NCBI GenBank assembly: GCA_031288395.1
Contig: JAITRM010000007.1
Location: 1 to 43,976 of the forward strand
Reading direction: 5' to 3'
DNA length: 43,976 nucleotides
Source: Holosporaceae bacterium
GTDB lineage: Bacteria; Pseudomonadota; Alphaproteobacteria; UBA3830
The stretch's first letter is position 1. The number at the start of each line of letters is the position of its first letter. Below are positions 1-43,976 of the stretch, one piece after another. The position numbers were made by a program, and so were the translations under genes. The notes beneath the pieces were generated by a model, which was given only the letters and a program-made list of their open reading frames with translations, was not told the origin of the DNA and did no database searches.

Positions 1-1150
1 CCGCTACGACCTCAATAATTTCTTTTTTGTGAACAACGATAGCAAATCCTACAACGCCGCTGCAACGAAGACTGACATTGTACAAAACAAATGCATCGGA
101 AAGCTTGATAACAACGGCACCTGGATATGTTTCTGCGGTGACGGGCAACTTACTCTAAGCGTCAAGCCAACCGGCTCAGTCTCTGGAACAATAGCGTACA
201 AAAACGCATCGAATGCGTCCGCTTCGACTTCGGTAACCAATCTTAGCTACGTGACCATTAACATAAATCCATCGACGCATCTGTACGAACCGCAGGGAGA
301 CGGATCCTATAAAATCACTCTGACGCTAACAAACGTTCAGGTAAGCACCCAAAAAATGTCCGATACTAAAGAAGTAATCCGACACTCGCACCCAGATGTA
401 GTAGCGGATAAGCTGGAAAACGTGCGTATTGTGGACTTTAATACCAATCCGCCAAAACATTATGGGAGTATTCTTTTCGGAGAAGATGAAAGCGGCACGT
501 TGACCGCCCACGGTCATTCCTACAGCCTCATTGACCACCTGAAATACTGGGTAACCAATAGCGGGTGGAACCACTTCTATCATAAAGGCGTCATCGGCGA
601 TTGGTTTGCAATCCTCTTGGATTATGGCAACGTTTTGCCAAGCATTAAGTGGTTTCTTAATGGCGACAGCAATTATAATGCGGCGTACTCCTTTTCGGGA
701 TTACACCGCAGCTTTTTCCCCTGGGGCGCATTTGAGAATCGAGAGGGAATTTTCGCTAGCTTTGATATCACCAATGCTAAATCTACAGCCCTCATTTTCG
801 GCGGATACACGCTGCCGTTAAATTATATGCTCTGCAACAGCGGATACCAAACGCCAGCCACTGCCGCCACGGCCGTTGACCAAGACAATGCGGTGGCCAA
901 GGTTACCGACGACGCGTGCAGCAAATTGAAATCATCCGATAACACCAGAGTCTACGTGATTAAATACAGAATAGCAGATTCAAATTTAGGAAACAGCAGC
1001 AAAGCGGCGCTTGAAAAATGCGCCTACGGCGCTTCGAGTCCATATACCCAGACAGTGTCAACCGAGGCAGATCTGATAGCCGCTCTGCAAGAGATTGCCG
1101 ACGACATAAAAACGTTCGCCGACCGTAAAGATTACCACGTGGACGAGTGA
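1..1150 (+). CDS. TadG-like pilus-associated protein with C-terminal vWA-type region, 5' end outside window
   Basis: The frame is open to the left edge: no stop lies before the first possible start (GTG at 29), so this is the C-terminal part (about 382 codons) of a longer gene. The last 110 residues resemble the end of the von Willebrand A region of TadG-type Tad-pilus proteins. They show a cysteine helix (DDACSKLK), a strand (RVYVIKYRI), a second cysteine (LEKCA), then a helix with the pattern ADLIAALQEIADDI. The MIDAS motif would lie upstream and cannot be checked. The middle part is not recognisable to me. TadG proteins are envelope-anchored helpers of Flp pilus assembly. The Flp-like and TadE-like genes elsewhere in the window support this reading, but they are not adjacent. 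It converges on the ABC ATPase gene with 19 bases between the stops. Confidence 0.55.
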   Translation, partial: RYDLNNFFFVNNDSKSYNAAATKTDIVQNKCIGKLDNNGTWICFCGDGQLTLSVKPTGSVSGTIAYKNASNASASTSVTNLSYVTININPSTHLYEPQGDGSYKITLTLTNVQVSTQKMSDTKEVIRHSHPDVVADKLENVRIVDFNTNPPKHYGSILFGEDESGTLTAHGHSYSLIDHLKYWVTNSGWNHFYHKGVIGDWFAILLDYGNVLPSIKWFLNGDSNYNAAYSFSGLHRSFFPWGAFENREGIFASFDITNAKSTALIFGGYTLPLNYMLCNSGYQTPATAATAVDQDNAVAKVTDDACSKLKSSDNTRVYVIKYRIADSNLGNSSKAALEKCAYGASSPYTQTVSTEADLIAALQEIADDIKTFADRKDYHVDE

Positions 1151-1169
1151 AAACCTTGAAATAGTGATT

Positions 1170-2291
1170 TTATGACGGCGTGGCTGCTATGCCAACCAGC
1201 GTGTTGCCGTTTTTACTGAATAAATAGCTTCTCTCGATGTGGAAACCGAGCTTCACGCTCTTGCCGCTGCTGGATTCGCCGATGGATTTCTTAGCCTTCA
1301 CGGTGACGGGGTTCCCATCCTTCAGCGATAGGTGAACAATTCCTTCTCCGCCAAGGTTTTCCGATAAAAAGATGCTGCCGTCCAGCTTGTTCCCAAAAAA
1401 TAAAGCGTCTTTGGTCAGGATTTCGATATCCTCCGGACGAACTCCCAGATAGTATTTCTCTCCTTTGGTGAAATTTACGTATCCACCATGGACGATCGAT
1501 ACGCTTTCGCCGGTGGAAAGCTGGAAAACGGACAATTTGCTGGATTTTTCCAGAAAAGAGACCTCAAAAATGTTCATTTCGCTGGAACCAATGAATTTCG
1601 CCACAAACATATTGACGGGAGAATTATAGAGCTCGATGGGAGTGCCCACCTGCTCCACTGCGCCATCCCGCATGACAACTATTTTATCCGCCAGCGTCAT
1701 GGCTTCCGCTTGGTCGTGCGTAACGTAGACCATGGTGGTTTTCAGCTGTGCCTTCAGCTTGGCCAGCTCGTACCTCATTTGTGATCTCAGGGCCGTATCC
1801 AGGTTCGACAGCGGCTCGTCGAATAAAAACGCGTAGGGATTCCTGACTATGGCGCGTCCTATGGCCACCCGCTGCCTTTGGCCGCCGGAAAGCTCCTTCG
1901 GCTTGCGGCGCAGCAGATGGTCTATCCTCAATATGTTCGCTATGTTGAGAACCCGCGACTCAATCTCTTCTTTTTTCAATTTGCGCACCTGGAGAGCGAA
2001 GGCCATGTTTTCAAAAACGGTCATGTGCGGGTAGAGGGCGTAGGACTGGAACACCATGGCGATTCCTCGGCTGGCGGGCGGGACATCGTTCACATACCTA
2101 TCGCCGACGAAGATTTCGCCCGCGTCCGCATCCTCCAGTCCGCAGATCAGCCTCAATATCGTCGATTTACCGCAGCCAGAGGGGCCAACCAGCACCGTGC
2201 ACTCGCCGTCCTCCATGACCAAACTAACATTTTTGATGATACTGCTGTCCTGGAACGATTTGTTGATGTTTTTCAGAATTATGGAGGCCAT
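1170..2291 (-). CDS. ugpC: ABC transporter ATP-binding protein, UgpC/MsmK/MalK type
   Basis: This 373-residue ATPase has a Walker A motif (GPSGCGKST, about residues 36-44), a Q-loop (VFQSYALYPHM), the signature LSGGQ (134-138), Walker B (AFLFDEP, 154-160) and the switch histidine (YVTHDQAEA). A C-terminal regulatory region containing GVRPEDIE follows. This is the layout of sugar and glycerol-3-phosphate importer ATPases of the MalK/UgpC group, which couple ATP hydrolysis to a pair of membrane permeases. No permease or binding-protein gene is next to it. It follows gyrA by 14 bases on the same strand, so it may serve permeases encoded elsewhere. The symbol reflects the subfamily; the substrate cannot be read from the sequence. 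Confidence 0.85.
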   Translation of the reverse strand: MASIILKNINKSFQDSSIIKNVSLVMEDGECTVLVGPSGCGKSTILRLICGLEDADAGEIFVGDRYVNDVPPASRGIAMVFQSYALYPHMTVFENMAFALQVRKLKKEEIESRVLNIANILRIDHLLRRKPKELSGGQRQRVAIGRAIVRNPYAFLFDEPLSNLDTALRSQMRYELAKLKAQLKTTMVYVTHDQAEAMTLADKIVVMRDGAVEQVGTPIELYNSPVNMFVAKFIGSSEMNIFEVSFLEKSSKLSVFQLSTGESVSIVHGGYVNFTKGEKYYLGVRPEDIEILTKDALFFGNKLDGSIFLSENLGGEGIVHLSLKDGNPVTVKAKKSIGESSSGKSVKLGFHIERSYLFSKNGNTLVGIAATPS

Positions 2292-2305
2292 TATCTATCT
2301 CGCAA

Positions 2306-4963
2306 CTATTCGCTATCCACTAATCTCGCCGCCGACACGACCTTTTCATCCTTTTCAACCCTGAACAATATGACGCCCTGAGTCGCCCTACCGGTAACCC
2401 TCACGCTATTCACCGGACAGCGAATCAGCTTTCCATTGTTGGTGACAAGCATAACGTCATCGCTCTCTTCAACCGGGAAAACGGCGACAACAGCACCGTT
2501 GCGAGCGTTCATGTCTATATTTTTTACTCCCTGGGTACCGCGACTGCAAGTTCTATATTCGAAGGAGGAAGTTTTTTTAGCAAAGCCATTTTCCGTTATG
2601 GTTAGAAGAGTCTGATCCAAAACCTTCATTTCCTCGAATCTAGCTGGAATCTCCGGCTGCTGATCCGGCAATATTTCTTCGCCGCTTCTGCGGAGCCAAT
2701 TGGAATAGCGAATGTACTCCTCGCGCTCATCGGCGCTGAAAATTCCGTTATTCAGAACGGCCAGCGATATAACTTCGTCGTCTCCCAGGAGTTTTATGGC
2801 GCGCACTCCGGTGGATCTGCTGCTGCCGAAAACGCGCAAATCGCTCGCCGGGAATCTGACGCACTTGCCAAGCTTGGAGGAAATGAGGATATCCATATTT
2901 TCCCTGCAAAGCGCAACGGAGATCAGCCTTTCGCCTTCGTCCAGCTTCATGGCTATCTTGCCGTTGGATCTTATGTTAATGAAGTCGTCCAATTTATTTC
3001 GGCGAATGGTGCCGTGGGAAGTGGCAAATATGATGTCGTATGAGCTCCATCTGGAATCGTCATCCGGCAATGCCAAAACCGTGGAAAGAGCCTCGTTTTC
3101 TTTTATCGGGAATAGATTGATCAGCGCTTTTCCCTTGGATTGAGGAGTGGAAAGAGGCAATCTGTACACCTTCATCTGGTATGCTATGCCCAAAGTGGAG
3201 AAAAATAATACCGGCGTATGGGTACTGGCGACAAACAGATCGTGTACGAAATCCTCGTCCTTGGTGGTCATGCCGGTTTTCCCTTTGCCACCGCGTTTTT
3301 GAGCGCGGTAGGTACTCAGGGGAACGCGCTTGATGTATCCGCTGTGGCTCACGGTCACGACCATGTCCTCTTTCTGGATAAAGTCCTCGTCTTCCAGAGC
3401 GTCCCCGCCATCTTCAATGAGAGTTTTCCGCGGAGTCGCAAATTCCGTCTTTAGAGCAGATAATTCACTGCGAATTATCTGTAAAATCCGCTCCTTTGAT
3501 CCGAGAATGCCAAGAAGATCCCTGATCCTGTCGGATAATTGAGTCAATTCATCTGAAATTTTCGTTCTTTCCAGGCCCGTCAGTCTGTGGAGTTTCAAAT
3601 CTAAGATAGCCTGCGCCTGAGCCTCGGTCAGTCGGCATCGACCATTGACATAGATGCTCAACGGATCGCCCACCAGACGCATCAGCGGCTCGACCTCTTC
3701 CGCCGGCCAATCTATTCCCATAAGTACGGCTTTAGCTGCAGCGTAGTCGCGACTAGACCTGACAATTCTAATGACTTCGTCAATATTGGCAACAGCGATG
3801 GCCAGACCAATCAGCAGATGAGCGCGATCCCGAGTCTTATTCAGCTCGAAGCGCGTGCGACGCACCACAATCTCTTTGCGAAATTCCACAAAAGCGTTCA
3901 GCACTTCCGTCAAATTCATCAGCTTTGGCCGACCATTGTGGAGAGCCAGCATGTTGATGCCGAAGGACGTCTGCAGCGGAGAATTTCTGTACAGTTGATT
4001 CAATATAACGTCGCTGTTGGCGTCTTTCTTCAGCTCGATAACAACGCGCACGCCATCGCGATCTGATTCATCTCGCAGATCCGATATGCCCTCCACTATC
4101 TTTTCATTAACCAGGCTCGCGATCTTTTCTATAAGCTTCGCCTTATTAACCTGGTAAGGAATCTCTGTAACGATGATCGCCTGTCGATCCTTGCGAGTCT
4201 GCTCAATCTTAGTGCAAGCACGCAGCAGAACGGAACCACGACCAGTCCTGAACGCATTCAGTATTCCGCTTCGGCCCAGAATGTGCCCTCCGGTGGGAAA
4301 ATCTGGCCCCTGAAGCACGGTCATCAACTGCTCCAGCGGAGTCTCCGGATTATCTATCAGCATTAGGCAGGCGTCTATGACTTCACCCAAGTTATGAGTC
4401 GGAATATTCGTGGCCATACCGACCGCGATCCCGCCGGCTCCATTCACCAGAAGATTTGGGAACCGTGCCGGAAGTAGCGTAGGCTCCTGGAGAGACTCGT
4501 CATAGTTCGGACGAAAGTCGACGGTGTCGTAATACAAGTCTTCGGTGAGCGTGTGAGCTATTTTGGAAAGTCTGGCTTCCGTATAGCGCATGGCGGCCGC
4601 CGGATCGCCGTCCATGGATCCGAAATTTCCCTGACCATTCACCAAAACTTCCCGCATGGAGAACGGCTGTGCCATGCGTACCATGGATTCATAGATGGCG
4701 TCGTTCCCATGGGGATGATATTTGCCGATGACGTCGCCGACGATGCGGGCGGACTTGCGAAATGGCTTGTTGTAGTCGTAGCCGCACTCAATCATGCTAT
4801 ATATGATGCGCCGATGCACCGGTTTCAGCCCGTCCCGGACGTCCGGAAGAGCCCTCGACACAATCACGCTCATTGCATAATCCAGATACGAGCGCCTCAC
4901 TTCCTCTTCGAGAGATACAGAAACTATGCCCTCATTTTCGGTAGTCAAGGGAATCCCCGTCAA
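2306..4963 (-). CDS. gyrA: DNA gyrase subunit A
   Basis: GyrA forms the A2B2 gyrase with GyrB and introduces negative supercoils through a double-strand break. The 885-residue protein has the breakage-reunion domain with the catalytic tyrosine Y127 in AMRYTEARL, preceded by R126, and a C-terminal wrapping domain with a GyrA box (QKRGGKG, 555-561). The usual length is about 870-920. No ATG lies near the N-terminus. An in-frame TGA stands three codons upstream of the TTG at 4963, so initiation must use that TTG or the next one at 4948. In the quinolone-resistance region the sequence is [12 protein letters not shown]88 aligns with E. coli Ser83 and E92 with Asp87, counted from the tyrosine. It lies 23 bases after ssb and is probably co-transcribed with it. 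Confidence 0.97.
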
Positions 4964-4986
4964 TTCTTTTCAAAAATGTCGCCGCA

Positions 4987-5421
4987 CTAGAATGGAATGT
5001 CGTCATCTGCCACGGTCAATTCTGGCTTATCGGTGGCAGGCTGGTCGACGCTCGCGGAATGATCTGCCGATCTTGGGTCCAACATAGTCAACTCTCCGCG
5101 GAATCGCGAAAGAACTACTTCAGTCGTGTACTTTTCAATGCCGCTCTGATCCTGCCAACGCCTGGTTTGCAACTGTCCTTCCACATATACCTTGGACCCC
5201 TTATGAAGATATTTTTCGCAAATTTCAGCAAGATTTGGATTAAACACCACAATGCGGTGCCATTCGGTGCGATCTTTTCTTTCTCCGGATACTTTGTCCC
5301 GCCAGGACTCCGAGGTCGCGACGGAAAAGCTTACTATCTTTGAGCCATCCTGCGCCGACCTTACCTCCGGATCTTTGCCAAGATTGCCAACCAAAATCAC
5401 CTTGTTAATGCTGCCTGCCAT
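4987..5421 (-). CDS. ssb: Single-stranded DNA-binding protein
   Basis: SSB coats single-stranded DNA during replication, recombination and repair, and recruits partners through its acidic tail. The OB-fold starts with AGSINKVILVGNLGKDPEVR and continues through the conserved segments WHRIVVFN, YVEGQLQTRRW and TEVVLSRF. The protein ends in DDDIPF, the classical partner-binding tip. I chose the ATG at 5421 (144 residues), because family members start with MA(G)SxNKV. An in-frame TTG four codons upstream at 5433 is less likely. It is the first gene of a probable ssb-gyrA-ATPase transcription unit. A good promoter (5449-5477) lies just upstream and predicts a leader of about 20 bases. Confidence 0.96.
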   Translation of the reverse strand: MAGSINKVILVGNLGKDPEVRSAQDGSKIVSFSVATSESWRDKVSGERKDRTEWHRIVVFNPNLAEICEKYLHKGSKVYVEGQLQTRRWQDQSGIEKYTTEVVLSRFRGELTMLDPRSADHSASVDQPATDKPELTVADDDIPF

Positions 5422-5448
5422 AATAAAACCCAATCACTTACCGAGTGA

Positions 5449-5477
5449 ATTCTATATGTTAAGGAACAAAACTTCAA
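5449..5477 (-). promoter_or_regulatory. Probable sigma70-type promoter of ssb-gyrA
   Basis: On the minus strand, TTGAAG (5477-5472) and TAGAAT (5454-5449) are separated by exactly 17 bases. They match the consensus at 4 of 6 and 5 of 6 positions. Transcription would start near 5442, about 20 bases before the ssb ATG. This was found by eye. Confidence 0.55.
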
Positions 5478-5534
5478 TGGATATTTAAGCAAAAACGACG
5501 CAGACACAACAAATTTCCATTTACCGAAGCATAG

Positions 5535-5846
5535 CTAGGCTAAATTTTGTGGATCAACGTCTTGCAGAGGAGTCGGATCATAAATTTGCATATCTCTTTC
5601 GTCATTGGAAGCCGCATAGAACCACATACCGCCAAGAATAGGCGGTTCATCGCTGCGTCGGGCATCTGATTTGATGAAATCCTGCCCTTTGCCTGCGTTA
5701 ATGGAAATCGGCTCATCGAAACGGCAACGCCTCTGGTCGCCGCTTTGAATTCCGATAGCGCGCATAACGCGCCAACTCACGCTGCGGCCGAATAGCCCCA
5801 GCAAGAATCCAAAAAGCAACAAAATCCCAAAAGTAACTTCGTCCAT
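5535..5846 (-). CDS. Small single-span membrane protein of unknown function
   Basis: The protein has 103 residues. A hydrophobic segment of about 18 residues (FGILLLFGFLLGLFG, near residues 6-22) follows an acidic N-terminus. A basic stretch comes next, then a polar, Asp/Pro-rich tail with no cysteines beyond one. I do not recognise a family. The layout (N-terminal anchor, soluble tail of about 80 residues) suggests an inner-membrane protein facing the cytoplasm or periplasm. It lies 38 bases downstream of murD on the same strand and 113 bases upstream of ssb. It may therefore be the last member of the dcw transcription unit. The start is the ATG at 5846; a purine-rich AAGGTGA lies somewhat far upstream. 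Confidence 0.6.
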   Translation of the reverse strand: MDEVTFGILLLFGFLLGLFGRSVSWRVMRAIGIQSGDQRRCRFDEPISINAGKGQDFIKSDARRSDEPPILGGMWFYAASNDERDMQIYDPTPLQDVDPQNLA

Positions 5847-5884
5847 CTATAATGATTTCACCTTATGTTGTACGCTATCACTTG

Positions 5885-7249
5885 TCATTGCCGAAGTCCA
5901 CTGTTTTTGCTGCGGAGATCAGCGACCAATGTCTTGAATTTATTGCCGCGGTCTTCAAAATCCTTAAATTGATCGAAACTGGCGCAGACAGGTGACAGCA
6001 GCACCACTTTCGCTTGACAATTTTTGGCCATTTCATGGGCCCTACCGACGGCAATATCTAAGGCGCCAGCGATTTCGTTATCTACCCCGTGTTTTTGAAG
6101 AAATTGCGACCATTCTTCCGCTGCTTCTCCTATTAAAAACGCAAATTTTATGCGCGAAAAATACTTTACCAGAGAGGAGATGCCATTTTCTTTTGGGCGG
6201 CCGCCCAATATCCATATTATGCCGTCGAAGCGCCCTAAGGCTTGCTCTGCAGCGTCTGCATTTGTGGCTTTACTGTCGTTGATGTATTGTACTCCACAAA
6301 TATTATCCACAAACTCCTGGCGATGTTCCAGGCCACAAAACGAAGATAGATTGGCGCAAAAATCCTCTCCGGTGACGTCGTTTGCCATGCAAACGGCATA
6401 GGCCGCCGCAATATTCTGGCGGTTGTGGACGCCGTCCAATCGCCGATGGGCATGACAGACGATTTCCTGAGAGCCAAAACGGTTGTCCACTAGATTATCG
6501 CCGTTCCAGCCGATCCCTAGATCCGGAATCATTTTTCCGGAAATGGGAACCAAATTCGGATGCTTCGCAGACTTTAAAAACTTGCAAATTTCCAGGCAAT
6601 GCTCGTCGTCCACTCCTACGATCGCCTTCGATTCTGCGCCAAAACCAGCAAAGATTTTTTGCTTCGCGGCAACGTAGCCGGCCATTCCGCCATGCCTAGT
6701 TAAATGGTCCGGCGTGATATTTAGCAAAACTGCCGTGTCGAATCCCAAAATATTGCAGGATTCCAACTGGTACGATGAAAGTTCCAGCACGTAGAAATTG
6801 CTGTTCATTTCAAGGGACAAAACTGGAACGCCGAAGTTTCCGCCTATGGACGCACGCTTTCCCGCACGCTCCAACATATGGTGAACTAAGGCCGCAGTGG
6901 TGGATTTTCCGTTGGCTCCGGTTATGCATATTTTTTTTCCGGGAGCCTGAAGCTGGAACAAATCAATATCATTGATCAGTGGAATGAAGTGTCGCTGGGC
7001 CATCTCCACAAACAAATTTCTGCGAGGCCAGAGGAGATTAACTCCGGGACTGACCACCAGAAAATCCATGCTATCCCAGTCGAAATCACGCAATTCCAGA
7101 TTTTGATATTGATTGTCGGATGCTAAAACATCATCATGAGCGCTCACTCTAGCGCCGCCTTTTAACAGTGCATCCACCACCGTTCGCCCTGTTTTCCCGA
7201 GTCCGATTACGCCAAAATGTTTGTTTTTATAGCAATCCAGCGAAATCAT
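5885..7249 (-). CDS. murD: UDP-N-acetylmuramoylalanine--D-glutamate ligase
   Basis: MurD adds D-glutamate to UDP-MurNAc-L-Ala in the cytoplasm with ATP. From the ATG at 7249 the protein has 454 residues. It opens with a Rossmann-like glycine motif (GVIGLGKTG), carries the Mur-ligase P-loop GANGKSTT at 111-118, and has the central-domain motif LELSSYQLE followed by NITPDHLTRHG. A further motif, YINDSKATN, leads into the C-terminal domain. The frame is open for 18 more codons upstream, but these lie inside mraY. The ATG at 7249 overlaps the mraY stop as ATGA, matching the coupling seen along this cluster, so it is the better start. It is the last mur gene here; ftsW and murG, which often follow, are absent. 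Confidence 0.96.
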   Translation of the reverse strand: MISLDCYKNKHFGVIGLGKTGRTVVDALLKGGARVSAHDDVLASDNQYQNLELRDFDWDSMDFLVVSPGVNLLWPRRNLFVEMAQRHFIPLINDIDLFQLQAPGKKICITGANGKSTTAALVHHMLERAGKRASIGGNFGVPVLSLEMNSNFYVLELSSYQLESCNILGFDTAVLLNITPDHLTRHGGMAGYVAAKQKIFAGFGAESKAIVGVDDEHCLEICKFLKSAKHPNLVPISGKMIPDLGIGWNGDNLVDNRFGSQEIVCHAHRRLDGVHNRQNIAAAYAVCMANDVTGEDFCANLSSFCGLEHRQEFVDNICGVQYINDSKATNADAAEQALGRFDGIIWILGGRPKENGISSLVKYFSRIKFAFLIGEAAEEWSQFLQKHGVDNEIAGALDIAVGRAHEMAKNCQAKVVLLSPVCASFDQFKDFEDRGNKFKTLVADLRSKNSGLRQ

Positions 7250-8322
7250 CTTATCTTCAACGTCGCTAGACCGACTAATGCGAACACAAAGGAAATAATC
7301 CAAAATCTAATTACAACCGTGGATTCCGTCCAGCCTTTCTCCTCAAAATGATGGTGTATGGGCGCCATTAGAAAAATTCTTTTCCCGGTCACCCGAAAAT
7401 ACGCCACCTGGATTATGACGGACAAAGCTTCCAATACGAACAATCCGCCGACAATGGCGAGCACAAACTCGTGCTTAATTATAACGCTGATTCCTCCTAA
7501 GGCGGCCCCGATGGCCAACGATCCCGTATCCCCCATAAATATCATCGCCGGCGGAGCGTTGTACCATAAAAATCCAATGCAGGCCCCAATCAATGCTCCG
7601 CAGAAAATGCACAATTCGCCAACGGAAGCGATGTAGGCCACTTGCAGATAGTTCGCAAAAATAAAATGGCCGACCATGTAGCTGATAATCCCGAGGCACA
7701 GAGCCGCAAGCATGGACGGAAATGTCGCCAGCCCGTCCAATCCGTCTGTTAGATTCACTGCATTTGAGCTGCCAACTATGACGAAAGTGGTAAAAGCTAC
7801 TAAAAAGGAACCGCAGTTTAGGGTAAAATTCTTAAAAAATGGAAACGTCAAACAGCCGGCAATTTCAGGAGCCCTGAGCAATTCAACAAAATATGAAAAT
7901 ACCAGAGCCACCACCGTCTGCAGCAGCATTTTTTTCTTTCCTCTAATGCCCTTGGAATCTCTGCGTTTAACTTTGGAGATGTCATCAAAAAAGCCTATGA
8001 AACAATATGATAATGTCAAAAAAAGCAACAATATCAAATAATTGTTGCGGATATCTCCCCACAGCAGCGAAGATACGATAGTAGCGGCAATAATAACCGC
8101 TCCGCCCATGGTGGGAGTACCTTGCTTCTGCAGAACGTGCGATTCTGGACCATAGCTGCGTATCGGCTGTGAGTGTTTAGAGCGCCTGATAAACGCAGGA
8201 TAAAGCAAAAAACTGATCATCATCGACATTAACAGAGCGCACATCGTTCTAAAAGAAATATAACGCAGCAAATTGACGCCGGAGACAAATCCAAAATACG
8301 GCATAATAAGATTGTAAAGCAT
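7246..8322 (-). CDS. mraY: Phospho-N-acetylmuramoyl-pentapeptide transferase
   Basis: MraY transfers phospho-MurNAc-pentapeptide from UDP to undecaprenyl phosphate, making lipid I at the inner membrane. The protein has 358 residues and about ten hydrophobic spans. Family signatures are present in order: GTPTMGG after the first span, NAVNLTDGLDGLA in the centre, FMGDTGSLAIG, and MAPIHHHFEEKGW near the C-terminus, which holds the histidine triad. The length is normal for the family. It lies 3 bases after murF and ends in an ATGA overlap with murD, so translation is probably coupled. A later ATG, six codons in, is an alternative start. Confidence 0.96.
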   Translation of the reverse strand: MLYNLIMPYFGFVSGVNLLRYISFRTMCALLMSMMISFLLYPAFIRRSKHSQPIRSYGPESHVLQKQGTPTMGGAVIIAATIVSSLLWGDIRNNYLILLLFLTLSYCFIGFFDDISKVKRRDSKGIRGKKKMLLQTVVALVFSYFVELLRAPEIAGCLTFPFFKNFTLNCGSFLVAFTTFVIVGSSNAVNLTDGLDGLATFPSMLAALCLGIISYMVGHFIFANYLQVAYIASVGELCIFCGALIGACIGFLWYNAPPAMIFMGDTGSLAIGAALGGISVIIKHEFVLAIVGGLFVLEALSVIIQVAYFRVTGKRIFLMAPIHHHFEEKGWTESTVVIRFWIISFVFALVGLATLKIR

Positions 8323-8325
8323 CGA

Positions 8326-9711
8326 TTAGCCCAACTTTTTCATCAAATACTCCAGGGCCAGTTCCATTTTCATGGCTCGCGATCCTTTTATCAAAATACA
8401 ATCGCCATTGCGAATTTCCTTCAATAATTCTTCTGCTATTTCCGAAGAATTTTCGCACCATTTTCCTTTTTTATCGAGGCTCAAGTTGTTAAATAAAAAT
8501 TTCGCCAATGAACCGCAGGCAAATACTAAATCAATTTCAAATTTATCGACGGCGGCAGATAAATTCTCATGATAGTACATAGCGCTACCGCCCAATTCCA
8601 GCATGTCTCCAAGAACCAGAATTTTTCTGCGCGTTTTATATTTTGCTAGCGATTTAATCGCCAACCGCATGGACTTGGGGCTTGCATTATAGGAATCATC
8701 TATCAGAATCAAATCGCGATTTTTTATGAAAATACTCTCGCCGCGGTGCGGAGGCAGCCGGAAGGAATCGAGCGCTTCCGCCAATTTTTGCAGTGGTATT
8801 TTCGAAATAACGTGGGCCGCCAAAATTGACGACAGGCTGTTAAGAACACAGGCTTTATTGCCGCAATGCATATCGTACTGCACTTTCTTGCCCAAAATTT
8901 GAGCCGTAACGACGAGATTATCGCCATCGCCGTGGCCATAGGAGACAACCTGTGCATCTGATCGCGGCGAACCGAATGAAAAAACGTTGCGTACGCCGCA
9001 TTTTTCTGCTTTACCTCTCAGGAAATCGGTATAGGGAGAATCAGCCGGAATAATCGCAGCCTCCTGCTGTACTTTTGTGGCGAAAATTTCAGCCTTTGCG
9101 GCAGCTATTTCCAAAGGCGAATTAAAAAACTCCAGATGAGCTTCTCCAATATTTGTGATAACGGAAATAGACGGTTGCAGTAGATCCAGCAGCTTTGTTA
9201 TGTCGCCGCAAGAGCTCATGCCCATTTCAAAAATCCCAATTTTTGTATTCCTGGGCATAGTGGCGGCGCAAATGGGTAATCCGATTTGGCTGTTGAAGTT
9301 TTTTCGACTGGCGTATACGAGATTTGGGTCCTCAAAATTTTTGGTCAGCATGTGATGTATCATATCTCGCGTCGTCGTTTTACCGACGCTTCCTGTAACG
9401 CCAACGTATTTTGCGTTTTGTCTTTGGAGACTGTATCTGGCCAATTGCAACAGCGCATTTCTGGAAGAGTCAACTTCTATGAGTCTGCTTTTATCAATTC
9501 CATCCAGACTTTTTTCCACGATGGCCAGCTCGGCGCCATTTGCCAAAGCCTGGGCAACGAAAGAGTGGCCGTCTGCTTTTTCTCCCTGCATAGCCACAAA
9601 CAAATCGCCGGCCTTTGCATCGTTGGAATTGACACATATGTCGCTCGCGGCTCTTGAAACTTCTCGAGAGAAAATTTCCGACAACTCTTGCCGAGAGAAA
9701 ACAACGGTCAT
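8326..9711 (-). CDS. murF: UDP-N-acetylmuramoyl-tripeptide--D-alanyl-D-alanine ligase
   Basis: MurF joins D-Ala-D-Ala to UDP-MurNAc-tripeptide, completing the pentapeptide precursor. The protein has 461 residues. The ATP-binding loop GSVGKTTT lies at about 107-114, and the central domain contains the motifs FEMGMSS and NIGEAHLEFF. The C-terminal domain starts with the MurF hallmark DDSYNASPKSM, and LGDMLELG follows. Length and domain order are normal. The ATG at 9711 overlaps the murE stop by four bases (ATGA), consistent with coupled translation after murE. Confidence 0.96.
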   Translation of the reverse strand: MTVVFSRQELSEIFSREVSRAASDICVNSNDAKAGDLFVAMQGEKADGHSFVAQALANGAELAIVEKSLDGIDKSRLIEVDSSRNALLQLARYSLQRQNAKYVGVTGSVGKTTTRDMIHHMLTKNFEDPNLVYASRKNFNSQIGLPICAATMPRNTKIGIFEMGMSSCGDITKLLDLLQPSISVITNIGEAHLEFFNSPLEIAAAKAEIFATKVQQEAAIIPADSPYTDFLRGKAEKCGVRNVFSFGSPRSDAQVVSYGHGDGDNLVVTAQILGKKVQYDMHCGNKACVLNSLSSILAAHVISKIPLQKLAEALDSFRLPPHRGESIFIKNRDLILIDDSYNASPKSMRLAIKSLAKYKTRRKILVLGDMLELGGSAMYYHENLSAAVDKFEIDLVFACGSLAKFLFNNLSLDKKGKWCENSSEIAEELLKEIRNGDCILIKGSRAMKMELALEYLMKKLG

Positions 9712-11165
9712 GCCGAGACCTTGTTCAAAATCACCTCTCTATCGCTGAAGGCCATGAACTCGTCGCCTATTTGCTGATAATTTTCGTGGCCCTTTCCGGC
9801 AACCAATAGCCCATCTCCCTCGCACAGCATATCTATAGCATATTCGATGGCGCTTTTTCTATCGGCAATTTCCGTAGCGGCAGGGCATCCATCCAGGATC
9901 ATTTTTCTAATTTGCTCCGGATTTTCATCGCGGGGATTGTCATCCGTCACAATGGTAATATCCGCAAATTCCTGTGCAACCTTTCCCATAAGAATGCGTT
10001 TATGGACGTCGCGATTGCCGCCGCATCCAAAAACGACGATTACCCTGTTTCCGGTATGATCTTTCAAAGACAAAATTGCATTTTTCAAAGCATCCGGAGA
10101 GTGAGCATAGTCCAAGTAAACATTTGCTGCCCCTACCCTAGCGATCAATTCGAGCCGCCCGTTTATGGGATGTAATTTTTCTAATCCAGCGACAATATCG
10201 TCAAGTTTTGTTCCGGTGAAATGGCAAATCGCAGCGGCGCATAGGGCATTATAAATTTGGAACTTTCCCTGAAGAGGCAGGGCAAATGAAACTTCCTTTC
10301 CCCAAAACATTGTTTTCACTTTCTGATGGACCTGCTCGGACTTTACGTCGACAATTTTGACGTCGTTGGAGCTGTACCCATAGCTGATGCATTTCATTTT
10401 CCTCTTCTCAGTTATTGCGCGGATTTTTTTGGAATATTCGTCATCCGAGTTTACGACCACCACAGTTTTTTCTTCCGCAATTTCGGAAAATAGTCGCTCT
10501 TTCGCTCGCCAATAATTTTTCAGCGTATGATGATAGTCCAGATGATCGTGGCTGAAGTTCGTAAAAGCGCAGACGGCAAATTTTAGGCCGCCAATCCTGT
10601 CCTGATCTATCCCATGACTTGAGGCTTCCAGAACTACATTTTTTATCTTCTGCTCCTGCAATCTGCTTAAAATCTTGTGCAAATCAATGGCGCCGGGAGA
10701 GGTCAAATTGGCGGATAAACTTTCGTTGTTTTTTCCACCGATAATTCCAAGCGTTCCTATGCTCGCTCCAGCAATACCTGCGCTTGTCCAAATCTGCCTG
10801 ACCACATCAACCGTGGAACTTTTCCCGTTCGTCCCCGTTACCGCGGCAATGTTGTCGAAATTGCTGGGAAAAAACTTTGAAGCCATATGAGCAAGCTCAG
10901 CTCGTGCGTTTTTTACAAAAATAAACGGAATGCCGTTTTTCACCTCGACGCGATTAACAAAATTCTCAGCATCTGAAATAATGCCCATTGCACAATTGGA
11001 GATGGCTTCGTCTATATAGGCTTTCCCATCCGCCGAGGAGCCTTTCAGCGCCGCAAAAACGCTTCCCGCAGTCACTTTTTTGGAATTATCACAAACATCG
11101 GCAACGTTTAACTCTTTGATTTCATCCGGAAGCTGGAAGCTGATCAATTCTCCAAGTTTTTTCAT
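9708..11165 (-). CDS. murE: UDP-N-acetylmuramoyl-L-alanyl-D-glutamate--2,6-diaminopimelate ligase
   Basis: MurE adds the third stem-peptide residue. The 485-residue protein carries the P-loop GTNGKSS (about 111-117), the motif EASSHGIDQDR, and FTNFSHDHLDYH. The substrate motif DNPR at about 409-412 is the one known to select meso-diaminopimelate instead of lysine. The cell wall is therefore predicted to be of the Gram-negative DAP type. Serine replaces the more usual threonine after the P-loop lysine. The gene starts in an ATGA overlap with the ftsI stop and ends in an ATGA overlap with murF. Confidence 0.96.
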   Translation of the reverse strand: MKKLGELISFQLPDEIKELNVADVCDNSKKVTAGSVFAALKGSSADGKAYIDEAISNCAMGIISDAENFVNRVEVKNGIPFIFVKNARAELAHMASKFFPSNFDNIAAVTGTNGKSSTVDVVRQIWTSAGIAGASIGTLGIIGGKNNESLSANLTSPGAIDLHKILSRLQEQKIKNVVLEASSHGIDQDRIGGLKFAVCAFTNFSHDHLDYHHTLKNYWRAKERLFSEIAEEKTVVVVNSDDEYSKKIRAITEKRKMKCISYGYSSNDVKIVDVKSEQVHQKVKTMFWGKEVSFALPLQGKFQIYNALCAAAICHFTGTKLDDIVAGLEKLHPINGRLELIARVGAANVYLDYAHSPDALKNAILSLKDHTGNRVIVVFGCGGNRDVHKRILMGKVAQEFADITIVTDDNPRDENPEQIRKMILDGCPAATEIADRKSAIEYAIDMLCEGDGLLVAGKGHENYQQIGDEFMAFSDREVILNKVSA

Positions 11166-12811
11166 TTTATTTTCCTTAAAATGTTATGCCAATCCGGTTC
11201 TGGACCGTTGAAGACCGAAACGCCGAGAATTGGTCCGATTCTTCGAATAACATTTCCGGCCGTCGGAGTCGTATTCCATCCGGACGCTCTGTATCCGTGA
11301 GTTTTGACTGTGGCTTTTGGATCGTCCAGCAATACGTAAACGGCATATTTCGGATCTGTCATGGGAAACGCGCCCATAAAACCGTTATAATTCACATTTT
11401 TTAGGTACCGCCCGCCCTTTTGCTTTTCGGCTGTGCCGGATTTTCCTCCAACCAAGTAGCCGCCCACTTCCGCAAGCCTGTTGGTCCCTTCCAGAACATT
11501 TATTCTCATCAGCGCCTTCATTTTGCTCGACGTTTTGGCGGAGAGAATTTTTTTCCCGGGAATTGACTGTCGTTTCAATAATGTCGGCGTGTTTAGAACG
11601 CCGTTATTCAAAATTCCGGATGCGACTGTAATCAAATGCAGAGGACTGAAAGCAATGCCATGGCCGAACGAAATGGTGATGGAATTCAATTCACCCCAGT
11701 AGGAAGGATAAAGCGGGCGCTGAGTTTCGCTCAATTCACAAGAAACCATGTCCAGCAAACCGATGCGCTTGAAAAATTTTTTCTGGGCTGCCGGACCGAC
11801 TTTCATGGCTATTCTGGCAGATCCGATGTTGGACGAATATTTCATGATTTCTTCCACGGACAAAAACATGCCCTTTCCTCGAAAATCATGTATCGTATAT
11901 TTTCCTACCTTTAGCGGAAATCTCGCGTCAAATTTAGTGAAGGGAGTGACGACGCCGTATTCCAGCGCCATCGCAGTGTTAAAAATTTTAGCAGACGATC
12001 CGGGCTCAATGGCGGACGAGGTCACCATGTTGAATCTTTCCTTCGCCTCTGGATCAGAATTTTTATTCGGGTCGAAATCCGGCAATGAAACCAGCGCTAT
12101 GATGCTTCCGGTTGCAATTTCCATCACGATCGCAGCCCCTCCCAACGCGCTGAACTCTTTAATTCCCTTCTGCAGCTCATCCCGCACAGCGTGTTGAACT
12201 TTCGTATCGATCGATAAAACTACTGGATTCGCCGACTCGCGCAACGTTTGGTCGAACACTTTTTCAATTCCTGAAATGCCGACATTATCAACATCCGTCC
12301 CGCCAAGCACGTGAGCCAGAAGATTCTTATCCGGATAAACGCGTCTCTCGGTCCTCAAAAGATGCATGCCGGGAATCCCCTGGTTCAGGACGGCTTGCTC
12401 CTGAGATGGAGACAGGTGGCGCTTTATCCAGATAAATTTTTTGGAAGACGACAGCTTTTTCGTGAGATCGTCTTTATTTATTTCACTGAAAACATTAGCT
12501 ATTTTTTCGACTGATTCCTTCAAATTTATTATCTCATGAGGGCATGCGTAAAGAGACGTTGTCGGGAGGCTCGTGGCGACTATTACGCCGTTTCGATCAA
12601 CGATATCGGCGCGGGAAATAAACGTCGGAGCATTTTGGCCCGACGGATTCTCTCCACCGCGAACGTCGAAAATCATTATTTGCGCAAGCCTAAAAATTAG
12701 CAGACTAAACAGAAGAAAAAAGACGCTTGCGGCAAATAAGGCCCGCTGCTTTGCAACCTTTAGAGCCCGCGTCGATAGCGAATAAAAATTGCTGCCGCGC
12801 CTGGAGTACAT
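11162..12811 (-). CDS. ftsI: Division-specific transpeptidase, class B penicillin-binding protein FtsI/PBP3
   Basis: FtsI cross-links septal peptidoglycan with FtsW at the division site. The 549-residue protein has one N-terminal membrane span (about 27-46), then the PBP dimer/pedestal region, then the transpeptidase domain. All three active-site motifs are present: SSAK at 272-275 (nucleophile S272), SSN at 326-328, and KSGT at 457-460. The KSG form of the third motif is common. The length is close to the family norm (about 550-600). The start ATG at 12811 shares one base with the ftsL stop (TAATG). The end overlaps murE. Confidence 0.95.
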   Translation of the reverse strand: MYSRRGSNFYSLSTRALKVAKQRALFAASVFFLLFSLLIFRLAQIMIFDVRGGENPSGQNAPTFISRADIVDRNGVIVATSLPTTSLYACPHEIINLKESVEKIANVFSEINKDDLTKKLSSSKKFIWIKRHLSPSQEQAVLNQGIPGMHLLRTERRVYPDKNLLAHVLGGTDVDNVGISGIEKVFDQTLRESANPVVLSIDTKVQHAVRDELQKGIKEFSALGGAAIVMEIATGSIIALVSLPDFDPNKNSDPEAKERFNMVTSSAIEPGSSAKIFNTAMALEYGVVTPFTKFDARFPLKVGKYTIHDFRGKGMFLSVEEIMKYSSNIGSARIAMKVGPAAQKKFFKRIGLLDMVSCELSETQRPLYPSYWGELNSITISFGHGIAFSPLHLITVASGILNNGVLNTPTLLKRQSIPGKKILSAKTSSKMKALMRINVLEGTNRLAEVGGYLVGGKSGTAEKQKGGRYLKNVNYNGFMGAFPMTDPKYAVYVLLDDPKATVKTHGYRASGWNTTPTAGNVIRRIGPILGVSVFNGPEPDWHNILRKIK

Positions 12812-13167
12812 TAGCGGCGACTTTCTTGAGAGAAAATCTCATCCACTAGTTTCGACAACTTTTTTATTTCTTTGTACCTGTTCTTTTCAGAATGAAATAT
12901 GGACGCGTCGAACTCCCGCAGCTGTTTCGGTTCAATTTGGCGCATTTTGAGATGCTTCACCGCAAGACGTTGAATCCTCTCGGGCGATATCAGCGCCTTC
13001 CACTCGGCTTTCAGAATATGATGGTTTTTCCTTTCAATTGCTATCTCTTTCTTGGCCTGTTTAATTCTATTTTCAATGGAAAGTACTGAATATTTCAGAT
13101 AAAACAACCATGCGCCAATGGCGCAGATCAGAAGCGCAAAAAATACAGAAGATTTTTTCGTTACCAT
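12811..13167 (-). CDS. ftsL: Cell division protein FtsL
   Basis: FtsL is a small bitopic divisome protein that forms a coiled coil with FtsB and helps activate FtsWI. The 118-residue protein has a short basic N-terminus, one span (SVFFALLICAIGAWLFYLKY) and a charged heptad-like helix. The characteristic FtsL segment LKAEWKALISPERIQRLA follows. It lies 24 bases after rsmH and ends in a TAATG overlap with ftsI, the conserved position for ftsL. FtsL sequences diverge strongly, so position and the LKAEW..L..PER pattern carry most of the weight. Confidence 0.88.
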   Translation of the reverse strand: MVTKKSSVFFALLICAIGAWLFYLKYSVLSIENRIKQAKKEIAIERKNHHILKAEWKALISPERIQRLAVKHLKMRQIEPKQLREFDASIFHSEKNRYKEIKKLSKLVDEIFSQESRR

Positions 13168-13191
13168 GTTGAAGATACTAAAAACGCTCGA

Positions 13192-14079
13192 CTATAGCAT
13201 AGAAATTCCTCGAAGTTTAGCCGACCTTGAGCGTGGATTTGACAAAATTTCTTCCGGCGACGGCGTAATGGGCTTTTTATTTAGAAGCTGAAATTTCGCT
13301 CTATTTTCATCGTGTAATAATTTTCTAAAAAACAGCTTTACTATGCGATCTTCCAGCGAATGAAAGCTGACTACTATTATTTTTCCTCCGTGATTCAGCA
13401 ATCCCACTGATTCGGCTAGAACTTTCTCCAGTTCGCCCAACTCGTCGTTTACGAAAATTCTCAATGCTTGAAATGTCTTGGTGGCGGGATCTATTTTCCC
13501 TCTTCTCTTGACGCAGGAACGGATCACATTGCCAAGATCTTCCGTATTTTGAATGCTGCGCAAATTAAGTTTTATGCCTTTGGCAATGCGTCTGGAAAAA
13601 TGCTCCTCTCCATAGCGATAAATGAGATCCGCCAAATCTTTTTCGGAATATTTGCGGATCACGCCCAGCGCAGTTTCGTCGGTTAGTCCCATATTCATGA
13701 GCAATGGGCCGTTTAATTTGAAAGAAAACCCGCGCGCTGGATCCGTCAATTGAAAATTAGAAACACCGAGGTCCAGAACCACTCCATCCAGCTTCTTTAC
13801 ATCGTAAAATTTCATAATCGAACATATGTTGCTGAACTTGGCCAAAGAAAAATCAAAATTGCTCTCAAAATTGCTCTCATAATTGCGCTTTAGATCCATC
13901 GCCATACCTTCGGTAACGGAGTCTCGATCGCAGGCGATCACCCGACAATCAACGGCATTAAGAATGGCACGGCTGTAGCCCCCGCCGCCAAACGTTCCGT
14001 CAAAGTAGATTCCTCCTCTCCGTGGCGATAACATCGCTAGAGCTTCCTTCAGCAAAACCGGAGTATGTTTTTCCATCAT
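13192..14079 (-). CDS. rsmH: 16S rRNA (cytosine(1402)-N(4))-methyltransferase
   Basis: RsmH (MraW) uses S-adenosylmethionine to methylate N4 of C1402 in the ribosomal decoding centre. The 295-residue protein starts with the family N-terminus (HTPVLLKEAL), followed by the SAM-binding FDGTFGGGGYS. Further motifs are VLDLGVSNFQLTDPARGFSF and, near the C-terminus, VVSFHSLEDRIVK. It is the first dcw gene here. mraZ, its usual upstream partner, is absent; the stop of the NhaD-like antiporter gene lies only 6 bases before the rsmH ATG. The dcw run may therefore be read from the antiporter promoter. Confidence 0.96.
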   Translation of the reverse strand: MMEKHTPVLLKEALAMLSPRRGGIYFDGTFGGGGYSRAILNAVDCRVIACDRDSVTEGMAMDLKRNYESNFESNFDFSLAKFSNICSIMKFYDVKKLDGVVLDLGVSNFQLTDPARGFSFKLNGPLLMNMGLTDETALGVIRKYSEKDLADLIYRYGEEHFSRRIAKGIKLNLRSIQNTEDLGNVIRSCVKRRGKIDPATKTFQALRIFVNDELGELEKVLAESVGLLNHGGKIIVVSFHSLEDRIVKLFFRKLLHDENRAKFQLLNKKPITPSPEEILSNPRSRSAKLRGISML

Positions 14080-14085
14080 TAAAAT

Positions 14086-15396
14086 CTACAAACAGGCGGA
14101 AATAACGGCAAAAATCGGCAGCAAAATTGTGCAGGACCAGAGCAGATATCCTAAAAATGACGGAGTTTTGATGGAACAATGTTCCGCTATCGACCTAACC
14201 ATCAGATTGGGCGCGTTTCCCAAGTAGGTCAGCGCTCCCATAAAAACCGTTGAAATCGAAAAGGCCGCTAGAATATGAGATTTAACGGTCATGAGCGTTT
14301 GGGCGTCGCCTGAAGTTAGGTGGAAAAAAATCAAAAACGTCGGCGCGTTGTCCAACAGCGAAGATAACAAGCCGCTGGCCCAGAAGCATCTGTTGGCAAT
14401 AAACTCTCCACCTGGAGCCATCCAGCGGAAGACGTCCCCAAAAGCTCCAGAGGTCCCCTGTTGCAATATGGAAATAATGGGAGCGATGGTGATGAAGATC
14501 CCGGCGAAAAGTTCTGCAACTTCCCTTATGGGAGCGACAGAGAATCCATTTCTTTCGTGGATTTTTTTGGGAGTAATTCTAAGTGAAATCAGTGAAATAA
14601 TCACCAGCAAACAATTTCTTAAAATAGATGACCAATTAAATTTGTGACCATATAGCAAAACTTCGCCGGAAAAATTACAGAAAATTACGATGAGCAAAAC
14701 TGCCATCATAAGCAGCAAGTTCGTCTTTCCCCGAAGAATAAAAGCCGATTTGGCGACTCTGTCGTGATCCGTCGCGGGGTCATTTTTGAATAAAATAAAA
14801 TCAATGACAAAAAATATCCCAACCAATGCAAAAGTTGCGCCGAATATGACCGGATATAGACGCTTGATAAACCAAAAGAAATCTATACCTTTGAGAAACC
14901 CTATGAACAATGGCGGGTCTCCAACAGGCGTGGCGCTGCCGCCGATATTCGCAACTAGAAATATGAAAAACACCACCAAATGCGAACACTTTTTTCTTCC
15001 GGCATTTGCCCGTAAAAACGGACGAATTAAAAGAGTGGAAGCGCCGGTAGTTCCGATCCATCCGGCCAAGAAACTGCCGAAAAGCAGAAACAGCGCGTTG
15101 AAAAGCGGTCCTCTATAGCGTGGAAAATCCACAAAAATGCCGCCGGAGACGGTGTACAGCGCGGCAATTAAAATTATGAATGGAAGATAATCGGCAAGCA
15201 ACGGCTCGCAAATGGCGCCAAAAACCCGAAAGAAACCGAAAAAATAGGCCACAAAAATCAGATATATTAATGACCAAAATAATGGGACATAGCTTGCGTA
15301 TTTGTGCCAAAAATTCGGAAATAACAGCGGAAAAAACGACATGGAAAAAACGATTCCCCAAAAAGGGCATGCCCAAAAAAAGCTGGAAAATTCCAT
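14086..15396 (-). CDS. nhaD: NhaD-type sodium:proton antiporter (ion transporter superfamily)
   Basis: NhaD antiporters exchange Na+ or Li+ for protons across the inner membrane. The 436-residue protein has about eleven or twelve hydrophobic spans. Features typical of the NhaD branch are GWIGTTGASTLLIRP and FLVANIGGSATPVGDPPLFIGF, where a polar loop with GD sits between spans. A second half ends with SSLLDNAPTFLIFFHL and MGALTYLGNAPNLMVRSIAE. The inverted two-half layout is that of the ion transporter superfamily. I chose the ATG at 15396 over an in-frame TTG at 15405. It lies between tssA and rsmH on the same strand and has its own plausible promoter. Confidence 0.82.
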   Translation of the reverse strand: MEFSSFFWACPFWGIVFSMSFFPLLFPNFWHKYASYVPLFWSLIYLIFVAYFFGFFRVFGAICEPLLADYLPFIILIAALYTVSGGIFVDFPRYRGPLFNALFLLFGSFLAGWIGTTGASTLLIRPFLRANAGRKKCSHLVVFFIFLVANIGGSATPVGDPPLFIGFLKGIDFFWFIKRLYPVIFGATFALVGIFFVIDFILFKNDPATDHDRVAKSAFILRGKTNLLLMMAVLLIVIFCNFSGEVLLYGHKFNWSSILRNCLLVIISLISLRITPKKIHERNGFSVAPIREVAELFAGIFITIAPIISILQQGTSGAFGDVFRWMAPGGEFIANRCFWASGLLSSLLDNAPTFLIFFHLTSGDAQTLMTVKSHILAAFSISTVFMGALTYLGNAPNLMVRSIAEHCSIKTPSFLGYLLWSCTILLPIFAVISACL

Positions 15397-15427
15397 CGCA
15401 ACCAACGCCGACGTTTAAAGTGATGGC

Positions 15428-15457
15428 AGTATAGCATCTAATCGGAAAATTTGTCGC
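15428..15457 (-). promoter_or_regulatory. Possible extended -10 promoter of the antiporter gene and dcw run
   Basis: On the minus strand, TGCTATACT provides an extended -10 element (TATACT at 15433-15428). GCGACA (15457-15452) is a partial -35 at 18 bases spacing. The predicted start is about 25 bases before the antiporter ATG. This was found by eye; the -35 matches only 4 of 6. Confidence 0.4.
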
Positions 15458-15458
15458 G

Positions 15459-16553
15459 CTAGCTGTTGGGGTTATTTGCTTCGCTGGAATTGGAACTTAA
15501 GAGACCGCGAAGCTCTGAAATTGCGTGTATAACCGACGTCCCATTTTGCATATTGATCTCCAGAAGTTCCTGAAAAGTCTTGTTGCCAATGGCGCTGGCG
15601 ATCTTAATTAATGTGGCCGAGGGACTCTGGGGTTGCTCCTTTTCCAAAAAAGCGGCAATTTTCACCAGATTTTCATAGGCGCCATCCAAAGTTTTGCATG
15701 ACGCAGCCGTTGCTTCGCTGCTTCCGTCGCTGATTTGCTGATCTTCATCGACTTGTTGAGTTTCAGCAGCATTCATTCTCCCAGAATCTTTTGATCCGCT
15801 GGCGTCGGAAGATGATTTTTTTCCCGCCATGCTTCTGGAAACAACGTGTTCTATATCTTTGAGGCAGGAAAAAATTTCATGGAAGCTCGGCGCTTCTTCG
15901 GAACATTTTTCGTTAAGGAAATCATTGAGCGATTTTAACTTTTCCTGCAGTTCATTTACCTCTTTTCCAAGGGCTTCAAAAAATTCTAGCGGCGTAACCG
16001 CTACGTTTTTTTCAATTTGTTTCAGAGAAAGCCCTCGACTATTTTTTATCTGTAAATTCCGGCGCGCCGTCATCCAATCCGCTAAACTATGCGGGCTTAA
16101 GACTCCGTCGCTGGGATTGGTCAGTGGAATTAACACTATTCTTTCGCGAATTTTCTCCGCAAAAAAATAAAAGGGAGACGCCCGCCGAACAGCGCTTTTA
16201 TTCGCAGAATCAATGGTAGGATAAATATTATCCCAAAATTTCTCGCTGAGGGATTTCACCAACGTCACCCCTTGATTCAGACCACTAAATCCATACAGCG
16301 CCGTCAGAGACTCCAGAAGCCACATGGCGATCTGCAGGTCCTTGGTCCTGGTAAGAAGCAATTCCGAACAGAGACGCAGCACTTCCGGCCAGTTGGCTTT
16401 TTTTGCTTCGGTCTGCCAAATTCCCTGCGATAAATTGGCGTCATCCTCTCGGCGCAACTCCATTATCTGGTCATATACGCTGTCGTAGCGCAAATACTCG
16501 CCGCATTCGCCGTCTGGAGAAACGGGAAGCAAAAAATCCTCAACTTTTATCAT
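15459..16553 (-). CDS. tssA: Type VI secretion system protein TssA (ImpA family)
   Basis: TssA helps baseplate assembly and sheath/tube polymerisation in the cytoplasm. The 364-residue protein starts with the ImpA N-terminal domain. Its recognisable pieces are LLPVSPDGECGEYLRYDSVYD, the segment WPEVLRLCSELLLTRTKDLQ, then AMWLLESLTALYGFSGLNQG and FWDNIYP, all typical of TssA. A variable Ser/Asp-rich linker (about 240-285) precedes a helical C-terminal part of about 70 residues. The start ATG lies 3 bases after the tssM stop, so tssM-tssA form one operon. Other T6SS genes in the window (tssE, tssF, tssG) lie 10 kb away on the other strand. Confidence 0.9.
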   Translation of the reverse strand: MIKVEDFLLPVSPDGECGEYLRYDSVYDQIMELRREDDANLSQGIWQTEAKKANWPEVLRLCSELLLTRTKDLQIAMWLLESLTALYGFSGLNQGVTLVKSLSEKFWDNIYPTIDSANKSAVRRASPFYFFAEKIRERIVLIPLTNPSDGVLSPHSLADWMTARRNLQIKNSRGLSLKQIEKNVAVTPLEFFEALGKEVNELQEKLKSLNDFLNEKCSEEAPSFHEIFSCLKDIEHVVSRSMAGKKSSSDASGSKDSGRMNAAETQQVDEDQQISDGSSEATAASCKTLDGAYENLVKIAAFLEKEQPQSPSATLIKIASAIGNKTFQELLEINMQNGTSVIHAISELRGLLSSNSSEANNPNS

Positions 16554-16556
16554 GCC

Positions 16557-19500
16557 CTACTCCCCAGCCTCGTTAGTTTCTTCCTCTGCTTCGGTCGCCT
16601 GAACCGGCGCCGTTCCTTCCGTCACCGGCTGCGGAGCCGGATTCTCTTTATCGAAGGAAACCGCCGCATCCAAATTGCCGGCTGGCGTAACCGAACCGGC
16701 GGATTCTCCCAGATCAATGCCGCGCTCGTGGCCGTACAAGTCCGGACAGAATTCCGGGAACAGCGGCCACTCCAGTGGAATAAGTTTATCGCCATCGCGA
16801 GTCATTGGCGTAATTTTCATCACAATCTTGGAAGTTTGCACATCATTTCCTTGGCTAGAGTCAACGATAGGGACTTGAAATTGCAGCAAAATCCCCTGGG
16901 GAAGCGCCACCTCCCTGCTAATCTTATGTTCTTCAATCAGGCGGAGCATGGCCCATCTACCGCCATAGGAAAATGTAACCTTGGTTCCCTGAATTGACGG
17001 ATTGTTGCTGGATCCCACGTCGTAGGGTTTTTCATCTGCCGATGCCACCCAATTAAAGGCCACGCTAACTTTGTCGTTATTAAAGAAAACTCCGGTGGCG
17101 TTATCCTCCACCAGAGAATCGTTGATGGTTATTTTTCTGTCCAGTAGCGAGGACGTGAGGGCCTCCACATTTGGAGAAGGGCGCAGCTGAAAGGAAAACG
17201 ATATTGGGGCAGTATTCGGGTCCGATCCCTTGGACTGAGCGATCCAAAGCTTCAAAAATGGTATCATTTTACCCATAGATTTCAGGAATTCTAGTGCTTT
17301 TAGGCTAACTCCCTTCCTTTCCCTATTGCTATCCAATGTCGCATATACGCCGGCGGAGCTTTGCTCGTACAAATCGACGAATTTTTCTATATCAAGCATA
17401 GATGCGTCCTCCAGCGACTTGCCGAAGGGGAATTTATGGCTGAGAGTCTCGTTGAATTGTTTGTTTATTTTGTTATAGGCCTTCGACGCTCGTTCATATT
17501 GCACAACCTCAGCTCTGGATATCAGTGACTTCGCCACATTCGAACGCTTATTCAGGAAATAGTCGCCTCCGCTTTCCGCAATGGTTTTGATCTCTCCCTG
17601 ATTATCGAAAGATTCCAGAGAAACCCGCGACAAATTCTCCGAAATGAACGTCTCCAGCGCAGCTATGGAGTTGCCAGGCTTTCGAGCTTCGTAATCTGCA
17701 ACGCTGACAACAATGGATTTCCACTTTTCCAACAGAGGGCGATTTTTCACCTTCTCCAGAATATTTTGCATAGATAGGAGGTCGACAACCGGAGTTGCGA
17801 TATCCTTAGCCAAAAATTTTATCCGCTCAAACTGCGCCATCAGGTACTGCTTCAGCCCATCCTGATCGTCAAAATTCAAAAATCTCGGGTTGCGATCTCC
17901 GTTCCAATTGTCAAATAGAGCCTCTCCGGACGAATATGGCGTTTCCAGATTAAATAGAGCGTCCACTTTTTCCAGCAAAGATGTATATTGGGAAATCACC
18001 AGCGCAGAAAAGCCAAAATCTTTCTGATTATCTTCTTCTTGTATCTCATCGAGGGTTTTCATGACTTTGGCGATGGCCACAGAGGAATTTCTTATGTTGA
18101 GAGCCTGACGTTTGTAAGCGTCTTCCAGGAGATTGCGCGAATGCCCCAGCGGCATATCATCGAAAATTTGAGCGTTGCCCAGCATGGATTGCAGCGTCGG
18201 ATGCAGACATTTTCGCGCAATCGTTTGATACATTTCAAAGTGCTGAGCTCGCATGGCCGGAGGCATGGTCGTGGAAAATTCATAGTATTTATCGAGCAAA
18301 TCGGAAATTTCCTTCAGCCTTTTTTGATCCCAGAGGAGCATTTTATCCTCCAGAATCGCTGTGACTAAATTTGTTCCCGGAACCGATCGAATAAACGGCT
18401 GATCCAGCAGCGCGCGAACCTCCTTTTGAAAGTCTTCAAAACCTTTGGATGGCGTTTGAATGTTCTCCGACAACAGCGGCCCCGTCAAATCGGTTCTGAA
18501 AGACAAAAGGCGAGATTTGAACTGACGAAATTGAGTCTCCGCTAGCCGCAGCAGCTCTCGGATACGATCCACGCCGACGATTTCTGATGATTTCAGATCG
18601 TTTATCACTTTGACGTATTCATTATTCGGAGCAAAATTGTCCGATACAATCCAATTGAATTTCTTGTTCTTCAATATGTCGGCAATCAGCACGGTTTTGT
18701 CGTAGATCTTGGCGAGATCTTTTGGCGAGTAAGCGATGCTGGCATTTCTATAGGCCTCCAGCATTGCTTCGATATCGGACACGAGACTTTGCAATATTTT
18801 CTCAATGGTTTTGTCGAAAACGTCGCTCAAAAAAGTGCTGAAAAGCATCCGCAAATTGGACTCTATGTGAGGTTGAAATAGTTCAATATCAAACCTGGGA
18901 AGGACTAATTTCTTGTTTGGAACATGGGTTTTCATCGTCTCTGTAATATTAAACTTGTCTTTGAATATGGTATCCGTTAAATCAACGACGCTTTTTCTGT
19001 CTTCCAAGCGACGTATGGCGTTATATTCGGCGCTAATTTTTTTTATGTTGATCACGCGCTGAATGAATTCCCGCAAATTTTTAAAGCTTTGGAAGGAATT
19101 TACGTCAAATAGATCCTTTTTTTCGTGACGAGCCTCCGACTCCAGGCGAACTTTCTCCAACACGCTCTTGGTATTAAGGTTCAGGTCGATGTACATCGCT
19201 CGCACAACCACCGAATCAAAAACCAGCGCGAGAGTTTCCGTTAATTCATTGCGCAAGCTGGAAAACCAGGACTGTGGAACGAAAATGGACGAGACGTCTG
19301 ACCACTTCACCGACGGCATGTTCTGCAACAGCTGGATCGTGTGCTTATTTATGAGCGCCTGATCTTCTTCTCCACGCAGATTGTCCTCCAGATACTTTAT
19401 TTTCACCATGTAGCTCTTCAGAGAGGACATAATTTGATAATAATCGTGTATCTTGTTTTTCAGGTTATTGTTTCCCATAAACCAGCCGATGGAAATGAGG

Positions 19501-20825
19501 AAAGCGCCGGCAGCCAAGACAATTTTATTGCGATATTCGGCCTTGTTCATGTCAATGGCGTCAACTTTAATGGGATGAGCCAGATTATATTCTTTGAAAA
19601 TTTTCTCCTTAAACAAATCCTGAACGAAGCACAAAGTGTTGTTGTAGGAATGCGCAAGATTCGCATCCACGTTGGCAAATAATTTTGGACTGAGGGCCAA
19701 CGGCTGTACCAGTTCTCCAGAAGCCGCTTTCTCTTCTTTGGTACGCCCCACGAAGTAAACTCCGCGCAGAATTAAGCCTTCTTCCGGATTGTGATTTTGG
19801 AACATGGTGTGGAGATACTGAAATAAAGCCGGTTTTATGGAACGCAAACGAGACCGAAACAGAAGCGCCATCTTCAAATTTTCCGACACTTCTTTCTCTC
19901 GGGAAAAATAAACGCTTGCTTTCCTTACGCCACTCTCCACGGTTTGAAAAATCTCTTCAATCCATGATGTGGAAAACGCGCTATTCAGAGCGTAAGGACA
20001 CGACCATCCAAAAATTTGCTGCCGAGAATCGCTGTTCAAAAGATGGGAAAACTCTGCAAATCCAGGGATCAAGTCCGATTTGGTGATAATTATATAGATC
20101 GGTAGGCGAAAATTTAGATTGTGCTGGAAATCGAAAATTCTATCGAAGATCTCCTGGGCAATTTTTTCCATGTTCGTCAGGTCGGAGAGGAGCATATCCA
20201 TGGGCAATGTGACAATAATTCCGTCCAATGGTCTGCGAGGCCGGATAAAAACAAACAATTCCCCTATGAACGACCAGAAATTTCTTTCATCTTCAGTAGG
20301 TTCCGCTCGTGGAAGCTCAAAAATCGCTCCACGACGAAATAGTTTCCACATGGAATCAACCGCCGATCCATCCGCGGTCAAATGCTCAAAATTTAGGCTT
20401 TCAAGCAGAGTTGATTTGCCGCTATCCGGCGGGCCGACCATCATGAAACAGGGAAGCTTATATCTCCAGCGAATATCATAGGTGCTATTTTTTATGATCT
20501 CCATAACCTTGAAGAAAATCTTGGTCAATGGCCCTATTTTCAAAAATCCATGAAGCGAAAGAATCTCGCCTAGCCTACCGGAAATTACCGGAAGGTCTTC
20601 CCGTCGTATTCTCTCCATAAGCGGCGGCTTCTTCGGGTCCACACTCTTGTCGTCTCTGCGAATTACCTGCGGTTTGGGTTTTGCATTAATAAATAGGACG
20701 CTAAGTGCGAAAACGACGAGAATCAACACTACGGCGATGACAACCATTGTTACGGAAGCTGCTGGAATTAATTCACGGGGAATGGAGGACGCTTTGCTCA
20801 GCAGAAATTCCCTGATACTTTCCAT
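16557..20825 (-). CDS. tssM: Type VI secretion system membrane protein TssM (IcmF family)
   Basis: TssM is the inner-membrane component that, with TssL and TssJ, forms the trans-envelope complex. The 1422-residue protein has one N-terminal span (about 24-47), then a cytoplasmic NTPase-like domain with Walker A GPPDSGKST (131-139) and a TKSD motif (249-252). The IcmF motif FVQDLFKEKIFKEYNLAHP lies near 400-418 and a second span near 434-451. A long, mostly helical periplasmic part follows, with a beta-rich C-terminal domain (about 1210-1370) and an acidic tail. Most TssM proteins have two N-terminal spans; I see one. The ATG at 20825 lacks a nearby ribosome-binding site (see 20834-20849). It diverges from ruvC and is followed by tssA. 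Confidence 0.93.
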   Translation of the reverse strand: MESIREFLLSKASSIPRELIPAASVTMVVIAVVLILVVFALSVLFINAKPKPQVIRRDDKSVDPKKPPLMERIRREDLPVISGRLGEILSLHGFLKIGPLTKIFFKVMEIIKNSTYDIRWRYKLPCFMMVGPPDSGKSTLLESLNFEHLTADGSAVDSMWKLFRRGAIFELPRAEPTEDERNFWSFIGELFVFIRPRRPLDGIIVTLPMDMLLSDLTNMEKIAQEIFDRIFDFQHNLNFRLPIYIIITKSDLIPGFAEFSHLLNSDSRQQIFGWSCPYALNSAFSTSWIEEIFQTVESGVRKASVYFSREKEVSENLKMALLFRSRLRSIKPALFQYLHTMFQNHNPEEGLILRGVYFVGRTKEEKAASGELVQPLALSPKLFANVDANLAHSYNNTLCFVQDLFKEKIFKEYNLAHPIKVDAIDMNKAEYRNKIVLAAGAFLISIGWFMGNNNLKNKIHDYYQIMSSLKSYMVKIKYLEDNLRGEEDQALINKHTIQLLQNMPSVKWSDVSSIFVPQSWFSSLRNELTETLALVFDSVVVRAMYIDLNLNTKSVLEKVRLESEARHEKKDLFDVNSFQSFKNLREFIQRVINIKKISAEYNAIRRLEDRKSVVDLTDTIFKDKFNITETMKTHVPNKKLVLPRFDIELFQPHIESNLRMLFSTFLSDVFDKTIEKILQSLVSDIEAMLEAYRNASIAYSPKDLAKIYDKTVLIADILKNKKFNWIVSDNFAPNNEYVKVINDLKSSEIVGVDRIRELLRLAETQFRQFKSRLLSFRTDLTGPLLSENIQTPSKGFEDFQKEVRALLDQPFIRSVPGTNLVTAILEDKMLLWDQKRLKEISDLLDKYYEFSTTMPPAMRAQHFEMYQTIARKCLHPTLQSMLGNAQIFDDMPLGHSRNLLEDAYKRQALNIRNSSVAIAKVMKTLDEIQEEDNQKDFGFSALVISQYTSLLEKVDALFNLETPYSSGEALFDNWNGDRNPRFLNFDDQDGLKQYLMAQFERIKFLAKDIATPVVDLLSMQNILEKVKNRPLLEKWKSIVVSVADYEARKPGNSIAALETFISENLSRVSLESFDNQGEIKTIAESGGDYFLNKRSNVAKSLISRAEVVQYERASKAYNKINKQFNETLSHKFPFGKSLEDASMLDIEKFVDLYEQSSAGVYATLDSNRERKGVSLKALEFLKSMGKMIPFLKLWIAQSKGSDPNTAPISFSFQLRPSPNVEALTSSLLDRKITINDSLVEDNATGVFFNNDKVSVAFNWVASADEKPYDVGSSNNPSIQGTKVTFSYGGRWAMLRLIEEHKISREVALPQGILLQFQVPIVDSSQGNDVQTSKIVMKITPMTRDGDKLIPLEWPLFPEFCPDLYGHERGIDLGESAGSVTPAGNLDAAVSFDKENPAPQPVTEGTAPVQATEAEEETNEAGE

Positions 20826-20833
20826 TGTAAAAA

Positions 20834-20849
20834 TTTAATGAACCTCCTC
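20834..20849 (-). promoter_or_regulatory. Strong Shine-Dalgarno of tssM, spaced for a rare ATT start
   Basis: On the minus strand, GAGGAGG (20849-20843) is 17 bases from the ATG at 20825 but 8 bases from an in-frame ATT at 20834-20832. An in-frame TAA (20837-20835) stands directly before that ATT. Either tssM starts at ATT, adding three residues, or the ATG is used with an unusually long spacer. Confidence 0.4.
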
Positions 20850-20974
20850 ATTTGCTTTGTATTTTAAGCTTTAGTACGGGAAAATCAATTGGCATTTGTA
20901 TTGTATTTTCTAAGCAATTTAACAAAGGCCCTTGTGAGGCTCAGCGACAAATCGCGACCCGATGGCGAAATTTA

Positions 20975-21003
20975 TTAACTGGGCCCTAAATCAAGTATAT
21001 AAT
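20975..21003 (+). promoter_or_regulatory. Promoter of the ruvCAB-tolQRAB operon
   Basis: TTAACT (20975-20980) and a perfect TATAAT (20998-21003) are separated by 17 bases. Transcription would start near 21010. An ATG at 21002 lies inside the -10 box, so it cannot be the start codon on this transcript. Confidence 0.6.
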
Positions 21004-21019
21004 GCCCGCGAAGCGACGT

Positions 21020-21517
21020 ATGGAGTCAGTTTTGTCAAGAATTTTGGGGCTAGATCCTGGATTGCACATCACCGGATGGGGTATTCTGGACTACGACGGT
21101 TTTCACCTAAAATATATCGCCCATGGAACGATAACAACCTCAGCCGCTGACGAAATTAGCTTGAGACTGAGCTATATTTTCAAGCAGTTGTCCGACATTG
21201 TTGAAAAATATTCTCCCCAAGAGGTAGGGATAGAGAACGTCTTTGTCAACAAAAATCCAGAATCTTCTTTAAAACTTGGGATGGCGAGGGGAACAGTAAT
21301 CTGTTGCGTCGGTGTTTTGGGCCTGCAGATTTCGGAATACACTCCAAATAAAATCAAAAAATCCATTGTGGGAAGCGGACATGCCGCCAAAGATCAAGTA
21401 TCTATCATGGTTCAAAAATTACTGAATTGTGGTAACGTAAAACTGGACGCGGCGGATGCGTTGGCGACGGCCATTTGTCACGCCCATCACAAAACGTCCT
21501 ACGAGGTGAAAAAATGA
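21020..21517 (+). CDS. ruvC: Crossover junction endodeoxyribonuclease RuvC
   Basis: RuvC resolves Holliday junctions by paired nicks, working with RuvAB. From the ATG at 21020 the protein has 165 residues. The acidic catalytic residues are visible: D in RILGLDPGL, E in VGIENVFVN, and two aspartates in LDAADALATAICH. The frame has another ATG at 21002, but that overlaps the predicted -10 box, so 21020 is preferred; this would leave a leader of only about 10 bases. The stop overlaps the ruvA ATG as ATGA. It is the first gene of a seven-gene run that continues into tolQRAB, a linkage well known in alphaproteobacteria. Confidence 0.94.
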   Translation: MESVLSRILGLDPGLHITGWGILDYDGFHLKYIAHGTITTSAADEISLRLSYIFKQLSDIVEKYSPQEVGIENVFVNKNPESSLKLGMARGTVICCVGVLGLQISEYTPNKIKKSIVGSGHAAKDQVSIMVQKLLNCGNVKLDAADALATAICHAHHKTSYEVKK

Positions 21518-22122
21518 TCACGCACCTGAACGGCTCCATCGAAAAAATAGCCGAGAATTCCATCGTCGTGGATGTGAACGGAGTCGGATATGGCGTAACG
21601 TGCTCCGCCAGAACCATAAACGAGGCCCGTTCCCACTCCGGACTGATCCATATCTTCACCGCCATGAGCATCAGAGAAGATTCATGGACACTGTACGGAT
21701 TTATTACGGAACAGGAGAGATTCTGGTTTAATACGCTGATTTCGGTGCAGGGAGTCGGCGGAAAAGTAGCCATAGCCATTCTCTCGGCCCTTTCGGACGA
21801 TGACATATATAACGCATTTCTCAACGGAGACAGGACTATTTTCTCCAGAGCTGACGGAGTCGGCCCAAAACTGGCCACGAGGATAATAACCGAGCTGAAG
21901 GATAAAATTGTGGGGAAAATCGATCTAAGTTCGACCATTTCATCGCAAATTACGTCCGAATCCAGCGTTGCCAACGATGTGATTTCCGCGCTTCTGAATC
22001 TCGGCTATCAGCGCGCCGACGTGCTCCGGACGGTGGCTTCCATGCAGTTTGAAGAAAATTGCGAATTCGGCGTTATGCTAAAGCGCGTTCTGAATAAGCT
22101 GTCTTCCGGAGCAGCGCCATGA
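21514..22122 (+). CDS. ruvA: Holliday junction branch migration protein RuvA
   Basis: RuvA binds the four-way junction and loads RuvB. The 202-residue protein has an N-terminal OB-fold ([20 protein letters not shown]), two helix-hairpin-helix motifs ([12 protein letters not shown] and [17 protein letters not shown]), and a C-terminal helical domain starting near [18 protein letters not shown] that contacts RuvB. The ATG at 21514 is chosen because it overlaps the ruvC stop (ATGA), follows a GAGGTG Shine-Dalgarno, and gives the family N-terminus. The 13 extra codons upstream lie inside ruvC. The end overlaps ruvB by four bases. Confidence 0.95.
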
Positions 22123-23147
22123 AAAGCAATGAACTAAATCCGGAATTGCTGGAATCCGAATCTGCAGAATACTCGCTGCGCCCGACCAATCTCAAAGACT
22201 TTATAGGTCAGGAGTCCGTGAAGGATAATCTTCGCATCTTCATTGAATCCGCTAAAAAGCGTCGTTTAGCGATGGATCACGTGTTGTTCTTTGGTCCGCC
22301 GGGGCTCGGAAAAACCACTCTATCTAATATAATCTCCAAAGAATTGGGCGTAGGATTTAAAGCCACTTCGGGGCCGATTCTGGCTAAGGCCGGCGACCTG
22401 GCCGCCATTCTCACAAATTTGCAAGAGAGGGACGTTTTATTCATCGACGAAATTCATCGTATGAATCGTCTGGTCGAAGAGGTGCTATATCCGGCAATGG
22501 AAGATTTTCAGCTGGATTTGATGATCGGCGAAGGTCCGGCTGCGCGTTCCATAAGGATCGATCTTCCGCATTTTACTTTAATTGGAGCCACAACGCGTTC
22601 TGGAATGTTATCTTCGCCATTGCGGGACAGGTTTGGAATCCCGCTGCATCTGGAATTTTATTCTCATGGAGAATTGCAAATAATAGTAAAAAAGAACTCT
22701 GAACTGCTTGGCATAGCCATATCGCCGGACGGCGCGGAGGAAATTGCTCGGCGGTCGCGCGGAACTCCGCGGATAGCGTGCCGCCTGCTGAAACGTGTTA
22801 GAGATTTTGCCGTAGTTTGTGACTCGACGATGATCGACAAAAAAATCGCCGATATGGCGCTGAAAAAGCTGGACGTGGACGAAAACGGCCTTGATTCCAT
22901 GGATAGAAAATATTTAAAATGTATACTCGATTTTTATGGCGGAGGTCCTGTGGGAGTGGAAACATTGGCGGCTGTTTTGTCTGAAAAAAGGGACACCATT
23001 GAGGAAATTATCGAGCCGTATATTCTCCAAAATGGTTTCGTACAGAGGACTGCAAGGGGACGTGTTCTGGCGTCAGAGGGATATAGATATCTTGGAGTAA
23101 TGCCAAAAAATAGCAATAACGAATTATACGATGGAGAGTTACTATGA
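22119..23147 (+). CDS. ruvB: Holliday junction branch migration ATPase RuvB
   Basis: RuvB is the hexameric AAA+ motor that drives branch migration. The 342-residue protein has the family N-terminus ([12 protein letters not shown]), Walker [10 protein letters not shown] (59-67), Walker B with DEIHRMN, the sensor segment [21 protein letters not shown], and a winged-helix C-terminus ([23 protein letters not shown]). The length is normal. Its start overlaps ruvA and its stop overlaps the tolQ ATG, so the repair and envelope genes appear translationally coupled. Confidence 0.97.
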
Positions 23148-23869
23148 ATGGTACCGAAGGGGTCATAACGGCGACAAGCGTGGCCTATAGCCACGATCTA
23201 TCAATACTGGGATTGTTTGCCCAGGCTTCTCTTACCGTTAAGGTGGTGATTGTTTTGCTTCTGGCGAGTTCCCTGTGGAGCTGGAGCATCACGTTCGCAA
23301 AGCTTTCTCTCATGAAAAAGCTGAATGTCAGCGGCGATAAGTTTGAAGATTCGTTCTGGAACAGCGGTTCAATGGATATGCTGTACGATAGCTTGGCAAA
23401 TAAGGACAATGATCCATTTGTCTCTGTATTTATAGCCGGAATGAAGGAATTGCGTCGTACTAAGACAAAGGTCAAATCGGCAATAGGCGGAATTTCGCTA
23501 AAGGACAGGATAGATCGCATGATGAGGGTTAGCGTTTGCCGGGAAATAGATTATCTCGAAAGACATCTGGGGTTTCTTGCGACCGTCGGCTCCACTGCAC
23601 CTTTTGTCGGGCTGTTCGGCACCGTTTGGGGAATTATGAACAGCTTCGAATCAATCGGATTTGAGCAAAATACCAGCCTAACATCGGTGGCGCCAGGAAT
23701 CGCCGAGGCGCTGTTTGCCACGGCGTTGGGTCTTGTGGTCACGATTCCCGCCGTTATTGCCTACAACAAAATATCGTCCGAAATAAATAGATACCAGAAT
23801 AGATTGGACGCCTTTGTGGACGAGTTCTCCGCCATCATATCGCGCCAAATCGAAGACGCCGAGGTGTAA
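23144..23869 (+). CDS. tolQ: Tol-Pal system protein TolQ
   Basis: TolQ is the stator-like inner-membrane protein that, with TolR, uses the proton gradient to drive TolA during envelope constriction. The 241-residue protein has three spans (about 26-48, 140-166 and 184-206). The second and third carry the ExbB/TolQ/MotA signatures [13 protein letters not shown] and [20 protein letters not shown]. An ATGA overlap joins it to ruvB, with a GGAGAG Shine-Dalgarno. ybgC, which often sits between ruvB and tolQ, is absent. Confidence 0.94.
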
Positions 23870-23872
23870 GCA

Positions 23873-24325
23873 ATGGTGTTCCTAAAGAAAAGTCGCGGCA
23901 AATCACGGCTTACTCCCATGAGCGAAATGAACGTCACCCCCATGATCGACGTTATGCTGGTGTTGCTGGTGATTTTCATGGTCACGGCTCCGCTGCTAAC
24001 CGTTGGCGTTAAGGTGAATCTTCCAACCGCGAACGCCCCGAATATTTCCGGCAAAGAAACTCCCCTAGTAGTTCACGTGAACAATGAGGGGCGCATTTTC
24101 CTCGGCGAAGTGGAGGTGGATTTCAAAACTCTGCCGGCAAAATTAATGGCCATTACCAGTGGAAACATGGAAAACTCAAAAATTTTTGTGCGGGGCGATC
24201 GCTCGCTATCCTACGGAAAAATCATGGAAGTTATGGGTTGCATCAGCGGTTCCGGATTTAAAAAAGTCGTTTTGGTGACTGAATTGCCTAAAAAACAGGG
24301 GCAGAATGCTTCGAAGCGACCATGA
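23873..24325 (+). CDS. tolR: Tol-Pal system protein TolR
   Basis: TolR is the bitopic partner of TolQ. The 150-residue protein has a basic N-terminus, then the signature MSEMNVTPMIDVMLVLLVIF. The membrane span holds the conserved aspartate (PMIDVML) that takes part in proton flow. A periplasmic domain follows with the ExbD/TolR pattern (FVRGDRSLSYGKIMEVMG). It starts 3 bases after tolQ and its end overlaps the tolA start by 20 bases. Confidence 0.94.
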   Translation: MVFLKKSRGKSRLTPMSEMNVTPMIDVMLVLLVIFMVTAPLLTVGVKVNLPTANAPNISGKETPLVVHVNNEGRIFLGEVEVDFKTLPAKLMAITSGNMENSKIFVRGDRSLSYGKIMEVMGCISGSGFKKVVLVTELPKKQGQNASKRP

Positions 24326-25286
24326 TTCCATTGCGAAGCGGTATATTGTAGGCTCCATAACACTGCATGCGCTTGTGTTCGTCTGCAGTTCCGTCACGTT
24401 TTTTCAGCCACAAAAAAGTGATCTCCTGCTAATGGACGTCGAGCTTGCGGGGGAAGGCGAATTAAGGGATACATTGAATCGACGCCCCGAAGAATCTCCT
24501 CCTTCAGAAGAAATCCCACCGGAGCAAGAGCCTCCGGAACCTGCAGAGGCAAAACCAGAGGAACCGAAAGAGCCGGCGCAGGAAAACGCGGAACCGGAAG
24601 AAAAAGTCGAAGAGCCTGGCGCCGAAGAGGAAATTCCTCCAGTTCAGGAGGATGATGCGGGTAAAAAAGCAGAAAATCCTAAGGAGGAGCCGGTTCCACA
24701 GATCAACGAAGAACCCACAATTGAAGAAAAAAAACCTTCGGTGAAGAGGCGAGATAAAAAAGCCATGCTGGAGATCATAAAAAAGGCAGAAAAGCAAATA
24801 GCGAAGGCCAAAGCCAGGAAAAAGCTTCTGGAAATCGTGCATGATACCTCCAAGAAAAAGAGAGACGAGGACTTCGACAAAATGCTCAACAAAAGCATTA
24901 AAGACATGAGAAAGAACGCGGGTAACGGCAAGAGAGGCAATGGACGCGGCGGAACAGGTTCCGGAGTCGGTCTGAGCGAAGGAGATTATGAGATGATCAG
25001 CTCCCAGATATATCCGCATTGGGCAGTGCCATCCGGAGTTCGGGACGCGGAAAATATAATCATTGAAATACGAGTACAAATAAGGGACAATGGCCAGGTA
25101 GTTCCATCCAGCATAAAAATTCTGGATGAGAGGCGTTATGCGACGGATTATGTCTTCAGGGCGGCTGCGGATAGCGCCAGAAGAGCGATATTGGAAGCTA
25201 GTCCGCTGAAAATACCGCGAGACAAGGTGGATTTATTTAGGGATTTTATTTTGCGTTTCAATCTTAAAGAGGCACTGGGAGGATAA
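24306..25286 (+). CDS. tolA: Tol-Pal system protein TolA
   Basis: TolA spans the periplasm and links TolQR to Pal and TolB. The 326-residue protein has an N-terminal span (IVGSITLHALVFVCSSVTFF). A long Pro/Glu-rich stretch follows (about 58-120), then a Lys/Ala-rich helical part (about 140-205), a glycine hinge (GNGRGGTGSGVG), and the globular C-terminal domain (ISSQIYPHWAVPSG, then FRAAADSARRAI). The order is that of TolA/TonB-like proteins. The start codon lies within the end of tolR. Confidence 0.9.
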   Translation: MLRSDHDSIAKRYIVGSITLHALVFVCSSVTFFQPQKSDLLLMDVELAGEGELRDTLNRRPEESPPSEEIPPEQEPPEPAEAKPEEPKEPAQENAEPEEKVEEPGAEEEIPPVQEDDAGKKAENPKEEPVPQINEEPTIEEKKPSVKRRDKKAMLEIIKKAEKQIAKAKARKKLLEIVHDTSKKKRDEDFDKMLNKSIKDMRKNAGNGKRGNGRGGTGSGVGLSEGDYEMISSQIYPHWAVPSGVRDAENIIIEIRVQIRDNGQVVPSSIKILDERRYATDYVFRAAADSARRAILEASPLKIPRDKVDLFRDFILRFNLKEALGG

Positions 25287-25288
25287 AG

Positions 25289-26629
25289 ATGTTCGATTTT
25301 ATGAAAAAAGCAGGTTTTTTTGTTCTATTGGTAAAAATTTCATCGGCAATTGCCTTCGCCGATGATTCGGTGGTGGTCAACGTAAATAAGGGCGTGATGA
25401 AGCCGATCCCCGTGGCGCTGAACGTATTTGATCCGGCGGATGCCGTTAAAGATAAATTTCTGCAAGTCGTAAAAAGCGACCTTCAGGGGACTTCCTTGTT
25501 TAGAGTAATTGAGGAACCGGCGTTTATGCAGGATCTGAGGGGAGTCAATGACAAGCCAACATTTCAAGCCTGGAATACAATCAAAGCCGAATATTTGATG
25601 AACGCAGAAGTTACGGCAAATCTCAAGAAAATATCCATCAAACTGGTTCTTTATGACGTTTTATCCGAAGCAAAAGTTGGAACAATGTCAATTTCCGGGG
25701 ATAAAGCGGATTGGCGCAAGATGGCGCACATGGTGGCCAACAATATCTATGAGCGCATCATTGGAGAAAAAGGATATTTCGACACAAAAATCTTGTACGT
25801 AGCTCTGCAAAAGCGTTCTTTGGGAAGGAAGACTCACCGCCTGGCCATCATGGATCAGGACGGCTACGACCACAAATTTCTGACCAATGGAAGTAATATA
25901 GTCCTGACGCCGCGTTTCTCTCCGGATGGCAAAGAATTCTCCTTCTTCTCCTACCGAGAAAAAATAGTGAATGGTCGCAGAATTCCTGTGTCCGCAAGCG
26001 TATACAGGTATAATTTTGCCACGGGGAAAACAGAACTCATTGCGCAATTCAGGGGCATGACGTATGCTCCCAGATATTCGCCCAGCGGCAAGTTGCTTGT
26101 GTTTAGTCTCTCGCATCGTGGATCGTCGTCGATTTACACTCTCGATTTGATCACAAGAAACGTTGCGCGGCTGACAAAAGGTCGTTGCATCGATACGTCG
26201 CCGTGCTACTCGCCAGACGGTAAGCAGATAGTGTTCAATTCGGACAGAGGCGGAACGCCGCAGCTCTACGTGATGGATTCAGACGGCTCTAACATAAAGA
26301 GATTGTCCTTTTCCAGTGGAAGATACGCCACTCCGGTGTGGTCTCCCAGGGGAGATTGGATCGCGTTTACGAAATTTGGCGCCGGAGGCTTTTTTATCGG
26401 TGTAATACGTCCAGACGGCAGCGGAGAAAGAATGCTGGCTTCAGGGCATCTTGTGGAAGGGCCAACCTGGGCTCCCAACGGACGCGTCGTTATGTACTCG
26501 CATCAGGATTATTCTCGAAAGGAGAAAATCTACAGCGTCGACATAACCGGCTACAACAAGCGCGAGGTTTTAACTCCCGGCAACGCCATGGATCCGGAAT
26601 GGTCAATGAAAAACGCTTCGCAGTATTAG
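25289..26629 (+). CDS. tolB: Tol-Pal system beta-propeller protein TolB
   Basis: TolB is a periplasmic protein that binds Pal and TolA. The 446-residue precursor has a signal peptide ending around AIAFA|DD (about residue 24). An N-terminal alpha/beta domain follows, then a six-bladed propeller with repeated PD40-type motifs such as FSPDGKEFSF, YSPSGKLLVF, YSPDGKQIVF and WSPRGDWIAF. The ATG at 25289 follows GGAGG at a good distance, 2 bases after tolA. pal and cpoB, the usual next genes, do not follow; the T6SS genes do. Confidence 0.95.
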   Translation: MFDFMKKAGFFVLLVKISSAIAFADDSVVVNVNKGVMKPIPVALNVFDPADAVKDKFLQVVKSDLQGTSLFRVIEEPAFMQDLRGVNDKPTFQAWNTIKAEYLMNAEVTANLKKISIKLVLYDVLSEAKVGTMSISGDKADWRKMAHMVANNIYERIIGEKGYFDTKILYVALQKRSLGRKTHRLAIMDQDGYDHKFLTNGSNIVLTPRFSPDGKEFSFFSYREKIVNGRRIPVSASVYRYNFATGKTELIAQFRGMTYAPRYSPSGKLLVFSLSHRGSSSIYTLDLITRNVARLTKGRCIDTSPCYSPDGKQIVFNSDRGGTPQLYVMDSDGSNIKRLSFSSGRYATPVWSPRGDWIAFTKFGAGGFFIGVIRPDGSGERMLASGHLVEGPTWAPNGRVVMYSHQDYSRKEKIYSVDITGYNKREVLTPGNAMDPEWSMKNASQY

Positions 26630-26707
26630 CCTATGGACGCCGCTTGGCATAAATTTACGATTTTTTAACTTTCTAAGACCTAATCTGAATCCGGCAGTCA
26701 GGGTTGA

Positions 26708-27226
26708 TTGGGGTTGGTTAATTCACTGGAAACCGCTAAAGAATCGCTGAGACATGTGTGGCTCATTTCGGCGGATTCTATATTTAAAAGCGAGCTAAAG
26801 GGCTTCGAGAAATACGCAAAAATCTCCGGCATGGAACTTTTCATGTCTAGGATTTCCCTATTTGACGGAGAAAAAACTTCCGATAGCGCCGTTTCGGCTA
26901 AAAATACGAAAATATATATGCTATCCGGCGTGCATTCTGCGATTATTCAGGGTCGCATGGCCAAAAAAGTCGTAATTCCCAAAATTTCCATGAAAAAACT
27001 GGCGTCTCTATCCGGAAGTTTGGAAGTTATTGAAGAAAAAGAGTTTTCAAAATGCATAATTCACTCTTTTAGCCAAATATTTTCGCCAGACAGGGAAGAG
27101 ATTGCGTTTACGTTTAGTTGTTCGTCATTTTCCGATTCCTATACGGAGATCAAAAAAGACGGAGTCAAAGGAGGAAACGCCGCCGTTAAAATTGATTTTG
27201 CCGCCTGGAAAATCGAAGATTCATAA
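26708..27226 (+). CDS. T6SS-linked protein in the hcp position, possible divergent Hcp/TssD
   Basis: The 172-residue protein is soluble, without signal peptide or membrane span. It is rich in beta-type patterns in its second half (KCIIHSFSQIF, then EEIAFTFSCSSFSDSYTEIK). Size and position fit the tube protein Hcp: in common T6SS clusters hcp lies directly before tssE, as here with 14 bases between. The strand pattern near the end resembles the last Hcp strands, but I see no decisive Hcp motif. No ATG exists near the start; TGA precedes the TTG at 26708 directly, so TTG at 26708 or 26714 must be used. It could instead be a T6SS accessory protein. The function is inferred mainly from context. 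Confidence 0.5.
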   Translation: MGLVNSLETAKESLRHVWLISADSIFKSELKGFEKYAKISGMELFMSRISLFDGEKTSDSAVSAKNTKIYMLSGVHSAIIQGRMAKKVVIPKISMKKLASLSGSLEVIEEKEFSKCIIHSFSQIFSPDREEIAFTFSCSSFSDSYTEIKKDGVKGGNAAVKIDFAAWKIEDS

Positions 27227-27240
27227 TTGGGAAATATATC

Positions 27241-27663
27241 ATGAGCAACGCCATCCCTCTATTTGAAAAATTGACCGACGAGGCCCCGGAAACGCCGTTT
27301 GAAAAAACTCCGCGGCGATTTCCGACTTTAGAGGAGGTGCAAAATTCAGTTCGTGAAGATCTAGCACGCCTACTAAACACGAGAATCGCGATTTTATGGA
27401 AAAATCAGAAGGATTTAACTCCATTTTCCTACGGAGTAAATATCACGGCCCCAACATCGGCGGAAAATGTTTTTGAAATACAGGAATTGGAAAATAGCAT
27501 CGATAAAACAATCAAGTTATTCGAGCCGCGACTTAGAGACGTAAAGTCCAAAATCGTGGGGTTTGGAAACGATCCGCGCTCTCTGTTCGTGAATATCGAG
27601 GCGACAGTAGAATTTGAAAATCAAAGAACTCCGCTGTCATTTCCGATGGTGATAGATTCATAA
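27241..27663 (+). CDS. tssE: Type VI secretion baseplate subunit TssE (gp25-like)
   Basis: TssE is the T4 gp25-like protein that starts sheath polymerisation at the baseplate. The 140-residue protein has the expected order: an N-terminal tail, a helix (VQNSVREDLARLLNTR), a central part with FSYGVNI, a helix ELENSIDKTIKLFEPRL, and the C-terminal strands (LFVNIEATVEFE). The conserved ExR core of gp25 proteins corresponds to IKLFEPRL. GGGAAA lies upstream of the ATG. The stop is 1 base before the tssF ATG. Confidence 0.88.
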   Translation: MSNAIPLFEKLTDEAPETPFEKTPRRFPTLEEVQNSVREDLARLLNTRIAILWKNQKDLTPFSYGVNITAPTSAENVFEIQELENSIDKTIKLFEPRLRDVKSKIVGFGNDPRSLFVNIEATVEFENQRTPLSFPMVIDS

Positions 27664-27664
27664 C

Positions 27665-29431
27665 ATGATTAAAAACGATATAGACATTTTATCAGAATAT
27701 TATCAATGCGAGCTCTCCTATTTGAGAACGGTCGGCAGTGATTTCGCCGCGCGATTTCCCAAGATCGCCAGAAGATTGGATCTGTCCCACAACGAATCAT
27801 CAGACCCTCATGTGGAACGAATGATAGAAAGTTTCGCCTTTTTGACCGGAAAATTGCAAAAACAAATAGACGATCAGTTTCCAGAAATTGCCAGCGTTAT
27901 GCTGGAGGCATTGTATGAGCCGTTGGTGCTTACAACTCCATCCTGCGTTATGGTAAATTTCGACGTTGATCAGCCAAAAGCCGCGAAGGCAGCCGGATTC
28001 ACGGTTCCAAGAAACACCCTACTTCAAGCGGTTAGCCATTCCGGAGAAACATGCTCGTTCAGAACTGCGCATGATCTACCGCTATGGCCCGCTGAAATTA
28101 GGTCTGCGTCCATTATTCAAAGGGAATCCCTGCCCGGCTACTACGCCAGGTCCACATACTATCTAAAAATAGGAATAAATTACGGCCAGAACGCTCAGCA
28201 GTTGCCCGGAAAATTACGCTTCTACATACGTGCCAACGCTCTTCTGCGCGGGAAGATTTTCTCGGCGATTTTTTCGACGGAAGAAAGCGTTTTATTCCAA
28301 AAGGACAAGCATTTTGAATTTATGCCGACAATTTCTCCCGTCGGCCTAGAGGATAATGAATCGTTACTCCCCTACCCTCCCACCGTTCACAAAGGTTTTA
28401 GATTTTTGCAGGAGTATTTTTCATTTCCGGATAAATTTTATGGTTTTGACGTGGAATTGCCGCAGAACAGAGATCTTGCGGGAGACAATTTTCTTTATAT
28501 CCCCATGAGTTATGACGTCTCCATGCCCGTAACGCCGGATAATTTCTCCCTGTCATCAGTTCCGGCCATAAATATATTTCCCAAGGTAACGGAACCGTTA
28601 CATTTGGATCATAAACAGGTGGAATACTGTCTAATACCAGACTATCGCCGCTATTCCAGTCATGAAATATATAGAATCGAAAAAATGGTGGCGGCAAATC
28701 CCAAGGACAACGCCGAAATACATATTCCGGAGTTCTTCTCCTGCAATCACTATGCGACAAACGAACTGAACATTTTTTGGAAATCCAGAAGAAAAAACAC
28801 ATACATGAAGGACGCTCTAGGTGAAGATACATACGTCTCCTTCATTGATATGAATTTTAATCCGCAAAATCCAGCCGACATGGTATTTTACGCCTACACT
28901 TTGTGCACCAACAGATACATGGCCGAGCAAATTCCAGTCCACGGCGCACTGCAGATGGAATTGTCGGCGCCCATAAAGAGAATCTACTGCCTAGACAGGC
29001 CCACGGTTCAGAAGCCATCCCTAAAAAGTGGCGAAATACTTTGGAAATTGATTTCCGCGCTTTCGTTGAATTCAATTTCTTTTGATAAAAATGGCGTCAA
29101 CAAAATTCGTGAAGTACTGGAAGTGTTCGCCGATGCATCCAGATCAGTTCTGGGAAGAGAAGTTGATTCCATCGTATCCATCGACAGCTTCATCACAACA
29201 AAGCGCATTGCCGACCAAACTTGGAGAGGATTCGTGCAGGGCTCCGAGATAGAAATTACCTTCGATGATACAATTTCAAATTTAGGCCTGCCGCTGAGCC
29301 TTGTCTTGGCGAAATTTTTGTCCTCCTACGCGGCCATAAACACCTTCACCGACGTGTCCGTAAAAAATACCTCTAGGAATGGAGTTTTGAAAAAATGGGG
29401 AACGCAATTCGGAATCAAAAATTACCTCTGA
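27665..29431 (+). CDS. tssF: Type VI secretion baseplate subunit TssF
   Basis: TssF forms the baseplate wedge with TssG, TssE and TssK. The 588-residue protein begins with the family hallmark: a helix with YYQCELSYLRTVGSDFAARFP, followed by RRLDL and DPHVERMIESFAFLTG. The segment PEIASVMLEALYEPLVLTTPS then fits TssF precisely. Later parts include the PVTPDNFSLSSVPAINIFPK region typical of the family. The length is normal. It overlaps the tssG start by 37 bases. Confidence 0.93.
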   Translation: MIKNDIDILSEYYQCELSYLRTVGSDFAARFPKIARRLDLSHNESSDPHVERMIESFAFLTGKLQKQIDDQFPEIASVMLEALYEPLVLTTPSCVMVNFDVDQPKAAKAAGFTVPRNTLLQAVSHSGETCSFRTAHDLPLWPAEIRSASIIQRESLPGYYARSTYYLKIGINYGQNAQQLPGKLRFYIRANALLRGKIFSAIFSTEESVLFQKDKHFEFMPTISPVGLEDNESLLPYPPTVHKGFRFLQEYFSFPDKFYGFDVELPQNRDLAGDNFLYIPMSYDVSMPVTPDNFSLSSVPAINIFPKVTEPLHLDHKQVEYCLIPDYRRYSSHEIYRIEKMVAANPKDNAEIHIPEFFSCNHYATNELNIFWKSRRKNTYMKDALGEDTYVSFIDMNFNPQNPADMVFYAYTLCTNRYMAEQIPVHGALQMELSAPIKRIYCLDRPTVQKPSLKSGEILWKLISALSLNSISFDKNGVNKIREVLEVFADASRSVLGREVDSIVSIDSFITTKRIADQTWRGFVQGSEIEITFDDTISNLGLPLSLVLAKFLSSYAAINTFTDVSVKNTSRNGVLKKWGTQFGIKNYL

Positions 29432-30345
29432 TTCAGTATTTGCATAAATATCCGCAGCGATTTTCCCTTGAAATGGCCGCGCATATACTGGAGCACGGAG
29501 CATCGACGTCCTTCGGCAAGGAAACGAATCTCTACGACTCTCCCTTTCGAACACGCAGCATTAACTCGTTCCATCTTCGACGAACGGAAATAGAAAAAAT
29601 TTCAGAAATAGACGGCGTAAAAACCATACATGTTGAAAGATTGTCTTTATCGGGCCTAAACGCACCGCTGCCGACACCATACGGCGAGCTGATTCTTCGC
29701 AGCAATCAGGAAAAAAACTTCGCCATGTCCGAGTTCATCAATACATTTAACATGAGACTGTTGGGGATTTCATATCAAATTAGCCGTCGCAGGTATTTGC
29801 CTCTCCAGAGGCACGATGGCGCGAATTGTATGTTGACGCGCGCCTTCGCAGCTTTTGCCGGAGAGCCGACATTAACCATGGATAGGAGAATAGCCAGGTT
29901 TTCCTATTTATTCTGGACAAAAGAAAAAAGCGCCGCTGGGCTAAAAGCTATTATTGAAGCATCTCTGGGATTTTCGGCGCAAATAAAAGAATTTAGAACT
30001 TTCTGGGCCCGTCGCCGGGAAACATATCTCCTCGGAAACATGACGTTGGGAAAAACCTCCGAGCTCGGGCAGAGAGTCTCCATATCATCCTTCGGAATAG
30101 AAATAGACTTGACCCATGAAGATTACAGCAGAATTTTTCAGTTGCTTTGCGACGAAAACCATCTGAAAAAGCTGAGATTTCTGGTGAGGAAGTATCTGGG
30201 AGAATTCTTTTATTGCCTGCTAAAGTTGACTCCCCAGAGCGTTCCTCCTCTAAAAATTGAAACCATAGACAGAAAAACCGCTATTCTTGGAAAAACTTCC
30301 TGGCTGCCCGCTAAAAAGCTGGATTCTGCCGTGATGATTTTGTAA
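29395..30345 (+). CDS. tssG: Type VI secretion baseplate subunit TssG
   Basis: TssG is the second wedge protein; with TssF it forms the TssE-F2-G complex. The 316-residue protein shows the family pattern RFSLEMAAHILEHG near the start and a motif ending in APLPTPYGELIL. The segment EFINTFNMRLLGISYQISRR follows. The length is near the family norm. The start codon lies 37 bases inside tssF. The gene ends 6 bases from the convergent radC stop, so no terminator fits between them. tssB, tssC, tssK and clpV, often adjacent, are not here. Confidence 0.9.
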   Translation: MGNAIRNQKLPLIQYLHKYPQRFSLEMAAHILEHGASTSFGKETNLYDSPFRTRSINSFHLRRTEIEKISEIDGVKTIHVERLSLSGLNAPLPTPYGELILRSNQEKNFAMSEFINTFNMRLLGISYQISRRRYLPLQRHDGANCMLTRAFAAFAGEPTLTMDRRIARFSYLFWTKEKSAAGLKAIIEASLGFSAQIKEFRTFWARRRETYLLGNMTLGKTSELGQRVSISSFGIEIDLTHEDYSRIFQLLCDENHLKKLRFLVRKYLGEFFYCLLKLTPQSVPPLKIETIDRKTAILGKTSWLPAKKLDSAVMIL

Positions 30346-30351
30346 CTCCAG

Positions 30352-31047
30352 TTAAATTATCGCCATCTCCTTTAGGGAAGAGACAGAGTTTTTCCCAATA
30401 ATGAGATGGTCTAGCAGCTCTATCTCCAGCTGTTTGGCAATATCTTTCAGCCTTCTGGTGATGATAATATCTTGCCTGGACGGCTTGGGGTCTCCACTTG
30501 GATGATTGTGCACCATGATGATGCCGCTGGCTCCGTATTCCAGTGCCTTTTGCATTATTTCTCGCGGATATATGGAAGTGTGATTAATTGTTCCAACCTG
30601 CAAAATATCCTCGGAAATAAGCCGATTCTTGTTGTTCAGAAACATCAATCGCAGCTGCTCTTTTTGAACAACTCCCAGGACATTTTTATAATAATCGACC
30701 ACCTGAGCGCTGGAGGCTATAATGGTGGACTCCGAAACCCGCTCCAGCAGCATTCTGGAAAAAATTTCTCGCAGCAAAAGAAGCAGGCAAACCGTAGTCC
30801 TGCCAATCCCTTCAATTTTGCAGATCTCGGATTCGCCCGCGAAAATAATCTTTCTAAACGTTCCAAAGCGATTCCACAGAACCTTAGCCAATTTTTTTGT
30901 GTCCTTTCTGGGAAAAATATGGAAAAGCAACATCTCAATTAGCTCATAGTTGCGCACACTGTCCGGGTGATCCAGAAATTTGTCCCGCAATCGGCGTCTA
31001 TGCCCTATAAAATGAGCCTTTTCTTTACTTTTATCTGGAGATTTCAT
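30352..31047 (-). CDS. radC: RadC family protein (JAB/MPN domain)
   Basis: The 231-residue protein has an N-terminal helix-hairpin-helix region (IEGIGRTTVCLLLLLRE) and a C-terminal JAB1/MPN domain. The zinc-binding motif is complete: an upstream glutamate region, then VHNHPSGDPKPSRQD. The name RadC is historic; a role in repair is not firmly established for the family, which is often linked to mobile elements. It begins 17 bases inside the end of map and is the last gene of the talC-miaB-ybeY-corC-map-radC run. Confidence 0.93.
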   Translation of the reverse strand: MKSPDKSKEKAHFIGHRRRLRDKFLDHPDSVRNYELIEMLLFHIFPRKDTKKLAKVLWNRFGTFRKIIFAGESEICKIEGIGRTTVCLLLLLREIFSRMLLERVSESTIIASSAQVVDYYKNVLGVVQKEQLRLMFLNNKNRLISEDILQVGTINHTSIYPREIMQKALEYGASGIIMVHNHPSGDPKPSRQDIIITRRLKDIAKQLEIELLDHLIIGKNSVSSLKEMAII

Positions 31048-31825
31048 AGGGTGGCTTGTTCAATCCTATTGGAGAGAAAGTAAAAACTTCATGGCCGGTT
31101 GCCGTCACGCCGACGGTATGCTCAAATTGCGCCGATAGAGAATGATCGCTGGTAACGGCCGTCCATCCGTCTGCCAAAAGCTTCGTCTGGTATCCGCCGG
31201 CATTCACCATGGGTTCAATGGTAAAAACGTGTCCAGGCTCCAGCAGCATGCCAGTTCCAGGATTGCCAAAATGTAGAACGGCCGGGTCATCGTGAAAGAC
31301 TCTTCCGATTCCATGGCCACAGTAATCCCTCACAACCGAGAATTTTTTTCCTTCAACATAGCTCTGGATGGCGTGACCGATATCTCCCAGGTATATGCCA
31401 GGCTTCACCATGTCGATGGCCAGCATCATGGCGTTGTAGGTGACATCCATCAGCTCAAGAGCCGCCGGAGAAGCCTTTCCCACCACATACATCCTGCTGG
31501 TATCGCCGTACCAACCATCCAAAATGACTGTAACATCAATATTTAAAATATCGCCGTTGCGAATTTTTTGCTCCGATGGGATCCCGTGGCATACAACATG
31601 ATTCAAGGAAATACAGGTAGATTTTGGATAGCCGTTATAGCCGTTCGTCGCCGGTATGGCGTCGTGCTTCAGAATCTCTTCGTGACACAATTGATCGAGT
31701 TCCAGCGTGGTCACGCCCTTTTTCACAAACGGAGTAACGTAATCCAGAATGTGTGCAGCAAGCTTTCCAGCGTTTCGAAGACCTATGAAATCTTTTTCCG
31801 AATAAATCCTACATTTCTGATGCAT
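31031..31825 (-). CDS. map: Methionine aminopeptidase, type I
   Basis: MetAP removes the initiator methionine from nascent proteins. From the ATG at 31825 the protein has 264 residues. The five metal ligands are recognisable: two aspartates (LNIDVTVILDGWYGDTSRM), a histidine (CGHGIGRVFHDDP), and two glutamates (FTIEPM and QFEHTVGVT). There is no zinc-finger extension, as expected for bacterial type Ia. An in-frame TTG at 31852 would add nine residues, but the ATG has a GAAGTGG Shine-Dalgarno. It lies 33 bases after corC. Confidence 0.96.
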   Translation of the reverse strand: MHQKCRIYSEKDFIGLRNAGKLAAHILDYVTPFVKKGVTTLELDQLCHEEILKHDAIPATNGYNGYPKSTCISLNHVVCHGIPSEQKIRNGDILNIDVTVILDGWYGDTSRMYVVGKASPAALELMDVTYNAMMLAIDMVKPGIYLGDIGHAIQSYVEGKKFSVVRDYCGHGIGRVFHDDPAVLHFGNPGTGMLLEPGHVFTIEPMVNAGGYQTKLLADGWTAVTSDHSLSAQFEHTVGVTATGHEVFTFSPIGLNKPPYEISR

Positions 31826-31858
31826 AACAGCCACTTCCCAATAGTCGCACAAAATATA

Positions 31859-32725
31859 CTACGATAGCGCTTCCGGCGCAGGCTTGCGGATGATAATTCT
31901 CTTCACACGCCGTGGATCAGCCTCCGCTATTTCCAACTCTATTCCGGATGGATGAACCAGAGTCTCGCCACGGGTCGGCATTCTGCCTGCCAACAGCATG
32001 GCGAGGCCACCCAACGTCTCCACATCAGGTTCTTCATCTTCTTTCTGCACTAACGGTTTCAATAATTCCATATGCAATAAATTTTCACATTCGCTAACCA
32101 ACATTTTCGCATCCGCCAGAAACGAACCGTCCTGCTTGGCTATTATTTGCGGGAAAATATTGTGGTGGCTTTGTTGAATTTCTCCCACGATTTCCGAGAC
32201 GACGTCCTGCAGGGTCACCAGCCCATCGACTCCGCCAAATTCATCCACCACCAGAACCATATGATTGGCAGAGCCTCTAATTTCGACCAATAATTCCAGC
32301 AACTGTATGCTGGGAACCACGTAAATCACGTCCCGCAGCAGCGATCTTATATCAAAAGACTCGGGATTGTTCGTGTAGGGCAGGAAATCCCGAACTTTAA
32401 CTATGCCGACCACGTCGTCCAGCGTGTTTTTATAAATGGGAATCTGGGAAAAACTATTTTGGGAAAAAATCTTAACGAACTCATCCAAGGTGGTATCTAC
32501 CTTTGCGGCGACTATGTCGGCCCGAGGTACCATAATGTCCTTAGCGGTAAGATCCTTTAGCCCCAAGACGTTAGAAACCAGAGCAAGTTCGCTGGCGTCG
32601 TCAGTTGTCGCGTTCCTGTTGGTCTCCGGATCCGATTCTATGAGGTTTTCCAACCTGTCTATGAGTGGAACATCCTGTTTCTTTTTAAACAATCTTGGCA
32701 GACAATTGCGAAACTTAGAAATCAT
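31859..32725 (-). CDS. tlyC: CorC/TlyC family CBS-domain protein
   Basis: The 288-residue protein has two CBS domains: the first begins near TAKDIMVPRADIVAA, the second near VIYVVPSIQLLELL with MVLVVDEFGGVDGLVTLQD. A C-terminal CorC/HlyC domain follows. No membrane-spanning DUF21 domain is present, so it is the soluble CorC/TlyC form. Relatives are linked to Mg/Co efflux; the Rickettsia homologue is called hemolysin TlyC. Activity cannot be read from sequence. I chose the ATG at 32725, preceded by AGAGG, over a GTG at 32740 overlapping the ybeY stop. Confidence 0.9.
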   Translation of the reverse strand: MISKFRNCLPRLFKKKQDVPLIDRLENLIESDPETNRNATTDDASELALVSNVLGLKDLTAKDIMVPRADIVAAKVDTTLDEFVKIFSQNSFSQIPIYKNTLDDVVGIVKVRDFLPYTNNPESFDIRSLLRDVIYVVPSIQLLELLVEIRGSANHMVLVVDEFGGVDGLVTLQDVVSEIVGEIQQSHHNIFPQIIAKQDGSFLADAKMLVSECENLLHMELLKPLVQKEDEEPDVETLGGLAMLLAGRMPTRGETLVHPSGIELEIAEADPRRVKRIIIRKPAPEALS

Positions 32726-32736
32726 ATAACCTCTAT

Positions 32737-33228
32737 TCACTGATATGGATTAGAAACATTCAATTTCCCGAGGATGGCAACTTCCAGCGACTCCATTTTT
32801 TTTGCAGCAGTCGCTTCGGCATGAGTATGCCCCAATAGATGCAATAGACTGTGCACTATTAGATGCTTCAGGTGATTTTCCACGGTTTTGTTTTGATCCA
32901 AAGACTCTCGCTTGATTGTCTCGTAGGCTAGAGCGACGCTTCCCAGAATGTACGCAGGCCCCTCTTCTTCTCCCGAATAATCATCGAGATCCTCCGACGT
33001 CAAATTCGTTGGAAACGACAGTACATTCGTTGGCTTGTCAATTCCGCGATAGGTCTTATTCAAGAGACGAACTTCATCGTCGTTTGTAAACAGAAAGCAT
33101 ATTTCGATTGCGCTATTCAGTCGATGCGGTTCGATGATGGAGAAAGCCGCCTCCACGCTATCTTCCGTGACTGCCTTAACGTTTACTTCGTTCCAGGGAT
33201 CGCTTTCTACGGATATCTCCAGATTCAT
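32737..33228 (-). CDS. ybeY: Endoribonuclease YbeY (rRNA maturation factor)
   Basis: YbeY is a zinc-dependent endoribonuclease needed for 16S rRNA 3'-end maturation and ribosome quality control. The 163-residue protein has the family motif with three zinc-binding histidines, HSLLHLLGHTH, preceded by the strand motif TNVLSFP and GSVALAYE. The start ATG overlaps the miaB stop (ATGA) and the stop is followed by corC. phoH (ybeZ), which commonly sits between miaB and ybeY, is absent. Confidence 0.95.
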   Translation of the reverse strand: MNLEISVESDPWNEVNVKAVTEDSVEAAFSIIEPHRLNSAIEICFLFTNDDEVRLLNKTYRGIDKPTNVLSFPTNLTSEDLDDYSGEEEGPAYILGSVALAYETIKRESLDQNKTVENHLKHLIVHSLLHLLGHTHAEATAAKKMESLEVAILGKLNVSNPYQ

Positions 33229-34550
33229 CGGACTACTTTACCGATTAGACTATGGGACAATATTCCCGTGACTTCCACTCTAGCCATATCCCCAATGGAT
33301 ATGCCGCTATCGCACACGGTTACGGCCTGAGCATACTCGCTGCGTCCCGTTATTTGATTTTTATGTCTGCCTTTTTTCGTGAACAAGACCTTCACCTGCT
33401 TCCCCACAAAACCTCGATTAAATGCATTCTGCTGTTCATTTAGAAGATCCTGCAGAATTCTGAGTCTTTTGGCTTTTAGGGCCTCCGGAACCTGATCCTT
33501 CATCGTCGCCGCCGCCGTGCCCGGTCGCGGACTGTATCTAAACGAGTAGGCTTGGGAAAACATCACTTTTTCGATCAATTCGATGGTCTGCTGAAAATCT
33601 TCCTCGGTTTCTCCCGGGAAACCAACAATAAAATCAGACGAAAACGCCATGTCGGGGCGGTGTTTTCTCAGCGTTTGGACGCACTTCAGGTACTCTTCCA
33701 CGGTATATTTGCGATTCATCCTCTCCAATACTCTATTCGATCCGGACTGAATAGGCAAATGCAAAGAAGGCGCCAAAACGCCGATTTTTTCGTGCGCCTC
33801 CGCAATTCCTTCGTCCACATAACGAGGATGAGAAGTAACGTACCTCAGTCGCTCCAGTCCTTTCAGCTGCGCCAATTCAGCGAGCAGCCGAGCGAGACTC
33901 CACCTTTCGCCATCCGGCCCCTCTCCGGCATACGCGTTTACATTTTGGCCCAGCAGCGTGATTTCCTTCACACCAAGAAGCATTAATCGCTCGGCCTCTT
34001 GAATTATTTCCGCAGCGCTGCGTGAAAATTCTCTTCCTCGAGCATAAGGCACCACACAGTAGGTACAGAAATTGTTGCATCCCTCCTGTATCGTTATAAA
34101 TTCTGCAATATTTCTGTGAAAAAATTGTCCGGACAAATGCTTGAATTTGTCTTTCGCATTGAGAGTAGTGGAAGACAGCTTCCCGGAAGCACGTTTTTCC
34201 AGCGATTCAGCGACCTTGGCGGCAATCTGCTGAATATCCTGCGGGCCGAGCACTATGTTCACCCATGGAGCGCGTCTAAGCACATCTTTAGCTTGAAATT
34301 GAGCTACGCAGCCGGTGACCGCTATCAAAAACTTTTCCGATGATCTATTCATCAACACTCGAACTCGCCCCAAATCGGAAAACAGTTTTTCGCTGGCTTT
34401 TTCGCGTATACAGCAGGTATTGAAGATAATCAAACGAGCATTTTCCACCGAATTCGCTCTTCGGTGACCGGCTTCCAGCAGAATATCCTCCATCCTTTGG
34501 GAATCGTAGGAATTCATCTGGCATCCGTAGCTCTTTATGATGAAGCGCAT
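33225..34550 (-). CDS. miaB: tRNA-2-methylthio-N6-dimethylallyladenosine synthase MiaB
   Basis: MiaB is a radical-SAM methylthiotransferase that modifies A37 of tRNAs reading UNN codons. The 441-residue protein has three N-terminal cysteines for the auxiliary iron-sulfur cluster (GCQMN, NTCCIRE, VTGCVAQ). The radical-SAM CxxxCxxC lies in GCNNFCTYCVVPYARG, and a C-terminal TRAM domain starts near VKVLFTKKG. The length is normal. It lies 9 bases after talC and overlaps ybeY by four bases. Confidence 0.96.
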   Translation of the reverse strand: MRFIIKSYGCQMNSYDSQRMEDILLEAGHRRANSVENARLIIFNTCCIREKASEKLFSDLGRVRVLMNRSSEKFLIAVTGCVAQFQAKDVLRRAPWVNIVLGPQDIQQIAAKVAESLEKRASGKLSSTTLNAKDKFKHLSGQFFHRNIAEFITIQEGCNNFCTYCVVPYARGREFSRSAAEIIQEAERLMLLGVKEITLLGQNVNAYAGEGPDGERWSLARLLAELAQLKGLERLRYVTSHPRYVDEGIAEAHEKIGVLAPSLHLPIQSGSNRVLERMNRKYTVEEYLKCVQTLRKHRPDMAFSSDFIVGFPGETEEDFQQTIELIEKVMFSQAYSFRYSPRPGTAAATMKDQVPEALKAKRLRILQDLLNEQQNAFNRGFVGKQVKVLFTKKGRHKNQITGRSEYAQAVTVCDSGISIGDMARVEVTGILSHSLIGKVVR

Positions 34551-34559
34551 GAAAGCATA

Positions 34560-35198
34560 TTACTTGTTTTTCTGAGAATCCTCAGCAAAACGCTCCAATC
34601 CCTGCGTCGTAAGATGATGCTGGAAGCATTGTTTCAAAATTTGCGGAGGCATGGTTACGGCGGATGCCCCGACGAGCGCCGACTGAATGACATGCTGCAG
34701 ATTTCTTACAGAAGCCGCCAAGACCTTTGTTTCACAGCCTTGCACATCAAAAATCTCCACGATCTCCTCCACCAGAAGCACTCCATCATGCCCATTGTCG
34801 TCCAATCTACCCATGAATGGCGAAACGTAGGTCGCGCCGCATTTGGCAGCCAGCAAGGCTTGGGCCGAGGAAAAGCACAGCGTCAAATTCGTTGGTATCC
34901 CCTTAACGGACAGGGTTTTACATGCCCTCAGGCCATCCAATGTACAGGGCAATTTAACGCAGACATTATCGCTAATTTTTGAGATTCTTTGGCCTTCCTT
35001 GACCATATCCTCGTACTTTTCAGAAATTACCTCCACGCTGACGGGCCCGGAAATTACTTTGCAAATTTCTTTAATTAGCGAGCTGTGCTCGGACGGCTTA
35101 TGCTTCGACATGGTGCTCGGGTTGGTGGTAACGCCGTCAAGAAAATCCTTATATTTAACGATCTCGTCCAGTTCCGCTGTATCTAAAAAAAATTCCAT
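34560..35198 (-). CDS. tal: Transaldolase / fructose-6-phosphate aldolase family (TalC type)
   Basis: The 212-residue protein is a small (TalC/MipB type) transaldolase that interconverts sugar phosphates of the pentose phosphate pathway. The N-terminus MEFFLDTAELDEI and the segment DGVTTNPS are characteristic. The Schiff-base lysine lies in NVCVKLPCTLDGL, and GATYVSPFMGRLDD follows. GGAGGTG stands just before the ATG at 35198, which fixes the start; 22 more in-frame codons upstream are not likely translated. Transaldolase and fructose-6-phosphate aldolase activity cannot be separated here. Confidence 0.93.
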   Translation of the reverse strand: MEFFLDTAELDEIVKYKDFLDGVTTNPSTMSKHKPSEHSSLIKEICKVISGPVSVEVISEKYEDMVKEGQRISKISDNVCVKLPCTLDGLRACKTLSVKGIPTNLTLCFSSAQALLAAKCGATYVSPFMGRLDDNGHDGVLLVEEIVEIFDVQGCETKVLAASVRNLQHVIQSALVGASAVTMPPQILKQCFQHHLTTQGLERFAEDSQKNK

Positions 35199-35273
35199 TG
35201 CACCTCCGCAAATACGGGCGAAGCATACATCAAATTTTGGTTTACTACCATCATTAACTAACATTTAACCACA

Positions 35274-35303
35274 ATTATGCGAAAATTGCGTGCGGGTTGG
35301 AAA
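35274..35303 (-). promoter_or_regulatory. Possible promoter of the talC-miaB-ybeY-corC-map-radC run
   Basis: On the minus strand, TTTCCA (35303-35298) and CATAAT (35279-35274) are separated by 18 bases, matching 4 and 5 of 6 consensus positions. This would give a leader of about 70 bases before the talC ATG. This was found by eye. Confidence 0.35.
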
Positions 35304-35327
35304 TAGCCACAGTACGCGGAGAATTAT

Positions 35328-35504
35328 GTGTTGATAAGTTCGCCAAAACGGCTACTGGGCCGGCTGAGAAGAAACAAAAAAGGCGCCACCATCATAGAGT
35401 ACATTCTCATCGTCACTCTAATATGCGTCGCTTGCACGGCGGCTTTTAGAAATGTTGGAGGAGGATATCAAAAAATATACAACAATTTAGCGAATCATCT
35501 ATAG
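35328..35504 (+). CDS. flp: Flp/Fap-type pilin, 58 residues
   Basis: This short frame uses GTG at 35328 with GGAG about 6 bases upstream. The protein has a basic leader (LRRNKK), a glycine, then ATIIEYILIVTLICVACTAA and a short polar tail. That is the Flp pilin pattern: prepilin peptidase cleaves after the glycine, with Glu at +5 and Tyr at +6, followed by one hydrophobic helix. Flp pilins polymerise into Tad (tight adherence) pili. It stands alone between divergent talC and the tRNA-Gly gene on the opposite strand. The cpa/tad assembly genes are not next to it, though TadE-like and TadG-like genes occur elsewhere in the window. Confidence 0.82.
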   Translation: MLISSPKRLLGRLRRNKKGATIIEYILIVTLICVACTAAFRNVGGGYQKIYNNLANHL

Positions 35505-35540
35505 TCTCCAACAGCGTCAACGTATGCCACAACAGAACGG

Positions 35541-35611
35541 AGCGGGTGATGGGAATCGGACCCACGTCATCGGCTTGGAAGGCCGAAGCTTTACCATTAA
35601 GCTACACCCGC
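35541..35611 (-). tRNA. tRNA-Gly (anticodon TCC)
   Basis: The minus strand folds into a full cloverleaf. The acceptor arm is GCGGGTG/CACCCGC (7 pairs), the D arm GCTT/AAGC, the anticodon arm TCGGC/GCCGA with loop CTTCCAA (anticodon TCC), and the T arm GTGGG/CCCAT, including one G-T pair, with loop TCCGATT. The discriminator base is T and CCA is not encoded. TCC reads GGA and GGG codons. Confidence 0.96.
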
Positions 35612-35623
35612 CTTCGGCGAGTA

Positions 35624-35652
35624 AATCTATTAATTTTGTAGCATTTTTGCAA
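35624..35652 (-). promoter_or_regulatory. Possible promoter of tRNA-Gly
   Basis: On the minus strand, TTGCAA (35652-35647) and TAGATT (35629-35624) are separated by 17 bases, each 4 of 6 to consensus. The start would lie about 6 bases before the mature tRNA. TACAAA, within the overlapping repeat TTGTAGCATTTTTGC, is an alternative -10. Confidence 0.4.
35636..35650. repeat. 15-base sequence shared with the BON-gene upstream region
   Basis: TTGTAGCATTTTTGC occurs here, upstream of tRNA-Gly, and again at 40932-40946, upstream of the BON lipoprotein gene, in the same orientation relative to the downstream gene. Read on the minus strand it contains GCTACAA, a possible -10 element. Confidence 0.5.
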
Positions 35653-35757
35653 GAGCATTGCGAACACACGCAGTGAATTTATACATCCGACATTATTTAC
35701 TACACAAAATTTACTTTTTGAGATAGTATACCGTCATCTTAATTGTGATGGTGATTT

Positions 35758-36339
35758 ATGAAAGAAATCAAAAACATATACGTTATAAAGATAACGCTGA
35801 GAGATTCGGAACCGGAAATATGGCGCAGGGTTGAAGTTCCGTATGATTTTACGTTCCGTGGGTTACATCAAGTGATACAGCTAGTCATGCCCTGGAGCGA
35901 GTCTCATTTGCACAGTTTTGCGGTGAAAGCGAAACATGGCGCCGAGACTCTAATTTCAACGCCTTATCCCGAAGACGATTGGGAATCTGAGGATGAAAAT
36001 AAAGTGCTGCTGCACCAATATTTGCCGGATGCGAAGCACGTAATATATGAATATGATTTTGGAGACAGCTGGGAACATGAAATAAAATTGGAAAAAATTA
36101 TTGAAAGCGAAGACAAAGTATCCTATCCACGCTGCACAGGAGGAGAGATGGCTTGTCCACCTGAAGATTGCGGCGGCCTGTATGGGTATTATGGCATGCT
36201 GGAAACCGTAAATGGTCCCGATTGTGAAGAGAAGAAAGAAGTGCTTGACTGGCTTGGCAAAAGGTTCGATCCTAAAAAATTCGACAGTCAGAAGATAAAA
36301 TTCCCCAAAGCTCTGCTTTGCACATATGCTAAGAAATGA
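35758..36339 (+). CDS. Plasmid pRiA4b ORF-3 family protein
   Basis: The 193-residue protein matches the pRiA4b ORF-3-like family, first seen on an Agrobacterium plasmid and found near mobile elements. Recognisable parts are the start YVIKITLRDSEPEIWRRVEVP, the segment FRGLHQVIQLVMPWSESHLHSF, the motif YEYDFGDSWEHEI, and CTGGEMACPPEDCGGLYGY with two cysteines. The biochemical role of the family is not known to me. The gene follows the tRNA-Gly locus, a common insertion neighbourhood, and overlaps the SulP gene by 14 bases. GGTGA lies upstream of the ATG. Confidence 0.85.
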   Translation: MKEIKNIYVIKITLRDSEPEIWRRVEVPYDFTFRGLHQVIQLVMPWSESHLHSFAVKAKHGAETLISTPYPEDDWESEDENKVLLHQYLPDAKHVIYEYDFGDSWEHEIKLEKIIESEDKVSYPRCTGGEMACPPEDCGGLYGYYGMLETVNGPDCEEKKEVLDWLGKRFDPKKFDSQKIKFPKALLCTYAKK

Positions 36340-37945
36340 GAGAATCAACTTAGCCTGGGTTCCGGAAATATTCCTGTCCACCCGCCACAATTACTCCAGC
36401 AGCACGCTTCTTGGCGACCTAAGGGCCGGTTTGCTGGTTGCCGTTGTGGCTTTCCCTCTGTTTATGACCTTTGCCATAGCGTCCGGCGTGGCTCCCGCTA
36501 CTGGCATAATAACCAGCATCGTCGCCGGAACTTTGGTCTGTCTGTGCGGAGGCGCTAGGTTTCAGATAGTGGGCCCCACCGGAGCCTTTGCCATGATTGT
36601 CTTTGACATCATAAAAAATCATGGTTTCGAGGGAATGACCTGTGCATTAATAATGGCGGGAATTATGATGATTCTGTTTGGAATGGCAGGCATAGGCGAT
36701 ATAATTCACTACATTCCCTATCCCATAACCGCCGGTTTTACCGCTGGCATAGGTTTGTCGATCATCGTATCGCAGCTCGGAGCTTTCTTGGGGCTGCATT
36801 TAGAGCGAGCGTCCACGGGTTTTGTGGATAGAATCTCATGCTATTTCAGCAGTCTCGATTCCGTGAATTTTTATGCCTTTGGCCTGGCGGCAGTCTGCCT
36901 AATATTCCTGGAAACGGCGCAAAAATACAAACCACGCCTGCCGCGTTACTTCATTGTCCTCGTTTTTGGAAGTTTGTACGCCTTCATATGTAAAGACAGC
37001 GGGATGGAAACCATAGGCAGCAGGTTTGGATGCGTTATTCCTCAACTTCAGGCGCCGTCAATCCCTGATTCCTTTTTTTCCCTGGATCGCCTGGAAAAAT
37101 TGTTTCCGGCAGCGTTTGCCATAGCATTTTTGGGCAGTTTGGAAAGTCTGTTGGGAGCGGTAATTGCCGATAATTTATCCGGAGAAAAGCACAGATCAAA
37201 TATGGAGCTAATAGGGCAAGGAATAGCCAACCTAGGAGCGGCTTTTTTCGGCGGCATTCCGGCAACATGCGCTCTGGGAACGACTTCTCTAAATGTAAAA
37301 GTGGGCGCTAAAACTCCCATCGCCGGCCTGTTCAACGTGGTATTTCAAATATTATTTATTTTGTGTCTGAGGCATTTTATGGATACAATCCCTCTGTCGT
37401 GCTTGGCGGCAATGCTGATCTCCACCGCCTGGAACATGGCGTCCTTCAAAAAGAACAAATATATACTGACGGCGCCAAAGAGCGATAGCTTCGTTTTCGT
37501 CGCCACCATACTCATAACGTTATTCGTAAACATCGTCATCGCCGTGGAAATAGGCTTTGCGCTTTCGGCTTTCTTGTTCATCAAAAGATCCATTGAAACC
37601 ACCACGATGGAAATATTTCCCCGCATAATCGCCGGCGCGAATTGCCACGGAGAGGAATGCGAATGCGTCAAAGTTCACGGTCATTTGTTTTTCGGAGCCG
37701 CTCCAATTCTCCATAACGCGCTAATGTCGCTGCCAAAAATACACTCCACCGTTTACATAGACATGCAGGACGTGCCATTCATTGACGTTACCGGAGCAAA
37801 GATTCTAAAGGAGTTTGTGGCTGAAATGAAAAGTAGAAAAATAAGCGTTATCATCGGCGGTCTGAACAAAAGAACCATAAAAGCGCTCGGCAAAATGGAC
37901 TCCAGCCGTGAACTTGACGGCTGTCTATCGGAAGACAGAATTTAA
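36326..37945 (+). CDS. SulP family anion transporter with STAS domain
   Basis: SulP proteins carry sulfate, bicarbonate or organic anions across the inner membrane. The 539-residue protein starts with the family motif DLRAGLLVAVVAFPLFMTFAIASG, here with LFM where many have LSI or LAM. It has about ten to twelve further spans, including GPTGAFA and ATCALGTTSLNVKVGAKTPIAGL. It ends in a C-terminal STAS domain (about 440-539) with the fold marker YIDMQDVPFIDVTGAKIL. The substrate cannot be assigned. The start ATG at 36326 lies within the end of the pRiA4b-like gene, so the two are probably translated from one message. Confidence 0.9.
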   Translation: MLRNERINLAWVPEIFLSTRHNYSSSTLLGDLRAGLLVAVVAFPLFMTFAIASGVAPATGIITSIVAGTLVCLCGGARFQIVGPTGAFAMIVFDIIKNHGFEGMTCALIMAGIMMILFGMAGIGDIIHYIPYPITAGFTAGIGLSIIVSQLGAFLGLHLERASTGFVDRISCYFSSLDSVNFYAFGLAAVCLIFLETAQKYKPRLPRYFIVLVFGSLYAFICKDSGMETIGSRFGCVIPQLQAPSIPDSFFSLDRLEKLFPAAFAIAFLGSLESLLGAVIADNLSGEKHRSNMELIGQGIANLGAAFFGGIPATCALGTTSLNVKVGAKTPIAGLFNVVFQILFILCLRHFMDTIPLSCLAAMLISTAWNMASFKKNKYILTAPKSDSFVFVATILITLFVNIVIAVEIGFALSAFLFIKRSIETTTMEIFPRIIAGANCHGEECECVKVHGHLFFGAAPILHNALMSLPKIHSTVYIDMQDVPFIDVTGAKILKEFVAEMKSRKISVIIGGLNKRTIKALGKMDSSRELDGCLSEDRI

Positions 37946-38023
37946 GAAAAATTTCTATCCTTAATGGCGAATCTCTTTCCGTTTTCGCATTTTTTTAACA
38001 TATGTCCAGTATACTATGATATT

Positions 38024-38761
38024 ATGGTTAAATTTTTTAAAGCCTGGAAGCGGTCGCGGCGTAAAATTCTACAAAAAGTAAAGGGAGGAGTTCTTGTGGA
38101 GTTCTCCTTTTCGGTGCCGCTGTTGATAATGGTGATGTTTTTTGCCCTTGATGTTCCGCTCGCCTACAGAATATCATCGAAACTTCAAAAAACGTCTGAA
38201 CTATACGCGCAGATGCTGTTGAATATCATCGAAAAGAAGCCGTCCCGAAAGTTAACGAGCGATGATCTAAAAAATATTTCCAAAGCGGTGGGGCTGACTT
38301 TCACGGGAGTTAATGGCAGCGGGGCAAAGCCAAACAATCAGTATCCGTTTTTCCTATCTACCCACATAACATGCATAAAATGCGATCAAACCACCGGCAC
38401 TTTCGTAATAAAATGGAATATGCACATACAAAATGATTTGAAAACTGGAAATGTAACGTCTACGCCCAACGACTATACCTACTCCATCAATATTTCCAGC
38501 AAGGATATAACTTCGTTCAATGGCAGTCTCAAAAATTTTAGAACGTACCTGGGTGAATTGAAATTATTGATCGAGACCGTCGCTTGGCACGACGGGCTCG
38601 GCCGTGGATTCAATCAAAAATTCTATCTGCTGTCGATTCCCGGGAAGACCAAAAATCAGAACGATAATGTCCAAGACGGAAAAAACAGCAGAATTCTTGG
38701 CGACAGGTATGCGGTCGTGACTCCCAGCGAATCCGTAGATCTAGAATCTTTGCCCATATAG
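38024..38761 (+). CDS. TadE-like pilus assembly protein
   Basis: From the ATG at 38024 the protein has 245 residues. It has a basic leader (KRSRRKILQKVKG), then GVLVEFSFSVPLLIMVMFFALDV. This is the pseudopilin signature of TadE/TadF: cleavage after a glycine, Glu at +5, one hydrophobic helix. The rest is a periplasmic domain with a cysteine pair (CIKC). TadE pseudopilins support Flp pilus assembly. The frame stays open 20 codons further upstream to an ATG at 37964, but those residues do not fit a prepilin leader. Neither start has a clear Shine-Dalgarno. The gene follows SulP and converges on comM. Confidence 0.75.
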   Translation: MVKFFKAWKRSRRKILQKVKGGVLVEFSFSVPLLIMVMFFALDVPLAYRISSKLQKTSELYAQMLLNIIEKKPSRKLTSDDLKNISKAVGLTFTGVNGSGAKPNNQYPFFLSTHITCIKCDQTTGTFVIKWNMHIQNDLKTGNVTSTPNDYTYSINISSKDITSFNGSLKNFRTYLGELKLLIETVAWHDGLGRGFNQKFYLLSIPGKTKNQNDNVQDGKNSRILGDRYAVVTPSESVDLESLPI

Positions 38762-38772
38762 TTACCGCGGGA

Positions 38773-40278
38773 TTACATCATCCTCCGATAGCTTATGGCT
38801 TCGGTGACGTGTCCTTTCTCGATGGCGTCGAATTTGGCGAGATCGGCCAGCGTTCGGGCCAGTTTTATGACTCGATAGTAGCCGCGGGCCGAAATTTTTA
38901 CCAGGTCGATGCACCTGTAGAGGACTTCTTTGGCTTCGTCGGTCAGATAATGCTCCAGTTCGTGGCCATCGACCTCGGAATTCGTGCCTAGCCGGCGACT
39001 TTTATAGCGCTCCAGCTGAATTTCTCTCGCCGCCATGACGCGCGCCCTAATAGCTCCCGATTTTTCTATGCTTTCCTGCGGTTGCGTGAAATCGGAGATT
39101 TTAACGTCCGGCACATCGACGAATATGTCGATTCTATCCAGCAGTGGTCCGGAAATTTTCCTCAGGTAATCCTTTCCGCACTTGGGAGCCAGATTGCACT
39201 CCTTCTCCGGATTGCCCAGATACCCGCAGCGACAAGGATTCATGGCGGCAACCAACTGAATTCTGGCCGGATAGGTCACGTGGCTGTTGGCTCGCGCTAT
39301 GGTGATATTGCCGGTTTCCAGTGGCTGGCGCAGAGATTCCAGAGCCGCTCGGGAAAATTCCGGAAGCTCGTCCAGAAATAGCACTCCGCGGTGCGCCAAA
39401 GAAATTTCCCCGGGCTTGGCGTTCGCGCCGCCGCCCACCAGCGCCACCAGAGAGGCCGAGTGATGCGGCGATCGGTACGGTCTCTCGGTGATAAGCCCCA
39501 CGTCGGACGTCATGCCGGCGAGACTGTGGATCATGGTGACTTCCAGCGCCTCCTCCGGCGTGATCGGCGGCATAATGCTGGGAATCCTCGCCGCCAGAAT
39601 GGATTTCCCCACGCCCGGAGGCCCCAGCATCAGGACGTTGTGATTGCCGGCGGCGGCTATTTCCATCGCTCTTTTGGCCGTCATCTGTCCCTTTATGTCG
39701 CTGAAGCAGCCCACATTCGACGGTTTTATGGTGTGTTCCGAAGCCTTAGCCACGATTCGCGGAAGAATTTGCTCGCCCTTGAAATGATTGATCAAGGAAA
39801 GAAGGCTGGACGGCGCCAATATGTGATTTTCTCCGGCCCAAACGGCTTCCTGCGCCTGTTCTTCCGGACATATCAGAATTTTATTCTGGGATTTGGCCCA
39901 AATGGCCGTCGGCAGAACTCCCGGAACTTTGGCGAGGGAACCGTTGAGGGCGAGCTCTCCGACAGCCACCACGCTGTCCACATCCTCCTGCTGAATAACG
40001 CCCATGGCGGTCAGAAGCGCCAGAGCGATGGGCAGATCGTAGTGGCTCCCCTCCTTTTGCACGTCCGCCGGCGCGAGGTTCACCGTGATTCTCTTCGACG
40101 GCAGAGCGATTCCCATGGAATAGAGGCAGGCGCGGATTCTTTCCCGCGATTCCGCCACAGTTTTATCCGGCAAACCCACAATGGTAAAAGCCGGCAACCC
40201 GTTCAGCATCTGGATCTGCACGTCGATTTCTATGGTGTTAATTCCCAGAAACGAAACCGTCTTTATGTTGGCATTCAC
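38773..40278 (-). CDS. comM: YifB/ComM family AAA+ ATPase (Mg-chelatase-like)
   Basis: ComM is a hexameric helicase that promotes branch migration when incoming DNA is integrated during natural transformation; the family is also widespread in species not known to be competent. The 501-residue protein has an N-terminal ChlI-like domain (HYDLPIALALL), Walker A GPPGVGKS (219-226), and the segment RPYRSPHHSASLVALVGGG. Walker B lies in LFLDELPEF. A four-cysteine segment (NPCRCGYLGN to APKCGKDY) and a C-terminal helical domain (LARTLADLA) follow. Its ATG overlaps the stop of the BON gene, so the two are coupled. Confidence 0.94.
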   Translation of the reverse strand: MNANIKTVSFLGINTIEIDVQIQMLNGLPAFTIVGLPDKTVAESRERIRACLYSMGIALPSKRITVNLAPADVQKEGSHYDLPIALALLTAMGVIQQEDVDSVVAVGELALNGSLAKVPGVLPTAIWAKSQNKILICPEEQAQEAVWAGENHILAPSSLLSLINHFKGEQILPRIVAKASEHTIKPSNVGCFSDIKGQMTAKRAMEIAAAGNHNVLMLGPPGVGKSILAARIPSIMPPITPEEALEVTMIHSLAGMTSDVGLITERPYRSPHHSASLVALVGGGANAKPGEISLAHRGVLFLDELPEFSRAALESLRQPLETGNITIARANSHVTYPARIQLVAAMNPCRCGYLGNPEKECNLAPKCGKDYLRKISGPLLDRIDIFVDVPDVKISDFTQPQESIEKSGAIRARVMAAREIQLERYKSRRLGTNSEVDGHELEHYLTDEAKEVLYRCIDLVKISARGYYRVIKLARTLADLAKFDAIEKGHVTEAISYRRMM

Positions 40279-40898
40279 CGTTGGACGCCGTCCTTTTCCC
40301 CATCTGTTTCTGCGTTTTCTTTCCTGTTTATCTTGATGTAGGACACCACCTTTTCCACTCCGGAGGTGGTTCGCGCGTGATTAAGCGCCACGTCGCGCTC
40401 GAAGAGCGTCTGGGCGGTTCCGCACACGTAAACAACGCCTCGCACGGTGGTAATGTCATAATTCATGGAGTGGACGTTGCCGTCGAACGAGAAGGCGGAC
40501 TTAATGCGGGAAGTTATGCCGGTATCGATGGCAAAATCGGACACGTTCGGCATATCCTGCACCCTAGTTTCGTCATAGGCGTTCCCGCAGCCCTCGATGT
40601 TCCTTATTATCTGCATCGCCTTCTCTCGCTGAGCGTCGTCTTTCATATATCCTATTACGACGACGATGCCATGCTTGATCGCCAGCTCGACCCTGTCGAA
40701 AATATCCTTATCGCTGACGAATAGAGCGTTGTTTATTTTTGCTTGCAGCTCAGTATCGGAAATACTGCCGGAAACCCCCTCCTGATTGCGGACGGCGGTG
40801 CTTCCCACGACGGCGGTTCCCCCCAAAATCCAGGTGAAAGGGTCGCAGGAGGCGCATAGCAGCGCCGGAAATAGTATCCACAGCTTGGCTAAATTCAT
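40275..40898 (-). CDS. BON-domain lipoprotein (OsmY/DolP-like)
   Basis: From the ATG at 40898 the protein has 207 residues. It starts with a lipoprotein signal peptide ending in the lipobox LLCASC, so it should be lipidated at Cys18. Two BON domains follow, with the motifs INNALFVSDKDIFDRVELAIKHG and later GITSRIKSAFSFDGNVHSMN, the second ending in GVVYVCGTAQT. A charged tail ends the protein. DolP (YraP), the E. coli dual-BON outer-membrane lipoprotein, has the same layout and supports envelope integrity. CGGAG precedes the ATG; 14 more in-frame codons upstream are unlikely. Co-transcription with comM is probable. Confidence 0.87.
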   Translation of the reverse strand: MNLAKLWILFPALLCASCDPFTWILGGTAVVGSTAVRNQEGVSGSISDTELQAKINNALFVSDKDIFDRVELAIKHGIVVVIGYMKDDAQREKAMQIIRNIEGCGNAYDETRVQDMPNVSDFAIDTGITSRIKSAFSFDGNVHSMNYDITTVRGVVYVCGTAQTLFERDVALNHARTTSGVEKVVSYIKINRKENAETDGEKDGVQR

Positions 40899-40931
40899 CT
40901 TTACTCCGAGAATGCAAAAATAACGGACGAA

Positions 40932-40946
40932 TTGTAGCATTTTTGC
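40932..40946. repeat. Second copy of the 15-base TTGTAGCATTTTTGC sequence
   Basis: This is the same 15 bases as at 35636-35650, starting about 35 bases upstream of the BON lipoprotein ATG. On the minus strand it reads GCAAAAATGCTACAA and continues as TACAAT, which matches a -10 box at 5 of 6 positions. It may be a promoter element shared by the two loci. Confidence 0.5.
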
Positions 40947-41257
40947 CCACCCAGCGCCAGCCGATGGATTCTGCGGCCCTAGGTTCTGGTGATGACGCTA
41001 GATTTGCGTAGTTTTTGAGGCGACGAGGATTCCTGAGCAACTCCAAACAGACCCGAAACTGATCCGTTTTTCCCCACGACGATCGTTAAGCGTAGACGCG
41101 TCAGGCAACCTGTCGCTTTTTATTCAGGGCAAAAGCGAGAGGGAGGGTTAGCTCCCGTCCCAAGGGCTTGAAGCCCACCCCCGTTCTCGTTATCAAGACC
41201 TTTCTGGTTCAAGCTGACTTCAGGTTGAACTGGTCTAAAAAGACTGCTCTATTTGCC
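40947..41257. other. Intergenic stretch with clustered inverted repeats, no gene seen
   Basis: No credible reading frame is present. The part from 41113 to 41236 holds four inverted repeats: TCGCTTTT/AAAAGCGA (41113-41120 with 41131-41138), GGGAG/CTCCC (41141-41145 with 41152-41156), GGGCTT/AAGCCC (41164-41176), and a long imperfect one. The long one pairs AGACC/GGTCT (41196-41200 with 41232-41236) and GTTCAA/TTGAAC (41207-41212 with 41225-41230). An outer pair CGAGA/TCTCG (41136-41140 with 41185-41189) could enclose the middle ones. This could be a structured RNA, a set of transcript ends or a repeat element. I see no signature of tmRNA, RNase P RNA or SRP RNA. Confidence 0.45.
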
Positions 41258-42964
41258 TTATTTGATGGGCTTCTTTCTCTTTAGGCCCACGCTCGGCAAA
41301 CTTTTTACAAACAGGCCATCACCACTTTCTAGGAGTTTCAGCTCGTTGCTCGGCAATGCATTCAAACCGAATCCAGTTCCGTGAGTTTGCATGAAATTGA
41401 TTAGCTGGCTTACCTCGAACGGTTTTTCTTTCCCGGACTCCCCAAGGCGTTGCAGTATGCTTGTAACGGTGGAATCGAAACCTTTTCCCTGGGTGGCAAG
41501 CATGTTAGCGCCAGCCCGAGCCCTGAACAGCAGTTCGTCGAACGCAATATTGGCCAGCCCACTTGGTAACTTTGCCAACCCCACCAGCGTTTGCTGTATG
41601 GGCTGCAGCATTCCCGCCACCTTTTCGTCTGTCGCTTCGGTGTTCATGCAGTATCTTAGCGCCGCGAACAACTTGTCAACCGTCCCTGGCGTCACGTACA
41701 GGGCACTACCTTTGGTGCTGAACGATGTTCCCAGGAGTGTGCTAATCGACCCCACCACGGATTGGCAGTGAGTGACCACGTCGAGCAGAGGGCCTGATCC
41801 TATCATGTTAATTGCGTCATTTATTTTCCCTTTCTCTACCAGCGGTTTGATGTATATTTCCCACCTATCTAGCTCATATCCGTATATCGCTTTGATCAGA
41901 CCTGACCCGTACATTGACAGCGCCATCCTTCCACTGTCTCCTTTTCCCAGTCTCGCGAGTCCGAATATCGCTTTATTCCACAACGAGCTACCTCTGGTGA
42001 AGCCAGCATCCAGGAGCAGTCGCTCGTTTCCGTCCTTTACGACACTTTCATTTCTTGTTTCCTTAACCACGATAGATTCTTGGTTTTTCATGAAGAGCTG
42101 GAGTAGTTCTTTGCTTTCTTGGTAGTCTTGCTCCTGCGTACGCTTCTTTAGCTCAAATGGCGCTTTGATTACTACCTTTTTCTCATCGTAGGCCGGTTCT
42201 ACCAACCAATCTTCGTCCAATTTAATCAATGCGACTGCTTCCGTAGGCTCCACTCCCGATTCACTCACGTTGGCGATGAGTTTAGCTGCGGTTATCTCAT
42301 TCTTTGCGATATCCCGCGAATACAAGAAAGCTGCGCGTATGAGGCTCATAGCCTTTCCCGGGTCTCTTGCTTGGAACATTATCCCGATCATCGACAATAT
42401 GTATTCGGACATACCCTTTTGGTAGCTCGGAGGTAAAGTTTTGTACCTGTCGTTCATAGACAGCAGCGTTTTTGCCGCCGCGCTCGCTTCTTCATTACCG
42501 TCTTCTTTTTTTTTCAGAGCTCCTATCAAGCTTGCGTACGCGACTATTAACTCTTTAGTCATTTGATTCAAGCTCTGTACTGTCATGGTCACAAACCCCG
42601 CGAGTCGCAGCATAGATTCTGTTATGCAGTTCTCGGCGTTCATAATGTTGGCCGAGAGGAGATTCTGTTTCAGATACTCCATCTCTTCTTTTACGCCTGG
42701 CGTGTCCGCTAACAGTTTCTGGTATGTCGCTATCGCTGCCCCCGATCCAGAGAAACCCTCAGTAGCAGCGACGTCCGGCAGGGGTACGAACCCGGCCAGT
42801 AGGCTATTATGATCCACTTTCACTACCTGCGTCTGCGGTTCTGTGGAGCCCACAACCCCATCGTCCTTTCCGTATTCCAGCCGCAGCATCGCTTCCGCTT
42901 CGTTCCATTGGGGCAGTAGCGTCGCTATTAGCCCCAGTGTTCCAAGATATTTAAATTTACTCAT
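41258..42964 (-). CDS. Predicted secreted protein of unknown family, 568 residues
   Basis: The ATG at 42964 is preceded by AGGAGG with a 7-base spacer, so expression is likely. The N-terminus is a signal peptide: a basic start (SKFK), a hydrophobic core (YLGTLGLIATLL) and a probable cleavage after AEA near residue 25. The remainder looks largely helical, without further membrane spans. It has long amphipathic stretches, two cysteines in the C-terminal half, and a very basic end (LKRKKPIK). I recognise no family, repeat or catalytic motif. It has no functional partner nearby except the next unknown gene upstream. An exported, lineage-specific protein of a host-associated bacterium is a reasonable guess, no more. 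Confidence 0.72.
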   Translation of the reverse strand: MSKFKYLGTLGLIATLLPQWNEAEAMLRLEYGKDDGVVGSTEPQTQVVKVDHNSLLAGFVPLPDVAATEGFSGSGAAIATYQKLLADTPGVKEEMEYLKQNLLSANIMNAENCITESMLRLAGFVTMTVQSLNQMTKELIVAYASLIGALKKKEDGNEEASAAAKTLLSMNDRYKTLPPSYQKGMSEYILSMIGIMFQARDPGKAMSLIRAAFLYSRDIAKNEITAAKLIANVSESGVEPTEAVALIKLDEDWLVEPAYDEKKVVIKAPFELKKRTQEQDYQESKELLQLFMKNQESIVVKETRNESVVKDGNERLLLDAGFTRGSSLWNKAIFGLARLGKGDSGRMALSMYGSGLIKAIYGYELDRWEIYIKPLVEKGKINDAINMIGSGPLLDVVTHCQSVVGSISTLLGTSFSTKGSALYVTPGTVDKLFAALRYCMNTEATDEKVAGMLQPIQQTLVGLAKLPSGLANIAFDELLFRARAGANMLATQGKGFDSTVTSILQRLGESGKEKPFEVSQLINFMQTHGTGFGLNALPSNELKLLESGDGLFVKSLPSVGLKRKKPIK

Positions 42965-43110
42965 TTTCTAACCTCCTATTATGTTAAGTAAATAATAAAC
43001 AATTCCCTCTTCTTCTCTACTTTTACCACCTTTTTTTCCACTTTACTACGTCTCCACTCTCGCCCACCGCGCTTCCGCGCCTCCAGTGGACTTCTCCCAG
43101 TCATCGGTTG

Positions 43111-43976
43111 TCACGCATCATCATCATCATCATCAATTGTTAGTGCATTCTTCAACTCAGCCACGCTCGTCACTTTGCTCAACTTTTCGCACAAAATCAC
43201 TTTATTTTGCCCGCAGAACTGCGTATCGTCTCTAACACTGTCAACCAGCGAGCATCTCTTGTCTTGATGATCACCTGATCGGAACGTTTCATCGGATCCC
43301 GGAATTATATTCCCCCCTTGTTTGAAGTAGTCATAATTTCGTAGCGCTCTGCTGGCTAGACGCAGCAGTGCAAACCCATCGACAATCTCCTGCCACTCTC
43401 CGTCTCCCGGATCTGCAAGATTCCCATCTGCCTCTCTTTCCACCAGGAACACCAGGTTGTTTCGGATCCTACTCACTAGCACGTTTATCGTCTCGCTCTG
43501 AGTATCGGCATTTTTCGTTGTATCTCCTCCTACGCTGTCGCCCAGGGTGGACAGCAGTTGTCCAGCGTCTTTCAGCGATTTCGCCATATCGTTACCATCA
43601 GCTGCTGGCGCGTCTCTTCTGTTCTCGGCCACGACCTTGTCTGCAAGGCGCCGCACTGGGTCACTGTAAAGTTGGACGACCACTGCCGCGTCCGCGTCGA
43701 CCGGCACGACCGGCACGACCGGCGCTTCCGGGGCCAGCGCTTCGCCGCCATCACGCACTTCCCCAAATGCCGTTATCGCCTCATCTAGCAACTTTTTTTT
43801 GCCCCTGGCAGCGTTCATAGCGGCAGTATATGCTGCATCGAGATTATTCAAATCGGTGTAGAGATCTGCAGTAGGAGCATCCACTACACCGGCCGCAACC
43901 GCAGCGGCTAGTTGCTTTGCAAGCCCTTCACCTTCCTCCCTCACATTGTATGTGACCGAGGTCGCCACTAAATCTC
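43111..43976 (-). CDS. Hypothetical acidic protein, 5' end outside window
   Basis: The frame stays open to the right edge: no stop lies before the first candidate start (GTG at 43968), so the N-terminus may lie outside. About 287 residues are visible. The first part is rich in alanine and helical. A short Pro/Val segment (APVVPVVPVDADAA) is encoded by a 9-base tandem repeat, and the DNA there is unusually GC-rich. The second half has charged helices and four cysteines in two pairs (RCSLVD and QFCGQ; ILCEKL is a third site). It ends in six aspartates plus alanine. I recognise no family. The gap to the 568-residue gene is 146 bases and purine-rich on the coding strand. Confidence 0.6.
   Translation of the reverse strand, partial: DLVATSVTYNVREEGEGLAKQLAAAVAAGVVDAPTADLYTDLNNLDAAYTAAMNAARGKKKLLDEAITAFGEVRDGGEALAPEAPVVPVVPVDADAAVVVQLYSDPVRRLADKVVAENRRDAPAADGNDMAKSLKDAGQLLSTLGDSVGGDTTKNADTQSETINVLVSRIRNNLVFLVEREADGNLADPGDGEWQEIVDGFALLRLASRALRNYDYFKQGGNIIPGSDETFRSGDHQDKRCSLVDSVRDDTQFCGQNKVILCEKLSKVTSVAELKNALTIDDDDDDA
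43116..43133. repeat. Trinucleotide repeat (CAT)6 encoding a C-terminal Asp run
   Basis: Six uninterrupted CAT units on the plus strand correspond to GAT codons on the coding strand, giving six aspartates immediately before the last residue. Slippage here would change the Asp count without shifting the frame. Confidence 0.9.
43698..43724. repeat. 9-base tandem repeat, three copies
   Basis: CGACCGGCA repeats three times, the last copy ending in G instead of A. It lies in the GC-rich part of the partial gene and encodes the valine/proline segment. Its 9-base length keeps the reading frame if the copy number changes. Confidence 0.85.

What the first reader, a model, noticed from the sequence alone, without database searches (positions are those of the whole stretch)
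41258..42964. Large predicted secreted protein with no recognisable family
It has a clear signal peptide and an ideal Shine-Dalgarno, is 568 residues long, mostly helical, with no known motif. In a genome with injection machinery and pilus genes, exported orphan proteins are candidates for host interaction. Its neighbour is another orphan.
Basis: partly seen in the sequence, partly recalled or inferred. Interest (0 to 1): 0.55.

Follow-up and report, generated by a model that had tools for sequence, protein, structure and literature searches.

The report
Fast-diverging exported orphan protein pair
A small symbiont-type bacterium carries a large exported protein of unknown family, next to a second unknown protein, and the only relative found shows the pair has changed far more than the genes around it, so it is a reasonable but untested candidate for acting on a host.

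Summary
The gene is real: minus strand, window 41258-42964, 568 aa, with an AGGAGG ribosome-binding site and a Sec-type signal peptide. No Pfam, NCBIfam, PHROGs, PADLOC or PDB match is meaningful. The genome (G000; 787 kb, 37 contigs) has one relative with the gene, G001, a congeneric "Holosporaceae bacterium" (575 aa, 30% identical, signal peptide kept). G000 and G001 are the only true carriers among 49 genomes of the order. A sample of 385 genomes of the class gave only self plus five weak hits. In both genomes the gene follows a second orphan; the two neighbours are themselves diverged homologues, so this is a conserved two-gene unit. The window's neighbour is cut off by the contig end. Of 21 other genes with a match in the G001 stretches held, 20 are 69-92% identical, exported ones included; this gene is about 30%. 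The unit lies at different places in the two genomes. Structure prediction failed (pLDDT 34 and 48). My reading: a Sec-exported, helical, fast-evolving accessory protein, possibly a host-interaction factor, leaving the cell, if at all, by a secretin route rather than the type VI apparatus. A new member of a known kind (lineage-restricted exported orphans). Interest moderate-low.

The parts
41258..42964 (-). orphan exported protein, 568 aa, 61.9 kDa precursor (P0001)
   Evidence: ORF; full-length homologue in G001; mass
42890..42964 (-). predicted Sec signal peptide, residues 1-25 (cleavage after AEA)
   Evidence: sequence read directly; conserved N-terminus in G001; cleavage rule recalled, no predictor run
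42972..42977 (-). Shine-Dalgarno AGGAGG, 7 bases before the ATG
43111..43968 (-). upstream orphan partner, at least 285 aa, 5' end cut by the contig end, acidic (charge -20)
   Evidence: diverged homologue in the same place and orientation in G001
40275..40940 (-). BON-domain lipoprotein-like protein; conserved flank, not part of the unit
   Evidence: Pfam BON; found in 5 of 5 genus genomes searched; DNA similarity to G001 stops 23 bases upstream of it

Best explanation
The gene encodes a Sec-exported, soluble, mainly helical protein that belongs, together with the orphan encoded just upstream, to a lineage-restricted accessory unit of a Holosporaceae-related symbiont. Shown: the ORF, the conserved signal-like N-terminus, the paired homologues in a second genome, the outlying divergence and the different genomic position. 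Inferred: SecA/SecYEG export and cleavage after residue 25; a mature protein of about 59 kDa in the periplasm; possible passage across the outer membrane through the secretin of the MshL/GspD-like system, or by release of periplasmic content as in Holospora; and an action on the protist or animal host, the rapid divergence being due to host-specific adaptation. I put export at about 0.9 and host interaction at about 0.4.
For: Full-length homologue with the same start, signal peptide and length. Pair conserved: neighbours score 68 against a shuffle maximum of 49 in 500 (Z 8.4), BLASTP E 0.007 for the single comparison. Occurrence 2 of 49 genomes of the order, self included (three weak hits rejected). 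Divergence: about 30% against 69-92% for 20 of 21 other genes matched between G000 and G001, among them exported ones: BON 91%, TolB 86%, two secretins 90% and 86%, LolA 69%. Relocation: the DNA match of the BON/yifB block ends 23 bases before BON in G001 while the unit sits on another contig. Secretins in all 5 genus genomes searched. GC content is not foreign. Analogue from print: the Holospora obtusa 63-kDa periplasmic protein, a novel sequence secreted into the host nucleus (PMC9866348, abstract and passages).
Against: No experimental or predicted function. No structure (pLDDT 33.7 and 48.0). Fast divergence also fits relaxed constraint, or paralogues or xenologues rather than orthologues. 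Only two sequences are known. Other unrelated exported orphans were seen in the same genus, so being exported and orphan is not special here. The type II-like route is assigned by similarity only; in G000 itself only the secretins were tested, GspE- and GspF-like genes being read from G004.
Confidence: 0.4

Rival explanations
1. A periplasmic or envelope protein that serves the bacterium itself, for example as a helical scaffold or an adaptor of the cell envelope, and that drifts fast because constraint is relaxed in a small-population symbiont.
For: Signal peptide without other membrane segments; other unrelated exported orphans in the genus; no evidence of passage through the outer membrane.
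Against: Exported household proteins of the same genomes stay 69-91% identical; no match in 3 of 5 genus genomes, although those are only 59-82% complete.
Confidence: 0.35
2. A cargo-and-partner unit, such as an exported toxin or bacteriocin-like protein with its partner or immunity protein upstream.
For: Conserved two-gene order, fast divergence of both members, different genomic position.
Against: No toxin, immunity or PADLOC match; no catalytic motif recognised; the two genes are 107-146 bases apart (coordinates), looser than most such pairs (recalled). The neighbour's 5' end is missing in the window, so whether it is exported is not known.
Confidence: 0.12
3. A substrate of the type VI secretion apparatus encoded in the window.
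For: tssA, tssM, tssE-like, tssF and tssG genes are in the window; a review names type VI as the most credible host-interaction system of the group (PMC11909080, passages).
Against: The Sec signal peptide would send it to the periplasm before it could be loaded in the cytoplasm; it is not next to type VI genes in either genome.
Confidence: 0.05
4. A phage- or plasmid-derived gene.
For: Patchy occurrence and relocation.
Against: No match in phages or plasmids by tblastn at E 1e-5, none in viral contigs by peptide patterns, none in PHROGs below E 0.1; no foreign GC.
Confidence: 0.05

Closest known systems
G001 homologue, record JAISOD010000060.1, Holosporaceae bacterium isolate Iy174_bin27 (L011:9995-11722)
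   Same: Full-length homologue, signal peptide, same upstream partner, same length class
   Different: Only 30% identical; other genomic flanks; acidic stretch near the C-terminus (DDDEDDD) against a basic end
63-kDa periplasmic protein PRP1 of Holospora obtusa (PMC9866348)
   Same: Similar mass, novel sequence in a Holosporales symbiont, exported; works-like candidate only
   Different: PRP1 is reported with a D5_N Pfam domain and a putative signal peptide near its C-terminus; neither is found here. No sequence of PRP1 was compared.
Type VI secretion effectors
   Same: The genome carries type VI genes
   Different: Sec signal peptide, not linked to the type VI genes, no effector family match

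Membership tests
Holospora 63-kDa periplasmic protein (PRP1) | D5_N domain (Pfam) | tested here: not met
   Pfam scans of the two homologues, up to E 10 and E 1, list no D5_N; PRP1's D5_N from PMC9866348
Holospora 63-kDa periplasmic protein (PRP1) | Sequence similarity to PRP1 | not tested
Holospora 63-kDa periplasmic protein (PRP1) | Release from the periplasm into the host | not testable with these tools
   needs localisation in an infected host
Sec-dependent exported protein | N-terminal signal peptide with basic n-region, hydrophobic core and small residues at -3/-1 | tested here: met
   N-terminus, kept in G001; judged by recalled rules, no predictor
Type VI secretion effector | Cytoplasmic loading (no Sec signal) and linkage to type VI genes | tested here: not met
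   signal peptide; neighbours are BON/yifB in the window and 220-aa protein/MFS in G001
Household periplasmic protein family | Match to a curated family model | tested here: not met
   best Pfam E 0.091 (H2TH, 13.2 bits against cut-off 34.7); best NCBIfam E 0.0055, 16.3 bits against cut-off 226
Type II-like secretion substrate | Secretin-based apparatus in the genome and substrate exported by Sec | tested here: inconclusive
   two secretins in G000, one nearest MshL but below its cut-off; whether the system secretes proteins or only makes pili is not known

The most novel reading that the evidence does not exclude
The unit is a two-component, host-directed secreted module of a Holosporaceae-related lineage: two proteins made together, exported by Sec and released through a secretin, evolving several times faster than the rest of the genome and moving between loci; that is, a Sec-plus-secretin effector route in a group for which a review names type VI as the main candidate.
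Probability: 0.15. Interest if true: 0.6.

Novelty: new member of a known kind. Interest (0 to 1): 0.3.

Why it matters
[quoted passage not shown] A conserved, fast-diverging exported pair gives two concrete antigens to localise in infected hosts and points to the secretin systems of these genomes as an exit worth testing. If it is only a drifting envelope protein, it is ordinary.

Tried and rejected
Weak profile hits in G016, G007 and G013 (E 0.007-0.028), open frames of 826-843 aa, are histidine-kinase-like proteins whose similarity rests on a short YIPLPDG-type stretch ('histidine kinase' is my reading of the sequence): chance. The five hits outside the own genome in the class sample (E 0.009-0.029, bits under 15) are of the same strength; only the one in G007 was opened.

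AlphaFold2 on the whole protein with two rows gave pLDDT 33.7, and on the most conserved part (residues 66-250) 48.0. I ran no fold search on models this poor.

Paralogues: none in the own genome at E up to 10 with the protein, none with the two-row profile at E up to 0.1. Four other exported-looking proteins of the genus were compared with the two members of the unit from each genome (8 proteins, 28 comparisons, first 22 residues dropped): apart from the two homologous pairs the highest Z was 2.6, so no wider family was seen. The 431-aa and 344-aa orphans named under 'noticed' were not in that comparison.

Contig joining: no exact overlap between the ends of C4, C5 and C15, so whether C4 and C5 are neighbours was not settled.

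Origin of G001: 'Iy174' is in no held paper; a termite-gut origin is my recollection only, and PMC9137090 (passages) did not confirm it.

Promoter and terminator scans of 40900-43976 were at chance level (2 against 2.3 expected, 3 against 2.3).

Full report
WHAT IS THERE. The finding's ORF exists at the stated coordinates, on the minus strand: 568 codons from ATG at 42964 to the stop at 41258. The plus strand in the same interval has 17 stops. AGGAGG stands 7 bases before the ATG. The first 25 residues fit a Sec signal peptide with cleavage after AEA; this is judged by recalled rules, since no predictor was at hand. No stretch of 19 residues reaches a mean hydropathy of 1.6, so the mature protein should be soluble. 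The precursor is 61.9 kDa.

WHERE IT LIES. The window is a whole contig, C4 of a genome of 786,973 bases in 37 contigs, 95.2% complete. The upstream ORF at 43111-43968 (minus) stays open to the contig end, so only its last 285 residues are counted. Downstream come a BON-domain protein and a yifB-type (Mg-chelatase) gene on the same strand. Type VI genes (ImpA_N, IcmF, GPW_gp25, TssF, TssG) lie 11-26 kb away in the window. The 265-aa protein at 37964-38761 is only weakly TadF/TadE-like, under both cut-offs.

RELATIVES. Search of 61 genomes (self and relatives) with the protein found one real homologue, in G001 of the same genus (E 4.6e-25), and two hits at E 0.11 and 0.16. A two-row profile over the 49 genomes held for the order found G000 and G001, plus three weak hits that turned out to be kinase-like proteins. 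A sample of 385 genomes of the class gave the own genome and five weak hits, bits under 15. The first scan of that collection, with the single protein, found none. No match in plasmids, phages or viral contigs. The three other genus genomes without a match are only 59-82% complete, so absence there is not firm.

A TWO-GENE UNIT. In G001 the homologue (575 aa, 30% identical over the alignment) is preceded, same strand, by a 181-aa ORF (L011:9342-9887). It aligns with the C-terminal third of the window's upstream orphan: score 68 against a maximum of 49 in 500 shuffles, Z 8.4; BLASTP E 0.007 for the single comparison. A plain search with the window's neighbour had not found it in G001, so this homology is distant. 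Gene order and orientation are the same; the spacers are 146 and 107 bases (coordinates). In G001 the large gene is followed directly by a GC-rich inverted repeat and a T run (read by eye from the sequence printed), which suggests that the unit ends there. Co-transcription was not tested.

DIVERGENCE. I compared 33 proteins of G000 with the G001 stretches held. Twenty-two matched and eleven did not; the misses mean little because only stretches were searched, and the window's upstream orphan is among them. Leaving out the protein itself, 20 of 21 matches are 69-92% identical and one TadE-like protein is 41%, probably a paralogue. The median of the 21 is 84%. Exported or envelope proteins are no exception: BON 91% (195 residues), TolB 86%, secretins 90% and 86%, TolA-like 71%, LolA 69%. 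The protein in question has 31% in its best segment. It is thus a clear outlier, either by fast evolution or because the two copies are not orthologues.

POSITION. DNA of the window's last 20 kb matches G001 at 76-84% over the longer blocks; the BON/yifB block ends at window 40963, 23 bases before the BON start, and the preceding 375 bases of that G001 contig show no match to the window. The unit in G001 lies elsewhere, between a 220-aa protein and an MFS-like transporter. The 220-aa protein is widespread (38 of 49 genomes of the order) and in G000 lies on another contig without the unit beside it. The unit has therefore moved, or was gained independently. Its GC content is not unusual for the window.

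FAMILIES AND FOLD. Nothing meaningful in Pfam (best E 0.091; for the homologue 0.038), NCBIfam (best E 0.0055 at 16.3 bits against a cut-off of 226), PHROGs (none for the window protein; 0.11 for the homologue), PADLOC (none) or the PDB sequences (best E 1). The partner has no meaningful match either (Pfam best E 0.13 and, for the G001 copy, 0.015 under the cut-off; PDB best E 0.37). AlphaFold2 predicted mainly helices but with pLDDT 33.7 (whole) and 48.0 (residues 66-250).

HOW IT MAY WORK. Export by Sec is well supported. Beyond the periplasm all is inference. Each of the five genus genomes searched has at least one secretin over the Pfam cut-off, and G000 has two; the one in L036 is nearest MshL, with GspD next, and G004 carries GspE- and GspF-like genes. 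A Sec-plus-secretin route is thus conceivable; a pilus-only role of that system is equally so. Direct type VI loading is unlikely for a protein with a signal peptide. [quoted passage not shown] That is a likeness in behaviour, not in family: its D5_N domain was not found here and no sequence comparison was possible. A comparative study of Holospora likewise focused on lineage-specific proteins with signal peptides or membrane helices as adaptation candidates (PMC5911502, passages).

VERDICT. Such exported orphans are to be expected in host-associated bacteria, and several unrelated ones turned up in the few stretches read.

Noticed in passing
L011:8652-9314 (+); G000 copy L081:980-1621 (+): A 213-220 aa exported-looking protein without any Pfam match, found in 38 of 49 genomes of the order. 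By eye it resembles a TssJ-type type VI component, which a review says seems to be missing in these bacteria; recalled likeness only, not tested.
   Followed up: partly
L036:14049-15344 (-): A 431-aa protein with a signal peptide, a long Ser/Pro-rich repeat region and about nine tandem KKTANL repeats, then Cys-containing motifs; no Pfam or NCBIfam match. It lies beside the zinc-ribbon/ftsK block at the end of contig C5.
   Followed up: partly
L037:252-929 (-); L042:3899-4528 (+); L042:5437-6252 (+); L082:5053-6087 (-): Further exported-looking orphans of about 209-344 aa in G000 and G004. The first three were compared with the unit's proteins and are not related beyond chance; the fourth was only seen.
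   Followed up: partly
window 29-1150 (+): A 373-aa protein with no Pfam match at E up to 0.1, at the start of the contig.
   Followed up: no
window 26708-27226 (+): A 172-aa protein without Pfam match directly before the tssE-like gene, 77% identical in G001; perhaps an unrecognised type VI component.
   Followed up: no
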